The notes beneath the pieces were generated by a model. That model had not been told where the DNA came from. It searched no databases and was given only the letters and a program-made list of their open reading frames with translations. This document shows, piece after piece, positions 1 to 64,000 of a stretch of DNA of 64,000 bases; the stretch's first letter is position 1; each line of letters opens with the position of its first letter. The position numbers and the translations under genes were made by a program. This DNA is from Planktotalea sp. (GTDB taxonomy: Bacteria; Pseudomonadota; Alphaproteobacteria; Rhodobacterales; Rhodobacteraceae). The stretch lies in the NCBI RefSeq assembly GCF_018607995.1, contig NZ_JABBAL010000019.1:62001-126000 (forward strand). Reading direction: 5' to 3'.

Positions 1-683
1 CGGTCAGGCATAAAGGTTGCCAGGCGCTCGAAGGCGAAGCCACGCGAGCGGCCTGGTTTGAGATTGCACGCGATTTCAGCGGCTTCCAGGACGAACGTGC
101 CAGATCCACACATGGGGTCGAGCACAGGTTCGGTGCCGTCAAAGCCACTGGCGCGCAGAAAAAGGGCGGCAAGGGTTTCGCGCATAGGGGCTTTTCCGAC
201 CGCTTCTTTATGACCGCGCTGGTGGAGCGGGTCGCCGGATGTATCGATGGAAAAAGTGCACAGGTTATCGTCAATGCGGACCATGATTTTGATGGGGTTG
301 TCGGCGATTGTGGTGCCTACATGTTCGTTTATTGCCTTTTCTATGCGCTCTTTCGCGGCTCCCGCATGGTAGATCTTCGATTTGCGTGTGGTGACGTCAA
401 CGCGAAAGGGAGTATTCGCCAGCAGCAGCGTACTCCATTCTAGTGTGCGGGTCTGTTTTTCGAGCTGGCTGAGGTTGAAGCTGCGAAAGCTGGCAAAACG
501 TGCGAGCACTCGCGACGCCCCGCGCAGTTTCAAATTGGCGCGCATCACGTTGGGCCAAAGACCCATAAATGTGATTCCTCCGGCTGCTATTTCTGCGCCT
601 TTGAAGCCTTCTTCAAGTGCTTCGGTGTGAAGGTAGTGCTCTAGTCCCGGAGGGCAGGCGCAGAAGATTTCAAAGGGTTTCAT
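1..683 (-). CDS. THUMP-domain 23S rRNA/RNA methyltransferase (RlmL/YpsC-like), 3' part cut by window edge
   Basis: About 227 residues are visible, from the ATG at 683 to the window edge. The N-terminal part resembles a THUMP RNA-binding domain. Near residue 189 comes LDPMCGSGTFVLEAAEIA, the SAM-binding motif of class I N2-guanine methyltransferases of the RlmL/YpsC family, which modify 23S rRNA in the cytoplasm. The frame is open throughout. It lies 36 bp downstream of transketolase on the same strand, separated by a perfect palindrome. The exact target base cannot be told from this fragment. Confidence 0.85.
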   Translation of the reverse strand, partial: MKPFEIFCACPPGLEHYLHTEALEEGFKGAEIAAGGITFMGLWPNVMRANLKLRGASRVLARFASFRSFNLSQLEKQTRTLEWSTLLLANTPFRVDVTTRKSKIYHAGAAKERIEKAINEHVGTTIADNPIKIMVRIDDNLCTFSIDTSGDPLHQRGHKEAVGKAPMRETLAALFLRASGFDGTEPVLDPMCGSGTFVLEAAEIACNLKPGRSRGFAFERLATFMPD

Positions 684-688
684 GTGAT

Positions 689-718
689 GTGCCCTGCGTG
701 CTGCAGCACGCAGGGCAC
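689..718. repeat. 30-bp perfect palindrome between tkt and the RNA methyltransferase
   Basis: Two 15-base arms meet with no spacer at 703/704 (centre CTGCAG). There is no T-run on either side, so it is not a classical intrinsic terminator. In RNA it would fold into a long hairpin just 5' of the methyltransferase start codon (683), where the ribosome binding site should be. Confidence 0.85.
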
Positions 719-719
719 C

Positions 720-2744
720 TTAGCTAAGCCCCAATAGCGATTTCACTTTCGCAGCGGTCGCCGCTACTGTGATGTCGAAATGCTCATAAAGTTCATCTGC
801 AGGAGCCGAGGCACCAAAGCTGTCCATCCCAACGAAATCAGCTTTCGCCTCGCGGCCACGCTCGCCTAAGAGCCATTGATCCCAGCCCATACGAACACCT
901 GCTTCGACAGCAACACGTACAGGGCCGCCCGGTAGAACGCGCTTACGGTAGGATGCATCTTGCTCGGCGAAAAGTTCCATGCAGGGCATAGAAACTACGC
1001 GCGTACCGATGCCGTCAGCTTGCAACAGATCACGCGCGGCTAGGGCGATTTCGACCTCGGAACCGGAGGCCATGATGATTGCCTGACGCTTGCCATCCGC
1101 ATCGGCCAGCACGTAGCCACCCTGTGCGGAAAGGTTCTTTGTCTTATGCTCTAGGCGCACGGTTGGAAGGTTTTGACGTGAAAGTGCCAGAACAGATGGC
1201 GTCGTTTTGCTTGTCAGCGCGACTTCCCAGCTTTCCGCGGTTTCGACCGTATCCGCGGGGCGGAACACATAAGTGTTTGGAGTGCTGCGCGAAATTGCTA
1301 GGTGTTCTACAGGTTGATGCGTTGGGCCATCTTCACCCAAACCAATGCTGTCGTGGGTCATCACGAAGACGGTCGGGATCTTGGACAAAGCCGCAAGACG
1401 CATCGCAGGTCGCGCATAATCGGTGAAACACATGAATGTGCCACCATAAGGACGAATGCCGCCGTGCAGCGCCATGCCGTTCATTGCAGACGACATGCCA
1501 TGCTCGCGAATACCCCAATACACATAGCGACCCTCTCGGTTGTCTGTGTCGAACACGCCCATATCACCGGTCCTAGTGTTATTGGAGCCTGTAAGGTCCG
1601 CAGATCCACCAACAGTTTCTTGCATTATCGGGTTGATCACTTGCAGCGTCATCTCGGAAGCTTTTCGCGTTGCCACCTTTGGCGCGCTCTCTGTAACCTG
1701 TTTTTTAAAAGCTTTGATCGTCGCGGCCAGTTTTTTCGGCGTTTCCAGATCGTAGGCGCGTGTGAACTCTGCCTGTTTGTTGTTTGGAATACTTGCGAAA
1801 CGCTCTTTCCAAGCGGCATGCTCGGATGCGCCGCGTGCACCGATGGCCTCCCAAGTGGATTTGATTTTGCTTGGTACTTCGAATGGACCTGAGGTCCAAC
1901 CGTAAAGCGCCTTGGCGTCCGCCATTTGCGAGTCATCTGTCAATGCGCCGTGGCCTTTGGAGGTATCTTGCGCCGCGTGGCCCAGTGCGATGTGTGTTTT
2001 ACATGCAATCATCGACGGCTTTTTGGACTTCTTCGCGGCTGTGATCGCTGCGTCAATTTCTTCAGGATTATGGCCGTCAATTTCCTGAACGTGCCAGCCG
2101 GAGGCCTTAAAACGCATCATTTGATCTGTACGATCAGACAACTCAACCGTGCCATCGATGGTGATGTTGTTGTTGTCCCAAAGTACGATCAGTTTGCCCA
2201 GCTCGTGACGTCCTGCAATGCCGATCGCCTCTTGGCTGACACCTTCCATCAAGCAACCGTCACCCGCGATCACATATGTATAGTGATCGACAACTTTCTT
2301 GCCAAAGCGAGCACGTTGGATTTCTTCGGCCATCGCAAAACCGACAGAATTGGCAATGCCTTGGCCCAATGGGCCTGTCGTTGTCTCAATGGCATCTGCA
2401 AGGAAATTCTCGGGATGACCCGCTGTCAACGCGCCCTTTTGACGGAAGTTCTTCACCTGATCCAAAGTGATCTGTGCGTCGCCCACAAGATAGAGCAGGG
2501 AATAAAGCAGCATAGAGCCATGACCCGCAGACAGTATAAAGCGATCGCGATCTGCCCAAAGCGGCGCGCTCGCGTCAAACTTCATGTGCTTTTCAAACAG
2601 CACAGTCGCAACATCAGCCATGCCCATCGGCATACCTGAGTGGCCTGAATTGGCGGCATGGATCGCGTCCAAGGTCAGCGCGCGAATAGCGGTGGCTTTG
2701 TTCCAGTGATCAGGATTGGCGGAGCGGAGAGCAGCAATATCCAA
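720..2744 (-). CDS. tkt: transketolase
   Basis: Thiamine-diphosphate enzyme of the non-oxidative pentose phosphate pathway that transfers two-carbon ketol units between sugar phosphates. About 674 residues, the usual length. [13 protein letters not shown] near residue 155 is the ThDP/metal motif, [14 protein letters not shown] lies near the N-terminus, and the pyrimidine-domain segment [10 protein letters not shown] is present. I place the start at the TTG at 2744 (product [14 protein letters not shown]), because AAAGGA lies about 8 bases upstream and homologues begin at this point. An ATG at 2789 would add 15 residues unlike the family. Confidence 0.95.
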
Positions 2745-2947
2745 AAGGGTCGTCCTTTGTGAGAAGCAGTGAGCGTTCGCGCGTTGCATATCAAGCTATG
2801 GGCAAAGATCAAGCGCGCTGCATAAGTGTCTGGGTTAAAAGGGGGGGAGTATTTCGCTTTGCCTTTGGCTAAAGTTAAGAAAAGCCGCACAAAGAAGCGA
2901 TTCGCGTGAGACATGTGGCCAAGTTTTGAAAGACGAGGGAGAGCACG

Positions 2948-3505
2948 ATGAGCGACATCACCGAGCTCGAGCGCCGGATCACTGCGGCGCTGGATCGAAT
3001 TGGAACTGGACTGGACGGACTAGCGCCCCCTGCGCCTGAGGGTTCTTATCCGGCTGAAATGCAAGCGTCGTTGGACGTCACCGCCGCACGCGTGGACGAG
3101 CTTGAAAAAGCGCTAAACGACGAAAAGTTGGCGAATGCGCAATTGGAAGAGCGAATGAAGTCTGTGCGCGACACGGCGGATCGCCATGCTTCTGCAGTGG
3201 ACATTCAAGCAGCAGAGCAAAAACGGACCACGGCCAAGCTGGATAGTGAACTGCAGCGCCTGCGCCGCGCTGCTGAAGATTTGCGTCAATCGAACCTCGG
3301 ATTACGCGACGCCTTAGAGCAGGGTTTGAACGAGCCACATTTGATCAATAAAGCGATGCTTGCAGAACTAGAAACTTTGCGCGCGACACGCTCGGTAGAA
3401 ATGGCTCAGGCAGATGCGGTACTTGCAGCGCTTGAACCCTTGGTGAAACGCGCAGCGCAAGATGCGGCGAAAGCTGACGATGCAAAGGGGAGCTCTGATG
3501 CCTGA
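2948..3505 (+). CDS. hypothetical coiled-coil protein upstream of zapA
   Basis: 185 residues, acidic and strongly heptad-like from about residue 40 to 130, with runs such as AEQKRTTAKLDSELQRLRRA. No signal peptide or membrane segment. A good Shine-Dalgarno (GGGAGAG) precedes the ATG. The last 8 bases overlap the start of zapA, so the two are translationally coupled. A role in cell division is suggested only by this coupling. No characterised family is recognised. Confidence 0.8.
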   Translation: MSDITELERRITAALDRIGTGLDGLAPPAPEGSYPAEMQASLDVTAARVDELEKALNDEKLANAQLEERMKSVRDTADRHASAVDIQAAEQKRTTAKLDSELQRLRRAAEDLRQSNLGLRDALEQGLNEPHLINKAMLAELETLRATRSVEMAQADAVLAALEPLVKRAAQDAAKADDAKGSSDA

Positions 3506-3899
3506 AGTCGTAATTTCCATCGGTGGACGTCAATTCGAAGTGGCCTGCCAAGAAGGTGAAGAGAAGTACTTGCATTCGGCGGCGGGCATCCTCGATACGG
3601 AAGCGCAAACTTTGGCGAGCCAAATAGGCCGCATTCCAGAACCACGGATGTTGTTGATGGCCGGTTTGATGCTTGCCGATAAAACTGCTGCGACGGAAGA
3701 CAAAGCACGTGGGCTAGAAAAAGAACTCGCAGCCGTGCGAAGCGAATTGACCGCGCTTCAAAACAAACCGGCACGTGCGCATGAAAAAGTAGAAGTGCCT
3801 GTTATTCCAAGCCACATCAGCGAGACCTTGGCTGAAATCGCCGCGCGTGCAGAATCGCTCGCCGCTGCGATCGAAGAAAAAGGGCAGGCGGCGTCATAG
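3498..3899 (+). CDS. zapA: cell division protein ZapA
   Basis: 133 residues. ZapA binds and bundles FtsZ filaments at the division ring. The N-terminal domain has the family pattern (VVISIGGRQFEVACQEGEE, then LHSAAGILDTEA and LLMAGLMLADK), followed by a coiled coil from about residue 70. The start at 3498 is preceded by AAGGGGAG and lies inside the end of the upstream coiled-coil gene. The C-terminal helix is longer than in gammaproteobacterial ZapA, as is common in alphaproteobacteria. Confidence 0.9.
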   Translation: MPEVVISIGGRQFEVACQEGEEKYLHSAAGILDTEAQTLASQIGRIPEPRMLLMAGLMLADKTAATEDKARGLEKELAAVRSELTALQNKPARAHEKVEVPVIPSHISETLAEIAARAESLAAAIEEKGQAAS

Positions 3900-4088
3900 G
3901 GTTGGGGTCCTTAGGGTGATCCTTCATGCCGTCTTTTGCAATGTCTTGCCGCGTGTGAGCACTTCCGAGAGAGCTGAGGTTTTTGAGCGGTTGTCAAACC
4001 TGAGCATGTCACTTTATGGCATTCTTAGTTTCGAATCTGGTCCTAATCGTGATTTCGAAAGCAAATCGACTGACTATACCGATCGTTT
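3900..4088 (+). other. non-coding region after zapA with rod-like folding potential (6S RNA position)
   Basis: No convincing gene here. In many proteobacteria the 6S RNA gene follows zapA. A nested fold is possible: an outer ATGCC (3926-3930) with GGCAT (4018-4022), and an inner stem GCTGAGGTTT (3973-3982) with AAACCTGAGC (3996-4005) that has one mismatch. The rod is about 97 nt, shorter than usual 6S RNA, and no terminator was found. Assignment as ssrS is therefore only a possibility. Confidence 0.25.
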
Positions 4089-4244
4089 GTGATCCGCTTT
4101 ACTGACAAAGGCGCTCTCGCCCGGTATGAAGAGCACCTTGAATACCTCGTACCCGATGCGAATCTGTGCACGATCTGCGAAGGTGGAGCAGATGGCATCA
4201 TCGTCTTCGATTTAGAGATCAAATCTGCGCCAGCTTCGCCTTGA
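4089..4244 (+). CDS. possible small protein of 51 residues
   Basis: GTG start at 4089 and TGA at 4242-4244. The product begins MIRFTDKGALARYEEHLEYL and contains a CTIC pair. Composition and codon usage look like coding sequence, but no Shine-Dalgarno is visible and the frame closes 15 bases upstream of the GTG. It could equally be a remnant of a larger gene. The rest of the gap (4245-4412) is the leader of rplU, in which I see no further structure. Confidence 0.3.
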   Translation: MIRFTDKGALARYEEHLEYLVPDANLCTICEGGADGIIVFDLEIKSAPASP

Positions 4245-4412
4245 CAGCCCACTACTTACATCACATAAGCCCCTAATCTGCGCTGGGATTCCCGTTTGTG
4301 GATGCATTTTAATGACGCACATACGGTGCACGCTGTTTATGGGTAGGGTGAGATCCCCTTAGAAACGCCGGGAACGGGACCCTAGAAACGCGGAAGACAA
4401 GGAAGAACAAAT

Positions 4413-5024
4413 ATGTTCGCGGTAATGAAAACCGGCGGCAAGCAATATAAGGTCCAGTCTGGCGATATGCTACGAGTGGAAAAGCTAGCGGCTGATGCGG
4501 GTGAAACCGTACAATTCAACGAAATCCTGATGCTGGGCGGCGACAAGACTGTCGTCGGCGCACCTATGGTTGACGGCGCTGCCGTTCAGGCCGAGGTCGT
4601 GGACCAGATCAAAGGCGAAAAAGTTATCAACTTCGTCAAACGTCGTCGTAAGCACGGCTCCCAGCGTACAAAAGGTCACCGTCAGAAGCTGACTTTGGTA
4701 CGTATTGGTGACATCCTTGCGTCCGGTGGCGACAGGTCCGGCGTGAAAGCTGCGATTGGTGCAGGGGCTGTTTCTGGTGGTGGTGAAACTGCCCCGAATT
4801 CTGCGCCTAAGAAGGCTGCAGTAAAGGCAACAACAGCGCCAACTTCCGCAGGATCTGACGATCTTACTGCGATCACCGGTGTAGGTCCCGCGGCAGTGAA
4901 AAAGCTGAACGAGGCTGGCATCACAACGTATAAGCAAATTGCTGCAATTGATGTTGATACTTTTGACGCAGTGAAAGTGAAAGCTGAGTGGGTCGAACAG
5001 GCCAGCACTTTGGCTAAAGGCTAA
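4413..5024 (+). CDS. rplU: 50S ribosomal protein L21 with C-terminal helix-hairpin-helix extension
   Basis: Residues 1-105 are a standard bL21 ([18 protein letters not shown] at the N-terminus, [16 protein letters not shown] in the RNA-binding loop). A low-complexity Ala/Gly/Thr linker follows, then a domain of about 55 residues with [19 protein letters not shown], a helix-hairpin-helix signature. The total of 203 residues is about twice the usual bL21 length. The extension occurs in Rhodobacterales; its role is unknown. AAGGAAG precedes the start, and rpmA follows 11 bases after the stop. Confidence 0.95.
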
Positions 5025-5035
5025 GGAGAGACCAG

Positions 5036-5305
5036 ATGGCACATAAAAAAGCAGGCGGCTCATCCCGCAATGGTCGTGACTCAGCGGGTCGCCGTCTTGG
5101 TGTAAAACTCTACGGTGGCCAAGCGGCAATCGCGGGTAACATCATAGTTCGTCAGCGTGGCACAAAGTTCTGGCCGGGCGAGGGCGTTGGTCTTGGTAAA
5201 GATCACACGATCTTTGCTGTGACAGACGGTGCGGTTAAGTTCCACAAGGGCCTTAAAGGCCGTACATTTATTTCGGTTCTCCCGGTCGCGGAGGCCGCTG
5301 AATAA
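5036..5305 (+). CDS. rpmA: 50S ribosomal protein L27
   Basis: 89 residues, the standard bL27 length. It starts [20 protein letters not shown], the conserved N-terminal arm that reaches the peptidyl transferase centre, and continues with GVKLYGGQ and [21 protein letters not shown] lies just before the ATG. Second gene of the rplU-rpmA operon, which ends at the terminator at 5335. Confidence 0.98.
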
Positions 5306-5334
5306 GCCGTTTCTAAATTGCTATGACATTCAAG

Positions 5335-5366
5335 GGATCGGTGGAAACGCCGATCCTTTTTCTTTT
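5335..5366 (+). terminator. intrinsic terminator of rplU-rpmA
   Basis: Stem GGATCGGTG (5335-5343) with CGCCGATCC (5348-5356), nine pairs including one G-U, closed by a GAAA tetraloop and followed by TTTTTCTTTT. It lies inside the region an upstream ATG (5323) would translate, which argues for the later start of the next gene. Confidence 0.9.
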
Positions 5367-5379
5367 GGAGGCTTGGTCA

Positions 5380-5886
5380 ATGACACCTCACATTGAAACT
5401 GATCGCCTTGTGTTGCGTCATATTGAAATAATGGACGCTGATACTCTTTTCGCGATTATCAATAATGTGAAAGTTGACAAATGGCTGACGCTTGTACCTT
5501 GGTCGTATTTATGCGCTGACGCTAAAGATTTCGTCAGCTGCGTTACTTCGCAAGGCGTGGAAGTGTATTCTGCGATTTGCTGCGACAATGTTTTCATGGG
5601 CTGCATCTCTTACGGTGCGCAACTTGGTTATTGGTTGGGCAAACCGTTCTGGGGCCAAGGTTATATGCCTGAAGCCGCCAACGTTGTCTTGAGTGATTAT
5701 TTCATAGAGGATCATCCTAGTTTGATTTTGGGATATCATTTGGAGAATATCGCATCGTGTAGCGTTGTGGATAAACTAGGGTTTCAAGAAGCCGAAGTCA
5801 TTCAAGCGACGTCAAACGTGATGAGAGCTGTCAGCATCCAACGGATGATTTTAGATAGCTCTCGATGGGAAGGACACACATCATGA
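5380..5886 (+). CDS. GNAT-family N-acetyltransferase (RimJ-like)
   Basis: 168 residues. The N-terminus HIETDRLVLRHIEIMDA is typical of the RimJ/RimL-like branch of GNAT enzymes, and YWLGKPFWGQGYMPEA is the region that contacts acetyl-CoA. The substrate cannot be predicted. The start at 5380 follows TTTTGGAG and lies beyond the rpmA terminator. The stop overlaps the LysE-like gene by the sequence ATGA, so the two are coupled. Confidence 0.8.
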   Translation: MTPHIETDRLVLRHIEIMDADTLFAIINNVKVDKWLTLVPWSYLCADAKDFVSCVTSQGVEVYSAICCDNVFMGCISYGAQLGYWLGKPFWGQGYMPEAANVVLSDYFIEDHPSLILGYHLENIASCSVVDKLGFQEAEVIQATSNVMRAVSIQRMILDSSRWEGHTS

Positions 5887-6485
5887 GCGTTAATTTTGGG
5901 CTTTTCCTAATTTTTGCTGCTTCGCAAGTGGGTACGCCCGGTCCCGCTAACATGGCGCTTATGGCTACTGGCGCGCGCTTTGGGTTCAAGGCCGCCCTTC
6001 CATTTGTCGCCGGTGTCGCGCTTGGCAAGCAGCTTATCATCTGGCCCATTGGATTTGGCTTGATGAGCTTGGCTGAGAGCGTGCCGATTCTGTTCGTTGC
6101 CCTTAAATACATTTCGGCCGCCTATATCATTTGGCTTGCTTGGAAGGTCGCCAACTTGCGCCTCAACACGCAATCTGAAGCAAAAGCGCCGGGTTTCGCT
6201 GCGGGGTTGATCGTGCATCCGCTTAATCCCAAAGCATGGGCAATGATTGTGGGTGGCTTTACGGCTTTCGTCTCCCCTGGCACACCAACGCTTGAAGCAA
6301 CGGCAATTATCGCTGCGTGTCTATTGGGATGCCAGATCGTGTTGCACCCAATTTGGACTTTTGCAGGTCACAAAATTGCACAATCTGTCGCGGGCACGCG
6401 GGCGGAAACCTATCTTATGTGGACCTTAGCCGCGCTTACAGTCGCGTCTGTCCTTTTCGTTTTGTTTGGAGGCGCAACAGCATGA
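5883..6485 (+). CDS. LysE/RhtB-family amino-acid exporter
   Basis: 200 residues with about six hydrophobic segments. The N-terminal pattern TPGPANMALMATGARFGFKA and the mid-segment NPKAWAMIVGGF are the two conserved blocks of the LysE/RhtB family of inner-membrane effluxers. The substrate is probably an amino acid or related metabolite. It is sandwiched between two acetyltransferase genes with ATGA overlaps at both ends, so all three form one transcript. Export of an acetylated or structurally similar compound is an inference only. Confidence 0.85.
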   Translation: MSVNFGLFLIFAASQVGTPGPANMALMATGARFGFKAALPFVAGVALGKQLIIWPIGFGLMSLAESVPILFVALKYISAAYIIWLAWKVANLRLNTQSEAKAPGFAAGLIVHPLNPKAWAMIVGGFTAFVSPGTPTLEATAIIAACLLGCQIVLHPIWTFAGHKIAQSVAGTRAETYLMWTLAALTVASVLFVLFGGATA

Positions 6486-7021
6486 ATGCGATGACAAAAT
6501 TCCCGCTAACTGTGATTGACGGCGACACTTTGATGCTCCGCCCACTGAAAACTGTGGATGTGGGCCTGATTGAGCTCTATACTAGCGATGCGCGCGTTGC
6601 CAAAATGACCAGCAACATTCCTCATCCTTTGCCTTCTGGCACCACAGAGGCGCTCATTGCACGCGCAGGTGATGGTGTGCATCAGCAAGAGATCTGGGCG
6701 CTCGATCTTAGCGCGCAAGACGGACCGGATCTGATCGGCCTTATCGCGCTTAATCGGTTGGATGAGGATCAAGCGGAATTGAAGGGATGGGTTTCGCCTG
6801 CCTATTGGAACACGGGCGCAGCCTCTGATGCGGTTGCCGAACCCATAAATGCGAATCCACTGGGGAACAAGACGTTCTTTGCATCGATTTTTCAGGACAA
6901 TCCCGCCTCTGCCAAAGTGCTCACAAACGTTGGGTTCGACTATATTGGCGATGCGGAGACCTATGTTGTCGCGCGCGCGGCGAATCTGGCCACATGGACC
7001 TATTTGCGCAAACTCGGTTAA
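6482..7021 (+). CDS. GNAT-family N-acetyltransferase
   Basis: 179 residues. The N-terminal block LRPLKTVDVGLI and the C-terminal block FASIFQDNPASAKVLTNVGF are RimL-like GNAT features. The centre, GWVSPAYWNTGAASDAV, corresponds to the acetyl-CoA loop but lacks the usual GQG, having NTG instead. Its ATG overlaps the LysE-like stop codon. It lies 38 bp before obgE and may share transcription with it. Confidence 0.75.
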   Translation: MNAMTKFPLTVIDGDTLMLRPLKTVDVGLIELYTSDARVAKMTSNIPHPLPSGTTEALIARAGDGVHQQEIWALDLSAQDGPDLIGLIALNRLDEDQAELKGWVSPAYWNTGAASDAVAEPINANPLGNKTFFASIFQDNPASAKVLTNVGFDYIGDAETYVVARAANLATWTYLRKLG

Positions 7022-7059
7022 GCGCGTAGACCGCGCGGTAAGCAACAGAAAGCACTGAC

Positions 7060-8097
7060 ATGAAATTTCTCGATCTGGCCAAAGTTTACATTCGTAGTGG
7101 CGGCGGCGGTGGCGGATCTGTCAGCTTTCGCCGTGAGAAATTTATTGAATACGGTGGCCCAAATGGCGGCGACGGTGGCTGTGGTGGCTCTGTTTGGGTT
7201 GAAACTGTAGATGGTTTGAACACGCTGATCGATTTTCGGTATCAGCAGCATTTCTTTGCCAAAAGCGGTCAGCCGGGTATGGGGCAGGGCCGTACGGGTA
7301 AAGATGGTGATGATATAATTCTGCGCGTACCTGTTGGTACTGAGATCATGGACGAAGATCAGGAAACGGTCATCGCGGATATGACCGATCTGGGTCAGCG
7401 GGTTTTGATCGCCAAAGGTGGCAATGGCGGTTTTGGAAACCTGCATTTTAAATCTGCGACCAATCAAGCACCGCGTCGCGCCAACCCTGGTCAGGAAGGG
7501 GTGGAGCGTACGATCTGGCTACGCCTAAAACTCATTGCAGATGTGGGCCTTTTGGGTCTGCCGAACGCTGGCAAATCCACGTTCTTGGCAGCGACATCAA
7601 ATGCTCGACCAAAGATTGCAGATTATCCGTTCACCACATTGCACCCGAACCTCGGCGTGGTTGGCGTTGATAACGTTGAATTTGTTGTCGCTGACATCCC
7701 TGGCCTTATTGAGGGCGCACATGAAGGCGTCGGTCTTGGCGTACGTTTCTTGGGCCATGTGGAACGATGCGCAGTCTTGTTGCATTTGATTGATGGGACG
7801 TCTGAAAACATCGCGGATGACTACAACACCATCATTGGTGAGCTTGAAGCTTACGGTGGAGAGCTGGCCGAAAAGCCGCGCGTCACTGTGCTCAACAAAG
7901 TCGACGCGCTTGATGCAGAGATGCGCGCAGAAGCGAAAGCCGCATTGGAAGAGGCATCCGGTAGTCCTGTTATGGAAATGTCAGGGGCTGCTAAGTTGGG
8001 CACGACAGACGTGCTGCGCGCCTTGCGAGCAGAGATTGATGACAATCGCCTGCGCGCACATTTGGGCGAGGCGGAGGATACGCCGTGGCAACCCTAA
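7060..8097 (+). CDS. obgE: GTPase ObgE/CgtA
   Basis: 345 residues. Essential ribosome-associated GTPase involved in 50S maturation and stress responses. The glycine-rich Obg fold covers about residues 1-158 ([16 protein letters not shown]). The G domain carries GLPNAGKST (G1), [12 protein letters not shown] (G3) and NKVD (G4). The C-terminal extension of some homologues is absent, as usual for alphaproteobacteria. The last 13 bases overlap proB. The linkage with rplU-rpmA is widely conserved. Confidence 0.97.
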
Positions 8098-9185
8098 GGA
8101 GTGCCAAACGCGTTGTGATCAAGATCGGCTCGGCGCTGTTGGTCGAGAATGGTCGCTTGCGCGCAGATTGGTTGACGGGGCTCGCGGAAGATGTCGCAAT
8201 GTTGCGCGCGCGCGGGGTAAACGTCGTCTTAGTCTCCTCAGGCTCTATCGCCTTGGGGCGCGGTGCGCTTGGATTACGAAATACTGCGCTCGCCCTTGAG
8301 CAAAGCCAAGCGGCGGCGGCTGTTGGGCAGATTCGCCTCGCGCGCGCCTATGAGGAAGCGCTGGCTCCGTATAAGATCACCGCCGCACAAGTGCTTGTGA
8401 CGTTAGAAGACAGCGCCAACAGACGACGCTATCTCAATTCCCGCGCGACGCTTGAGCAGCTTTTGACTCTTGGCGCGGTGCCAATCGTCAATGAAAACGA
8501 CACTGTAGCGACGGATGAAATCCGCTTTGGCGACAATGATCGTTTAGCTGCGCAAGTGGCCGTTACAGTGGGTGCGGATCATTTGATTTTGCTCTCGGAC
8601 GTCGATGGCCTTTATACCGCGAACCCTATGCTGGACCCTGCCGCGACCCGCTTTGAAACCGTGGACGCAATCACGCCAGAGATCGAAGAGATGGCGGGTG
8701 ATCCGACGTCAGGCCTGTCCAAAGGCGGCATGAAAACAAAGGTGATGGCGGCCAAAACTGCGATGGCTGCAGGCTGTGCGATGATCATTTCCGAAGGCTC
8801 GGTCTTGCGCCCGATCCAGGCATTAGAAGCGGGGGCGAAGGCTACGCGATTTGTTGCGCAAACGGATCCCCATTTGGCGCGCAAAGCGTGGATATTCGCG
8901 ATGAAGCCACGCGGTGCCGTGCGTTTGGATGCGGGGGCGGCCAAAGCGCTCACGGCGGGTAAATCCTTGCTGCCTGCGGGGGTTGTCGCAGTCATCGGTC
9001 AATTTGAGCGCGGCGATAGTATTGCGATTGAAGGGCCGGACGGGCACACATTGGGTTATGGGCTGACCCGTTACACCAGTGTTGAAGCTGACGAGATCAA
9101 GGGTCATCGCAGCACTGAAATTGAAGATATTCTAGGGTATGCGGGACGTGCAGCCCTTATTCACAGAGATGATATGGCAATTTAG
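8085..9185 (+). CDS. proB: glutamate 5-kinase
   Basis: 366 residues. First enzyme of proline synthesis, phosphorylating L-glutamate. The amino-acid kinase domain shows [23 protein letters not shown] and [21 protein letters not shown] domain fills the C-terminal 90 residues or so. It starts with GTG at 8085 inside the end of obgE, with GGAGGA 6 bases upstream. proA follows within 20 bases. Feedback inhibition by proline is known for the family. Confidence 0.97.
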
Positions 9186-9200
9186 AACTCGGAGGCAGTG

Positions 9201-10466
9201 ATGAAAGTTTTTGAAGATATTCCGGCCTTGATGGCCGACATAGGTGCGCGCGCGAAAGCCGCCTCTGCCGTACTTGCGAGCGCCAGTGCAGAGCGCAAAC
9301 ATGCTGCTTTGATCGGTGCTGCGGAAGCAGTTTGGAAGACCCGTGACGCGATTGTTGCTGCGAACCTCCTCGATTTGGAATATGGACGCAACAAAGGCCT
9401 TTCTGATGCGATGATGGACCGTTTGATGCTCGACGAAGAGCGCATCCAAGGGATCGTTGACGGGCTGCGCGCAGTGGCGGAACAGGCTGATCCTGTTGGG
9501 GAACTACTTGCGCAATGGGATATGCCGTCCGGTTTGAACATTCGCCGCGTGCGCACCCCTTTGGGTGTTATCGGCGTCATCTATGAAAGCCGCCCTAATG
9601 TGACGGCGGACGCGGGAGCTTTGTGTCTCAAGTCCGGCAATGCGGTGATCTTGCGCGGCGGTTCTGAGAGCTTTCATAGCTCCGGTGCGATCCACGCAGC
9701 AATGGTCGATGGTGCGGTGAAAGCGGGACTGCCTGCGGACAGCATTCAACTGGTGCCAACGCGTGATCGCGCGGCTGTGCAAGAAATGCTGACTATGACT
9801 GACACGATTGATGTAATTGTGCCGCGCGGGGGCAAGGGTCTTGTGGGCCTCGTGCAACGCGAAGCGCGCGTGCCTGTGTTCGCGCATCTTGAGGGTATCG
9901 TGCATATCTATGTGGATGCGGCAGCGGATCCGGCCAAGACGCTGGACGTGGTGCTGAACGCCAAGACCCGCCGCACAGGGATTTGCGGGTCAGCGGAGTG
10001 TTTGCTGATCCATAAGGACGTTGTGGATACGATCGGCCAAGATCTTGTGCGCGCGTTGATGGATGCTGGTGTCGAGGTGCGCGCAGAGGGCGCATTGGCA
10101 GAGATTAAGGGCACCACGCCCGCCACTGCGGATGATTTTGGCCAAGAATTTTTGGATATGATTATCGCTGTTAAAGTTGTCGATGATTGCGATGCAGCGA
10201 TTGCGCATATCCGCACGTTTGGTTCGAACCATACCGATTGCATCATGACAGAGGATGATCGCGCCGCAGCGCAGTTCTTTAGTCAGCTTGATAGTGCGAT
10301 TTTGATGCGCAATGCCTCCACCCAGTTTGCGGATGGTGGGGAGTTTGGCATGGGGGCTGAAATTGGCATCGCAACAGGCAAGATGCACGCGCGCGGACCT
10401 GTTGGTGGCGCGCAATTGACAAGCTTCAAATACCTTGTCGAAGGTGATGGCGCGACGCGTGCGTAG
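9201..10466 (+). CDS. proA: glutamate-5-semialdehyde dehydrogenase (gamma-glutamyl phosphate reductase)
   Basis: 421 residues. Reduces glutamyl 5-phosphate with NADPH to the semialdehyde that cyclises to pyrroline-5-carboxylate. It has the aldehyde-dehydrogenase fold, with the catalytic cysteine near residue 260 in [15 protein letters not shown]. The ATG at 9201 sits 6 bases after GGAG; the adjacent in-frame GTG is less well spaced. The stop lies 6 bp from the end of the dead chpT on the other strand. Confidence 0.97.
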
Positions 10467-10472
10467 TGGCTT

Positions 10473-11083
10473 TCAAACGAGCAAGGTGACCTCAGCTTCG
10501 CTCTGAGCGTAGCTCGGCGTGCGACTCAAGTCACGCGCATGCATGGGCAAGAGCAAAAATTGTACATGCGCTGGAATCGTCTCTCGGTAGGCCTCGGGTT
10601 TAAACTCCGAAGTGCCTGCCAAAGAGTCCCAAAGATCTTGATCAAGGCTGATACGTTCGCCGCTCAGCGCGAGCGACTAGCGTCCTCTTAGGCGCTTGAC
10701 CTCAGCGTGACCACCATAAGGAAGCGCTTGTTCCGCACACTGGATGGCTAAGAACACCAATTGCACCTCACTGCGCGTCACATCTTCCAGCGGATGCCAA
10801 TTGAGTACCAATCGCGTTCCTTTTATAAAATCTCGCAAAATACTCGTTATTTCAGAGCGTCCAAGGAACTGTTCGGTGCTTGTTGCGCCGTATGCGATTC
10901 TAAAGAAGCAGATTCGTGCATTCGCTGCGTCTACACTTTGTGCAATCAGTTCTATTTCGGGACTTTGAGACGCGCCAGACATGGAAAGGAGTTCCGTGCC
11001 ATTGTTAATCGCGCCAGTTGGCCTGATCAGATCAGGACAGATGCACGCGCCTACCAAAGCGGAAAATTATAGCTTATGTTCAC
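10473..11083 (-). pseudogene. chpT: degraded histidine phosphotransferase ChpT
   Basis: ChpT passes phosphate from CckA to CtrA and CpdR. Reading from about 11083 the product matches the family along its length (DLIRPTGAINNGTELLS, ANARICFFRIAYGA, EVQLVFLAIQCAEQALPYGG, DQDLW). There are three lesions. First, the start frame (GTG 11083, then NISYNF) is out of phase with the body because the T-run at 11063-11066 is one base short. Second, a TAG at 10677-10679 stands where a Trp codon is expected before SLALSG. Third, the phosphorylated His of the ICHDL motif is Pro (codon 11034-11036, giving ICPDL). Together they mean no functional ChpT comes from this copy. Confidence 0.9.
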
Positions 11084-11113
11084 CCAATAGAGTGTCCTCA
11101 GAGCCTTGTGATT

Positions 11114-11299
11114 ATGACTGATTTGAATGCATTCCTCGAACCCGGCATGATCGTGCGCCACCCCAGTGAAAGAGAGTGGGGCTTAGGACAGGTGCAATCT
11201 GTGATCGATGGTCGGGTGACCGTGAATTTTCGTGAAATTGGAAAAATTGTTATCGATAGCTCTCGAGTGGCTCTTGTGCCTGTCTTTGGTGGGAGATGA
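11114..11299 (+). CDS. DUF3553 domain protein
   Basis: 61 residues. The pattern FLEPGMIVRHPSEREWGLGQVQS, with an N-terminal small beta domain resembling the RNA-polymerase-binding CarD/Tudor fold, fits DUF3553. In relatives this gene sits divergently beside chpT, as here. The ATG at 11114 is preferred; an in-frame GTG lies at 11108. Function unknown. It is intact although chpT beside it is dead. Confidence 0.8.
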   Translation: MTDLNAFLEPGMIVRHPSEREWGLGQVQSVIDGRVTVNFREIGKIVIDSSRVALVPVFGGR

Positions 11300-11450
11300 A
11301 GGTTAATTTTCTGTAAATCAATCTTTAGTTGCATTAAAACACGTCAAGAATGAGTTCAGTGTTTCTTAAATTCGTGATGTGCCTTGCTCTATTTTTCGTC
11401 TAGACCTCGGTCCGAGTGCTTGCGCACACAAATTCAGGAACACGCCTCGC

Positions 11451-12221
11451 ATGTCTGAGCCACATTTCGACATAGTTTTCGCGCGCTCTGATGAAGACCT
11501 AAGTGCCGCTCAAGCACTGCGATATGATGTTTTTGTGGATGAACTTGGCGGCGACGGCGATCTGGTTGAGCATGACACCCGTTTAGAAAAAGACCGCTTT
11601 GATCGTTTTGCGCGTCATATGCTGCTTTTGGATCGTGCACGCGGTGGGACGGTTTCGCAGCAAGTGGTCGGTGTGTATCGGCTACTTGATAATGAGGGGG
11701 CAGCGCGGGCAGGCGGCTTTTACTCAGAGGCTGAATTTAACATTGATGCGCTGACAGTGTCGGGATTGCGGCTCTTGGAGCTTGGGCGCTCGTGTTTGCA
11801 CAAAGACTATCGTGGCGGTATGGCGATGTATCATCTCTGGTCCGCTTTGGCGGGGTATGTGTTGCAAGAAAAATTTGACATTCTGTTTGGCACCGCCAGC
11901 TTTCGAGGCACCGATATCGAATGCCTCCATAAGCCTCTGACGTTATTGCAAAAGAACCATCTTTGTCCTGTGGGTATTCGCCCTATCGCGCGTCATCCGC
12001 GTGCTGTCTTTTCTGGAAATACTAGCGATGACATAGATCGCAAAAGCGCGATAACGCAGATGCCCTCTTTGATCAAAGCTTATTTGCGGCTAGGTGGCGG
12101 TGTCGGCGGCGGGGCGCACGTAGATCACAGGTTTAACACTACCGATGTGTGCCTTGTCTTGGACGTTAACAAAACGAGCGATAAGATACGCAGGCTTTAC
12201 ACAAAGGAGCATGCACGATGA
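11451..12221 (+). CDS. olsB: ornithine-acyl-ACP N-acyltransferase (OlsB)
   Basis: 256 residues. Transfers a 3-hydroxyacyl chain from ACP to the alpha-amine of ornithine, the first step of ornithine-lipid synthesis. The GNAT-like hemolysin/OlsB fold shows ALRYDVFVDELGGDG, LELGRSCLHKDYRGGMAM and LFGTASFRGTD. The start at 11451 gives the conserved N-terminus; upstream in-frame codons do not match the family. The last 4 bases overlap olsA. Confidence 0.9.
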   Translation: MSEPHFDIVFARSDEDLSAAQALRYDVFVDELGGDGDLVEHDTRLEKDRFDRFARHMLLLDRARGGTVSQQVVGVYRLLDNEGAARAGGFYSEAEFNIDALTVSGLRLLELGRSCLHKDYRGGMAMYHLWSALAGYVLQEKFDILFGTASFRGTDIECLHKPLTLLQKNHLCPVGIRPIARHPRAVFSGNTSDDIDRKSAITQMPSLIKAYLRLGGGVGGGAHVDHRFNTTDVCLVLDVNKTSDKIRRLYTKEHAR

Positions 12222-13063
12222 CACCGACGTGGGCCCCAGATAACGACGATACAGTCGATCTAAGCACAATTGGGCTCATGGGATGGCTCCGCTTTGTGAT
12301 GCGAGCGGTTCCAATCCTTTTTCTTGTGTTTGGATGTCTGATCCTTTTGTTGCTGTTACGTTTGATAGAACGGCCAATTTTTGGACTGGGTCGTCCGATG
12401 ACGCCTTTCATTACCCAATTTGTCTGTCGCAATGCGTTTCGCTTGATGGGGATGCCATTCTCGGTCAAGGGCACTCAAATGCAGGACGCGGGGGCGGTAG
12501 TTGCCAATCACAGCTCTTGGCTTGATATTTTTGCACTCAACGCGGCGAAGCGCGTGTATTTTGTCTCCAAGTCCGAGGTGGCGCGTTGGCCTGGCATTGG
12601 CGTATTAGCGAAAGCGACGGGCACGGTGTTCATCGAGCGCAACCCGCGCAAAGCGCGCGCGCAAAAAGAGGTGTTTGAAGGGCGTTTGAATGCAGGACAC
12701 AAACTGCTGTTTTTTCCAGAGGGCACATCGACCGATGGGAGGCGAGTGCTGCCATTCAAATCAACGCTATTTGCGGCATTCTTTACGCCTGAATTGAAAG
12801 ATATTCTTTGGGTTCAACCTGTTACGGTGAACTATTTCGCGCCATCCGGCGAAGAGGCACGTTTTTACGGGTGGTGGGGCGCGATGGATTTCTTCCCGCA
12901 TTTGATAAAGACACTTGCGGTGCGCAAAGCGGGGAAGGTTGAGGTGATTTATCATCCGCCTCTGCGCGTGGCCGAGGCGGACAGTCGTAAATCTATGGCG
13001 CTAGCCTGCGAAGCCGCAGTGCGCAGCGGGCATCATATCGCTAAATATGAGGCTGTGGATTAG
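12218..13063 (+). CDS. olsA: lyso-ornithine lipid O-acyltransferase (OlsA/PlsC family)
   Basis: 281 residues. Adds the second acyl chain to lyso-ornithine lipid at the inner membrane and may also act on lysophosphatidic acid. A membrane segment covers residues 30-50. NHSSWLD near residue 97 is the HX4D catalytic motif and FPEGTSTDG near residue 166 binds the phosphate or head group. Translationally coupled to olsB. Its end overlaps the end of grxD by 4 bp on the opposite strand. Confidence 0.9.
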   Translation: MTPTWAPDNDDTVDLSTIGLMGWLRFVMRAVPILFLVFGCLILLLLLRLIERPIFGLGRPMTPFITQFVCRNAFRLMGMPFSVKGTQMQDAGAVVANHSSWLDIFALNAAKRVYFVSKSEVARWPGIGVLAKATGTVFIERNPRKARAQKEVFEGRLNAGHKLLFFPEGTSTDGRRVLPFKSTLFAAFFTPELKDILWVQPVTVNYFAPSGEEARFYGWWGAMDFFPHLIKTLAVRKAGKVEVIYHPPLRVAEADSRKSMALACEAAVRSGHHIAKYEAVD

Positions 13064-13422
13064 CCGTTTGATTCTCGGATTTTGTCCGCCGCGTCTTTGT
13101 CATAAGTGACGGAATTCTCGTCAAAAAGAGTGTCCAACTCGCCCGACAGCGTCATTTCCGTGATGATATCGCAGCCGCCAACAAACTCGCCTTTGACGTA
13201 GAGCTGTGGGACCGTTGGCCAGTCAGAGAAATCCTTAATGCCCTGGCGCATGTTTTCATCTGCGAGCACGTTTACGTCCGCAAATTCAACGCCCATGTAG
13301 TTCAACACACCCGCCACACGGGATGAAAACCCGCATTGTGGCATCTCTTTTGTGCCCTTCATGAACAACACAACAGCGTTGTCAGTGACGGTTGTTTGGA
13401 TGGCTTCTTTAATATCGCTCAT
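13060..13422 (-). CDS. grxD: monothiol glutaredoxin Grx4/GrxD
   Basis: 120 residues. Contains KGTKEMPQCGFSSRV (CGFS active site near residue 29), WPTVPQLYVKGEFVGGCDI and a typical C-terminus. CGFS glutaredoxins carry [2Fe-2S] clusters together with BolA proteins. bolA is encoded 200 bp upstream on the same strand, with a small gene between, which supports the pairing. Confidence 0.96.
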   Translation of the reverse strand: MSDIKEAIQTTVTDNAVVLFMKGTKEMPQCGFSSRVAGVLNYMGVEFADVNVLADENMRQGIKDFSDWPTVPQLYVKGEFVGGCDIITEMTLSGELDTLFDENSVTYDKDAADKIRESNG

Positions 13423-13446
13423 TTCTGATTTCCTTAATGTGTCGTT

Positions 13447-13611
13447 TTAACGGTGGCGATAGCTATCATTTAGCTTGTTTAATCTATCGTTCTCAGCGTT
13501 GACGCGGTTGATAATTTTGAGGTCTGTGGCTTCCGTGCCCAATGGCGGGTTGGCTGCATCATGCTTGTGCGGACGGAAAATATTAAGAAGAATTTTCCAA
13601 GTCCTGTGCAA
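13447..13611 (-). CDS. small conserved-looking protein between bolA and grxD
   Basis: TTG start at 13611 with AAGGAAAG 4 bases upstream; stop at 13447-13449; 54 residues. The product has a basic N-terminus (HRTWKILLNIFRPHKHD) and a helical C-terminal half with LKIINRVNAENDRLNKLNDS. It fills the gap between bolA and grxD in the same direction and starts just after the bolA stop. The alternative is untranslated spacer; the good Shine-Dalgarno and unbroken helix pattern favour a gene. Confidence 0.5.
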   Translation of the reverse strand: MHRTWKILLNIFRPHKHDAANPPLGTEATDLKIINRVNAENDRLNKLNDSYRHR

Positions 13612-13621
13612 GGTACTTTCC

Positions 13622-13858
13622 TTAACTTGGGACTTTTGTCGTCAAAGCCAACGCGTGCAATTCGCCGTTACTGCCGTCCATTTTGCCCTTCAAGGCCGCA
13701 TAGACAGAGCGTTGTTGCTGCACGCGGTTCTTACCTTTGAAAGAAGCATCGATCACTTCAGCCGCAAAGTGCTGACCGTCGTCGCCTTGCACCGTCACTT
13801 GCCCCTCAGGGAAAGCGTCATTCAAAAGCGTTTCAATCTCTTGCGCTGTGATTGCCAT
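13622..13858 (-). CDS. BolA-family protein
   Basis: 78 residues. Contains TVQGDDGQHFAAEVIDASFKG and ELHALALTTK, the conserved BolA fold with the Cys/His-containing loop replaced by a DGQHF type as in BolA2/IbaG-like members. Partner of the CGFS glutaredoxin downstream in iron-sulfur trafficking. An in-frame ATG at 13873 would add five residues; the ATG at 13858 matches the family N-terminus MAITAQEIE. Confidence 0.92.
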   Translation of the reverse strand: MAITAQEIETLLNDAFPEGQVTVQGDDGQHFAAEVIDASFKGKNRVQQQRSVYAALKGKMDGSNGELHALALTTKVPS

Positions 13859-13924
13859 TTCTGTGCCTTTCAAAATCTCTTCGCGTAAGATGTAGAAGTG
13901 GGACGGGGGTTGAGCAAGAGGCGT

Positions 13925-16084
13925 TTAGGCAAACAAGCTCGGAAATACCTCCTCTGAGGCGGCAATCAACTCTGCAAGTGGCGCGGAAGAGCCACCAAAC
14001 GTCACATCATCTCCGCCAAATTTGCCAACGAAGGCTATGGGGATATCTGCTTTCGTCGCAGCCCCCATAAGCGCTTCTGCTTGATCGAAGTTGCACGCGA
14101 TTAGGTAACGGGCTTGGTCTTCGCCAAACAATCCGGGCGTGTCCGCACTATCAAGTGTCAGCCCTACGTTAGCAGTCGCAGCCATTTCAAAGGCGGCCAA
14201 TGCAAGACCACCATCAGAGAGGTCCGTGCAGCCTTTGATCCATTCGCGGTTGTCGCGGATGAAATCGCCGTGCTTGGATTCAGCGGCCAAATCAACATGG
14301 GGGGCGTCGCCATCAGCGCGATTGAACACTTCTGCGAGCAGTGCAGATTGGCCCAAGTGCCCCGTGGTTTCCCCAATCAAGATCGCGACATGGCCGTCGC
14401 GCACATCACCTATGATCAATTCGTCTTCAGAGGCCAGCAAACCAACCGCGCCAATCGTCGGGGTAGGTAGAATGCCTGTGCCATCGGTTTCATTATAAAG
14501 CGAGACGTTGCCCGACACGATGGGCATATCCAGTGCTTTGACCGCTTGGCCAATCCCATCAATTGCGCCAACAAATTGGCCCATGATTTCGGGTTTTTCA
14601 GGATTGCCAAAGTTCATATTGTCTGTTGTCGCCAAGGGCTTCGCGCCGACAGCTGTCAAGTTGCGGTAAGCTTCGGCCACCGCTTGTTTCCCACCCTCAA
14701 CAGGATTCGCCATAACATAGCGAGGCGTCACATCGGAGGTGAAGGCGAGCGCCTTTGGCGTGCCATGTACGCGCACAATGCCCGCGCCTGCACCTGGAAT
14801 ACGGATGGTATCACCCATGACCTGGCTGTCATATTGCTCATACACCCACCGCTTGGAGGCGTAATTCGGACTGCTCAGTATTGTTTTTATAGCATCAATC
14901 GGATCAATTTGCGGCACATCGCTCAGTGTTTCAGCAGCGGGTGTCGCCACCCAAGGACGATCATATTCTGGCGCGGAAGAGGCGAGTTTGCTCAAGGGCA
15001 GATCCGCTTTTACCTCACCGTTGTGTACGATCAAAAAGCGGTCTTCCTCAATCGTTTTACCGACGATTGCGAAATCCAGATCCCATTTGTCGAACACGGC
15101 TTTAGCCTCTACTTCAAACTCGGGCTTGAGAACCATCAGCATGCGTTCCTGAGATTCCGAAAGCATCATCTCATATGCCGTCATATTAGTCTCACGCACT
15201 GGCAAGCATTCAAGATCAAGGCGTACGCCAAGCCCGCCTTTGTCGCCCATTTCCACCGCAGAGCAGGTTAGGCCCGCAGCACCCATATCTTGGATCGAAA
15301 TCACTGCACCAGTTTGCATCAACTCTAGCGTGGCTTCCATGAGGCGCTTTTCAGTGAAGGGATCACCTACTTGGACTGTGGGACGTTTGTCCTCAATTGT
15401 GTCGTCGAATTCAGCCGAAGCCATGGTCGCGCCGCCAACGCCATCACGGCCCGTCTTTGCACCAAGATAGACCACAGGCATGCCGACGCCAGAAGCTGCT
15501 GAATAAAAAATCTTGTCTGTATCCGCGAGACCCGCTGCGAAAGCGTTCACAAGGCAATTGCCGTTGTAGGCGGGATCAAAGCGCACTTCACCACCGACAG
15601 TTGGGACGCCAAAGCAGTTGCCATATCCACCAACACCTTCAACCACACCGTTTACCAACTGACGGGTTTTAGAGTGAGATGTCTCACCAAAGCTAAGCGA
15701 ATTCATTGCTGCAATTGGGCGGGCGCCCATGGTGAACACATCGCGCAGAATGCCACCCACGCCTGTCGCAGCACCTTGGTAGGGTTCAATGTAGGAAGGG
15801 TGATTGTGGCTTTCCATTTTGAAAACAACCGCTTGGCCGTCTCCGATGTCGACAATGCCCGCGTTTTCACCGGGGCCGCAAATGACCTGAGGACCTTCTG
15901 TTGGTAGCGTGCGCAGCCATTTCTTGGAGGATTTATAAGAACAATGCTCGTTCCACATGGCGGAAAAAATACCGAGTTCGGTGAAGCTTGGTTCGCGTCC
16001 TATGATCTCTAAAATCACCTTATATTCATCTGGTTTTAGCCCGTGAGAGGCGATGAGATCGGTGGTGATAGTAGGCTCTTGCAT
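13925..16084 (-). CDS. purL: phosphoribosylformylglycinamidine synthase subunit PurL
   Basis: 719 residues, small-type PurL that works with PurS and PurQ (encoded at 59 kb). Converts FGAR to FGAM in purine synthesis using ATP. Contains [19 protein letters not shown] near residue 45, [20 protein letters not shown], and the second half with [12 protein letters not shown]-like and [12 protein letters not shown] motifs. Complete. Separated by about 140 bp from the divergent operon starting at 16226. Confidence 0.98.
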
Positions 16085-16225
16085 CTGGTTTGGTCCCCAA
16101 AACGTCCATTTGTGCGTGTCTTACTGGCTAAACGCTCTAGGGGCAATGCGACAAGCAGGGCTTTTCAGACGTTGACGCAGCGCGGTTTTTGCAATGATGT
16201 GGCACACATTCTTAGGGGGGATCTC

Positions 16226-17212
16226 ATGCAGGTTTTGCAAAACACATATCGCAGGCAGGGGATCAGCGTTGGGCTAGAGACTGCGCCTGTGCCTTCGGTC
16301 AATGCCGACGCGTCGCGCGCGCTGCTTGATCGCTGCCCAGTACATAGCGTGACGCCAATGGTGAGCGCGCTTGGCCTGCACATCAAAGATGAACGCGGGC
16401 GCATGGGCTTGGGCAGTTTCAAAGCTTTAGGGGCGGCCTACGTGATCGCGCACGAATCCCAGCACGGCACGCTTGATGGGCGCACGTATATAACGGCGAG
16501 TGCGGGCAACCACGGTATATCGGTGGCCGCAGGTGCCAAGGTGTTTGGTGCTAAGGCTGTCATTTATTTGGCCAAGACCGTGCCAAGCGATTTTGCGGAT
16601 CGTTTGCGTGAAAAGGGCGCTGACGTTGTCATCGAGGGTGACGACTACGAAGCGAGCATGGCAGGCGCGCAGAAAGCGGCTAAAGACAACGGTTGGACCT
16701 TGCTTTCTGACAGCTCGTGGGATGGGTATTTCGATCTGCCGCAGCGCTTGATGGAAGGTTATCTTGCGATGGCCGCAGAATGCACAGAGCAAATGGAAGA
16801 ACCGACACATATCTTTTTGCAAGCAGGCGTTGGCGGATTGGCGGGTGCATGCGCCGCCTTGTTCCGCGATGTTTGGGGTGACGGGCCGAAGATCACGGTG
16901 GTCGAGCCTGAATTCGCACCCGCCATTTACGATTCGATCAAAGCAGGGGCCTTCGTACCCGCCAGCGGACCAGTCTCGGACATGGGACGGCTCGATTGCA
17001 AAGAAGCGTCGCTTATCGCACTCAAGGGGCTCTCGCACGATGCAGATGAAATTGTATTGATTTCTGAAGAGGAAGCTTTTGCTGTGTTGCCCAAGCTCGC
17101 TGACGTCGCCCTTGCCTCCAGTACGTCAGGCGCGGCTGGGGTAGCGGCGGCATTACTAAGTGACCTACCAAGTGACGCCAGTGTTTTGTGTATCTTGAGC
17201 GAGGGTGCCTAA
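16226..17212 (+). CDS. PLP-dependent lyase of the diaminopropionate ammonia-lyase/threonine dehydratase family
   Basis: 328 residues, fold-type II PLP enzyme. GSFKALGAAYVIA near residue 65 holds the Schiff-base lysine; SAGNHGISVAAGAKVFGAKA is the phosphate-binding loop region; QAGVGGLAGACAALF is the glycine loop. The ALGAAYV context is closest to diaminopropionate ammonia-lyases, though shorter than their roughly 400 residues. The start at 16226 follows AGGGGGG. The TAA overlaps the next ATG by one base, so this is gene 1 of a four-gene operon. Substrate not certain. Confidence 0.75.
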   Translation: MQVLQNTYRRQGISVGLETAPVPSVNADASRALLDRCPVHSVTPMVSALGLHIKDERGRMGLGSFKALGAAYVIAHESQHGTLDGRTYITASAGNHGISVAAGAKVFGAKAVIYLAKTVPSDFADRLREKGADVVIEGDDYEASMAGAQKAAKDNGWTLLSDSSWDGYFDLPQRLMEGYLAMAAECTEQMEEPTHIFLQAGVGGLAGACAALFRDVWGDGPKITVVEPEFAPAIYDSIKAGAFVPASGPVSDMGRLDCKEASLIALKGLSHDADEIVLISEEEAFAVLPKLADVALASSTSGAAGVAAALLSDLPSDASVLCILSEGA

Positions 17213-18351
17213 TGTTCGACAGGGCTGAATTCCTGACAAGGATCAAAGGTGTGCAAACCCGCATGGTCGCGCACGACCTGTCGGCGTTATTGCTGACGCA
17301 AGAGGCGGATATTCGCTACCTCACCGGCTATCTTACGCGGTTTTGGGAAAGCCCGACTCGCCCTTGGTTCCTGGTTTTGCCCATAAATGGACTGCCCATC
17401 GCTGTGATCCCGTCGATTGGCGCTGAACTGATGTCGCGCTCTGTTGTTGAGGACATCCGAACATGGTCTGCGCCTGATTATCAGGACGATGGCATCTCGC
17501 TTCTGCGCGATTGCTTGCGCGAGGTGGCAGGTGCGGGTCGCATTGGCACACCGCATGGGATCGAGAGCCATTTGAGGATGCCACTTGGCGATTGGATCAA
17601 GCTGCGCGAAGAGATCGAGATTGGCACTGACATGCAGGTCATGCGCGCTGCGCGGATGGTGAAATCGCCGCGCGAAGTGGATGCGATACGCGAGGCTTGC
17701 CAGATCGCCGGACGTGCTTTTGCGCGCGTCCCCGAAAAAGCGCGCGCAGGGTCGTCGTTGAGTGATGTGTTTCGTGGGTTTCAAATTCTCTGCTTGGAGG
17801 AGGGTGCCGATTGGGTGCCCTATCTTTCTGGTGGCAAAGGCCACGATGGCTATGATGATGTGATCTCTACTGCCAGTGATGATCCGTTGGCAGTGGGCGA
17901 GGTCTTGATGTTGGACACAGGCCTCATTCGTAACGGCTATTTCAGTGATTTTGATCGCAACTTTAGTGTTGGCACGCCAAGCAACTCGATTGCGCGCGCG
18001 TATGACAAGCTGATGGAAGCGACCCTAGCAGGCGAAGCCGTGCTTAAAGCAGGCGCGACAGCTGCCGACATCTTCCACGCGATGGATAAAGTCTGCACAG
18101 GTGGTGCAGGGGGCCAAAGTGCGGGGCGTTTGGGGCATGGGCTTGGCTTGCAATTGACCGAAGGGTTGTCGTTCATTGTGGATGATCACACGGTGTTGGA
18201 GGCGGGCATGGTGATCACATTAGAACCCGCTGTGTCCGTGTCAGGTGGTGCTGGCCTTATGGTGCATGAGGATGACTATGTGGTGACGAATACGGGATGG
18301 GAACGTTTGTCTCCTGCACCTTCTGCGCAAGTGATGCGACTTGATACATGA
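17212..18351 (+). CDS. M24-family hydrolase (Xaa-Pro dipeptidase/ectoine hydrolase-like)
   Basis: 379 residues. N-terminal creatinase domain (RYLTGYLTRFWESPTRPW) and C-terminal pita-bread domain. All five metal-ligand positions are recognisable: LDTGL and FSDFDR (Asp, Asp), GHGLGL (His), TLEPAVSV and VHEDD (Glu, Glu). The family includes proline dipeptidases, creatinase and ectoine hydrolase (DoeA/EutD). The neighbours (PLP lyase and racemase-like enzyme) recall part of the ectoine catabolic set, but the N-terminal domain is not the typical DoeA sequence. Overlaps genes on both sides. Confidence 0.8.
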   Translation: MFDRAEFLTRIKGVQTRMVAHDLSALLLTQEADIRYLTGYLTRFWESPTRPWFLVLPINGLPIAVIPSIGAELMSRSVVEDIRTWSAPDYQDDGISLLRDCLREVAGAGRIGTPHGIESHLRMPLGDWIKLREEIEIGTDMQVMRAARMVKSPREVDAIREACQIAGRAFARVPEKARAGSSLSDVFRGFQILCLEEGADWVPYLSGGKGHDGYDDVISTASDDPLAVGEVLMLDTGLIRNGYFSDFDRNFSVGTPSNSIARAYDKLMEATLAGEAVLKAGATAADIFHAMDKVCTGGAGGQSAGRLGHGLGLQLTEGLSFIVDDHTVLEAGMVITLEPAVSVSGGAGLMVHEDDYVVTNTGWERLSPAPSAQVMRLDT

Positions 18352-19106
18352 GTTTGCCCTATACACTTGCGCCGCAAATCGGCACGGACGGGCGGATTGG
18401 TTTGATCGTCTTGCAATCTGATGAGACGATGGAGGCGGAATTACGGCGGGTCTTACCAGACGATGACATCGCAACGTTCGTGTCGCGTATTCCAAGTGCG
18501 TCGGAAGTATCGAACGACAGCCTTGCCGCGATGGAGGCTGATTTACCGCGTGCTGCGGGGCTTTTGCCAAAGACGGTGGATTTCGATGTTGTGGGATATG
18601 GATGCACGTCTGCATCGAGTGTCATTGGCTCAGATCGTGTCGCTGAAATGATAGAGATGGGTTGCAGCACGGCGCATGTGACCAACCCTGTCACGGCACT
18701 TGTCGCAGCCTGCTCGGCACTTGGCATCAGCAAGCTTGCGCTTTTAACACCCTACACCGAAGTGGTTAGTGAAAGTCTGCGCAGTGCTTTAAGTGCGCAA
18801 GGTATTGAAACGCCTGTATTTGGGACGTTCAATGAACCAGTTGAAACGAAGGTTGCGCGGATTGATCCGGCCTCTATTCGCGATGCTGCGATTATGCTCG
18901 GGAAAGACAAGGGCGCGGAGGCTGTGTTTATGAGCTGCACGAACCTGCGCACGATTGAAATCCTGAAAGATGTCGAAGGGGGCATTCGCAAACCAGCACT
19001 CTCGTCCAATCAAGCCTTCTTCTGGCACCTTATGGGTTTGGCGGGGACCCAAGCGAAACAAAGAAACTCCGCTCTTTGGCAAGCCCAATTTGACGAAGGA
19101 GAATGA
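18348..19106 (+). CDS. Asp/Glu racemase-superfamily enzyme (maleate isomerase/arylmalonate decarboxylase-like)
   Basis: 252 residues. Two conserved cysteines sit in GCTSASSVIG (near residue 86) and MSCTNLRT (near residue 195), the paired catalytic cysteines of the superfamily. KLALLTPYTEVV is the central strand. Members interconvert or decarboxylate dicarboxylic acids; EutA of ectoine degradation is also a member. The ATG overlaps the M24 stop by 4 bases. Actual substrate unknown. Confidence 0.8.
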   Translation: MSLPYTLAPQIGTDGRIGLIVLQSDETMEAELRRVLPDDDIATFVSRIPSASEVSNDSLAAMEADLPRAAGLLPKTVDFDVVGYGCTSASSVIGSDRVAEMIEMGCSTAHVTNPVTALVAACSALGISKLALLTPYTEVVSESLRSALSAQGIETPVFGTFNEPVETKVARIDPASIRDAAIMLGKDKGAEAVFMSCTNLRTIEILKDVEGGIRKPALSSNQAFFWHLMGLAGTQAKQRNSALWQAQFDEGE

Positions 19107-19109
19107 ACC

Positions 19110-19802
19110 ATGTTTTCGCGCGAGAAACTTGACTATTCCGCAACGGATTTGCCAGATCGGGTGGACCTGTCGGAGCAGGAGAGCTTGAGCGCAGTTCAGG
19201 ACCACCTTGCTTACATGCAAAAACGCCACTCCGTGCGCGATTTTTGTGACGCACCTGTGTCCCAAGAGGTGATTGATGCGGCGATAACGGCTGCAGGCTC
19301 TGCGCCATCGGGGGCCAATCATCAGCCATGGCATTTTGTTGCAATTTCAAATGCAAAGGTGAAGCATCAAATCCGACTGGCCTCTGAGGAAGAGGAAAAA
19401 AAGTTCTATTCGGGTGGGTGCAACGATGAATGGATCAAAGCGTTGGAACCGATTGGCACGGATGCACATAAACCGCATTTGGATATTGCGCCGTGGTTGA
19501 TCGTGATTTTTGCGCAGCGCTGGGGCGAGTTTGACGATGGCACGCGCTACAAAAACTATTACGTGCCTGAAAGTGTGGGCATTGCAACGGGCTTTTTGAT
19601 TTCTGCATTGCATCATGCAGGGCTGACTTGCCTCACCCACACGCCGAATCCGATGAAGTTCTTGAACGGGCTGCTTGGACGGCCTGCGTCGGAGAAACCC
19701 GTGATGATTCTAGCGGTTGGTCATCCGTCCGAGGACGCAACAGTGCCCGGTGTTGCAAAGATGAAAAAGCCCTTAGCTAAAATCATGTCGATTTATGATT
19801 GA
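19110..19802 (+). CDS. nitroreductase-family flavoprotein
   Basis: 230 residues. Contains KRHSVRDFCDAPVSQEVID near residue 35, APSGANHQPWHFVAI (FMN phosphate contact) and GIATGFLISALHHAGLTCLTHTPNPM. FMN-dependent oxidoreductase; natural substrates are often quinones or unsaturated carbonyls rather than nitro compounds. It follows the racemase-like gene by 3 bp with AAGGAGAA, so it is the last gene of the 16.2 kb operon. It may act on a dehydro-intermediate made by the lyase; that is inference. Confidence 0.85.
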   Translation: MFSREKLDYSATDLPDRVDLSEQESLSAVQDHLAYMQKRHSVRDFCDAPVSQEVIDAAITAAGSAPSGANHQPWHFVAISNAKVKHQIRLASEEEEKKFYSGGCNDEWIKALEPIGTDAHKPHLDIAPWLIVIFAQRWGEFDDGTRYKNYYVPESVGIATGFLISALHHAGLTCLTHTPNPMKFLNGLLGRPASEKPVMILAVGHPSEDATVPGVAKMKKPLAKIMSIYD

Positions 19803-19834
19803 AAATAAGGGATGTAAGCAAATCACGATTGGCC

Positions 19835-19918
19835 AAAAAAAAGGCCGAGCATAAGCTCGGCCGAAGTCCAACAGGGAGGTACAAGGGCTAGGTACCTCAG
19901 CACCATCGTCATCCTCGT
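19835..19918 (-). ncRNA. candidate small RNA with anti-Shine-Dalgarno segment
   Basis: On the minus strand, a 7-bp hairpin GAGGTAC/GTACCTC (19892-19898 with 19876-19882, loop CTAGCCCTT) is followed by CCCTGTTGG, then a GC-rich stem GGCCGAGC/GCTCGGCC (19843-19862, loop TTAT) and eight T residues. Upstream, TTGATA (19948-19953) and TATTTA (19925-19930) are spaced 17 bp and predict a start near 19918, giving an RNA of about 84 nt. The sequence UACCUCCC could pair with ribosome binding sites. No ORF is present. The remaining parts of the 19803-20127 gap show nothing else apart from the yajC leader. Confidence 0.6.
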
Positions 19919-19924
19919 GTAGCT

Positions 19925-19953
19925 TAAATAATGTGCGCAGTGCTCGTTATCAA
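19925..19953 (-). promoter_or_regulatory. putative sigma-70 promoter of the 19.8 kb small RNA
   Basis: TTGATA at 19948-19953 as -35 and TATTTA at 19925-19930 as -10, spacer 17 bp, read on the minus strand. The -35 is close to consensus and the -10 is weak. Confidence 0.4.
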
Positions 19954-20127
19954 GGCAGAAAATGCTGCAAGTGCAGCATGTCCGCTATGCAGTGACCGCA
20001 TAGCTACAGTTGTTGGAATGTCTCAAACCTGTTCGCAGGCCATTGCAAAGCTCTGTGAGTGATCATAGGTTCTGGCCAAATTTAGACGTGCTTGCGCGAC
20101 AAGCCAATTTCAAAAAGGATATTCCAC

Positions 20128-20415
20128 ATGGATGCTGGCGCACTCGGCCAATTCGTTCCGCTTATTTTGATCTTCGCGATCATGTATTTCCTGCTTATCC
20201 GCCCTCAGCAGAAAAAGCTGAAAGAGCACCAGAAAATGGTGGAAGCGCTGCGACGCGGGGATCAGGTGATCACGCAGGGCGGGCTCATTGGTAAAGTCAC
20301 CAAGGTCAAAGATGACAACGAGATCGAGGTCGAGCTGGCAGAAGGCGTGAAAGTCCGCGTTGTTCAGTCCACGATCACCAATGTGATCAACAAAACAGAG
20401 CCTGCCTCCGCGTAA
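20128..20415 (+). CDS. yajC: preprotein translocase accessory subunit YajC
   Basis: 95 residues. One N-terminal membrane helix (LILIFAIMYFLLIRPQQKK) followed by a small cytosolic domain with RRGDQVITQGGLIGKV. Part of the SecDF-YajC complex. The ATG at 20128 follows AAAAGGAT; an in-frame upstream ATG (20092) would give a non-conserved extension. First gene of yajC-secD-secF. Confidence 0.95.
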   Translation: MDAGALGQFVPLILIFAIMYFLLIRPQQKKLKEHQKMVEALRRGDQVITQGGLIGKVTKVKDDNEIEVELAEGVKVRVVQSTITNVINKTEPASA

Positions 20416-20455
20416 ACGAACGCGCTGCGGCTGGATGGTGTGAAAGGCCTGACAG

Positions 20456-22117
20456 ATGTTGCAAATTGACCTGTGGAAACGGGTGGTTATTTGGGCGGTT
20501 TGTGCGCTCGGATTGCTACTGGCGCTTCCGAATGCCTTTTACTCCAAAGTTGAACAGCAAAACGATGCACTCGCCGCAATCGAAGTGTCTGGCAATTCAC
20601 CGGAACGCGATGCAATGGCGGGGCAATGGCCGGGCTACTTGCCCTCTGGCCTTGTAAACTTGGGCTTGGATTTGCGTGGGGGAGCGCATCTGCTGGCCGA
20701 AGTCAAAGTGCAGGACGTCTATTCTGCGCGCATGAAAGCTTTCTGGCCCGAAGTGCGCGATGCGTTGCGTCCAGAGCGCGCGACAATTGGCACGATCCGT
20801 TTGCAGCCCTCTGCTGGCGACGAATTAAAAGTGCGTATTTCCGAACCTGAGGGCACAGCGCGCGCCTCGGAAGTCGTGCGTGGTCTCGCACAACAGGTTG
20901 TGTCGCTCTCCGGTGTTGGAGCGTCCGACATCGAAGTCAGCAGTGATGATGGCGTTCTCACCATCCGCCTGTCAGAGGCTGAAAAACGCGCCACGGATGA
21001 GCGCACGATGCAGCAGTCTCTTGAAATCATTCGCCGCCGTATCGATGAGGTGGGCACGCGTGAGCCAACGATCCAGCGCCAAGGCACGGACCGCATTTTG
21101 ATCCAAGTGCCGGGCATAGGCTCTGCTGCAGAACTGAAAGCGATCATCGGAACAACCGCGCAATTGACCTTTCAACCTGTTGTGGGTCGCGGTTCGGACC
21201 CTGATGCGAGTGCGGGTCTGGGCAATGAAATTGTTCCGTCCTTGGATGAAGAGGGCGCATTTTACACGCTCGAATCCGCGCCTGTTGTGACCGGTGAAGA
21301 ATTGGTTGATGCGCAGCCAGCCTTTGATCAAAACGGACGTCCTGCAGTCAATTTTCGATTTAATCCGACAGGGGCGCGCAAGTTTGGCGACTACACAGCC
21401 GAAAATATCGGCAGTCCCTTTGCGATTGTTCTTGATAGCGAAGTGATTTCTGCGCCCGTGATCCAAAGCCACATTCCAGGTGGGTCTGGTATCATCACGG
21501 GGAACTTTACCGTCGAAGAATCAACCAATCTCGCGGTTCTGTTGCGTGCGGGTGCCCTGCCTGCGGGGCTAGAATTTCTTGAAGAACGCACCATCGGACC
21601 AGAGCTGGGCGCGGACAGTATCAAGGCGGGGCAAGTGGCCTGCATCGTCGCCTTTGCGGCTGTGCTGATTTTTATGTTCCTAAGCTACGGCACATTCGGC
21701 ATTTTCGCCAATATAGCACTTATCATCAACGTTGGTCTGATCTTTGGATTGCTCAGCATGGTGGGTGCGACGCTTACCTTGCCGGGTATTGCGGGCATCG
21801 TTTTGACCATCGGTATGGCAGTGGACGCCAATGTGCTGGTGTTTGAGCGGATCCGCGAAGAGCTGAAGTCGTCAAAAGGACCCGCGCGTGCGATTGATCT
21901 CGGGTATGAAAAAGCGCTGAGCGCGATTATTGACGCGAACTTTACTACGTTTATCACGGCCGTGATCCTCTTCGTTATGGGCTCCGGCCCTGTGCGCGGC
22001 TTTGCGATCACGCTTGGCTTTGGCATTCTCACATCGGTCTTTACCGCCATCTTCGTCACGCGTTTGATTGTTGTGATGTGGTTTGAACGTAAACGCCCCA
22101 AAACACTGGAGGTGTGA
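20456..22117 (+). CDS. secD: protein translocase subunit SecD
   Basis: 553 residues. Inner-membrane RND-like protein that uses the proton gradient to pull proteins to the periplasm. One N-terminal membrane helix; a large periplasmic domain with GLDLRGGAHLLAEV and RRRIDEVGTREPTIQRQG; a second half with five membrane segments including GMAVDANVLVFERIREEL. Full length for alphaproteobacteria. secF starts 1 bp after its stop. Confidence 0.97.
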   Translation: MLQIDLWKRVVIWAVCALGLLLALPNAFYSKVEQQNDALAAIEVSGNSPERDAMAGQWPGYLPSGLVNLGLDLRGGAHLLAEVKVQDVYSARMKAFWPEVRDALRPERATIGTIRLQPSAGDELKVRISEPEGTARASEVVRGLAQQVVSLSGVGASDIEVSSDDGVLTIRLSEAEKRATDERTMQQSLEIIRRRIDEVGTREPTIQRQGTDRILIQVPGIGSAAELKAIIGTTAQLTFQPVVGRGSDPDASAGLGNEIVPSLDEEGAFYTLESAPVVTGEELVDAQPAFDQNGRPAVNFRFNPTGARKFGDYTAENIGSPFAIVLDSEVISAPVIQSHIPGGSGIITGNFTVEESTNLAVLLRAGALPAGLEFLEERTIGPELGADSIKAGQVACIVAFAAVLIFMFLSYGTFGIFANIALIINVGLIFGLLSMVGATLTLPGIAGIVLTIGMAVDANVLVFERIREELKSSKGPARAIDLGYEKALSAIIDANFTTFITAVILFVMGSGPVRGFAITLGFGILTSVFTAIFVTRLIVVMWFERKRPKTLEV

Positions 22118-22118
22118 G

Positions 22119-23090
22119 ATGCGCCTAAGACTGGTCAAACAAGACACAAAATTTGATTTCTTCTCGCGTTCTAAAATGTGGATCGGGCTCTCTTTGGTGC
22201 TGATGGTCGTCGGGTTTGCGTCCTTCCTCTATCAGGGCCTGAACTACGGTATTGATTTCAAAGGCGGCACAACAATCCGCACCGAAAGCACGACGCCAAT
22301 AGACGTTGGTGCTTACCGCGATGCGATGGCACCGTTAGGGCTAGGAGATATCTCAATCTCAGAGGTGTTTGATCCCACGTTTGAAGCAGATCAAAACGTC
22401 GCAATGGTGCGTATCGAGACGCAAGAAGGCCAAGAAGCTGTTAAGTCTGACCTCATCGCCGAGGTGCAAACTGCCCTGCAAGTCATTGCCCCTGATATCA
22501 AATTCGTTTCCGTCGAATCCGTTGGCCCAAAGGTGTCTGGCGAATTGATCCAGACAGCGGCAATTGCGGTGATCCTCGCAATTGCGGCGGTATTGATCTA
22601 CATCTGGCTGCGATTCGAGTGGCAGTTTGCCTTGGGCGCAGTGGCCGCATTGGTGCACGATGTTATCCTCACAATTGGCATTTTCTCAGCGCTCCAGATC
22701 AAATTCGACCTTGCGATTATCGCAGCTTTACTGACGATTGTTGGCTACTCGCTCAATGATACGGTGGTTGTGTTTGACCGCGTGCGTGAAAATCTGCGCA
22801 AGTATAAGAAGAAAGACCTCAAAGAGCTTCTCAACATATCTATCAATGAAACACTGAGCCGGACGTTCATGACCTCTGTCACCACGCTTTTGGCGCTGAT
22901 TGCGTTGTTCGTGTTGGGTGGGGATGTGATCCGTGGCTTCGTCTTTGCGATGATCTGGGGTGTAATCGTAGGAACGTATAGCTCCATTTTTGTGGCCTCC
23001 GCGATCCTGCTGTTCCTTGGCGTTAAGCGCGACTGGACCAACAAGCCAGACGCCAACGCGGGCACGCAATTTGCGAATATTGATGCCTGA
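22119..23090 (+). CDS. secF: protein translocase subunit SecF
   Basis: 323 residues. Contains GLNYGIDFKGGTTIR near residue 40, LVHDVILTIGIFSALQIKFDL and YSLNDTVVVFDRVREN, the conserved SecF blocks, with six membrane segments. The ATG at 22119 follows GGAGG and begins MRLRLVKQDTKFDFF; the in-frame ATG at 22083 lies within secD. The last 8 bases overlap the TauE-like gene. Confidence 0.97.
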   Translation: MRLRLVKQDTKFDFFSRSKMWIGLSLVLMVVGFASFLYQGLNYGIDFKGGTTIRTESTTPIDVGAYRDAMAPLGLGDISISEVFDPTFEADQNVAMVRIETQEGQEAVKSDLIAEVQTALQVIAPDIKFVSVESVGPKVSGELIQTAAIAVILAIAAVLIYIWLRFEWQFALGAVAALVHDVILTIGIFSALQIKFDLAIIAALLTIVGYSLNDTVVVFDRVRENLRKYKKKDLKELLNISINETLSRTFMTSVTTLLALIALFVLGGDVIRGFVFAMIWGVIVGTYSSIFVASAILLFLGVKRDWTNKPDANAGTQFANIDA

Positions 23091-23835
23091 TTTTCTGACA
23101 TCAGTCCTTCAAACCGAAGGGCTGATTTGGATTTGCCTTGCGGCTTTGCTTGCAGGCACAGTGCGTGGCTTTGCGGGATTTGGCACCGCGATGATCTATC
23201 TCCCTGTTGTTGGGCAATTTCTTGATCCGGTTTCGGCGATTTTGACGTTGGTGGTGATGGATTTAATTGGCCCATTGCCAGCGGTGCCGCGCGCGATACG
23301 CGAAGCGGATTGGCCCGATTTGAAACGGCTTATCGCAGCGGCAGCGGTTACAACTGTTTTAGGCGTTTGGCTGCTTAGTCGCTTTGACGCTGATATGTTT
23401 CGCTATGTCGTCTCCATCGCGACACTATTCTTGCTTGCTTTTCTTGTGCTTGGCCTGCGCTATTCGGGGCGACTAACGCCAGCCAATGTATATGGTGTCG
23501 GGGCGGGTGGTGGCTTGCTTGGCGGTGCGGCCGGATTAGCAGCGCCACCGGTCATTTTGTTCTATATGGCCAGCTCACATGCGCCGAGCACAATTCGCGC
23601 GACGATCATGCTGTTTTTGCTGGGCTTTGATGTGATCATTTTTGTGGTTATGGGCCTCCAAGGTTTGCTGGTCACGCAAGCGATCATTCTAGGCTTGATC
23701 CTAGTGCCTTGCGTTGCACTTGGCACGGTGATGGGCACCGCGCTCTTTGACCCCGCGCGCGAGACGCTCTACAGGAGAGTGGCTTATATCATCATCGGCA
23801 TCTCCGCGGTGCGGGGGCTACCAATCTGGGGGTGA
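23083..23835 (+). CDS. TauE/SafE-family (TSUP) membrane permease
   Basis: 250 residues with seven or eight hydrophobic segments. Contains TVRGFAGFGTAMIYLP near residue 25 and GAGGGLLGGAAGLAAPPVI in the middle, the repeated glycine-rich halves of the TSUP family. Members export or import sulfonates, sulfite or other anions. Coupled to secF by overlap. The substrate cannot be told. Confidence 0.85.
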   Translation: MPDFLTSVLQTEGLIWICLAALLAGTVRGFAGFGTAMIYLPVVGQFLDPVSAILTLVVMDLIGPLPAVPRAIREADWPDLKRLIAAAAVTTVLGVWLLSRFDADMFRYVVSIATLFLLAFLVLGLRYSGRLTPANVYGVGAGGGLLGGAAGLAAPPVILFYMASSHAPSTIRATIMLFLLGFDVIIFVVMGLQGLLVTQAIILGLILVPCVALGTVMGTALFDPARETLYRRVAYIIIGISAVRGLPIWG

Positions 23836-23841
23836 CGCAAC

Positions 23842-24201
23842 ATGCGCATGACTGAAATCGAGTTTGACGACGCCAAGCCTGTTGAAGGCTATGGCCCTGG
23901 TTTTTTTCGAATCGCAGGCGAAGTGATTGAAGCGCCGATGATCGTCACCGCGACAGGCGCGCGCCCTTGGGGCGGCTATGAAGATGCGGACAGTTTGATT
24001 GCGATGGCAGGCGAGATCGATGTGATTTTCATCGGGACGGGGGATGAGGTGGCGTATCTTCCGAAAGAGTTTCGCCAGAAGCTGGACGACGCGAGCCTTG
24101 GTGCAGAGGCGATGAATTCACCGGCCGCGTGCCGCACATACAATGTGTTGATCAATGATGGCAGACGCGTTGCTGCGGCCCTGCTTCCGGTCACAAAGTA
24201 G
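23842..24201 (+). CDS. Mth938-like domain protein (DUF498)
   Basis: 119 residues. The sequence with [39 protein letters not shown] and [26 protein letters not shown] matches the Mth938/NDUFAF3-like fold, and it is widely linked to secDF in alphaproteobacteria. Biochemical function in bacteria unknown; the mitochondrial relative helps assemble complex I. The TAG overlaps the GTG start of ccmA by one base. Confidence 0.85.
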
Positions 24202-24818
24202 TGCATCTGGCGGTTCAAGATTTAGGCGTTGCCCGTGGTGGTATCGCGGTGCTTGAAGGCCTCACCTTTCGCGTTGAGGCAGGAACTGCACTGATCCTGC
24301 GTGGCCCTAATGGGATCGGCAAAACTACGCTTCTACGTGCGATTGCAGGGCTGCAACCATCGTTGAACGGTTCGATTGATACGCCTGAAGACAGCATCGC
24401 TTACGCGGCTCATTCAGATGGCATCAAGCAGGCCCTCACTGTGCGAGAGAATTTGGAATTCTGGGCTGCCGTTTTCGGCACAGGCGATATCAATGGCGCT
24501 TTGGATGCCTTTGCATTGCAACCGCTGGCGCTGCGTCCCGCGGGTGCGCTGTCTGCGGGGCAAAAACGTCGCCTTGGGCTTGCGCGCCTCTTAGTTTCTG
24601 CACGCCCGATCTGGGTTTTGGATGAGCCGACGGTTTCTTTGGACGTTGATGCGGTTGCGATGTTCGCAGCTGCGATTTGCGCGCATCTTGAAGCCGGCGG
24701 TCTCGCGCTGATTGCAACGCATATTGACCTGGGTCTGGACGCTGACATTTTGGACGTCGCGCCTTTTAAAGCGCGCGTGCCGATTTCGGTCGATGATGCG
24801 ATGGAGGGGTTCTTGTGA
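24201..24818 (+). CDS. ccmA: haem exporter ATP-binding protein CcmA
   Basis: 205 residues. ABC ATPase of the CcmABCD haem-handling complex. Walker [13 protein letters not shown] near residue 36, signature [15 protein letters not shown] near residue 115, Walker [14 protein letters not shown] near residue 135, switch His in IATHIDLGL. It starts with GTG at 24201, overlapping the upstream stop. Overlaps ccmB by 4 bases. Releases holo-CcmE in system I cytochrome c maturation. Confidence 0.96.
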
Positions 24819-25471
24819 AAGCGCTCCTTATTCGCGATCTACGGCTTGCGATTAGGGCAGGGGGTGGCTTTGGCCTTGGTCTCGCGTTCTTTTTGATAGT
24901 TACAGTGCTGGTGCCGTTTGGCGTTGGCCCGCAAAGTGAGCTTCTGTCTGAAATCGCACCCGGCATTTTGTGGCTTGGTGCTTTGTTGGCCTGCCTTTTG
25001 TCGCTTGATCGAATCCTCGCGCTGGACTGGGAGGATGGCACGCTCGATTTGCTTGCCTGCGCTCCGCTCCCGATGGAGGCGGCTGTGAGCATCAAAGCAT
25101 TGGCGCATTGGCTGACAACAGGACTGCCTTTGGTCATTGCCGCGCCGTTTTTTGCACTGCTCTTGAACCTGCCGAGCGCGGGATATGTACCGCTTGTCTT
25201 GTCACTGCTCCTTGGAACGCCTGCGCTAAGCGTGATTGGGACCTTCGGTGCGGCAATTACTGTAGGCATCAAGCGCGGCGGCTTGCTATTGTCACTTCTG
25301 GTGCTGCCGCTGTACGTGCCGACCTTGATCTACGGCGCAGAAGCGGCGCGGCGCGGCGCACAGGGGCTTGAGACATCGACGCCCTTATTCATGCTTGCGG
25401 GGATAACATCCGGGGTGATTGCACTGCTACCTTTTGCCTCTGCCGCAGTATTGCGCGTAAACATTCGTTAA
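24815..25471 (+). CDS. ccmB: haem exporter permease CcmB
   Basis: 218 residues with six membrane segments. Contains [20 protein letters not shown] and [20 protein letters not shown], the family signatures. Partner of CcmA. The start overlaps the end of ccmA. ccmC follows after 41 bp. Confidence 0.96.
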
Positions 25472-25512
25472 AGTGAATTGAAGCCGTCACGCCTAAGGGA
25501 TACATCAGCAAT

Positions 25513-26241
25513 ATGTCTTTATGGGAATACGCAAATCCGGTGAAATTCATGGCCCTTTCGGGTCGCATTTTGCCGTGGGCGGCTTGGCTGTCGGGGATCT
25601 GTCTTGTGATTGGCCTTGTCTGGGGGTTTTTCTATACACCTGATGATTTTCGCCAAGGCTCTACTGTGAAAATAATCTATCTGCACGTGCCGTCTGCGCT
25701 GATGGCAATCAACGTTTGGATGATGATGTTAGTGACCTCGCTCGTTTGGATCATCCGGCGTCATCATGTCAGCGCGCTCGCGGCCAAAGCGGCGGCCCCG
25801 ATTGGCGTAGTGATGACTTTGATCGCGCTCGTCACAGGTGCGATCTGGGGACAACCCATGTGGGGCACATGGTGGGCATGGGATCCGCGCCTGACCTCAT
25901 TCCTAATCTTATTCCTGTTCTATCTTGGCTACATCGCGCTTTGGGCGGCGATTGAAGACAATGATACAGCAGCTGACCTCACCTCGATCCTGTGTCTGGT
26001 TGGCTCAGTCTTTGCGATCTTGTCGCGCTACGCGGTTAATTTCTGGAACCAAGGCCTGCACCAAGGCGCGTCTCTTTCGCTTGATAAAGAAAAGAACGTG
26101 GCGGATGTGTTCTACCAACCTTTGCTGTTTTGTATCGCGGGCTTTGTACTTTTATTCGTGGTGCTGGTTTTGCTACGCACGCGCACAGAAATCCGCGCGC
26201 GCCGCACATCGGCCCTTCTCGCACGGGAGCGCATGGGATGA
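25513..26241 (+). CDS. ccmC: haem transporter/haem-CcmE ligation protein CcmC
   Basis: 242 residues, six membrane segments. The tryptophan-rich haem-binding motif is present as WGTWWAWDPRLTS near residue 117. The flanking histidines of periplasmic loops can be seen in YLHVPSA and LHQGASLS. Loads haem on CcmE in the periplasm. The ccmD start overlaps its stop. Confidence 0.97.
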   Translation: MSLWEYANPVKFMALSGRILPWAAWLSGICLVIGLVWGFFYTPDDFRQGSTVKIIYLHVPSALMAINVWMMMLVTSLVWIIRRHHVSALAAKAAAPIGVVMTLIALVTGAIWGQPMWGTWWAWDPRLTSFLILFLFYLGYIALWAAIEDNDTAADLTSILCLVGSVFAILSRYAVNFWNQGLHQGASLSLDKEKNVADVFYQPLLFCIAGFVLLFVVLVLLRTRTEIRARRTSALLARERMG

Positions 26242-26390
26242 TGCCGGATCTTGGAAAATATGCGGATGCGGTGCTGAGCGCCTATGCTGCCTCCATTGTG
26301 TTGCTGATTGGTATTGTTGTGCTCAGCGTTTGGCAATCACGCCGCGCCAAAGCCGCACTTGAAGAGGTGGAGAAGCGCCGCAATGGCTAA
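26238..26390 (+). CDS. ccmD: haem exporter protein CcmD
   Basis: 50 residues. MMPDLGKYADAVLSAYAASI with one membrane helix and a basic C-terminal tail, the normal make-up of CcmD, which links CcmAB to CcmC-CcmE. Starts inside the end of ccmC and overlaps the start of ccmG. Confidence 0.92.
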   Translation: MMPDLGKYADAVLSAYAASIVLLIGIVVLSVWQSRRAKAALEEVEKRRNG

Positions 26391-26922
26391 GATATCCCCT
26401 TTAATGATCGCGCCACCGGCGATTTTCCTCAGCCTAGCTGCCTTGTTTTACGCCGGCATGTACCGTGAGGGGAAAGACGAATTAGAATCTGTCTTTGTCG
26501 GCCAACCTGCGCCACAGATTGAAACTGCTTCCGAATTAGAAGGTTTCGCGCCCGTGACCCAAGCCGACTTGGCAAATGGTGAGGTCACATTGGTAAATTT
26601 CTGGGCCAGCTGGTGCCCACCTTGCCGTGCCGAGCATGCCAAACTGCTCGAACTTGCAGAGTCGTACCCGATCATTGGTGTCAATTTCAAAGACACGGCT
26701 CTCGCGGCGTCGAAATACCTTCGAGACGATGGTGATCCGTTCAAAGTAGTGGCGTTTGATCCACAAGGGCGCACTGCGATTGATTGGGGCGTAACAGCCC
26801 CGCCAGAAACCTTCATCCTCGATGAAGACGGTACAGTGCTATACCGTTTCGCAGGCCCGTTGATTGGCAGCGACTATGAGCAGCGTTTCCTGCCAGAATT
26901 GAACAAAGCTTTAGGCAAATAA
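26383..26922 (+). CDS. ccmG: thiol:disulfide interchange protein CcmG/DsbE
   Basis: 179 residues. N-terminal membrane anchor, then a periplasmic thioredoxin fold with WASWCPPCRAEH (Cys at about 78 and 81) and GVNFKD. GVTAPPETFILDEDG is the family cis-proline loop. Reduces apocytochrome c and CcmH thiols. The ATG at 26383 lies inside ccmD. Last gene of ccmABCDG; ccmE, ccmF and ccmH are not in the window. Confidence 0.96.
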   Translation: MAKISPLMIAPPAIFLSLAALFYAGMYREGKDELESVFVGQPAPQIETASELEGFAPVTQADLANGEVTLVNFWASWCPPCRAEHAKLLELAESYPIIGVNFKDTALAASKYLRDDGDPFKVVAFDPQGRTAIDWGVTAPPETFILDEDGTVLYRFAGPLIGSDYEQRFLPELNKALGK

Positions 26923-27037
26923 TTCCGCCGCATTATCTCGTTCTTTAAACTCATCTACACTCTCAAAAAACGCAGCGCTCTATTAAAAAAAGAGCCGTTC
27001 AGAAGCAGCCCCCTTCCCAACACTCTTTTTGCACGTT

Positions 27038-29688
27038 CTACGCAGCCGCGAGGTCGCGCAGAACGTAGTGCAACACGCCACCGTGCTCGATATATTCGAT
27101 CTCGATCGCGGTATCGATGCGGCACTTCAACGTGATCTCTTTGACAGATCCATCCACCATTGTGATCGTGCAAGGCACCTCTTGCAAAGGCTTAATCGTA
27201 TCGAGACCAGAGATAGACACGCTCTCATCACCCGTAAGGCCAAGCGATTTACGGCTGTCGCCACCCGTGAACTCTAATGGGATCACCCCCATACCAACAA
27301 GGTCGAAGCGGTGAATACGCTCAAAGCTTTCCGCGATCACAGCCTTCATATCCAAAAGCGCTGTACCTTTGGCGGCCCAGTCACGGGATGATCCCGCGCG
27401 TACTACTCACCACCAAAGACAACCAGTGGCGTGCCCGCTTCCTGATGGGCTATTGCCGTGTCAAAGATCGAGGTTTGCGCAACATCAACACCATTGAGCA
27501 TTAAGTTCTTGATACGAATGTTGGCGAATGTGCCGCGCATTATGACTTCGTGTTTACCAAGGCGCGAGCCGTAGGAGTTGAACTCGCGCACTAGCACTTG
27601 GTGACTCGTCAAATACTGACCCGCAGGAAAGCTTTCAACGAAAGTATCAGCAGGAGAGATATGGTCCGTTGTGATCATATCCCCCAACAGCGCCAGAACT
27701 TTTGCACCATCAATGTAGGTAATCTTGCCTGGCTCTTTGCTCATACCTTAGAAGTAGGGTGGGTTCTGGATGTAGGTCGATGCCGGTGGCCAATTATTGG
27801 TCTCGGCTTCGGTGATGCCAATGCCCTGCCACTTTTCGTCGCCTTTGAATACGTCCGCATAAATCGTCTGGAACGCTTCGCGAGTGACCGTCTGCTCGAC
27901 CAACTCCGCGACTTCTTGCGTCGAGGGCCAGATGTCTTTCAAGTAAACGCCTTTGCCATCCGCAGTCTGTGCGATTGGATCAGTTGCGAGGTTGATGTCC
28001 ATAGTACCCGCAATCGCATACGTCACAACAAGGGGCGGTGAGGCGAGGTAGTTTGCGCGCACATCTGAGCTGACGCGACCTTCAAGTTGCGGTTTCCAGA
28101 GAGAACCGATGTTGCAACGAGATCGCCCTCATGGATGATTTTGTTCAGATCTTCCTGAAGCGGGCCGGAGTTGCCGATGCAGGTCGTGCAGCTATATACA
28201 ACAAGGCTAAAGCCGAGCATACAGATCGTCCTGAAGCTCCGCCGTCTCAAAATAGGCGGTCGCCACTTGAGAACCGGGAGCAAGGGATGTTTTCACCCAA
28301 GGCTTGCGGTTCAGACCCAAAGCAACCGCTTTGCGGGCTACAAGACCCGCGCCGATCATCACGTATGGGTTGAATGTGTTGGTGGAAGACGTGATGGAGG
28401 CGATGACAACTTTGCCTCTCTCCATCGAAAAACCTTGGCCAGCGACTTCGACTTCTTTTCCCATTGGACGCTTGAAGGTCTCTTCCATTTCTTTGCGGAA
28501 CGCTTCCTTTGACGCCTGTCAACGCCACATAGTCTTGTGGACCTTTGGGACCCGAAATCGCAGGAACGATTATGCCCATGTCGAAGCTCAATGTGTCCGT
28601 GTAGTTCGGTGCATAGTCGTCGCCGCGCCAGAAACCGTTCTCTTTTGCGTATGCTTCAACCAATGCAATGCGGTCCTTGTCGCGGCCTGTTGTACGCAAG
28701 TAACGCAGTGTTTCGCCGTCAATTGGGAAGAAACCACAGGTCGCGACATACTCCGGCGCCATGTTCGCAATCGTCGCACCATCCGCGAGCGGTAGCGAGT
28801 CGAGGCCTTTGCCGTAGAATTTAACAAACCTACCAACGGCGCCTTTTTCGCGCAGTATCTCAACGATCATAGGAACAAGGTCCGTTCCTGTCGTGTCTTC
28901 CATCATTGTGCCCATCAGTTCGAAGCCGATGACTTCTGGGATCAACATGGAAATCGGTTGGCTGAGCATGGACGCTTCCGCCTCGATCCCGCCAACGTTC
29001 CAACCGAGAACAGCTGCACCGTTCACCATGGTCGCGAGGCTGTCTGTGCCTACAAGCGTGTCAGGGTAGGCAACTTCATCATCGTTCTGGTTAACGTCAG
29101 TCCAAACCGTTTGGCTGAGATACTCAAGGTTCACTTGGTAGCAAATGCCTGTGTCCGGAGGCACAACGCGGAAGTTAGAGAAGGCAGACTGACCCCACTT
29201 TAGGAATGTGTAACGCTCCATGTTGCGCTCATACTCGCGATCCACGTTCATTTTGAAGGCGCGTGGGTTGCCGAATTCGTCAACCATTACAGAGTGGTCG
29301 ATGACCAGATCAACAGGGTTCAGCGGGTTAATCTTTTGTGGGTTACCGCCGAGTGACTTAAGCGCATCGCCGCGAGGTCAACAACAGTTGGAACACCCTT
29401 GAAATACTGGATCAAAACGCGGGCAGGGCTACACGCAATCTCGCGTGGGCTCTTGCCGCCTTTCGCACCCCATTCGGCGAACGTCTTGATGTCGTCAACG
29501 CAAATCGTCTTGCCATCTTCAAAGCGCAACCTGTTTTCAAGCACCACTTTAAGCGCGGCGGGCAAGTTGGTGAAATCGCCAAGGCCCGCGTCTGTTGCGG
29601 CTGGGATGGAATAATAAGCGACGGATGCGCTGCCAACCTTGAGATCCTTGCAGGTGTTTCTGGTGTCCTTACCGACTGTGATGGGCAT
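27038..29688 (-). pseudogene. acnA: decayed aconitate hydratase (AcnA)
   Basis: Aconitase, a TCA cycle iron-sulfur enzyme, spread over three frames but colinear from MPITVGKDTR to the C-terminus HYVLRDLAAA. Lesions in order: about 7 bases missing near 29365 (AAMR junction); an extra G near 28518; two bases missing near 28213; one base missing near 28083; CAA to TAA at 27748; CAG to TAG at 27403 with a missing G beside it; and a shortened loop after LMLNGVDV. Catalytic residues are also lost: one cluster Cys is Ser (SITSSTNT), the His in DSHT is Leu (GTDSLAT), and the His in HQVN is Tyr (ICYQVN). The gene is dead. Confidence 0.95.
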
Positions 29689-29912
29689 ATCTGTCTCTTT
29701 TTTGGGTCCAAATTCGAATGATTTTGGGCGCAAATTGCCCTATAATGGCAGCGCAAACAAAAGCAGTGTATACTATTGCACACTGAAATTGCGGAAAATT
29801 GAAGCCAGAGTGTTACGGATGCTCGCGCATCTCTCGCAAAAGGGTGATTAGTCATTTCAATGCATTGCTTCTATCTAGGATCTAACGCAACGAATTATAC
29901 GAATCGATCCTT

Positions 29913-30602
29913 ATGAAAAAGCTATCAAAACTCATTGCTGCACTTTGGATCGGTCTTTCTGGGACTGCTTATGCGCAATACCAGCCTGTTGTTATTGAAT
30001 TGTTTACTTCACAGGGTTGTTCTTCGTGCCCGCCCGCGGACTCGCTGATGCACAAACTTTCAGCGCGCAGCGATGTGATCGCATTGTCCATGCATGTGGA
30101 TTATTGGGATTATATCGGCTGGAAGGATGAATTCGGCCGTCCTGAGAATGCTGCGCGTCAACGCTCTTATGCGGCAGCGGGTGGTCGTCGCACTGTGTAT
30201 ACGCCGCAAATGATAATTGCAGGCGAGGATTCGGTTATAGGCACGCATCCGATGGATGTGGCTGACATGATTGCAAAGCACTCAAGATCGCAGAAAGATG
30301 TTGTGATGAAAGCTGTGCGCACGGGCGGGAAGATCACGATTGCTGCAACTGCGCGACGTCCCGCAAAATACGAAGTGAAATTTGTGAGCTACACGAGCAA
30401 GCGGACGTCTGCGATTAAGCGGGGTGAGAACGCGGGTAGAACGATCACTTATGTCAACGTCGTGTCTGACTTCAAAACTGTTAAGAAGTGGGATGGCCAA
30501 GCGCCTTTGTCATTCGCGGAAAACGCTGGGAAGGGTCCGATTATAGTGCTGATCCAACGCGCGGATCATGGGCCAATCGAAGCGGCGGCTGCCTTGAACT
30601 AA
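29913..30602 (+). CDS. DUF1223 secreted thioredoxin-like protein
   Basis: 229 residues. Signal peptide MKKLSKLIAALWIGLSGTAYA, then VIELFTSQGCSSCPPADSL (CSSC near residue 36), the N-terminal signature of DUF1223, which has a thioredoxin-like fold. YTPQMIIAG is the second conserved block. Often found beside acnA in Rhodobacterales, as here. Periplasmic redox role is an inference. It ends 4 bp inside the converging acyltransferase gene. Confidence 0.88.
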   Translation: MKKLSKLIAALWIGLSGTAYAQYQPVVIELFTSQGCSSCPPADSLMHKLSARSDVIALSMHVDYWDYIGWKDEFGRPENAARQRSYAAAGGRRTVYTPQMIIAGEDSVIGTHPMDVADMIAKHSRSQKDVVMKAVRTGGKITIAATARRPAKYEVKFVSYTSKRTSAIKRGENAGRTITYVNVVSDFKTVKKWDGQAPLSFAENAGKGPIIVLIQRADHGPIEAAAALN

Positions 30603-31459
30603 GTGTTCTTCCAGCGACGGTGAATCCAGAACCATTGGTGCATATTCTCGCGGATCAAGACTTCTAGACCGTCGTTTACCGCCTGTGTCATGGCCTCTGC
30701 ATCGCTGTGTGGAATTTCGGCCTGCACTGTAATTTCAAAATCTAACCCGTTCTCTTGCCGAATGGCGTAGATCGGGATCAGGGCAGCATTGTATTTCAAT
30801 GCAAGCTCTGCAGTGATCAATGACGTGACTGCAGGTTTGTCGAAAAAGTTGAGCTTGCTGCCGCCATAAGCGTGTAAATCGGTCAAAATACCTAGTACAG
30901 AACCCGACTTGATATGACGGACCATTTGCGACATGCCCTTTCGACCCTGTTCAAACATCGGGGTGCCAATGGTCGAGATTGATTTGACGTAGTGTTCGTT
31001 AAAATACGGGTTGGACATACGCCGATAGAGCGCGCCCATGTTGTGGCCTTTGGCAATCAAAGCTGCTCGGCTGACGTCATAATTGCCGAAGTGACCAGTG
31101 ACGAGGATGACTGGACGACCCTCAGCACGCGCTTGTTTCAGCGCTGTATACCCTGGGCCAGTGATTTTTGATTGTATGGCGCGCGCAACAAAATCTTCGC
31201 CTGAATAAAGTTCGATCAAAGTGCGGCCCGCATTATTGGGCACATCTTTGCAAAGCTGCGCAATGTCTTGGTCGTTTAGGTCAGGCAGAACATGAGCAAG
31301 GTTCGCGCGAATGCGTTTGGGATAGCCTGCAAGTGGCGAGACGATATTTTGAACTAACCAGCCCATCAAGCGCACTCGCGTCGTGTAAGGCAGGCTAAGC
31401 GCAAGACCAATCAAGCCACGCAGAAAAAGATTAGTGATATATTGAGAAACGCGTTTCAT
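30599..31459 (-). CDS. lysophospholipid/lipid A acyltransferase (LpxL/HtrB family)
   Basis: 286 residues from the ATG at 31459. N-terminal membrane helix, then GRPVILVTGHFGNYDVSRAA (HX4D catalytic motif, HFGNYD) near residue 115 and RRMSNPYFNEHY. C-terminal MHQWFWIHRRWKNT is the family ending. Transfers acyl chains to lipid A precursors or related lipids at the inner membrane. A TTG at 31495 is an alternative start that would overlap the nitrile hydratase alpha stop. Confidence 0.85.
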   Translation of the reverse strand: MKRVSQYITNLFLRGLIGLALSLPYTTRVRLMGWLVQNIVSPLAGYPKRIRANLAHVLPDLNDQDIAQLCKDVPNNAGRTLIELYSGEDFVARAIQSKITGPGYTALKQARAEGRPVILVTGHFGNYDVSRAALIAKGHNMGALYRRMSNPYFNEHYVKSISTIGTPMFEQGRKGMSQMVRHIKSGSVLGILTDLHAYGGSKLNFFDKPAVTSLITAELALKYNAALIPIYAIRQENGLDFEITVQAEIPHSDAEAMTQAVNDGLEVLIRENMHQWFWIHRRWKNT

Positions 31460-31491
31460 AGAGAGCGCTTTACTGGGCTTGGCCAAAAGGC

Positions 31492-32133
31492 TCAAGTGAT
31501 TGGCGCAGTTGCGATACCTGTTCCGATCATCGAATCCCGTGTGACCAATGCGGCAAGGGCGTCTTGTGACAGATCTTCGGTGCCATCAGGGCGCATGGGA
31601 ATGACAAAGTAGCGCATATCTGCGGTGCTGTCGTGGACCCGAATGGGCATACTATTTGGTAAGTTGACCCCAAATTCTGACAGCACTTTGCGCGGTTCTT
31701 TGACAGTGCGCGATCGATAGGCGCGCGATTTATACCAATCCGGCGGCAGACCCAGCAGATTGCGCGGATAGCAAGAACACAGGGTACAGACGACAATGTT
31801 ATGAGTGTCGGCTGTGTTCTCAAGCGCGATCAAGTGCATCGGTCCGATATCAAAGCCCATTTCACGGCTTGCGGCAGAAGCATCGGCGAGAAGTTGTGTC
31901 TTGAACTCAGGATCACACCAAGCGCGCGCAACGAGAGCTGCGCCAATGGCTGGGGATCTCGCATCCATCGCGTCGATTTGAGTGTTGATTTCCTCTGCGG
32001 TGGTGATGTCTTTTTCAACCAATAGTTCGCGAACGGCAATTTCCATGGTCTGCCAATAGCTTAGCGGCGTGTCGTCGTCAGCGCGGTAGGGATGGCCAGA
32101 GGGGGACACATGGTCGTGATGATCATGCGGCAT
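31492..32133 (-). CDS. nthA: nitrile hydratase alpha subunit, cobalt type
   Basis: 213 residues. Converts nitriles to amides. VCTLCSCYPRNLLGLPPDWY near residue 112 is the metal claw; V-C-T-L-C-S-C is the cobalt-type variant whose two cysteines are oxidised in the mature enzyme. YRSRTVKEPRKVL and the C-terminal LVTRDSMIGTG are also typical. The N-terminus is histidine-rich (PHDHHDH). Overlaps the beta C-terminal gene by 11 bases; third gene of the three-gene locus. Confidence 0.92.
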   Translation of the reverse strand: MPHDHHDHVSPSGHPYRADDDTPLSYWQTMEIAVRELLVEKDITTAEEINTQIDAMDARSPAIGAALVARAWCDPEFKTQLLADASAASREMGFDIGPMHLIALENTADTHNIVVCTLCSCYPRNLLGLPPDWYKSRAYRSRTVKEPRKVLSEFGVNLPNSMPIRVHDSTADMRYFVIPMRPDGTEDLSQDALAALVTRDSMIGTGIATAPIT

Positions 32134-32440
32134 GGGACTGGTCCATTTTCTCGATCCAATGTGCGTAAATTTCAGCTTCGATCATATCGTCAGGGTTTTC
32201 TGCATCCTTGTCCCAAACATCGCCAGCACGAAATCGCACGCGGTAGAGCATGTGTTCTTTGGCAGGCAAGCCGTAGGCGAGTTGCTCTGGGTTTTTGAAT
32301 GGCGCAATTGCGCGCTCGATCGTACCAGTTTTGCCGCGCAAATAGACGGGTGCTCTGACATGGCCCGGGGGCATAAAAGGGCGAATGCGCACACTTGTGC
32401 CAACTGCAAATGGATCATTTACCAAGGCTTGCGTCCCCAT
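32123..32440 (-). CDS. nitrile hydratase beta subunit, C-terminal half as separate protein
   Basis: 105 residues with an SH3-like barrel: FAVGTSVRIRPFMPPGHVR, then YLRGKTGTIERAI and LYRVRFRAGDVWD, matching the C-terminal domain of NHase beta subunits. Start at 32440 (MGTQALVNDP), overlapping the upstream half by 26 bases. The family split also occurs in thiocyanate hydrolase, where this half is its own chain. Confidence 0.88.
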   Translation of the reverse strand: MGTQALVNDPFAVGTSVRIRPFMPPGHVRAPVYLRGKTGTIERAIAPFKNPEQLAYGLPAKEHMLYRVRFRAGDVWDKDAENPDDMIEAEIYAHWIEKMDQSHAA

Positions 32441-32759
32441 ATGTTGTGCCGCGTGCTTCGACCTCGGCCATTTTGGTAGCTAGTTCTTCGGTCGTATATG
32501 CGCTACTTTCGATCAGGTTTTGGTTGATGGAGGCAATCCAGCGCTCATAGTAGCTCATAGTCTCAAAGGCCTCTTCGCCCATGTCTTCCAAAACGCGCCG
32601 TAGGCCATCGACGGTGAAATACCCTTTGCCGCTGCACAAAATCATCAAAGCGTCGACACGTTTCTCCCAAAGCGAAAAATCATGCTGATCGTCAGAGATG
32701 GGTCCGGCGTCTTGCCCGCCCATATCATGCCATCTACGGCCATCGGTTTGTGTATCCAT
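32415..32759 (-). CDS. nitrile hydratase beta subunit, N-terminal half as separate protein
   Basis: 114 residues. HDMGGQDAGPISDD near the N-terminus is the conserved opening of NHase beta subunits; MSYYERWIASINQNLIE near residue 82 is the other signature. The C-terminal domain is encoded by the next gene. This half also resembles small NHase accessory (P14K-type) proteins, so it could act in cobalt insertion rather than as a structural subunit. First gene of the locus. Confidence 0.85.
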   Translation of the reverse strand: MDTQTDGRRWHDMGGQDAGPISDDQHDFSLWEKRVDALMILCSGKGYFTVDGLRRVLEDMGEEAFETMSYYERWIASINQNLIESSAYTTEELATKMAEVEARGTTYGDASLGK

Positions 32760-32791
32760 ACCGAAACGCTAACAAAGCATAAATCTTCTGT

Positions 32792-32968
32792 CTAGGGCGA
32801 TCGCTCAGCAGATAACATGGACTGTGGCTCGACGCTTTCTATTATCAATATTTCCGCACTTTGAGCGAGATCGCGCAGGCCTGCAACCACCTCAGCCATG
32901 ACGATTTTACCGTCTTCTTCGCCAACTGTGCCGCGCTCTTCAATAGCTTCTCTCAGTTGATCGGCCAT
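32792..32968 (-). CDS. small hypothetical protein downstream of purB
   Basis: 58 residues from the ATG at 32968; the frame remains open upstream into the end of purB, so the start is uncertain. The product is helical and acidic (MADQLREAIEERGTVGEEDG, then AEVVAGLRDLAQSAEI). It lies between purB and the nitrile hydratase genes, same strand. No family recognised, and no good Shine-Dalgarno before this ATG. Confidence 0.5.
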   Translation of the reverse strand: MADQLREAIEERGTVGEEDGKIVMAEVVAGLRDLAQSAEILIIESVEPQSMLSAERSP

Positions 32969-33014
32969 GCGGCCAGAAATGTTTGCCCAGCCAACTGATT
33001 CATGTACTCCAACC

Positions 33015-34316
33015 TTAGCCAAACACGCGTTTGAAAATCGTGTCCACATGCTTGGTGTGATATCCAAGATCGAAATTAGCTTCAATTTGTTCAGCGCCGA
33101 GCGCGGTAACGACTTCCTCATCGGCCAGCAATTCCTCTTTGAAATCGCAGCCCGTTTCCCAGACTTTCAAGGCGTTGCGTTGCACCAATCGATAGGCGTC
33201 TTCGCGGCTTGTACCTGCTTGGGTGAGGGCCAATAGGACGCGCTGGCTCATCACAAGACCTGGGAACTTGTTCATGTTCGCCATCATATTGTCAGGATAA
33301 ACCAAAAGCTTATCAATCACAGAGGTCAGACGTGCGAGGGCGAAATCTAGCGTGATGGTCGCGTCCGGGCCAATGTTACGCTCGACCGAGCTGTGCGAGA
33401 TATCGCGCTCATGCCAGAGGGCAACGTTTTCCATCGCAGGCACCACAGTCATACGCACAAGACGTGCAAGGCCTGTGAGATTTTCTGTCAGCACCGGGTT
33501 CTTCTTATGAGGCATCGCAGAAGAGCCCTTTTGACCCATTGAGAAAAATTCAGCCGCCTCAAGCACTTCGGTGCGCTGCATGTGGCGAATTTCGGTCGAT
33601 ACATTCTCAATCGAGGAGGCCACAACACCAAGGGCAGCAAAGAACGCGGCATGGCGATCACGTGGGATTACTTGCGTCGAAATAGGCTCTGGCGAGAGGC
33701 CAAGCTGCGCGCAAACATGTTCCTCAACCGCAGGGTCAATGTTGGCGAATGTGCCGACAGCGCCGGAAATTGCACCTGTCGAAATCTCGTCGCGTGCGGC
33801 CTTCAAGCGGGTAAGATTGCGATCCATTTCCGCATAAAACCGCGCGAAGGTGAGACCCATTGTTGTCGGTTCTGCGTGAATACCGTGGCTGCGACCGATG
33901 CGGATGGTGTTTTTATGTTCAAGCGCGCGCCGTTTCAACGCTGCAAGCAGGCCTTTGGTGTCTTCAATCAAAATATCTGCTGCGCGCACAAGCTGCACGT
34001 TAAAGCAGGTATCGAGGACGTCGGAACTGGTCATTCCCTGATGCACAAAGCGCGCTTCCTCGGAGCCCACATGCTCGGACAGATGTGTAAGGAAAGCGAT
34101 CACGTCGTGTTTGGTGACTGCTTCAATCTCGTCAATGCGGGCCACATCGAATTCGACGTCTTTGGCTTTCCACACTGCTTGCGCGTTTTCGCGCGGGATC
34201 ACACCGAGGTCAGCCATAGCGTCGCAAGCATGGGCTTCGATCTCATACCAAATGCGGAATTTGCTTTTTGGCGACCAAATAGCGACCATATCGGGGCGGG
34301 AATAACGAGGGATCAT
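33015..34316 (-). CDS. purB: adenylosuccinate lyase
   Basis: 433 residues. Acts twice in purine metabolism (SAICAR to AICAR; adenylosuccinate to AMP). Contains TSSDVLDTCFNVQLV near residue 90, GRSHGIHAEPTTMG (catalytic His) near residue 140, and GSSAMPHKKNPV (signature, catalytic Ser loop) near residue 262. Complete, clear start. Confidence 0.97.
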   Translation of the reverse strand: MIPRYSRPDMVAIWSPKSKFRIWYEIEAHACDAMADLGVIPRENAQAVWKAKDVEFDVARIDEIEAVTKHDVIAFLTHLSEHVGSEEARFVHQGMTSSDVLDTCFNVQLVRAADILIEDTKGLLAALKRRALEHKNTIRIGRSHGIHAEPTTMGLTFARFYAEMDRNLTRLKAARDEISTGAISGAVGTFANIDPAVEEHVCAQLGLSPEPISTQVIPRDRHAAFFAALGVVASSIENVSTEIRHMQRTEVLEAAEFFSMGQKGSSAMPHKKNPVLTENLTGLARLVRMTVVPAMENVALWHERDISHSSVERNIGPDATITLDFALARLTSVIDKLLVYPDNMMANMNKFPGLVMSQRVLLALTQAGTSREDAYRLVQRNALKVWETGCDFKEELLADEEVVTALGAEQIEANFDLGYHTKHVDTIFKRVFG

Positions 34317-34400
34317 GCGCGATTGTCCTTTTCATGACTTTCAGCTGAAGTTGCGCTCTCTTAGTCTGGTGTTGATTTTGGTTCAAGCAAGGAGCGCGAT

Positions 34401-34751
34401 ATGAGACTTTTTGGCCTATTTGGTGCTGCCATGCTTCTCGCGCTTGCGAATTTTTGCTCAGCAGATCAGGAAAAGGGTTGGCAAGAATTGAATGGCGTAG
34501 AAATCGAGAAAGTATTGACTGGAATAACCTTGGACTATGCTTTTGCTTGGCAAGACTTCCGAGCGAGCGGGAAGACGCTTTATAACGCTGGGGCAGACAG
34601 TTGGGGCAATTGGCGCGTCGAGGGTAATCAATATTGTAGCCAATGGCCGCCGCGCGATCTTTGGGATTGTTACTGGGTGCTTCGTGCAGGCGATCACATT
34701 CGCTTTACGGGAAAACATGGTGACATCACGGATGGATGCATCCGCAAATGA
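34401..34751 (+). CDS. hypothetical secreted protein
   Basis: 116 residues. A signal peptide of about 21 residues (MRLFGLFGAAMLLALANF, then CSA), then a small domain with YAFAWQDFRASGKTLYN, CSQWPPRDLWDCYWV and a final GCIRK. Three cysteines in the mature part. The pattern resembles small Rhodobacterales periplasmic proteins of unknown role. Overlaps the next gene by 4 bases (ATGA). Confidence 0.7.
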   Translation: MRLFGLFGAAMLLALANFCSADQEKGWQELNGVEIEKVLTGITLDYAFAWQDFRASGKTLYNAGADSWGNWRVEGNQYCSQWPPRDLWDCYWVLRAGDHIRFTGKHGDITDGCIRK

Positions 34752-35164
34752 CATTGGAACCGCAAGATTTTTTGGGCCAGTGGCAAGTGTCGCGTGTCAT
34801 TGAGGATGCGTTGACATATCAAACGGCGACGTTTTCAGGCCGTGCTGAGATATCAAACCAGGGCGATTGCTGGCTTTATGCGGAGACTGGGCACTTGCAG
34901 ATGCAAGGTGCCAAGCCGATGGTTGCAGAGCGCCGCTATCTTTGGCGCGCACAAGAATCCAGCGTTGATCTCTTTTTTGAAGACGGGCGGTTTTTCCATC
35001 GGTTGGAATTGCAAGCAACGGCGCAAGCCGCGCATTGGTGTGATCCTGACCAATATGACGTTGCCTATGATTTCTCCGACTGGCCGCGCTGGCGCTCAAC
35101 CTGGTCCGTGGTCGGGCCAAAAAAGAAATACGTCTTGAAGACGCAGTATTCTTTGGCACAATAG
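34748..35164 (+). CDS. DUF6314-like protein
   Basis: 138 residues. Contains DFLGQWQVSRVIEDAL at the N-terminus, SGRAEISNQGDCWLYAETG, and a C-terminal YDFSDWPRWRSTWSVVGPKK, a lipocalin-like beta pattern of DUF6314. Role unknown. The gene stands just before bioY, an arrangement common in this order. Start at 34748 overlaps the previous stop; an in-frame ATG lies at 34736. Confidence 0.75.
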   Translation: MTLEPQDFLGQWQVSRVIEDALTYQTATFSGRAEISNQGDCWLYAETGHLQMQGAKPMVAERRYLWRAQESSVDLFFEDGRFFHRLELQATAQAAHWCDPDQYDVAYDFSDWPRWRSTWSVVGPKKKYVLKTQYSLAQ

Positions 35165-35242
35165 ATCGAAAAGAGGTTTTGCACTTGCACTTGGCGAAGA
35201 GCCAAGAACATATGCTGCAACTCAATTTGACTGGAGAAAAAG

Positions 35243-35842
35243 ATGAACGTGTCTCTGAACAACAAAGTTTTAAGCGAGGTGCTCGCGCCACAAGAGGGCA
35301 CGCAGCTGCTTTTGAAGAAGGCCGTTTTGGTCATGGCGGGCATCGCTTTCCTCGCGATTGCCGCGAAAATCAAAGTTCCGATGTTTCCGGTCCCGATGAC
35401 CATGGGCACCTTCGCAGTACTCACGATGGGCGCGGCCTACGGGGCGCGTTTGGGTCTTGTGACTATTCTTGGCTACATGTTGATCGGTGCGCTTGGCTTT
35501 GACATTTTTGCAGGCTCGTCCGCAGAGAACTTTGGCCTGACCTACATGATGGGCGGCACAGGCGGCTATCTTGTTGGCTACGTTCTGGCGGTTCTTGCGC
35601 TTGGTACATTGGCCCGCGCTGGTTGGGATCGCTCCGCGCCTAAAATGGCGGGTGCGATGTTGCTGGGCAACGTCTTGATCTATGTGCCGGGCCTGATCTG
35701 GCTGGGCATGCTTTATGGCTGGGACAAGCCGATCTTACAGTGGGGTTTGACACCTTTCTTGCTGGGCGATGTTCTAAAGTTAGTAATGGCCGGGATTATC
35801 CTGCCATTGGCATGGAAAATGGTAGGCCGTGCACGCGGTTAA
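35243..35842 (+). CDS. bioY: biotin transporter BioY
   Basis: 199 residues with six membrane segments. Substrate-binding S component of the biotin ECF transporter; in Rhodobacter BioY can act alone. Contains KVPMFPVPMTMGTFAVLTMGA (first part) and LTYMMGGTGGYLVGYVLA, the BioY motifs. A clear terminator follows. No BioMN genes lie nearby and no BirA site was recognised. Confidence 0.95.
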   Translation: MNVSLNNKVLSEVLAPQEGTQLLLKKAVLVMAGIAFLAIAAKIKVPMFPVPMTMGTFAVLTMGAAYGARLGLVTILGYMLIGALGFDIFAGSSAENFGLTYMMGGTGGYLVGYVLAVLALGTLARAGWDRSAPKMAGAMLLGNVLIYVPGLIWLGMLYGWDKPILQWGLTPFLLGDVLKLVMAGIILPLAWKMVGRARG

Positions 35843-35865
35843 GCTATCCCCTTAAAGTAATCTGG

Positions 35866-35904
35866 AAAGGGCGTTGCAGGGATTGCAGCGCCCTTTATCT
35901 TTTT
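35866..35904 (+). terminator. intrinsic terminator after bioY
   Basis: Stem AAAGGGCG (35866-35873) with CGCCCTTT (35889-35896), extended by an inner TGCA/TGCA pairing, followed by ATCTTTTT. The T-run reaches the end of the converging OsmC pseudogene. Confidence 0.85.
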
Positions 35905-37107
35905 AAGAAAGTTCAGTCACCACTTCAGAGCTACGCTCTAATGTTTTGTGAACAGCGCATTTATCTGCGATCTCTAGCGATCGTTTGCGTTGAGCATCGT
36001 CCAGAGTGCCGGTAAGCGTGATCACTCGCTTGAACGCATCTAACTTGTCCAAAGTCCCGCTGTCTTGCGCGTGTACTTTGTCGTGGCTTACATCGACAGA
36101 CACGTCTTTCAATGGTCATCCTTTGCGCGAGCATACATGCGAGACGTCATGGATGTGCATGCTCCAAGGGCCGCCGATAAGAACCCATAAGGCGACATAC
36201 CGCGATTGGTTCCGCCATAGGCAAGTGGCCCATCGGCAAGCGTGTGGTGGTTTGAGCCGCCATAGACATCTTGCAAAAATCCGCGGGGATCGGCCGCTCG
36301 CACGCGCACGACCCCTTCGGGTGTGCCGATCGGCGGCGCAGGACGCGCCAGCTTAAGATAGCGTGTGCTCCAGGACGCAATCACACTTGCAGCATAACAG
36401 GCGTCGTCGGGGTTGGTTATGAGATGATCCGCATCATCTAGCGTCACAAAGCTTTTGGGATGCTGAGCAGCAACAAAGATATTTGTCGCATTTTCGACGC
36501 CAACAAGCGTATCAAGCGGTGCATGCATCACTAGCAACGCGGCTTTTGAAGCGGTGATGGCATCCCTCAAATTCGCGGCGCTCACATCCTCAACAAAACT
36601 TTGCCCGATAGTAACGGGGCGCACACCAAGATTCACGCTTGCTTTGCCATTGGCTGCGATTTCATCCAAAGCACCACCAAAATTATGGGTCACGTGCCAT
36701 GGATTATAAGGCGCACCAAGGGTGACGACGGCCTTGATCCCTTCAAGCTCTGGCGCGAGTTTCAGCACTGCAGCCCCGCCCAGCGAGTGCCCGATGAGCA
36801 GGCTTGGGGACATGCCACGCTGTGCAAGCATGGCTGAGGCCGCTTTCAAGTCATTCACGTTTGAGGAGAAAGTCGTGTTGGCGAACTCCCCCTGGGAATG
36901 GCCCAAACCTGTGAAATCAAAACGCAAAACGGCGATGCCCTAATTTGCAAGACGCCGTGCGATGCGGCGCGCGGCGGGAATATCTTTCGAACATGTAAAG
37001 CAATGGGCAAACAGCGCGGTCGCCAAATGGGGCCCGTCCGGCATATCAAGCCGCGCGGCAAGGTCGTGGCCGGAATGGCCGGGGAAGGTCAGGCGTTCAG
37101 TGGGCAT
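35903..37107 (-). pseudogene. broken alpha/beta hydrolase-OsmC fusion
   Basis: A bifunctional protein of about 400 residues: an N-terminal alpha/beta hydrolase (RFDFTGLGHSQGEF, nucleophile elbow GHSLGG) and a C-terminal OsmC peroxidase-like domain (GCxSMT as GACTSMTSRMYA, then DVSHDKVHA and CAVHKTLE). Read from the ATG at 37107 it has an in-frame TAG at about 36942, in RRLAN-stop-GIAVL, and a frame change near 36112-36125 where MYARAKDDH ends and LKDVSVDVSH begins in another phase. The OsmC Cys in CAVHKTLE is present, so lesions look fairly recent. Confidence 0.88.
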
Positions 37108-37202
37108 GGGGCAGAATCCTAGTGCTGGCTCCTAGGGTGGGGCTTTTGTGTGCCAAAGGAAAAATGTGTTACAACAGTGTCGCGCGGAGGTGATCGAACG
37201 CG

Positions 37203-38543
37203 TTATTCGCCCATCAAGACCGGATCGAAAGGATATCTGGTCAAATTCTCAAATCCATCTTCGGTGATCAGCACCTGATCCTCCAGCTTGACCGAAAAAT
37301 CGCCACCAACTTCACCACATGCCGCCTCAACGCAAAGCACCATGCCGGCTTTGAGCGGGTACTCGAAAGATCCCGGAACATAGTGATCTTTATGGGCAAT
37401 CAGCGGCCATTCATCACACAGGCCAACCCCATGCATCATGCAACCATATTGCTGGGCTTTGTATTTGGCAGGGTGTTCCATACATTGATCAATCAGATCG
37501 GGGATCATTACACCGGGCTTGAGCCGGGACATATTGTGCATGATAAAGTCATGCGAGTGGCGCATGCAGTCGATCATGTCTTGGCGCGGCTTTTGATCAC
37601 CGATCCACCATGTGCGCGAGATATCGATGCAGATCCCGTATGAACCAATCAAATCCGTATCAAAAGCGATGATCTCATTGTTTTGTGTGATACGTGGGCC
37701 GCATTCTTGGAACCACGGATTCGTGCGCTGACCAGAGGCGAGCAGGCGGGTTTCGATCCATTCACCGCCGCGTTTGATGTTTTCTGCATGCAAGACTGCC
37801 CAGATGTCATCTTCTGACGTTGTACCATTGGGAACATTTTCGCGCGCGAAGGTCTCCATTTCGACGCAGGCGGTTTCACAGGCATGATTGGCACAACGCA
37901 TCGCGAGAATTTCATCTGGACCTTTGATCGCGCGGGACTTTTCGGTAACCTCCTCGCCATTCATGATCTCAAAGCCTTGCGCTTCAAGGCTGCGCAAGCC
38001 GTGCAGCATGATCTTATCTACGGCAAGGCGTTTGTTGTTGCCGCCATGCTCTTCTATTAGCACACGAATTTCGTTGGATAGAACGTCGGCTGCGACATCC
38101 ACTTTGTCACCGCGATCAAAGTAAAACAAATCAGCACCAGAGCGTTGCTCACGCACCAACGGATTGAATTCGCTGAGGAAAGGCGAGTTTTTGTAGTCCC
38201 AAATCACCATATAGCCATCTGCACAAAGCAGCACTGCGCGAAATGGGTTGTGGGTGTTCCAAAGCTGCATATTTGTGCTGTCGGTGGCGTAGCGAATGTT
38301 GAGCGGGTCAAACATCAACAGCCCGCCATAGCCGCGATCCACGATATGTTGAGTTAGACGTTTCCAGCGATACTCCCGCATGCGTGCGAGATTGGGCAGC
38401 TCCAACCCTGCCGCGCGCCATTCATCAAAGGCTAATTGCGTTGGGCCAATTTCGATTCGGTTGTTGTCATTGGGGGTGCCATCGCCAAGGGTCGCGCCTT
38501 GGTTTGGATCAATCTTGCGCGCGTCGCGGTAGTGCTGGTTCAA
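37203..38543 (-). CDS. dddP: dimethylsulfoniopropionate lyase DddP
   Basis: 446 residues. An M24-fold enzyme that cleaves DMSP to dimethyl sulfide and acrylate instead of hydrolysing peptides. The N-terminus (MNQHYRDARKIDP, GDGTPNDNNRIEIGPTQ) and core (YATDSTNMQLWNTHNPFRA) agree closely with Roseobacter DddP. The metal ligands are kept: Asp residues in AFDTDLIGSYGICIDISRTW, His in MHGVGLCDEW, Glu in CVEAACG and VKLEDQV. Divergent from the haem N-demethylase-like gene at 38680. Marks a marine lifestyle. Confidence 0.95.
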   Translation of the reverse strand: MNQHYRDARKIDPNQGATLGDGTPNDNNRIEIGPTQLAFDEWRAAGLELPNLARMREYRWKRLTQHIVDRGYGGLLMFDPLNIRYATDSTNMQLWNTHNPFRAVLLCADGYMVIWDYKNSPFLSEFNPLVREQRSGADLFYFDRGDKVDVAADVLSNEIRVLIEEHGGNNKRLAVDKIMLHGLRSLEAQGFEIMNGEEVTEKSRAIKGPDEILAMRCANHACETACVEMETFARENVPNGTTSEDDIWAVLHAENIKRGGEWIETRLLASGQRTNPWFQECGPRITQNNEIIAFDTDLIGSYGICIDISRTWWIGDQKPRQDMIDCMRHSHDFIMHNMSRLKPGVMIPDLIDQCMEHPAKYKAQQYGCMMHGVGLCDEWPLIAHKDHYVPGSFEYPLKAGMVLCVEAACGEVGGDFSVKLEDQVLITEDGFENLTRYPFDPVLMGE

Positions 38544-38590
38544 GTGTTGGCCCTCCGGTTCGCTTCATCATGCGAAGGGTTTCGGCGGCT

Positions 38591-38627
38591 GGCATGCATG
38601 CCTGCGACGTTGGAAAGCGTCGTTTTT
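38591..38627. promoter_or_regulatory. palindrome and hairpin in the dddP divergent region
   Basis: GGCATGCATGCC (38591-38602) is a perfect 12-bp palindrome, followed by CGACG (38605-38609) and CGTCG (38618-38622) with TTTTT (38623-38627), a small terminator-like hairpin on the plus strand. It could be an operator plus an attenuator ahead of the plus-strand gene. Purely structural evidence. Confidence 0.35.
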
Positions 38628-38679
38628 GAACACCACTCGGCAGGTGACGGGGCGGGGCGGCTTTGCTAACAGGATTGGT

Positions 38680-39429
38680 ATGAGCGAGATTTGCCAAAAA
38701 GATCTGCCTGAAGAGATGCAGGTGATGCGCGCTTTGCCGGGGATACAGCCGCTGGAGATGAGCGATTGGTTGCGTGTTGATGCCGCCTATGCTGCGCAAA
38801 TGCGTGAGCGGATAAGGCTGATAGGCGAGCAGCGCGGCGACGTGCACGCAACGATTGACAGCAGCGAGCCGGCTGTTGATGAGGCGTTTGAGGCGATTAT
38901 TGCGCAGGTTCAAACCCTTGAGGGGTTCACGCGCGTCGGCGATCACATGCTTTGCCCTGATGGGCGAAGTGTTGATCTGAACGGCGAGCCGTTGATCGTG
39001 ATTGGCCATTTGATCCAAGAGGACATCTGCATTTTGGAGCGACCGGATGGGTCAGACGAGCATATCCTAAGTGCCGCGATCCTATGCTTTCCCGCGCATT
39101 GGACGCTGAGCGAGAAGATCGGAAAACCGATGGGACGTATTCACCAACCCGTTGATGAATATGACGAAAACGTACGCCGCCGCGTGCAGCGCTTGTTTGA
39201 TGGCGTACAGGTGGGGCGGCCTTTGTGGCGCTTCAATCGTGCCTATTCCGGTGCGACATTGTATCAGCCGCGTTTGGAGAAGGACTACAGCGAGTACGAT
39301 CCCAGCACAGTAAATGATTTCCTGCGTTCAGAGCGTCAAGTGTTGGTGAGATTGCCAAATTCGAAGGCGGTCATTTTTTCGATCCACACCTATGTGATTG
39401 ATCAGCGTGAGATCGGCGAAAGTTCTTGA
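38680..39429 (+). CDS. haem-dependent oxidative N-demethylase-like protein (DUF3445/DmmA family)
   Basis: 249 residues from the ATG at 38680, preceded by AGGA. Conserved blocks: CFPAHWTLSEKIGKPMGRIHQPV near residue 137, RPLWRFNRAYSGATLYQP, and FSIHTYV. The family includes HODM and DmmA, the subunit of dimethylamine monooxygenase in Roseobacters. Here it stands alone without the dmmBC reductase genes. The link with dddP suggests methylated-compound metabolism; that is inference. Confidence 0.8.
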   Translation: MSEICQKDLPEEMQVMRALPGIQPLEMSDWLRVDAAYAAQMRERIRLIGEQRGDVHATIDSSEPAVDEAFEAIIAQVQTLEGFTRVGDHMLCPDGRSVDLNGEPLIVIGHLIQEDICILERPDGSDEHILSAAILCFPAHWTLSEKIGKPMGRIHQPVDEYDENVRRRVQRLFDGVQVGRPLWRFNRAYSGATLYQPRLEKDYSEYDPSTVNDFLRSERQVLVRLPNSKAVIFSIHTYVIDQREIGESS

Positions 39430-39488
39430 ACTAAAAAAGCCCAGTCATTTGACCGAGCTTGAATCGTTTATTGAATGAAGAGGCGGGT

Positions 39489-40058
39489 TTAGCGGCCCCA
39501 AACGCGGACTGGTCCGCAATCCATGTGAACAAAATTGGATCCTGAGTAGCGACCAACACCGCCACCTTTACACGCGGCCGCAGCGCGGGACACTTGGCTC
39601 ACCGACCGTGAGGACAAACGCAAATCAGCGGCTTGGCCCTTCATATGCAAGGAGTTTTTCGCAACACCCTTGGAACGAGACCGCAGCATATTGTTTGTTT
39701 TTGGGCTGCGATAGCCAGAGAGCAGCAAGTAAGGCTCATTCGAATCCAGCAGGTTGTGGGCCGCTGCCATCACATCAATTGTGCGCAGATCGATGAATTT
39801 CACGTCATTGGTGCGCCAATCGCGCATGAAGTGGTGCACTTCCTGGACTGCTTCTTTGATATACTTGCCTTCGACCCAATAAATCATGTCGATGCGCTCG
39901 CCTGTTCGGCCAGAATACATCTTGATCCGACGAATATCGCCGCCTCCCCGTAAAAAGCCAGCGGCATTGCCGTAGGTCGGAGTTGCAACAACTGCTGTGG
40001 CTGCAAATGCACGAAGCAGACCGCGGCGCGTGACGCCGGTACTCAATTCGTTTGCCAT
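39489..40058 (-). CDS. DUF882/YcbK-family murein peptidase-like protein
   Basis: 189 residues. The N-terminus TGVTRRGLLRAFAATAV carries a twin-arginine-like signal. The domain has LLLSGYRSPKTNNML, KNSLHMKGQAADLRL and GVGRYSGSNFVHMD, the M15-like zinc site (His, Asp, His) of the MepK/YcbK group that cleaves peptidoglycan crosslinks. Divergent from the L,D-transpeptidase gene, a frequent pairing in alphaproteobacteria. Confidence 0.9.
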   Translation of the reverse strand: MANELSTGVTRRGLLRAFAATAVVATPTYGNAAGFLRGGGDIRRIKMYSGRTGERIDMIYWVEGKYIKEAVQEVHHFMRDWRTNDVKFIDLRTIDVMAAAHNLLDSNEPYLLLSGYRSPKTNNMLRSRSKGVAKNSLHMKGQAADLRLSSRSVSQVSRAAAACKGGGVGRYSGSNFVHMDCGPVRVWGR

Positions 40059-40408
40059 AACTATTTCGTCCCGTTCTTACCTGTTCGCACCCGATGTTAC
40101 GGATACTCTGCCTATTTATCCCCGCAGTTGCCGCCTTATGGCACGTTTCGAATCGCCAACCAAGACTCGATTTTTCGGAGTGCAAATTGACAACCAATTT
40201 CGGCATTTTTTTGCTCAATTTTGTAAATATATCACTTATCTCGGCGGCTCTGTCTTAATTGGCGGTGCAGAGGTGCACCACACAGCGGATTTTGTGCGTC
40301 CCATCGCAAATGTGAATGGACAGATATGGTGTTGATGCGGGACTACGGCACATGATTATACGCGCTCTGACCGGGCGTCATGTTCAGTATATTTTTCGGG
40401 GGACAACG
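40059..40408. other. intergenic region between DUF882 and L,D-transpeptidase genes
   Basis: About 350 bp, AT-rich in the middle (around 40180-40240), holding the divergent promoters of the two flanking cell-wall genes. Shortly before the transpeptidase start, GGGGGA (40397-40402) is its ribosome binding site. A TTGACA occurs at 40185-40190 but no convincing -10 lies at the right distance. No small RNA or gene recognised. Confidence 0.5.
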
Positions 40409-42025
40409 ATGCAGATGCCTCGCAGCCAAAGAGTTTTTTCAGGTCGCGCATTGCTTGCGGCGATCGCACTTACGCTTACTAACTTTGTCGCAACACCTGC
40501 GGACGCTCAGGTTGCGGCCTTTAAACAAGCGGTCGCTGAAGCCGCGGCCAAAGACAAAGGTATTGCCGCGTTTTATCAGGCGAATAAGTACAAATCGATT
40601 TGGACGGGGCGCAGTGGCAAGGATCGCAAGCGTCGCGAGGCACTGTTGAATGCTGTCAGCAATGCGGCTGATCATGGTTTGCCGGTCAGCCGATATAATC
40701 CCCAGCAGCTGCAAACTTTGCTCAAACAAGCGCGCAGCCCACGCGACCGTGGCGCTGTAGAGGTCGAGATGAGCCGGATTTTCCTTCAATATTCCCGCGA
40801 TCTTCAGACTGGTGTTTTGACCCCGTCCAAAGTGGATCGTGAAATCGTACGCCAAGTGCCGCTGCGCGATCGTGTGTCTTACCTTACGAATTTCACCAAA
40901 TCATCGCCTAAACGGTTCTTCCAAGCTCTGGCACCAAAAGCGCCTGAATATGCGCGTTTGATGAAGACAAAGCTGATGATGGAGCGGCAGTTAGCCAAAG
41001 GCGGTTGGGGGCAAAAGGTCTCCGCGAAGTCTTTGAAACCCGATCAATCAGGCAACGCGGTGGTCATTTTGCGTAACCGTTTGCAGGCGATGGGCTATTT
41101 GAAGCGCTCTTCCTCACAAACCTATGATGCAGCGATGCAATCTGCGATTCAGCAATTTCAACTCTCACGTGGTTTGAACCCTGATGGGGTGGCTGGTCCC
41201 CGCACAATGGGCGAAATCAACCGCCCGATTGAATCGCATCTTCAGGCGATCATGGTCGCAATGGAACGTGAGCGTTGGATGAACCGTCCCCGTGGCAAGC
41301 GTCATGTTTGGGTCAATCTGACCGATTTTTCCGCAGCGATCATTGATCATGGTAAAGAGACGTTCAAAACACGTTCCGTTATTGGCAAGAACCAAAGCGA
41401 TCGCCGTAGCCCTGAATTCTCCGACGTGATGGAGTTCTTGGTGATTAACCCAACATGGAACGTCCCGCGCTCCATTGCAACCAAAGAGTATTTGCCGCTT
41501 TTGAAGAAGGACCCAAACGCGGTTGGCCATTTGCGCATTGTTGATAGTCGTGGTCTAACCGTTTCACGTTCTGCGGCAAACTTTGGCGAATATTCTGCGG
41601 AAACCTTCCCGTTTAGCATCAAGCAACCACCAAGTAATAGCAATGCACTTGGACTTGTGAAGTTCATGTTCCCGAACCGTCACAACATCTATTTGCATGA
41701 TACGCCTGCGAAAAACCTGTTCAGCCGCGAAGTGCGTGCCTACTCTCACGGGTGTATCCGACTGCATCAACCGTTTGAGTTTGCCTATGCGCTATTGGCC
41801 AAGCAAACGAGTGATCCCAAAGGCCTCTTCCAGTCCAAGCTTTCGACGGGCGCTGAGACCCGCGTGGATCTGAATGACCCTGTTCCAGTTCACATTGTCT
41901 ATCGTACAGCGTTTGTGACAGCGAATGGCTCTGCGAATTTCCGTCGCGATATCTATGGGCGCGATGCGAAGATCTTTTCGGCGTTGGCAAAAGCAGGCGT
42001 GCAATTGCGCGCGGTTGGCGGCTAA
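40409..42025 (+). CDS. L,D-transpeptidase (YcbB-like)
   Basis: 538 residues. Signal peptide up to PADA near residue 32; N-terminal scaffold domain; peptidoglycan-binding domain with AVVILRNRLQAMGYL and GLNPDGVAGPRTM near residues 220-265; YkuD catalytic domain with NIYLHDTPAKNLF and SHGCIRLHQPFEF (catalytic Cys near 448). Forms 3-3 crosslinks in the periplasm. Start at 40409 with GGGGGA; the longer in-frame ORF from 40316 would bury the signal peptide. Confidence 0.93.
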   Translation: MQMPRSQRVFSGRALLAAIALTLTNFVATPADAQVAAFKQAVAEAAAKDKGIAAFYQANKYKSIWTGRSGKDRKRREALLNAVSNAADHGLPVSRYNPQQLQTLLKQARSPRDRGAVEVEMSRIFLQYSRDLQTGVLTPSKVDREIVRQVPLRDRVSYLTNFTKSSPKRFFQALAPKAPEYARLMKTKLMMERQLAKGGWGQKVSAKSLKPDQSGNAVVILRNRLQAMGYLKRSSSQTYDAAMQSAIQQFQLSRGLNPDGVAGPRTMGEINRPIESHLQAIMVAMERERWMNRPRGKRHVWVNLTDFSAAIIDHGKETFKTRSVIGKNQSDRRSPEFSDVMEFLVINPTWNVPRSIATKEYLPLLKKDPNAVGHLRIVDSRGLTVSRSAANFGEYSAETFPFSIKQPPSNSNALGLVKFMFPNRHNIYLHDTPAKNLFSREVRAYSHGCIRLHQPFEFAYALLAKQTSDPKGLFQSKLSTGAETRVDLNDPVPVHIVYRTAFVTANGSANFRRDIYGRDAKIFSALAKAGVQLRAVGG

Positions 42026-42095
42026 TCTACAAAGCATATAATATGAAGGGAAAGCCGGAGATACCTCGGCTGTTTCAATTCTTGGGAGCAGTGTT

Positions 42096-42125
42096 TTGCT
42101 TGGCCTGTTTGCCTCGCCCTATGAT
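42096..42125 (+). promoter_or_regulatory. putative sigma-70 promoter of lpxD-acp-ketosynthase
   Basis: TTGCTT at 42096-42101 and TATGAT at 42120-42125, spacer 18 bp, ending about 40 bp before the lpxD start. The -10 matches consensus at five positions. Confidence 0.45.
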
Positions 42126-42164
42126 TTCGCCTACATCATTTGAAAGAATTGGGTGAGGGCACAG

Positions 42165-43256
42165 ATGACATTTACGATTGCGCAAATCGCACAGGCCTTG
42201 GATGCAACTGCTGTAGGAGATGTGTCGCTGAGCATAACTTCCGTCGCGGAGCCTGCGCAAGCAAATGCGGATCAGCTTGCCCTTGCGATGAAGCCCGAAT
42301 TCGCCAAGACGCTGCCGGATGGCCACGCACTGGCTGCGATGATGTGCGCGGATGCGGATTGGCAAGGTTTTGGTTTGAAGGCAGCCATTCTCGCACCACG
42401 TCCACGATTTGCCATGGCAGGTCTCAGCGCGATGATGGACCCGGCACCAAGTGAGCCTGCGGGCGTGCATCCTTCTGCGGTTGTTGATCAGAGTGCGGTG
42501 CTAGGGGAAAACGTAAGCATTGGCGCGTTGAGCGTGATTGAGGCGGGCGCGTCCATCGGTGCAGGAAGTCGGATTGGTGCACAGGTTTTTGTAGGGCGTG
42601 ACGCGCAGATCGGCGAAAACGCACTCCTGCGTGAGGGCGTCAAGATTGCCGCGCGCGTGCGGATCGGCGCGCGCTTTATTGCGCAGCCCTGTGCGGTTGT
42701 GGGTGGCGACGGGTTTTCGTTTGTCACCCCCGAAGAAGGCGCGGTTGAGCGGGTTAGGGGCAGTCTTGGCGATCAAGGTGATCTAAACGTGCAAAGCTGG
42801 GTGCGCATTCATTCTCTGGGCTCTGTGCGGATTGGTGATGATGTGGAATTGGGTGCAAACGCCTGCGTGGATCGCGGTAATGTACGCGATACGGTGATCG
42901 GCAACGGTTGCAAGTTTGATAACCTCGCACAGATTGGCCATAACGTCACCATCGGAAATGACTGCATGATTTGCGCGCAAGTGGGCGTCGCCGGCTCTAC
43001 GCGAATTGGCAACAACGTTGTTCTTGGTGGTCAGACGGGGGTCAGTGATAACGTGTTTGTGGGTGACAATGTGATCACGGGCGGGGCAACCAAAGTGCTC
43101 TCTAACGTGCCAGCGGGACGCGTGATGCTGGGCTATCCTGCGGTCAAAATGGACAAGCAAATCGAAATTCATAAACTCTTGCGCCGCTTGCCGCGTCTCT
43201 TCGCCGATGTCGCAGGTCTGCAAAAGGGTGTTTCCAAGACTTCCGGCAGCGATTAA
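42165..43256 (+). CDS. lpxD: UDP-3-O-(3-hydroxyacyl)glucosamine N-acyltransferase (LpxD)
   Basis: 363 residues. N-terminal uridine-binding domain, then a left-handed beta-helix of hexapeptide repeats from about residue 105 (for example [19 protein letters not shown]). [13 protein letters not shown] and [13 protein letters not shown] (catalytic His) are family motifs. Adds the N-linked hydroxyacyl chain in lipid A synthesis. No lpxA or fabZ nearby; instead it is followed by a special ACP and a ketosynthase. An in-frame GTG at 42153 is an alternative start. Confidence 0.9.
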
Positions 43257-43292
43257 ATCTACACCAACGCATTTGGCACAAAGGATACGGCC

Positions 43293-43550
43293 ATGAGCAT
43301 TCGTGACAGAGTTTTCAGCATTATAGCAGAGCAAGCCATGCTTGAGGTCAGCGATGTGAAGGGGGAAAGCACTTTGGAGAGCCTTGGGATTGATAGCCTT
43401 GGTCTGGTGGAGAGCATCTTCGCGATTGAGGAAGAGTTCGATCTGACCATCCCGTTTAATGCCAACGCCCCTGATGATAGCGATTTTGATATCTCTAACG
43501 TCGATACTATCGTGGCAGGGATTGAGCGCCTAATCGCCTTAAAATCGTGA
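43293..43550 (+). CDS. acyl carrier protein (specialised)
   Basis: 85 residues. LESLGIDSLGLVESIFAIEE holds the phosphopantetheine serine (DSL) near residue 35. The C-terminal half (DLTIPFNANAPDDSDFDISN) differs from housekeeping AcpP, which suggests a dedicated ACP. Overlaps the next gene by 4 bases. Likely carries the acyl chain used by the adjacent ketosynthase, LpxD or both. Confidence 0.9.
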   Translation: MSIRDRVFSIIAEQAMLEVSDVKGESTLESLGIDSLGLVESIFAIEEEFDLTIPFNANAPDDSDFDISNVDTIVAGIERLIALKS

Positions 43551-44758
43551 GACGGGTCGTTATAACAGGCGCTGGCGCAATCAATGCGCTTGGCCAAAGT
43601 GCGGCCGCGACAATGGAGGCCATGCGCGAAGGCCAATGCGGCATTGGCCCGCTTGAGTTTCGCGATGTTGAGCGGCTCTCGATCCAGATTGGCGGGCAGG
43701 TCAAAGGATTTGAGGCCGAAGGCATCTTTAATCGCCAGCAAATGACGCTTTATGACCGCTTCACGCAGTTCACACTGTGCGCCGCGCAGGAAGCAGTGGC
43801 GCAGTCCGGACTGGAATTTACTGGCAGTTTATCGGTGCGCTCTGGTGTAGTACTTGGTACCGCTGGTGGTGGGGTAAGCACATGGGACGACAATTACCGC
43901 TCCGTCTATGAGGACGGTAAAAACCGTGTGCATCCGTTCGTTGTGCCAAAGTTGATGAACAACGCGGCCTGTAGTCATGTCTCGATGCAGCATAATCTAA
44001 AGGGGCCGAGCTTTACTGTTTCGACCGCCTGCGCGTCGTCAAACCATGCTATGTCGCAAGCGTTCTTGATGATCCGCACGGGTATGGCCGATGTGATGAT
44101 TACCGGTGGATCCGAGAGCATGTTGTGCTTTGGCGGTGTGAAAGCCTGGGAAGGACTGCGCGTCATGTCGAAAGACGCGTGTCGTCCGTTCAGCGCAAAT
44201 CGCAATGGCATGGTTCAGGGTGAGGGTGCAGGGATCTTTGTGTTTGAGGACATGGAGCACGCGAAAGCGCGCGGTGCGGAGATCCTTTGCGAAGTTGCGG
44301 GTTTTGCAATGTCCTCCGATGCGGCGGATATCGTCATGCCTTCCAAGCAGGGGGCTGCACGCGCGATTTCTGGTGCCTTGAGTGATGCGGGAATTGATCG
44401 ATCAGAGGTCGGGTATATCAATGCTCACGGCACCGGCACGGCGGCGAACGACAAAACCGAATGCGCAGCCGTGGCGGATGTGTTTGGCCCACACGCGGAT
44501 GATTTGATGATCAGTTCAACCAAGTCCATGCACGGACATTTGATTGGCGGTACAGGCGCGGTTGAGCTGCTGGCCTGTATCATGGCGGTGCGCGACGGGA
44601 TTATTGCGCCGACCATTGGGTATGAGGAAGCTGATCCTGAATGCGCGCTTGATGTAGTTCCAAACGTTGCGCGCGAAACATCTGTTGATGTGGCGCTCAG
44701 TAATGCGTTTGCGTTTGGCGGATTGAACGCCGTCCTCGCATTGCGCAGATTCAACTAA
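43547..44758 (+). CDS. beta-ketoacyl-ACP synthase (FabF/KAS II-like)
   Basis: 403 residues. The catalytic triad is present: Cys in VSTACASSNHAMSQAF near residue 164, His in NAHGTGTAANDKTE near residue 297, His in KSMHGHLIGGTGAVE near residue 330. It starts with GTG at 43547, overlapping the ACP gene. Together with lpxD and the ACP it probably makes or elongates a special acyl chain, for example for lipid A; housekeeping fabF should be elsewhere. Confidence 0.92.
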   Translation: MRRVVITGAGAINALGQSAAATMEAMREGQCGIGPLEFRDVERLSIQIGGQVKGFEAEGIFNRQQMTLYDRFTQFTLCAAQEAVAQSGLEFTGSLSVRSGVVLGTAGGGVSTWDDNYRSVYEDGKNRVHPFVVPKLMNNAACSHVSMQHNLKGPSFTVSTACASSNHAMSQAFLMIRTGMADVMITGGSESMLCFGGVKAWEGLRVMSKDACRPFSANRNGMVQGEGAGIFVFEDMEHAKARGAEILCEVAGFAMSSDAADIVMPSKQGAARAISGALSDAGIDRSEVGYINAHGTGTAANDKTECAAVADVFGPHADDLMISSTKSMHGHLIGGTGAVELLACIMAVRDGIIAPTIGYEEADPECALDVVPNVARETSVDVALSNAFAFGGLNAVLALRRFN

Positions 44759-44762
44759 CCAC

Positions 44763-44792
44763 AAAAAACGCGCCCGCGAAGGACGCGTTTTC
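44763..44792. terminator. bidirectional terminator between ketosynthase and IalB genes
   Basis: AAAACGCG...CGCGTTTT stem with an inner CC/GG extension, flanked by A-run and T-run, between two convergent genes. Works on both strands by its shape. Confidence 0.75.
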
Positions 44793-44813
44793 GAGATGAT
44801 TTCTGAGGCGCTA

Positions 44814-45425
44814 TTACTGCGCTGCAACTGTGGTTTTGTCGTAGCTGGCAGTGAAGCCTTTTAATGACATCTCAAGTTGGATCTGCTGATCCTGTGCTAC
44901 AAAAGGAACGATCGTGACGACAGCTTTTGCGCCCTTTTTGAAGCCATTGAGATCGCTCTCGGTCAATCCGATCCGCGCGAAACAGCCGACTTGATTGCAC
45001 AAAGAATAGGGGTAGCGCTTGCTTTGCGCACCATCAACGGCGATGCGCAGCTGAGCTTGCAAGGCTGTTTCCAAAGGAACAACCACAGTTGCACCAGCTA
45101 CTGCTTGACCACCCTGTGGGAGCTTGAACAGGCTCACCTCAGCGACAGGGTCGCCCGCTTCATTCTGCAAAAGCTGATACATCTGGCACGGCTCGTTTTC
45201 GCCGTTCTCGATACGCATGCATTGGATCTCCCAATCTTGCTCAATCTCGCGGATGTAGGTCTGGCCTATCTGCGGCGTGGACGTGTCTTCACCCAAATTC
45301 AAATCACCCTCGGAAGAAGGCACAGTTAATGGTGTTTCTTCCTCGGTCGTTGTTTTCTGGGCATATGCACCATTTGAGAGGACTAAACACGCGACAAAAG
45401 CGAAGGTAGAAAGACGAGTGATCAT
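44814..45425 (-). CDS. invasion-associated locus B (IalB) family protein
   Basis: 203 residues. Signal peptide to GAYA near residue 22, then the IalB domain: REIEQDWEIQCMRIENGENE, PCQMYQLLQNEAGDPVAEVS, and YSLCNQVGCFARIGLTE with paired cysteines. Periplasmic protein; in Bartonella IalB affects erythrocyte invasion, but the family is widespread in free-living alphaproteobacteria with unknown role. Confidence 0.9.
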   Translation of the reverse strand: MITRLSTFAFVACLVLSNGAYAQKTTTEEETPLTVPSSEGDLNLGEDTSTPQIGQTYIREIEQDWEIQCMRIENGENEPCQMYQLLQNEAGDPVAEVSLFKLPQGGQAVAGATVVVPLETALQAQLRIAVDGAQSKRYPYSLCNQVGCFARIGLTESDLNGFKKGAKAVVTIVPFVAQDQQIQLEMSLKGFTASYDKTTVAAQ

Positions 45426-45610
45426 AAAAACAATCCTGAGTTGGTTAGTATTTTTTGATTGCCTAACACGTGCACATTGAACTGTCAGTGCCTGGCGGCC
45501 ATCTAAGTAGCGAATTTGCGCTTATTTTGCCGAAAGCAGCGCGGTTGGCAAGTGGGAGCAAGCGCTCAGGCTGTGCAATTATTGGTCGATCCAGCCTCGC
45601 AATTGAACAC

Positions 45611-45677
45611 AAAAAAGGAAGACCTCTCCGGGTCTTCCTTTCTTATTCTTCTCCCTGTCGGACTGACCGACTTATTG
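45611..45677 (-). ncRNA. candidate small RNA A of the 45.6 kb region
   Basis: On the minus strand: GTCGG/CCGAC hairpin (45657-45671), then AGGGAGAAGAATAAG, then terminator stem AAGGAAGACC/GGTCTTCCTT (45615-45640) and six T. TTGACG (45706-45711) and TAAGCT (45683-45688), spaced 17 bp, form a possible promoter and place the start near 45677. The RNA would be about 67 nt. The terminator is also T-flanked on the plus strand, so it could stop readthrough both ways. Confidence 0.5.
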
Positions 45678-45682
45678 AGGAC

Positions 45683-45711
45683 AGCTTATGGCTGGGGGGT
45701 AGTAGCGTCAA
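45683..45711 (-). promoter_or_regulatory. putative promoter of small RNA A
   Basis: TTGACG (45706-45711) as -35 and TAAGCT (45683-45688) as -10 with a 17-bp spacer, minus strand. Good -35, weak -10. Confidence 0.4.
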
Positions 45712-45806
45712 CAGGAAATCGACAAAATGTCGCATGTCGTCGGTGTGTAAACACGACCTTTGTTTGCAAAGCTGACGTTCCCGCTTCTTAGGCGGGAGTT
45801 TATATT

Positions 45807-45890
45807 AAAAAGACCGCGCCACAATGGACGCGGTCAGTCTGACAAGGAGGAAGTCTGTCCGCTCAACATGAACAACAGGCTGCGGACGAT
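45807..45890 (-). ncRNA. candidate small RNA B of the 45.6 kb region, with anti-Shine-Dalgarno loop
   Basis: On the minus strand, GGACAGACTTCCTCCTTGTC can form a GACA/TGTC-closed loop exposing CUUCCUCCUU, immediately followed by a terminator stem GACCGCG/CGCGGTC (45812-45835) with CC/GG inner pairs and five T. The 5' end is not defined; no clear promoter was seen. The architecture (CCUCC segment directly before a strong terminator) is like the element at 19.8 kb. Confidence 0.5.
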
Positions 45891-45921
45891 TGCACTCTGA
45901 CATGATTAAATTAACATTCCG

Positions 45922-45938
45922 TTTCTACACGGTAGAAA
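45922..45938. repeat. inverted repeat upstream of HerA-like pseudogene
   Basis: TTTCTAC-ACG-GTAGAAA, perfect 7-bp arms with 3-bp spacer, 34 bp before the ATG at 45972. Operator-like, but next to a dead gene. Confidence 0.5.
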
Positions 45939-45971
45939 GAGTAAAATTTTAGTAGCTCGCAGGAAAACGCA

Positions 45972-47509
45972 ATGGACCATCATATTTTTGTTGGTGGCGG
46001 CGGCCTGGGCTAAACGGAAAAGCAATTGCTTAGCTTGGAATATGCCAATCGACACGATTTGATCTCTGGTGCCACGGACACGGGCAAGACAGTAACGCTT
46101 TAGGTTTTCGCAGAAAATTTTTCGAACGCCGAGGTGCCCGTGTTCCTAACTGAGGTTAAAGGCGTTGTATCTGGCCTCGCACATGCAGGGACCGATACTT
46201 TCAATCTGCATGAGGCGTTCACGTTACGCGCGGAAAAGATCGGGTTTAGCGACTACCTTTATCAAATTTTCCGGTCACCTTCTGGAATCTATTCGGCCAA
46301 CAAGGCCATCCCGTACGTACAACGATTGCGGAAATGGGCCTGCTGTTGGTCTGGAGTCTTCTCGAACTCAGCGAACCGCAAGAGGGTGTGGTCTATAATG
46401 CCTTTCGCGTCGCGGACGAGCAAGGCATGCCACTGCTTGATCTCAAAGACTTGCAAGCTTTATTGGTGTGGTTGGGCGAGCAGCGCGAAGAACTGACGCT
46501 GCGCTATGATAATGTGTTGGCGAGCTTTATCGGCGCTATTCGACGTCGTTTTCTGGTGTTTGAAAACCAAGGCGGTGCAGAGCTGTTTGGCGAACCCGCG
46601 CTTGCGCTGAGCGACATCATTAGCACGACCGCAGATGGGCGGGGATGGATTAACATTCTGGCCTCTGAGAAGTTGATGGGCCCGCCGCGTCTTTATGCGA
46701 CGTTCTTGTTGTGGCTCTTGTCAGAATTATTTGAAGAATCACCAGAAATTGGTGTTCCTGACAAAGCCAAGCTTTTCTTCTTCTTTGAAGAAGCGCATTT
46801 GCTGCTTGATTGCCCGCCAAAGCCTTTGGTTGATAAGGTCGAGCAAGTTGCACGTTTGATCCGCTCTAAAGGGGTGGGCATCTATTTCGTCACGCAGAAC
46901 CCGTCTGATGTGCCTGAAGATATTCTTGGTCAGTTGGGCAACCGCATTCAACATGCATTGCGCGCGTTACGGCGCGTGATCGCCCTCAATTCATGCAGGC
47001 GGCTGAAACCTATCGTGACAACCCTTTGTTTAATACCGCTGACGCCATTCGCGAAGTTGGCGTGGGAGGGGCAGTGACCTCGATGGTGTAAAAGAAGGTT
47101 ATTCCGGGGATTGGAGCGCACGCTGATCCGGCCACCCAGCTCTAAACTCGCGCCGATTTCGCAGTCAGAGCGCGCTGTAGTTGTCGCTAAATCGCATATT
47201 GCAGACAAATATGAAGCTAAAGAAGATCGTCAATCCGCCTATGAAATTCTGCGCGGGCGTGCGGACGTGACCGCGAAAGCTGCGGCATAGACTGAAGCGA
47301 AAGAGGAAGGAATGTAAATCGCGAAACCTGAATACAAATCCGCGCGTCGATACAATGGCACCCGCCTGACTCGCTCGACAAGTCGCGGGCGCGCCAAGAG
47401 CGATAGTTTCGGCAGTGCCATGGCGAAATTCGTGATCAAAGAACTTGAGGGCACCACAGGACGACGCATTGTGCGTGACAGCCTGGGCGGCCTGTTTAAA
47501 ACGAGATAA
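45972..47509 (+). pseudogene. decayed HerA-like ATPase/helicase (DUF853, YjgR type)
   Basis: Homology is colinear from IFVGGGGLG through YANRHDLISGATDTGKT (Walker A, normally GATGTGKT), LLDLKDLQALLVWLGEQREE, LFFFFEEAHLLLD (Walker B), EQVARLIRSKGVGIYFVTQN and ILGQLGNRIQHALRA to LIRPPSSKLAPI. Many lesions: stops at about 46011 and 46101, frame change near 46260-46330, another near 46965, and further stops near 47089 and 47288. It spans the normal gene length of about 510 codons. No function remains. Confidence 0.93.
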
Positions 47510-48523
47510 GCCAACACAACAAAGCTGCGTATTAACCTCGCCTTGCAAGGGGGAGGCGCATGGGGCGTTAACTTGGGGTGTGCTCGATCGTCTGTTGCAG
47601 GACGAATATCTTGAGATTGCCGTCACTTCCGGCACCTCTGCGGGGGCGCTGAATGCGGCCGACTTGAAGTCAGGAATGCTGGCTGGCGCTTCTGAGGGTG
47701 CGTGCGCCTCCCTTGATGCGCTGTGGGCTGAGGTTGCTTGCAGCTCTAGTGCAGGTATGGGGCAATGGTTCGAGCAAGAACTGTATTCACCTGCGATGTT
47801 GAGCCGTGCATTGGAACTTTCGCCTGTCTACGCTTTTGCGGATGTGTTTAATCGGATGACATCCGCTATTCGTCGGGACTGTTTTATAATCATCCGCTGT
47901 AATCCATTGTGGATGGTTTGGATTATGGTGACGTCTGCGCACCTGAAGGACCGGATTTGTTCATCGGCTCCACCAACGTGCGCAGCAGCAAGTTGAAAGT
48001 GTTCCAAGGTGCTGAGATTGGCCCTGATGCTTTGCTCGCCTCCGCCTGTCTTCTGACACTGTTTCGAACCGTTGAAATAGATGGCGAGCCCTATTGGGAT
48101 GGCGGTTACACGGGCAATCCACGGCTGTTTGAAAAATACTATTCATAGAATATTTTGACTTTCAACATCAATCTGTTGAAACGCAATGAGGTGCGACGCA
48201 CACCGCAAGAAATCCAGAACAGGATTAATGAGATTGGCTTTAACACATCGCTCTTGCGCGAATTGCGAACGATTTCTTTTGTGCAACGCCTGATCAGCGA
48301 AGGCCCGATAGAACAAGGTGCAATGAAGCGGGTGAATGTATATATGATTGCGGATGATACGCTGATGAATTAACCATCAGTCGCCACGAAAACAGTCGCA
48401 ATCCCGTCGGTTTTGGCGGCGCTTAAAAGCGCAGGGCAAGCGGCCGCTGATAGTTTTCTCGACACGCATTGCTCCGATGTTGGCAAACGCAGCAGTGTCG
48501 ATTTGCAGGCGATGTTTAGCTAG
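47510..48523 (+). pseudogene. decayed patatin-like phospholipase
   Basis: The glycine loop INLALQGGGA, then (in another frame) TWGVLDRLLQDEYLEIAVTSGTSAGALNAADL (nucleophile GTSAG), ATNVRTG-like FIGSTNVRSSKLKVF, WDGGYTGNPRLF (catalytic DGG) and NRINEIGFNTSLLRELRTIS. Two bases are lost near 47560 (GGGA-H-G region), frames change again near 47880-47910 and 48146, and a stop TAA stands at 48371 before SVATKTV. No start codon is visible upstream. Lies 1 bp after the HerA-like remnant. Confidence 0.9.
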
Positions 48524-48526
48524 TCG

Positions 48527-49201
48527 TTACGACTTGGGCTGACTCGTATCTTTGGGGTTCGGATAGACCAGACCAGCGGAAATCACGAGTTTCGCCGCAT
48601 CTTCTACGCTCATTTCCAGCTCCATAATGTCTTCGCGGGGGAAAAATAGTAAGAATCCGGAGGTCGGGTTTGGCGTTGTTGGAACGAACACGCTGACCAA
48701 GTCCCCACTGGTGCTCGCTCGATCTGCAACTTCGCCTTTGGCCGTAGTTGAGATAAATCCAATCGCCCAAATGCCCTTGCGTGGATATTCAAACAAGCAC
48801 GCCTTTTCAAAAGATCGCTCCGACTGGGCAAAGACGGTTTCTGCGATCTGTTTCACGCCCGAATAGATCGAGCGCACGACTGGCACGTTCTGTACAACGT
48901 TCTCGGCTACACGGATCAGGGAGCGCCCCAACAAACCTTTGGCCAACCATCCCACAATAATCGTGAAGAGCAAAAAGATGATAACGCCGATGCCGCGCAG
49001 ATTGATGCCGATGTATTCTTCAGGTTGGAAATCATAAGGGACCAGCGGCAGAACAACGCTGTCAATCCAGCCAATCACCGACCAGATCAGCCAGATCGTA
49101 AGACCAACCGGCGCAATAACAATTAAACCCGTCAGAAAGCTGGCGCGCAAAGATGCGAAAAGGCCGGGACGGCGGGGTTTTTCGTCAAAGGGGGTGTTCA
49201 T
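48527..49201 (-). CDS. DUF502 membrane protein
   Basis: 224 residues with two membrane segments (FLTGLIVIAPVGLTIWLIWS and VIIFLLFTIIVGWLAKGLLG) and a C-terminal domain (KQIAETVFAQSERSFEKACL, VPTTPNPTSGFLLFFPRED). Matches DUF502, inner-membrane proteins of unknown function. Complete. Confidence 0.92.
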   Translation of the reverse strand: MNTPFDEKPRRPGLFASLRASFLTGLIVIAPVGLTIWLIWSVIGWIDSVVLPLVPYDFQPEEYIGINLRGIGVIIFLLFTIIVGWLAKGLLGRSLIRVAENVVQNVPVVRSIYSGVKQIAETVFAQSERSFEKACLFEYPRKGIWAIGFISTTAKGEVADRASTSGDLVSVFVPTTPNPTSGFLLFFPREDIMELEMSVEDAAKLVISAGLVYPNPKDTSQPKS

Positions 49202-49270
49202 AAATATTCCAAACGAATCTGACGATTAAATAAGCGTGTATCGACGTTTGGGCAATGGGCGAGGGTGGTC

Positions 49271-50191
49271 TTAGGGCTGATTGTTCTTCATTTCGCATGC
49301 AATTTGGGTGGCAACTGCTGCATTGTTGAGCACTAGTGCAATATTCGCGCTCAGGGATCGGCCCTCAGTCAGCTCGAACACTCGTTGCAACAGGTAGGGC
49401 GTGACGGATTTTCCGATGATTCCATGGGTTTCGGCGTCTTGTAGTGCGCGCTCAATCACAGGCTCCATTTCAGCGCGCGGAATTTCTGCGTCCTGAGGAA
49501 TTGGATTGCCAATCAATTGCCCGCCCGGCAAGCTAAGCGCTGCACGTGTAAGATGCGCTTTTGCGATTTCGGATGCGCTGTTGAGGCGCAAAGGCGCTTT
49601 ATGTATGCTTTGCGCTGACCAAAAACCGGGTACCCAGTCTTGACCGTAGGCGATGACTGGTACGCCCAAAGTTTCGAGCACTTCCAGGGTTTTCGAGACA
49701 TCCAAAATCGCTTTTGCGCCCGCGGCCACAACAGTCACGGCGGTTTGCGCCAACTCTTGCAAATCAGCGGAGATATCAAAGCTTTCTTCTGCACCGCGAT
49801 GCACCCCGCCAATGCCACCTGTGGCAAAGACCGAAATGCCCGCCAAGCTCGCCGCAATCATCGTCGCGGCCACAGTTGTTGTACCGGTGCCACTCGTTGC
49901 CAAGCACACGGCCATATCAGCGCGGCTCAGCTTTGCGGCCTCCTTGGTTTGCGCCAGCGTTTCCAATTGTGCATCCTCTAAACCAACGAATAGGGTGCCG
50001 TCGATCACCGCGATTGTTGCAGGTTCCGCGCCACCTGCGCGCACGGTTGCTTCGACTTTACGCGCCATTTCAAGGTTTTGCGGATAGGGCATGCCATGGG
50101 TAATGATCGTGGATTCAAGCGCCACGATTGGTGTGCCGGCGTCAAATGCGGCTTGGACAGAGGGTGAGCGGACAAAGGGCGATTGGGTCAA
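49271..50191 (-). CDS. psuG: pseudouridine-5'-phosphate glycosidase
   Basis: 306 residues. Cleaves pseudouridine 5'-phosphate to uracil and ribose 5-phosphate. Contains ALESTIITHGMPYPQNLEMA, VCLATSGTGTTTVAATM and FATGGIGGVHRGAEESFDISADL (the Mn-site region). Starts 4 bases inside psuK. PsuK-PsuG is a two-step pseudouridine salvage pathway. Confidence 0.95.
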   Translation of the reverse strand: MTQSPFVRSPSVQAAFDAGTPIVALESTIITHGMPYPQNLEMARKVEATVRAGGAEPATIAVIDGTLFVGLEDAQLETLAQTKEAAKLSRADMAVCLATSGTGTTTVAATMIAASLAGISVFATGGIGGVHRGAEESFDISADLQELAQTAVTVVAAGAKAILDVSKTLEVLETLGVPVIAYGQDWVPGFWSAQSIHKAPLRLNSASEIAKAHLTRAALSLPGGQLIGNPIPQDAEIPRAEMEPVIERALQDAETHGIIGKSVTPYLLQRVFELTEGRSLSANIALVLNNAAVATQIACEMKNNQP

Positions 50192-51081
50192 TGTGCTGTT
50201 TCTCCTGAGACGTAGCGCGCAGCGGCTTGTAAAGCCTGCTCTAGCGCATCTTTTGGTGAGGTGCCACGCAGCTCTGCGTTCATGTGAGCGGCCATAAATG
50301 TGTCGCCTGCACCCGTAACGCGCGCGATCAAAACTTGAGGCGGGCAGGCGTGGCGTACACCACTTGAATCTGCCTCTGCGGCAAGCTTGCCGCCATCAGT
50401 AACCAAGGCACGCACGGCCCCGCGTGTGACCAAAGCGGTTGCTGCCTCTGTCGCGGTCTCGAAACCGCTTTGACACAGCAATTCCGCTTCCTCGAGGTTC
50501 ACGTAAATCGTTGCACGACTTTGATCGAGAAAGGGGCGTAAACGTTCGGCCTTGCCAGGAGACGCAGGCGCAACACGCAAGTCTGCTGCTGCGAACAATG
50601 GATCACTCGCGATCTTGCTCAAGAGGGCCAGCGTCAGATTTCCATCAAGAGCTATCATCCCGGAGTAAGGCGCATCTGCATTGCCAAGCGTGCCATCGTG
50701 CAACGGGGTCAGGATCTTTTCTCCCGCCGCTTCCAACGAATGCGCATCTGCGATGGCGGCAATCATCCCATTCGCACCCTCGACAGCCATATATCGGTCT
50801 GTTGGCAAATCGTCAGAGCGGTAGATATGGGTGCAAATCAAGCCAAGACCAGATGCCTCAGAGATAAGCTGTGTGCCTGCTGCGTCCTTTCCGACAACAC
50901 TTAACAATGCGGGGTGAAGATCAAAGTGGCGCAGGGTCATCGCGATATTCATCGCAACACCACCGGGCAATTGAGAAATGCGACCGGGTACATCGCTGCC
51001 AAGGCGCATCGCGCTTTTAGACCGCCCGATCACGTCCCAAAGGACAGAGCCGATGCAAAGGATTTTTGGTATGTAAGTCAT
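50188..51081 (-). CDS. psuK: PfkB-family pseudouridine kinase
   Basis: 297 residues. Ribokinase fold with GGVAMNIAMTLRHFDL near residue 38 and ARVTGAGDTFMAAHMNAEL near residue 255 (catalytic Asp). Assignment as pseudouridine kinase rests on its coupling to psuG. Complete. Confidence 0.9.
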   Translation of the reverse strand: MTYIPKILCIGSVLWDVIGRSKSAMRLGSDVPGRISQLPGGVAMNIAMTLRHFDLHPALLSVVGKDAAGTQLISEASGLGLICTHIYRSDDLPTDRYMAVEGANGMIAAIADAHSLEAAGEKILTPLHDGTLGNADAPYSGMIALDGNLTLALLSKIASDPLFAAADLRVAPASPGKAERLRPFLDQSRATIYVNLEEAELLCQSGFETATEAATALVTRGAVRALVTDGGKLAAEADSSGVRHACPPQVLIARVTGAGDTFMAAHMNAELRGTSPKDALEQALQAAARYVSGETAH

Positions 51082-51120
51082 CTATCTTTTGTGCCGCTCT
51101 ACGTGCGGGCTCGCAAGGGG

Positions 51121-51930
51121 CTATCGCACTTCAAACGTCAAGGCAGCCCAAAGCGTTTCCCAAACCGCGCCTGTTTCTTGTGCCAACGCCTCAGACGGTT
51201 CGCGCAAAAGCACATTGTCTAGCAAATATGCATACCCGGATTTCACGGGCACAATTGCGATGCCTTCTGCGTTTGTTTGCACTGTTGAAACCTCGACCAC
51301 ACCGTCGCTCGAACGTTCAAAAATCTCGACCTGGGCGTTGATCCGTGGCTTTTCGCGATAAAAGACCTGAACGGGTAAACCCGCACTTACGTCATCTGTG
51401 TACGGGTTATTTAGCGCGACGATTTCAATCTCCAACCCTTGTTGTGCGTCTTGTCCAGCCCCTGTGCCAACCGCATACAATCCTTTAGCAAAACGCGTGT
51501 AAGTCTCTCTAAATTCTTCCTCGCTCAACCCGCGCGTGCGATGTCTTTCGAGCACATTTTGAAAGGCTTTGTGCTTGGAAAATTTGTCGAACTTTGCCCA
51601 TTCCCTATAAGTCAATTTTTCCGGTTTGCTTTGAAAGATTAGTGTAAACAGTCCGTCATTCTTAATTGGCGTGTCAAAGACAGGGGAATCGCCCAAGCGC
51701 GGCGTCACAGCTTGACGAGCCTCACTGTCGATCCGTTCAAACAAGGCTGCGCGTCCGGTGAAGTACGCGAGGTCTATACCTTTGAAATTTTGCCCGTTTC
51801 TAGTGTAGGCGACGACATTCTCGCCTTTTTCGACTTGAAACTTTTTGCTATCAATCCAAAATTCATGAGCAAAGAGCTGCGCAGCAGCGACGCTCAATAA
51901 AACTGCTAATGTGAGAGACTTAGGGTTCAT
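51121..51930 (-). CDS. DUF4198 secreted protein (probable metal-uptake accessory)
   Basis: 269 residues. Signal peptide to LFA near residue 21, then HEFWIDSKKFQVEKGENV, the N-terminal histidine signature of DUF4198 (periplasmic, associated with nickel or cobalt uptake). C-terminal fibronectin-like part with VFYREKPRINAQVEIFERSS. The start (51930) is separated from the divergent HupE-like start by 1 bp. A metal role is inferred. Confidence 0.8.
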   Translation of the reverse strand: MNPKSLTLAVLLSVAAAQLFAHEFWIDSKKFQVEKGENVVAYTRNGQNFKGIDLAYFTGRAALFERIDSEARQAVTPRLGDSPVFDTPIKNDGLFTLIFQSKPEKLTYREWAKFDKFSKHKAFQNVLERHRTRGLSEEEFRETYTRFAKGLYAVGTGAGQDAQQGLEIEIVALNNPYTDDVSAGLPVQVFYREKPRINAQVEIFERSSDGVVEVSTVQTNAEGIAIVPVKSGYAYLLDNVLLREPSEALAQETGAVWETLWAALTFEVR

Positions 51931-51931
51931 T

Positions 51932-53074
51932 ATGTCAACTTTCTTTTTCTTCAGGGCGATGCTGGTGCAGTTGCTCGCAGTGTCAAGCTTTTTGGCGATC
52001 ACATTGACGCCAATTCACGCGCATGAGGTCAGCCCCACGGTTGCAGACCTCGCGTTAGAGGAAGGGCAGGTGCGCCTTGATTTGCGCATTGCTTTGGAGA
52101 GTTTTCTGGCGGGCATCGATCTTGATGCAGCAGAGGATACAAATGACGTGCCCCAAGCCGCAGATTACGATGCTCTACGCGCGTCAGCACCTGACGCCCT
52201 TGAGAGCCGACTGACAGAATTCGCTCCGCAAATGCTACGCGATATCGTGCTTAGCGTGGATGGCGCGGTTATTCCGTTGCAAATCAGTGCATTGGGTATT
52301 CCGGAGGTGGGCGATGTAGAACTGCCGCGACTGTCCGAGCTGACCCTCAGTGCAAGTGTGGCATCTGACGCAAAGGGGATGCAGCTCGCGTGGCCAGACG
52401 GATACGGCTCTTTGATCCTGCGCCAGATTGGGCCGGAAAACCCCTACACGGGCTATATCAGTGGTGGACAAACCAGCCCTGAGATGTCTGTCGCTGGCGG
52501 CGAGGCACGTGGATTTTTCTCGGTTTTTGCGGAATATATTCCCGTCGGATTTGATCACATTCTGCCCAAAGGGCTTGATCATATTCTTTTCGTTTTGGGT
52601 CTGTTTTTCTTCTCAACGGCATTGCGACCATTGCTGGTGCAAGTGACGTCGTTCACTTTGGCGCACACGGTTACGCTGGCGCTTGGTGCGCTTGGTATCG
52701 TCACGATTCCGGGCAATATTGTGGAGCCAATTATCGCCGCTTCGATCGTCTATGTGGCGATTGAAAATGTGTTCTCAAACAAGCTTCACGCACGGCGGCC
52801 TGTCATTATCTTCGTCTTCGGCTTGCTGCACGGGCTTGGCTTCGCATCGGTGCTTGGCGAGTTTGGCTTGCCCGCAGGTCAATTCGTGGCGGCACTTATC
52901 GGCTTTAACGTAGGTGTTGAATTGGGCCAACTCACAGCGATCGCACTCGCGTTCCTCACGGTCGGATATTGGTTTGGTGGCAAGGACTGGTATAGCACCC
53001 GCATCGCGTTTCCAGCGTCTTTGGTGATCGCGGCCGTGGGTGCTTATTGGTTCGTTGAACGGGTGTTCCTGTAA
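51932..53074 (+). CDS. HupE/UreJ-family membrane protein
   Basis: 380 residues. Signal peptide ending IHAHE, an extracytoplasmic domain up to about residue 200, then six membrane segments with GFDHILPKGLDHILFVLGLF (HX4DH metal motif), TSFTLAHTVTLALGAL and LLHGLGFASVLGEF. Family members are nickel or cobalt permeases. Alternative start at 51959 (better Shine-Dalgarno CAGGGCG). Divergent from the DUF4198 gene. Confidence 0.85.
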   Translation: MSTFFFFRAMLVQLLAVSSFLAITLTPIHAHEVSPTVADLALEEGQVRLDLRIALESFLAGIDLDAAEDTNDVPQAADYDALRASAPDALESRLTEFAPQMLRDIVLSVDGAVIPLQISALGIPEVGDVELPRLSELTLSASVASDAKGMQLAWPDGYGSLILRQIGPENPYTGYISGGQTSPEMSVAGGEARGFFSVFAEYIPVGFDHILPKGLDHILFVLGLFFFSTALRPLLVQVTSFTLAHTVTLALGALGIVTIPGNIVEPIIAASIVYVAIENVFSNKLHARRPVIIFVFGLLHGLGFASVLGEFGLPAGQFVAALIGFNVGVELGQLTAIALAFLTVGYWFGGKDWYSTRIAFPASLVIAAVGAYWFVERVFL

Positions 53075-53077
53075 CGT

Positions 53078-53713
53078 TTAGACCTGCGCTAAGGTAGTTT
53101 TCAGATCACCGTAACCGGTAAAGCGCCGCTCAAACTTTAGACCAAGTTGGGCTGCGCAGGCCTTTGCCTTCTTAGTGAGAGCGGGATCTTCGGTTTGCGC
53201 CTGATACACGAGTTTTTCATAATTGCCGAAATACATATCGCGCAGCTCTGGATGGCGATCTAAGCCCATTGGCTTTATCACAAACGCTTCGAATTGGCGT
53301 ACCAAAAAGTCGGTGAGATAAAAGGCGGTGAACTCATCTTCGGAGATTTTGCTGAAGGCTGCGTTGCCCTCAAAGAACGAATAGCAATGTGGCCCTTCGA
53401 TCAACTCAACGCCTAACTCAGCGCATTTTGCGGCCAAAAGTCCCCCAGTTCCGCAATCGGCATAAGCTATGAAAATTTGTGAATAATCCGCTTGATGCTT
53501 CAACACGGCTTGCTCCACCGCGTCGGTGATTTTGTCAGGATAGACGTGATAGATCGCGGGCAGGCAGGTGAGATCCATATGGTCCCATCCATTCATGTCC
53601 TTGAGCGCCAGGATTTCGCGCGCTAAAGCTCCACAGGCAATAATCAATGATCGCGCGCCATTATGCTGCGTCAAACCTGATTGTGTTAATACATCATCTT
53701 CGATCTGCATCAT
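53078..53713 (-). CDS. DUF1638 protein of the split methionine synthase locus
   Basis: 211 residues. Contains RSLIIACGALAREILALKD, LTCLPAIYHVYPDKI, FIAYADCGTGGLLAAKC and IEGPHCYSFFEG with conserved cysteines, the DUF1638 pattern. These genes are linked to corrinoid methyltransfer systems. Two adjacent ATGs (53713, 53710) follow AGGGA. Function unproven; it may help handle the methyl group or corrinoid. Confidence 0.8.
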   Translation of the reverse strand: MMQIEDDVLTQSGLTQHNGARSLIIACGALAREILALKDMNGWDHMDLTCLPAIYHVYPDKITDAVEQAVLKHQADYSQIFIAYADCGTGGLLAAKCAELGVELIEGPHCYSFFEGNAAFSKISEDEFTAFYLTDFLVRQFEAFVIKPMGLDRHPELRDMYFGNYEKLVYQAQTEDPALTKKAKACAAQLGLKFERRFTGYGDLKTTLAQV

Positions 53714-53731
53714 GTTGTCCCTAAACGATAA

Positions 53732-53760
53732 AGGCTCCGAGCGCACATGCGCCGGAGCCT
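53732..53760 (-). terminator. hairpin between corrinoid protein and DUF1638 genes
   Basis: AGGCTCCG/CGGAGCCT arms (53732-53739, 53753-53760) with an inner GCGCA/TGCGC stem, followed on the minus strand by TTATCGTTT. Likely a partial terminator that lowers DUF1638 expression. Confidence 0.6.
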
Positions 53761-53782
53761 CAATCCAGTCTGTGCAAAGTGC

Positions 53783-54481
53783 TTAGCCAGCCATTTGATT
53801 GTGCTTGCGCCCAACCCATTCTTTGGCCGTTTCAACCGCAACAGCCGCATCGCGGCAATAGGCATCCGCGCCAATCGCTTTGCCAAATTCTTCGTTGAGG
53901 GGCGCTCCACCAACAAGAACGATGTAATCTTCGCGCTTGCCTTGCTCGACCAGCGTGTCGATTACGACTTTCATATAAGGCATCGTCGTCGTCAGCAGGG
54001 CGGACATTCCAAGAATGTCAGGCTCTTCCGCTTCCAAAGCTTCAAGATAAGCATCGACCGCGTTGTTAATCCCAAGATCGACAACCTCAAAGCCGGCTCC
54101 TTCCATCATCATGGAGACGAGATTTTTGCCGATATCATGAATGTCGCCTTTGACTGTGCCGATCACCATCTTGCCCACACGCGGGGCGCCAGTCTCTGCA
54201 AGCAGCGGTTTGAGGATGAACATGCCGCCTTTCATTGCATTCGCTGCTAAAAGGACTTCAGGAACAAACAAAATGCCATCGCGGAAATCCGCGCCAACGA
54301 TTGTCATGCCACCTACCAACGCTTTGGTCAGAACGTCATAGGGGGCCCAGCCACGGCTAAGAAGGATGTTAACGCCTTCTTCAATCTCTTCTTTAAGACC
54401 GTCGTACAAATCGTCGAACATCTGTTGAACAAGTTCTTCGTCGTCCAGATCAGCGAGGATGATGTCGTCTTCGTCGGACAT
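53783..54481 (-). CDS. corrinoid (B12-binding) methyltransfer protein
   Basis: 232 residues. N-terminal helical cap (residues 20-90, with VGADFRDGILFVPEVLLAA) and a Rossmann B12 domain with GTVKGDIHDIGKN (the axial-His motif DxHDIG) near residue 110 and VGGAPLNEEFGKAIGAD. It corresponds to the cobalamin module of MetH. Works with the downstream-numbered methyltransferase at 54618. Complete. Confidence 0.93.
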   Translation of the reverse strand: MSDEDDIILADLDDEELVQQMFDDLYDGLKEEIEEGVNILLSRGWAPYDVLTKALVGGMTIVGADFRDGILFVPEVLLAANAMKGGMFILKPLLAETGAPRVGKMVIGTVKGDIHDIGKNLVSMMMEGAGFEVVDLGINNAVDAYLEALEAEEPDILGMSALLTTTMPYMKVVIDTLVEQGKREDYIVLVGGAPLNEEFGKAIGADAYCRDAAVAVETAKEWVGRKHNQMAG

Positions 54482-54617
54482 GAGCCATTCCTTTGGTGGG
54501 GCGTAATCGCCTGTTGTCTCCGAGATGTTTGGTCAGAATGTCGCATAAGCACTTCAACAATTGCGACATTGGCGCGTTCACATCCGACCAAAAACGAATT
54601 TTTGATCTGTTTACGGC

Positions 54618-55634
54618 TTAACTACTGCGGCGGCGTCTGCGTGTTTGACGTGCCACTGGCGCGTTTTCTTCGGTGCCATCGCTGCTGGATGAAAAAGGAC
54701 CAAGGGCAGCGGAGATCACATCGAGCTTCGGAGCTGGCGCTTTTTCATTGTTTTCTAACGCGCGGCGCATGGCGCTTAGGTGCTCCGGCATCGTCCCACA
54801 ACAACCGCCAATAATGCTTGCGCCGCAGTTTCGTGCGAGCAATGCGTATTCGCCCATCAATTCCGGTGATCCGTCATAATGAATGTGTCCATCGACGTAT
54901 TTTGGAATGCCTGCGTTGCCTTTTGCGACAATCGGAACGGATGGTCCTTGCGCTGCAAATCCTAGCACTGTGCGCAGAAGGTCCGATGCGCCAGTTCCGC
55001 AATTTGCCCCGAACCCAAGTGGGGGATTTTCAATATTATCAACCATTTCCACCATCGCAGCACTGGTCAGGCCCATCATTGTGCGACCCGCTGTGTCAAA
55101 ACTCATCGTTCCAACCCAGGGCATTTGAGCGCGCTTAAAGGCTTCTGCAGCAGCCAGATATTCTTCGGGTGCCGAAATAGTCTCGAGCCAGAGCACATCT
55201 GCACCACCGGCTTTAAGCCCTTCGGCCTGTTCATGAAAAATTTCAACCGCATCGCTGTGCGATAGTGTGCCGACGGGTTCCATAATGTCGCCTGTAGGAC
55301 CAACACTGCCGGCGACGACGATAGGGCGACCCGCAGCATCTGCCACATCGCGACCGATCTCGGCGGCTATACGCGACAAATCATGGGCGCGATCTTGTGC
55401 GTCATGCAGTTTCAAGCGGGACGCGTTGCCGCCGAACGAATTAGTCAAAAATAAATCGCTTCCTGCATCAACAGCAGATTTGTAAAGCGTTTTAATCTTT
55501 TCTGGGTGTTGTTCATTCCACAGTTCGGGCGCGTCACCTGACATCAAACCCATGTTGAACAGGTTTGTGCCTGTTGCACCGTCCGCAAGTACCCACTCGC
55601 GTTCGGAGAGCATTTTGGAAAGAGTGTTTGTCAT
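54618..55634 (-). CDS. bmt: homocysteine S-methyltransferase (betaine-homocysteine methyltransferase type)
   Basis: 338 residues. Corresponds to the homocysteine-binding domain of MetH. LADGATGTNLFNMGL at the N-terminus, GFGANCGTGASDLL and ASIIGGCCGTMPEHL carry the zinc cysteines. The C-terminus ends with basic TRRRRRSS. Adjacent B12 protein and DUF1638 indicate a split methionine synthase as described in Phaeobacter. The start ATG at 55634 is preceded by GGTGG. Confidence 0.92.
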   Translation of the reverse strand: MTNTLSKMLSEREWVLADGATGTNLFNMGLMSGDAPELWNEQHPEKIKTLYKSAVDAGSDLFLTNSFGGNASRLKLHDAQDRAHDLSRIAAEIGRDVADAAGRPIVVAGSVGPTGDIMEPVGTLSHSDAVEIFHEQAEGLKAGGADVLWLETISAPEEYLAAAEAFKRAQMPWVGTMSFDTAGRTMMGLTSAAMVEMVDNIENPPLGFGANCGTGASDLLRTVLGFAAQGPSVPIVAKGNAGIPKYVDGHIHYDGSPELMGEYALLARNCGASIIGGCCGTMPEHLSAMRRALENNEKAPAPKLDVISAALGPFSSSSDGTEENAPVARQTRRRRRSS

Positions 55635-55678
55635 TAAGTCCACCACCTTTTTCTTGTCTGTGTCATAGATCGCGAAAA

Positions 55679-55691
55679 TGAAGCAAATTCA
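55679..55691 (-). promoter_or_regulatory. MetR-like box upstream of bmt
   Basis: TGAA-N5-TTCA (TGAATTTGCTTCA on the minus strand), the classical MetR half-site pattern, 45 bp upstream of the bmt start. ATCAT-A-ATGAT lies just upstream. Suggests homocysteine-responsive control. Confidence 0.45.
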
Positions 55692-55738
55692 TATTTATCA
55701 TAATGATCATGAGTGAGGCGAAGGTGTTGATTAAACAG

Positions 55739-57564
55739 TCACTCTTCGCGCAATGGTGGGGGGTCCTTCACTTCATGCCAAACATCCCAAAGCGCCAAAA
55801 AAAGACCCGTACGCAAAGGAGCTGCGGCGTAAAGAGGCTGCCATCTTGGTGCGAAGGCGCGTTTGAATTGCGCTAGGCCTTTTGAATGCGGTGGTGACAA
55901 AAAGCTTATTCTCTCAACCGATTGCAGCACGAAGGCCTCTTCATAAGGGGTTGAGGCAAGAGAAAACGTCTCGCACTGCTGATGTTTCGCGGCCTTAATC
56001 GCTGCCCAAACAAGGGCGTGCATGGTTCCGTCTGATGCGTCAGCGCTGCTACGCATCAGATCAAGCGTCCAAGCCTCCGAGGTTTTGTGACAACTAATGA
56101 AAGCAATCAAACGATCGTTCTGCCAAGCGGCAAAGACATCCTGTGTCGTGAGATAGGCCTCACAAAACCGCCCCATTGATAGACCACGAGGGGTTCCATT
56201 GATCCCATGCCATTCGCGGTCAATTTGATCTAATGTGTTGATTGTTTCCTTGGTGAGTGTGCGCTTGTTTACTTCAACGCCTGATTTCTCAATCTTGCGC
56301 AGCTTTCGCCGGAGTGTGCGTCGTTGGGGCGTCTCAAGCGTTGCTTCTTTAAGATCGATTAAGCCATCTTTCGCGATGCGCACTACAGAGAGGCTGCGCG
56401 AGCGCAATTGCAACGCTGTTCGCGCATTGCACTTATAAAAAAGTGGAATGGCCGCGCTTGTTCTTGCTTGGAGTGAAAGCGCAGTAAGGCTGCTTTGCAG
56501 TTTGACTGCGGGCTCAAACAACAGCGTAGTGGACTGCGTCGTGCGCGCAGTTGCGCCAATAATTTGACCATTTGGCGCAATCAACGTCGCCCCGGTTTGC
56601 AGCGCCGAAGAGGTTTCAGGATGCAAGCCGTGTGCGAAAAGGGCGACGCGACTGACTTCGGTTTGATCCTTCAAAGGACGAAACGCATAGAACATCCCCA
56701 GGCTTCTGGGCAGCACAAAATAGACAAAACGGAATGTGATCAGAGAAGTTAGTAGCTAGTTTATGTTGATGTTAGGTATCGCCCAAAGCAAGATCAGTTC
56801 AAAGGGGCCAACGCCAACTGGCGTATTGCTGACCAGCGCCAACCCAAAACAGACCAGGTAGATCGGGAACAACTGCGCGAACACAATATCCGTACTGCTT
56901 GGGGTCAAAACCCAAAATGCCAATGCCGCAGTGCCGGTATCAATGGCCGCAAAGCACATCGGCGCGAAGATCGCGAGAAGGCTTGGCAATCGAGTGTGGT
57001 AGCCGGCGACAGTTATGTGACGTTTCAGCGCGTATAAAGCGTGAAACAGGCGGCCAAGAACAGGCTTGCTTAAAAGACATAAGATGGCAGAGGCAAGGCA
57101 TGCGGTAAAAGCAAACCGGACAGCGCGAATAAGGTGAGCCATGGTCCCAAAAAGCTGATCGATACGGGGGCTGTCACCTTGCTTGCCACAGCAAGATTTA
57201 AGTGATGCAAACAACGCCAACGCGCTAGCGTGCCAATGACTAACCCAAACTCTAAAGTTTGTGATAGCGCGACCGCCGCGGCATCGCTTGCTTGAGCCGC
57301 CTTAGCACTGACACGCGTGTGCAGGATGCGGTGCACGATGACATCGTATTGCCCCAGTGCGGCAAAACTGGCGGCTGTTTCCAGAATGGTGAGCGACCAT
57401 TGAAGCGGTGTAATGCCGCTCCATGACCGCCCAACCTGACCCCAATCCAATGTTTCAAGAAACGGGTGCGCTGCGAGTGCAAAAAGTGGCAGCACTAGAC
57501 ACATCGCGAAAAGCTGAACAAAAGCTCTACTTTGAAGCACAAAGGAAGCAGATTTAGCAATCAT
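55739..57564 (-). pseudogene. broken MprF-like lysyl/alanyl-phosphatidylglycerol synthase with flippase domain
   Basis: N-terminal flippase membrane domain (from MIAKSASFVLQS; GQYDVIVHRIL, ALSQTLEFGLVIG) and a C-terminal synthase domain (RRTLRRKLRKIEKSG, GMGRFC-like GLSMGRFCEAY, FSLASTPYE). A frame change near 57070-57100 (after LPSYVF) and an in-frame TAG at 56756-56758 (IPNININ-stop-LLTSLITFRFVYF) break it. Family members aminoacylate phosphatidylglycerol to resist cationic peptides. The downstream half could still be made from a GTG at 56716. Confidence 0.88.
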
Positions 57565-57585
57565 ACGCTTGCCATAGCGTATGAT
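57560..57585. repeat. inverted repeat over the mprF-like start codon
   Basis: ATCATACGCT-TGCCAT-AGCGTATGAT, perfect 10-bp arms. The start codon of the mprF-like gene (57562-57564) lies in one arm, so it may be an operator or an RNA hairpin hiding the start. Confidence 0.7.
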
Positions 57586-57621
57586 ACTTTAGCGTGGGCT
57601 TAACGTCTAAATGCAGCCCAT

Positions 57622-57656
57622 AAAAAAACCGCGGAAGGAATGTGTTCCACCCGCGG
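57622..57656 (-). terminator. intrinsic terminator after the DUF1476 gene
   Basis: Minus strand: CCGCGG, inner GGAA/TTCC, CCGCGG, then seven T. Ends the DUF1476 transcript before the mprF-like promoter region. Confidence 0.85.
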
Positions 57657-57680
57657 CCAAAGTTTACAAACCTGAGTTCG

Positions 57681-57995
57681 TTAACTTTCTGTCATCAACT
57701 GTGCTTTAGCAGTCGCCCAAAATTCATCCATTTTCGCGCGGATTTCATAGGGATTAGACTTTTCACCCAAGTCGCCCGCAACCTTGCGAACAACATCCTC
57801 ATGCCCCGCTTCTTCAAAGTCGGACTTGATCACTTCTTTGGCGTAAGCGGTAGCGTCCCCTCTGGATGTGCTCATCAGCTCTGCGGCCCAAAGACCCAAC
57901 AATTCATTGCGGCGTGTGTCTGCTTTGAACTGCATTTCCGCATTGTGCGCGAATTTTTTCTCGAAAGAGTTTTGGCGATCCTAAAAGGTACTCAT
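57681..57995 (-). pseudogene. DUF1476 gene with a stop at codon 5
   Basis: The product would read MSTF-stop-DRQNSFEKKFAHNAEMQFKADTRRN and continue to the normal end (FWATAKAQLMTES), about 104 codons. AGGAGAG precedes the ATG at 57995, which supports this as the native start. DUF1476 is the zeta-type inhibitor family of the alphaproteobacterial F1-ATPase; the inhibitory part is N-terminal. The 84-residue frame from 57935 (MQFKADT) could be translated on its own but lacks that N-terminus. Confidence 0.75.
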
Positions 57996-58182
57996 ATTGC
58001 TCACTCTCCTCAAGTGTTTTGCGTTTAACACACGAGATGCCAAAGAGGGTGCTGCAAGGGGCAACGCGCGGCTGCGTTGGCCTGTCGCCTTGCCCATCAG
58101 CGCGCCTTGTCCTAAGAGAGCGTCAGGATAAGCGAGGGCAGAGTCGTCTTGAGCTTATCACGCTGCAAAGAAAGTCACTGCC

Positions 58183-58944
58183 ATGGCGCGCGGAAAAAAG
58201 ATTTACGAAGGTAAGGCGAAGACCCTTTATGAGGGCACAGAGCCGGGAACTTTAATTCAATACTTCAAAGATGACGCGACAGCGTTCAACGCAGAAAAGA
58301 AGGACGTGATTGAAGGCAAGGGCGTGTTGAATAACATGTTGTCCGAGTATTTCATGGTTGGCTTGGCGAGCATCGGCGTGCCGACGCATTTCATCAAGCG
58401 CATTAACATGCGAGAGCAGCTCGTCCGGACGTGCGAGATTGTGCCGCTCGAAATCATCGTGCGCAATTATGCGGCGGGCACCATGTCGCAACGCCTTGGC
58501 ATCGAAGAGGGCACGCAATTGCCGCGCCCGATCATTGAATATTGCCTAAAGGACGACAAGCTGGGCGATCCATTAGTCTCTGAAGAGCATATCGCTGCCT
58601 TCGGATGGGCGTCGCAACAGGATATGGAAGATATCTTGTCTCTGGCCTTAAGGGTCAATGATTTCCTGTCTGGCATTATGTACGGTGTCGGCATCAAATT
58701 GATCGATTTCAAAATCGAGATTGGCCGCGTTTATGAGGGCGATTACCAACGCCTAATTCTCGCGGATGAGATCAGCCCTGATAGCTGTCGTTTGTGGGAT
58801 ATTGAGACGAACCAGAAGCTCGACAAAGATGTGTTCCGTCGCGATCTTGGCTCGCTCACGGATGCCTACACAGAGGTTGCGCGCCGTTTGGGTGTGCTAC
58901 CAAAGAACCAACAGCCGGTGACTAAGCCGACGTTGATAAACTAA
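58183..58944 (+). CDS. purC: phosphoribosylaminoimidazole-succinocarboxamide synthase
   Basis: 253 residues. Joins CAIR and aspartate in purine synthesis. N-terminal [20 protein letters not shown] and [38 protein letters not shown] and [16 protein letters not shown] are signatures. First of purC-purS-purQ. Confidence 0.97.
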
Positions 58945-58977
58945 CTCGAATATCTCAACACCATAAAGGACTTATCG

Positions 58978-59208
58978 ATGAAAGCTCGTGTACATGTCAT
59001 GTTAAAGAATGGTGTTTTGGATCCGCAGGGTGAAGCGGTCCGCCATGCATTGGGTGCGCTTGGGTTCGAGGGTGTTGAGGGTGTGCGTCAGGGAAAAGTG
59101 ATCGATCTTGATCTGGCGGATGGGACATCTGAAGCTCAGGTGAACGAGATGTGTGAAAAGTTGCTCGCGAATACGGTGATTGAATCCTACACGGTTGAGC
59201 TGAACTGA
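58978..59208 (+). CDS. purS: phosphoribosylformylglycinamidine synthase subunit PurS
   Basis: 76 residues. [20 protein letters not shown] and [11 protein letters not shown] are typical. Small subunit that bridges PurL and PurQ. The TGA shares a base with the purQ ATG. Confidence 0.96.
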
Positions 59209-59876
59209 TGCGCGCCGCAGTCATTACATTCCCCGGTTCTAACTGTGATCGCGATCTTGCGACCGGGCTAGAGCTGGTTGGCGCAGATGTTACGCGCGTA
59301 TGGCATAAAGATAGCAAGTTGCCAGAAGGCATTGATCTTGTTGGAATTCCTGGTGGGTTTTCTTACGGCGACTATTTACGTTGTGGTGCGATTGCGGCGA
59401 ATTCGCCAATTTGCGCAGCGGTGAAGACCCATGCAGAAAAGGGCGGCTATGTGTTTGGTGTCTGTAACGGCTTTCAGGTGCTGACAGAAACGCGGCTTTT
59501 GCCAGGTGCTTTGATGCGCAATGCAGGGCTGAAGTACATTTGCAAGACGGTTGGTCTTGAAGTTGCGGCTTGCGACAGTGATTTCCTTTGCAATTACGAG
59601 GTAGGTCAGGCCATTCAGGTGCCAATTGCGCATCATGAAGGCAACTACACCGCGACGCCTGATGAGTTGGATCGTTTGATCGGCGAGGGGCGCGTTGCGT
59701 TTCGCTATACGGATAATCCTAACGGCTCTGATCGCGATATCGCGGGGATTACGTCTGCAAACGGGCGTGTGCTGGGCATGATGCCGCACCCTGAACGCGC
59801 AATGGAAGATGTACACGGGTCCACAGATGGCGCGCGTCTTTTCGCTGGTTTGATCGGGACGATGGCCTCCGCGTGA
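59208..59876 (+). CDS. purQ: phosphoribosylformylglycinamidine synthase subunit PurQ (glutaminase)
   Basis: 222 residues, class I glutamine amidotransferase. Catalytic Cys in [11 protein letters not shown] near residue 86, His/Glu in [11 protein letters not shown] near residue 193. [19 protein letters not shown] at the N-terminus. Supplies ammonia to PurL (13.9-16.1 kb). Confidence 0.97.
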
Positions 59877-59886
59877 GATTGCAGCC

Positions 59887-61725
59887 TTGAGCGATGTCGA
59901 TCCACGCAGTAAAATCCTTCCCATGAGCGACGTGCCACCATCGTCCCCCCTATCGCAAACACTGTTGCGATCCGCGCGCGAGAGTGCGCGCTTCAATCTG
60001 TGGCGTATCCGGTTTTTGTTGTTCGGGCTGATCTTACTCGCGGGCGTGACGGTCTTTCTGACCAATTCTTTCCTAACCGACCGCTTCACAGAAACGACCC
60101 GTAACCGAGCAGAGCTACGTTTGACGCTTTATAGCGGAAACATCCTGTCAGAGCTGCGCCGCAACGCGATTGTGCCGCAGCTTCTTGCAAGAGATCCAGC
60201 GCTAATTGGCGCACTCAATTCCAATGATTTTTCGACATCGACCCAGCGCCTAATCAGCTTTGTCGAAGAGATTGGAGCTGCCTCAATCATGTTGCTTGAT
60301 CGCGAGGGTCGCTCGGTTGCGGCAACGGATCGCAACCGTCTGCAATCCTTGCACCGCAATGATGCCTACTTTGTCGACGCACTGCGTTCAAACAACACGG
60401 TTTTTTCTGTGATGCAACGCGAATCCGGCGGCTATTCGTTTAGCTATTCGCGTCGTGTTGAAAGCAGTGGCGATGTGCTTGGTATTGTTGTGGTCGAAGT
60501 GGATTTGCAAAAATTTGAAAGGGCTTGGGCCGGTATTTCGGATGCGGTTTTGGTCACCAATTCGGAAGGCACAATCATTCTGTCGACAGAACCGAGGTGG
60601 CGGGGATTGATGGAAGAAGACGCGTTACAACGGCAGCCACCTTCGGGCGCAATCAGCCGCGCCTTGCAAGCTACCGCAGATTGGCGCGCTTTGCCAGGGG
60701 ATGCTTATTTTCGCGGCGAAGCCGTGATGCGCACTCAGGCGCGGGTATTGTTTCGCGGCTGGCAGATGGCGAGCTTTACTTCCTACGCATCGGTACGAGA
60801 ACGCGTAAACGGGGTGCTTGCGCTGGAAATCATGGGTTTCGCGATCCTGCTTGCGCTGACATTTTACTTTTTGAACCGCAAGACCGCTGTGCGCATGGCC
60901 TCTTTTCAGCGCGAGTCGGCGGGACTTCGCCAACTTAACATACGCTTGCAGCGAGAAGTCGCCGAGCGTGAGAAGGTGCAAGAGACCCTTGCAGTGGCCG
61001 AACAAACCCTTGCGCAAAGTTCCAAACTTGCCGCATTGGGCGAGATGTCGGCAGCTGTCAGTCATGAGTTGAACCAACCCCTTGCGGCGATGAAAACCTA
61101 TCTTGCAGGGGCGAAACTTTTGGTGGGGCGCGGGCGGCCGGATGAAGCCTTGGCGAGCTTCCAGCGGATCGATGATTTGATTGGCCGCATGGGCGCAATC
61201 ACACGCCAGCTTAAAAGTTACGCGCGCAAGAGTGGTGATGATTTTGCTCCTGTAAACCTTGGCGATGCGCTTGCCTCAAGCCTGTCTATGATGGAGCCGC
61301 AGTTGCGTCAGCGACAGGTCGAAATCAACAAAGCGGTGCCGCAAGAACCGGTTGTGGTAATGGCGGATCGCGTCCGCGTTGAGCAGGTGATGATCAACCT
61401 TTTGCGCAATGCGTTGGATGCGACGAAATCTGTGAAAGATCCACAGGTCGATGTTTTGCTCGCGGCTGGAGAAACAGCGATCCTGACCGTGCGCGACAAC
61501 GGGCAGGGGATCGAGGACCTCGATGCGCTGTTCGAGCCCTTCTACACGACCAAGCAGCCCGGGGAGGGTGTCGGGCTAGGGCTTGCAATTTCATCGGGTA
61601 TCGTAAACGATTTGGGGGGACGAATGACTGCCCGCAACGCGGCGCAGGGTGGTGCGGTCTTTGAAATTCGTTTGCCGATATTACATGAGGACGGCGCAGA
61701 GATCGCCAAACCCGCAGCGGAGTAG
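59887..61725 (+). CDS. dctB: C4-dicarboxylate sensor histidine kinase DctB
   Basis: 612 residues. Membrane segment at about 42-62, a periplasmic double-Cache region to about 310, second membrane segment near 315-335, coiled linker, then HisKA (SAAVSHELNQPLAAMKTYLA, phospho-His near 393) and HATPase domains (NLLRNALDATKS, DNGQGI, GVGLGLAIS). Starts with TTG at 59887; an ATG at 59923 gives MSDVPPS and is an alternative. Senses dicarboxylates or related acids and phosphorylates the adjacent DctD. Confidence 0.93.
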   Translation: MSDVDPRSKILPMSDVPPSSPLSQTLLRSARESARFNLWRIRFLLFGLILLAGVTVFLTNSFLTDRFTETTRNRAELRLTLYSGNILSELRRNAIVPQLLARDPALIGALNSNDFSTSTQRLISFVEEIGAASIMLLDREGRSVAATDRNRLQSLHRNDAYFVDALRSNNTVFSVMQRESGGYSFSYSRRVESSGDVLGIVVVEVDLQKFERAWAGISDAVLVTNSEGTIILSTEPRWRGLMEEDALQRQPPSGAISRALQATADWRALPGDAYFRGEAVMRTQARVLFRGWQMASFTSYASVRERVNGVLALEIMGFAILLALTFYFLNRKTAVRMASFQRESAGLRQLNIRLQREVAEREKVQETLAVAEQTLAQSSKLAALGEMSAAVSHELNQPLAAMKTYLAGAKLLVGRGRPDEALASFQRIDDLIGRMGAITRQLKSYARKSGDDFAPVNLGDALASSLSMMEPQLRQRQVEINKAVPQEPVVVMADRVRVEQVMINLLRNALDATKSVKDPQVDVLLAAGETAILTVRDNGQGIEDLDALFEPFYTTKQPGEGVGLGLAISSGIVNDLGGRMTARNAAQGGAVFEIRLPILHEDGAEIAKPAAE

Positions 61726-61730
61726 AGACC

Positions 61731-63065
61731 ATGGCCAATGCAATGAAGATCGCCATTGTGGATGATGAGAAAGATATGCGTCAGTCCATTTCTCAGTGGC
61801 TCGCATTGTCTGGTTATGACACGGAAACCTTTGCCTCAGCTGAGGAAGCATTGGTGGGGATCAGTTCGGATTATCCCGGTGTCGTCATTTCCGACATCAA
61901 GATGCCGGGCATGGATGGCATGCAATTTCTGAAGAAACTGATGAGCACCGACAGTGCCTTGCCTGTGATCATGATCACAGGTCACGGTGATGTGCCAATG
62001 GCAGTGAATGCGATGCGCATTGGGGCATTTGATTTTTTGGAAAAACCGTTCAATCCTGATCGTATGTCCGAACTGGCAAAAAAGGCAGCCAATGCGCGCC
62101 GCCTCACGCTTGATAATCGCGCGTTGCGTCGTGAGTTGTCAGATGGCGGGCAGTTGATGAAAAAGCTGATTGGTGCCTCGCCTGTTATGGAGCGTTTGAA
62201 AGAAGACATTCTCGATCTTGGTCAAGCCGACGGTCATGTTTTGATCGATGGTGAGACGGGGACGGGCAAGACTTTGATTGCTCACGCGCTTCATGCAGTG
62301 GGCAGCAATGCGTGCAAACGCTTTGTTTTGGTGTCCTGCGCGGCGATGGACGAAGACTCTTTGTCGAAACGCTTGTTTGGACCTGTTGCACCAGAAGATC
62401 CCTATCTGCCCGCAATCGAAGAGGCGCGTGGCGGCACGTTGGTACTGGAAGACATCGAAGCGCTTAGTGATCAACTCCAAGCGCGACTTTTGAGCGTGAT
62501 CAACGAGCAGGGTACACCTGCGGAAACCCGCATCGTTGCGATATCGAACCTGCAAGAGCAGAACCGCACCTGCGAAGACGCTTTGCGCGCTGATTTGTTC
62601 TATCGCTTGGCAGCGCTGCGAATCACTATCCCACCTCTGCGCTCGCGCGGCGAAGATATTTTGTCGCTGTTCACACGTTTGTCTGAACAATTTGCGGAAG
62701 AATATGGCTGTGCGACACCTGAAGTTTCGGCACAAGAGGCCGCAGAGCTGTTGCAAGCGCCTTGGCCAGGAAATGTGCGTCAGTTGATTAACATTGCAGA
62801 GCGCGCCGTTTTGCAAACGCGTCGCGGCTCAGGCACGATTGCATCTCTTTTGATGAATGATCACGATGAAATGACGCCGGTCATGACGACTGAAGGAAAG
62901 CCGCTGAAAAAATATGTGGAAGCTTTTGAGCGTATGTTGATCGACAATACGATGCGCCGTCATAAAGGATCGATTGCAGCTGTTATGGACGAGTTGTGTT
63001 TGCCGCGCCGCACGTTGAATGAGAAGATGGCAAAGTACGGATTGCAGCGCTCAGAATATCTGTAG
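61731..63065 (+). CDS. dctD: DctD-like response regulator lacking GAFTGA
   Basis: 444 residues. Receiver domain (VVISDIKMPGMDGMQFLKK, phospho-Asp near 58; VIMITGHGD; EKPF), AAA+ domain with GETGTGKTLIAHAL (Walker A, near 175), LVLEDIEAL (Walker B) and RADLFYRLAALRITIPPLR, and a Fis-type helix-turn-helix end. The segment RLFGPVAPEDPYLPAIEEA stands where GAFTGA contacts sigma-54; the loop is absent. Such variants cannot be assumed to activate sigma-54 RNA polymerase. 5 bp after dctB. Confidence 0.92.
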   Translation: MANAMKIAIVDDEKDMRQSISQWLALSGYDTETFASAEEALVGISSDYPGVVISDIKMPGMDGMQFLKKLMSTDSALPVIMITGHGDVPMAVNAMRIGAFDFLEKPFNPDRMSELAKKAANARRLTLDNRALRRELSDGGQLMKKLIGASPVMERLKEDILDLGQADGHVLIDGETGTGKTLIAHALHAVGSNACKRFVLVSCAAMDEDSLSKRLFGPVAPEDPYLPAIEEARGGTLVLEDIEALSDQLQARLLSVINEQGTPAETRIVAISNLQEQNRTCEDALRADLFYRLAALRITIPPLRSRGEDILSLFTRLSEQFAEEYGCATPEVSAQEAAELLQAPWPGNVRQLINIAERAVLQTRRGSGTIASLLMNDHDEMTPVMTTEGKPLKKYVEAFERMLIDNTMRRHKGSIAAVMDELCLPRRTLNEKMAKYGLQRSEYL

Positions 63066-63074
63066 TGAAATTCT

Positions 63075-63107
63075 GCGGCTGCGCCGCGCGGGTTTTGTTG
63101 GGTTTTT
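63075..63107 (+). terminator. terminator-like hairpin after dctD
   Basis: GCGGC-TGC-GCCGC (63075-63087) followed by a T-rich stretch (TTTTGTTGGGTTTTT). Ends the dctBD transcript. Confidence 0.55.
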
Positions 63108-63158
63108 GGGGTGCTGCCCCCGTTCAGCAGAGCTGAAATTTTCCCGAGGGATTAATGA

Positions 63159-63330
63159 GACCAAAGAAGTGTCAGCCCTAAGTACGCGATGGCTTGGGGC
63201 TTCTTTGGTCACGTTCATTGTCGGCTCTGCCTGTTCCGTAAATGTTTTCAAAAATTCTAAGGTAAAGAACGGGTAAACTTCTTTGGTCTTAAAATATCCT
63301 GGGGGTCTGGGGCAGAGCTCCAGTCCGACA
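63159..63330. repeat. intergenic repeat element with GACCAAAGAAG inverted copies
   Basis: GACCAAAGAAG (63159-63169) is the reverse complement of CTTCTTTGGTC at 63200-63210 and 63278-63288. The last is followed by TTAAAATATCCTGGGGGTCT and a GGGGCAGAGCTCC segment, a string that I recognise as a common intergenic repeat in Rhodobacterales. It lies between dctD and the native end of ocd. Confidence 0.55.
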
Positions 63331-64000
63331 TCAAGCAGATTGCTGAAGTATGTCGAAGAGATAGCGTGGATTGTCTCTGGGTCCGCAAGCATGTCTAATT
63401 GAATTGAGAACCCCGGGTCTCGGATCTCGGATTTGATATAGCGCAGCGCCGAGAAACCCTCGATCGCGCAGCCCACGCTATCAAACAGCGTGATTTGACG
63501 ATCTGTCTTACGGCCATCTGCGTCGCCGCTTAACACTTGCCAAAGTTCTGTGACTGGATGTGTGCTGTCCAGCTGTTGAATTTCGCCTTCAATCCTAGTT
63601 TGTTCTGGGTATTCAACGAAGATTGAACTGCGGGTCAATATGTCTTTGGCCAGTTGTGTTTTGCCCGGACAATCACCACCAATCGCGTTGATGTGAACAC
63701 CCGCTCCGATCATATTGTCGCTGAGTATTGTCGCATATTGTTTGTCCGCTGTGCAGGTCGTGATGATCTGTGCACCCTCAATCGCTTGTTCCGGTGTTGC
63801 ACAAACGATCACATTCAAGCCGGAAGTCGACAGATTGTCCGCGCACTTGGCGCTCGCATTTTGGTAGATGTCGTAAAGGCGCACAGTGTCTACGCCGCAG
63901 ACCGCTTTCATAGCGAGGCTTTGAAACTCTGACTGTGCGCCATTGCTGATTATCGCCATGACGCGCGCGTTTTTGGGTGCGAGCGCACGGGCTGCCATAG
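63331..64000 (-). pseudogene. ocd: ornithine cyclodeaminase, partial, with late frameshift
   Basis: Converts ornithine to proline and ammonia. The visible part begins mid-protein (ALAPKNARVMAIISNGAQSEF, NAD loop; GADIITTCTADKQ-like; NAIGGDCPGKTQ; DSTHPVTELWQVLSG; ITLFDSVGCAIEGFSALRY). After LADPE one base is missing near 63395: the other frame gives NPRYLFDILQQSA then TGA at 63331-63333, the expected C-terminus. As sequenced, the frame instead runs on to 63051 through the repeat, adding a foreign tail of about 100 residues. May retain activity or may be a sequencing error. The 5' end lies beyond the window. Confidence 0.8.

Follow-up and report, generated by a model that had tools for sequence, protein, structure and literature searches.

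Lesions in chpT, cckA and ctrA of a Planktotalea genome suggest a CtrA phosphorelay being discarded with motility

The CckA-ChpT-CtrA phosphorelay of Rhodobacterales is known from P. inhibens, D. shibae and R. capsulatus. Swimming of P. inhibens requires all three relay genes, and flagellar genes are core targets of CtrA, as stated in the sections of PMC12363192 that deal with the relay. Loss of the relay was not lethal in the Rhodobacterales studied, according to the corresponding section of PMC8116508. The same three genes were recognized in a draft genome of the marine roseobacter Planktotalea sp. (G000; 40 contigs, 3.13 Mb, 94.3% complete), the source of the window, by which we mean the whole stretch of 64,000 nucleotides that was analyzed. 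As in the relatives examined, chpT adjoins proA in this genome. However, all three relay genes are broken here. We consider it likely that chpT is one of three broken genes in a phosphorelay that is being discarded under relaxed selection accompanying the loss of motility.

The chpT pseudogene extends over positions 10473-11087 of the minus strand, from a probable TTG start at 11085-11087, opposite the Met of the copies in genomes G001, G002 and G005 in the alignment, to the original TGA stop. The span proposed in the original prediction, 10473-11083, was correct within a few bases. Its assignment to ChpT was confirmed by a match to the Pfam family HPTransfase (PF10090; 70.2 bits against a cut-off of 22.9, E 3e-19) and by a linkage to proA like that in relatives. 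With the stop read through, the match covered positions 2-122 of the 123 domain positions and contained one TAG. The nearest relative, HTCC2083 (genome G003), carries an intact, open chpT at the same place; it aligned with the pseudogene without gaps, and the 3.4-kb region around the gene showed 93% DNA identity. On one side of chpT lies proA (9198-10466, plus strand), an open and syntenic ORF that is convergent with chpT and 95% identical to its HTCC2083 counterpart. On the other side lies an open ORF (11379-12221, plus strand) used for the genus tree, which we take to be an olsB-like acyltransferase. The chpT-proA neighborhood was also found in HTCC2083, G001, G002 and G004, while the G005 contig ended before proA. 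Among 80 named proA loci, 61, HTCC2083 included, had a ChpT match within the fetched flank and 19 had none there. The NCBIfam ChpT equivalog models, which are named for Caulobacter and Brucella/rhizobia and were run on the open HTCC2083 copy instead of the window remnant, scored 93.4 and 93.0 bits with cut-offs of 225 and 240. A PF10090 search of the whole genome at E <= 0.001 matched only the window copy, and there is a small chance that a second chpT went unassembled, since the assembly is fragmented and 94.3% complete.

Two nonsense codons interrupt chpT on the minus strand, leaving no single open frame along the gene. The TAA at 11067-11069 lies six codons after the probable start and corresponds to CAA in HTCC2083, and the TAG at 10677-10679, about two thirds along the gene, corresponds to TGG. 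Furthermore, a Pro codon (CCT, 11034-11036, minus strand) replaced the phospho-accepting His of the ICHDL motif, as judged from the genus alignment and the named loci. This His was kept in all four genus copies compared (G001, G002, G003 and G005) and in 61/61 named loci with a ChpT match, in 59 of them within the best match and in 2 within the N-terminal piece of an interrupted copy. Alignment with intact relatives thus upheld two of the three lesions originally predicted, the TAG and the Pro substitution. The third, a one-base loss in a T-run, was rejected because the HTCC2083 alignment has no gap in chpT, and the spot in question is the CAA to TAA change. Further missense changes, R23C, S30R, M39T and R68C (numbered along the aligned HTCC2083 stretch, not from the start codon), were found at positions identical in four relatives. 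When the differences from HTCC2083 (20 residues, counting both stops) were polarized with G001, G002 and G005, 14 fell on this branch and 1 on the HTCC2083 branch, and 5 stayed ambiguous; 6 of the 14 are at sites identical in the four relatives. With two stops, the His lost and no other copy found, the gene is dead as proposed and, judged from its sequence, is a true pseudogene. As a separate observation, two named metagenome-assembled genomes also have an interrupted chpT that keeps the His; the interruption is a single in-frame stop at locus L073 and a single frame change at L137.

The two partner genes, both open in HTCC2083, are broken in G000, which holds neither an intact CckA nor an intact CtrA. 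Read in the register of its HTCC2083 counterpart, cckA exhibited seven stops in addition to two 1-base deletions; two of the stops lie next to the second deletion and may reflect where the gaps were placed. A separate tblastn search recovered the gene as three frame pieces, with 5, 1 and 2 stops. Over residues 327-763, 37 changes (3 of them stops) were assigned to this branch and 8 to the HTCC2083 branch, with 10 ambiguous. Substitutions in cckA altered D403 beside the phospho-His (D403V, AHDFNN to AHVFNN), two adjacent residues of GTGLGLS (L586R and G587W, giving GTGRWLS) and the MPG of the receiver (M700S and P701A, giving SAG). In ctrA, a 1-base deletion after codon 200 replaced the C-terminal end, presumably the wing of the DNA-binding domain by analogy with OmpR-type regulators in general; of the nine polarized changes in codons 1-200, eight belong to this branch and one to that of HTCC2083. 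The HTCC2083 CtrA was an equivalog by the NCBIfam model RespRegCtrARhodob (421.7 bits, cut-off 350), and the best NCBIfam matches of its CckA and ChpT were the CckA and ChpT models, both below their cut-offs. Pairwise Ka/Ks against HTCC2083, which is only mildly informative as evidence for relaxed selection, was 0.25 for chpT, 0.28 for cckA and 0.16 for ctrA, compared with a median of 0.09 (IQR 0.05-0.15) in 70 intact genes. At least 0.25 was reached by 4 of these 70 genes; the ctrA value lies barely outside the IQR and is exceeded by at least 12 of them.

Errors of sequencing or assembly can mimic dead genes, and a draft genome in 40 contigs gives some reason to consider them. Nevertheless, chpT was inactivated by substitutions only, with no indel, and several of these fell at otherwise invariant sites; random sequencing error does not yield such a branch-skewed pattern at conserved sites, as seen in the 14/20 differences assigned to one branch. 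In addition, 73 of 82 other comparable genes of at least 150 aa passed the same test, and the three affected genes are located on two contigs (C40 and C24), which makes an artifact extremely unlikely. Rewiring of the pathway is also very improbable. The original prediction spoke of a rewired or dismantled CtrA pathway, and rewiring would mean that CtrA or a truncated ChpT works without phosphotransfer. Unphosphorylated CtrA has been proposed to be active in R. capsulatus in a passage of PMC6363796, and a 126-aa TTG-started ORF is left within chpT. However, this ORF ends at the TAG and the ChpT His is gone; the deletion in ctrA has cost CtrA its C-terminal end, and eight changes in it fall on this branch. 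Rewiring therefore fits less well, and the dismantling half of the prediction is preferred because the CtrA regulator is broken too, with cckA and ctrA each carrying inactivating lesions of their own.

The relay genes might instead be some of many random and functionally unlinked pseudogenes in a generally eroding genome. Disruptions were identified in 9/82 other genes, including those for an aconitase, a HerA-like helicase, a hydrolase/OsmC fusion and an LPG-synthase-like protein, and the 3.13-Mb genome compares with 3.95 Mb for the main contig of HTCC2083 alone. Part of the decay is accordingly general, because these genes are dead as well, although some of the nine may not be real pseudogenes, such as a patatin gene that is split in HTCC2083 too and ORFs that were unsearched or had no Pfam match. 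Against erosion as the explanation, the HTCC2083 comparison found 3/3 relay genes disrupted versus 9/82 others (Fisher one-sided p = 0.0022, for a relay set of only three genes and for stretches chosen because the relay genes sit there). The background count, based on simple ORF calls, covered non-relay genes of at least 150 aa in the window and two further stretches (124 kb of G000) and excluded 25 HTCC2083 genes of at least 150 aa with no or partial match, some of them where the HTCC2083 stretch extends beyond the counterpart of the window. Moreover, a relay defect and a missing whole flhA coincide across all six genus genomes, being present or absent together, and in the family sample relay absence tracks flhA absence. 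The genome therefore erodes in general, the relay more than the rest, and unlinked random decay is an unlikely reading of the three lesions.

Several of the disrupted genes lie in the window itself. Those at about 35900-37100, 45970-47510 and 55740-57560 are the hydrolase/OsmC fusion, the HerA-like helicase and the LPG-synthase-like protein, all disrupted in comparison with HTCC2083. In the gene for the AcnA-type aconitase (about 27039-29688, minus strand; 894 aa in HTCC2083), five frameshifts were counted along with two stops. On contig C14 (L187, 596-3388, plus strand) lies an AcnB-type aconitase gene whose 930-aa frame is open, and among the matches listed none of this type came from the other five genus genomes. 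AcnA was apparently replaced by a putatively acquired AcnB; a broken TCA cycle was rejected as a consequence of the dead aconitase because the AcnB-type gene is present.

To return to the discarded relay, its damage or absence in the genus is associated with missing flhA. Of six genus genomes, G001 and G003 have a whole flhA, and these are also the two where the complete relay was found open; in the other four, a relay gene was damaged or undetected and whole flhA was missing. Contig C11 of G000 aligned with the second flagellar cluster of HTCC2083 but lacked 3.6 kb including most of flhA, of which only a C-terminal fragment with a 134-aa frame remained, and a DNA search of G000 with 15 kb of the first cluster, run without a positive control, gave no match. 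A second decaying relay was observed in G004, another species of the genus (L006 and L171 on G004:C100; L165 and L172 on G004:C26). Its chpT contained two opposite frame breaks and its cckA four stops. The ctrA frame of G004 was open; R118I and R217C are among its changes at invariant sites, but overall the changes were not in excess over those of G001 (8 versus 7, 9 ambiguous). In G005 (83% complete), cckA had a frame break and ctrA was not found, and in G002 chpT was open and cckA was not found. The G002 ctrA (L044, at the start of G002:C188) is recognizable from codon 42 onward, next to the end of the contig; an insertion or an assembly break may account for this. Phylogenetic trees of olsB and proA paired G000 with G003, and that of olsB paired G002 with G005; these groupings imply at least two separate events of relay damage, provided that loss was not reversed. 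For Planktotalea frisia, the relevant part of PMC5896138 reports that only 8/30 flagellar COG families are present, that motility is 'slight' and that there is a GTA cluster.

To place these findings in the family, 394 Rhodobacteraceae genomes were surveyed, of which 365 had a PF10090 match. The chpT-negative set, defined by PF10090, comprised 34 genomes, namely 29 without a match (9 of them inferred by elimination) and five with weak matches (G079, G084, G133, G153 and G385; E 9e-5 to 9.8e-4), taken by analogy with the genus as CckA-type partial matches; since just three genomes were counted as matching below the cut-off, two or more of the five may lie above it. Nineteen of the 34, none of them with a weak match, were also without ctrA and cckA (threshold for cckA E 1e-50), and 17 of these 19 lacked flhA. 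These counts ignore phylogeny, and the 19 include two pairs of congeneric genomes. FlhA was present in G092 and G272, with chpT, cckA and ctrA undetected at the thresholds used, so that flagellar genes apparently occur there without a CtrA relay. The remaining 15 chpT-negative genomes kept ctrA, 13 with cckA and 12 with flhA, and some of them may therefore hold a divergent ChpT that was missed; in G173 and G330, ctrA was present and neither partner was detected, and the CckA match of G257 (E 7e-79, 36% identity), counted as present, may be a paralogue. The gene ctrA was scored in the 34 chpT-negative genomes and in a sample of 46 chpT-positive ones, which contained ctrA in 46/46, flhA in 37/46 and cckA in 39 of the 41 tested. 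The nine sampled genomes without flhA retained chpT and ctrA, and thus flagellar loss does not always bring relay loss.

A plausible course of events would begin with the loss of flagella in this species after its split from the HTCC2083 lineage. With flagella described as the core target of this relay among Rhodobacterales, selection on the relay would then have relaxed, and chpT, cckA and ctrA could all have gathered missense, nonsense and frameshift mutations. That the loss of motility preceded and brought about the relaxation is our inference, as is the lack of any other protein that would phosphorylate CtrA. As to sequence of decay, a top-down course in which CckA went first, ChpT next and CtrA last is a tentative idea that we would rather doubt than adopt; CtrA would come last because its unphosphorylated form might keep a useful job for a time. 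Of the four genus genomes with a defective relay, all have cckA damaged or not found and two (G000 and G004) have chpT so; a frame lesion in ctrA was seen only in G000, the G002 copy being cut beside a contig edge and that of G005 not found at 83% completeness. Lesions numbered about 7 to 9 in the 764 codons of cckA, the largest target of the three, 2 in the 204 of chpT and 1 in the 238 of ctrA. In the family sample, 0/19 ctrA-less genomes, all drawn from the chpT-negative ones, had cckA, and 0/46 sampled chpT-positive genomes were without ctrA.

An effect on gene transfer agents, another suggestion of the original prediction, cannot follow from the loss of chpT alone. The GTA marker TIGR02218 was found neither in G000 nor in HTCC2083, where the relay is open, and HTCC2083 is named among the strains without RcGTA-like genes in a passage of PMC5896138. 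Since HTCC2083 also lacks the marker, GTA loss was rejected as the driver on this branch. No report of relay decay in Rhodobacteraceae was found in a literature covered in part, which is weak evidence of absence.

Relay loss of other kinds has been described outside this family. In Wolbachia no ChpT homologue was found, nor is one reported for Anaplasma or Ehrlichia in the section of PMC4426382 concerned; this endosymbiont retains CckA and CtrA, whereas here both are broken and the genus includes planktonic representatives in culture. In Rhodospirillales, chpT, cckA and divL are sparse (27-36% of genomes) and relay genes are often unidentified, as given in passages of PMC8116508. These concern another order, for which, according to the authors, homologues may go unseen because ChpT is divergent, and describe no decaying relay copies. 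The genus Planktotalea thus offers a natural experiment on what purpose the relay serves in Rhodobacterales. Should it be kept chiefly for motility, the relay would be expected to decay wherever flagella go; this prediction can be tested on the remaining flhA-less genomes of the genus and on those 19 of the family with no relay gene detected. Since relay absence is already present elsewhere in the family, G000 represents a new case of a known kind. In those 19 of 394 Rhodobacteraceae genomes no relay gene was detected at the thresholds used, whereas in G000 the remnants can still be read, an unusually legible case in which all three relay genes are broken and a sister genome keeps the relay open.
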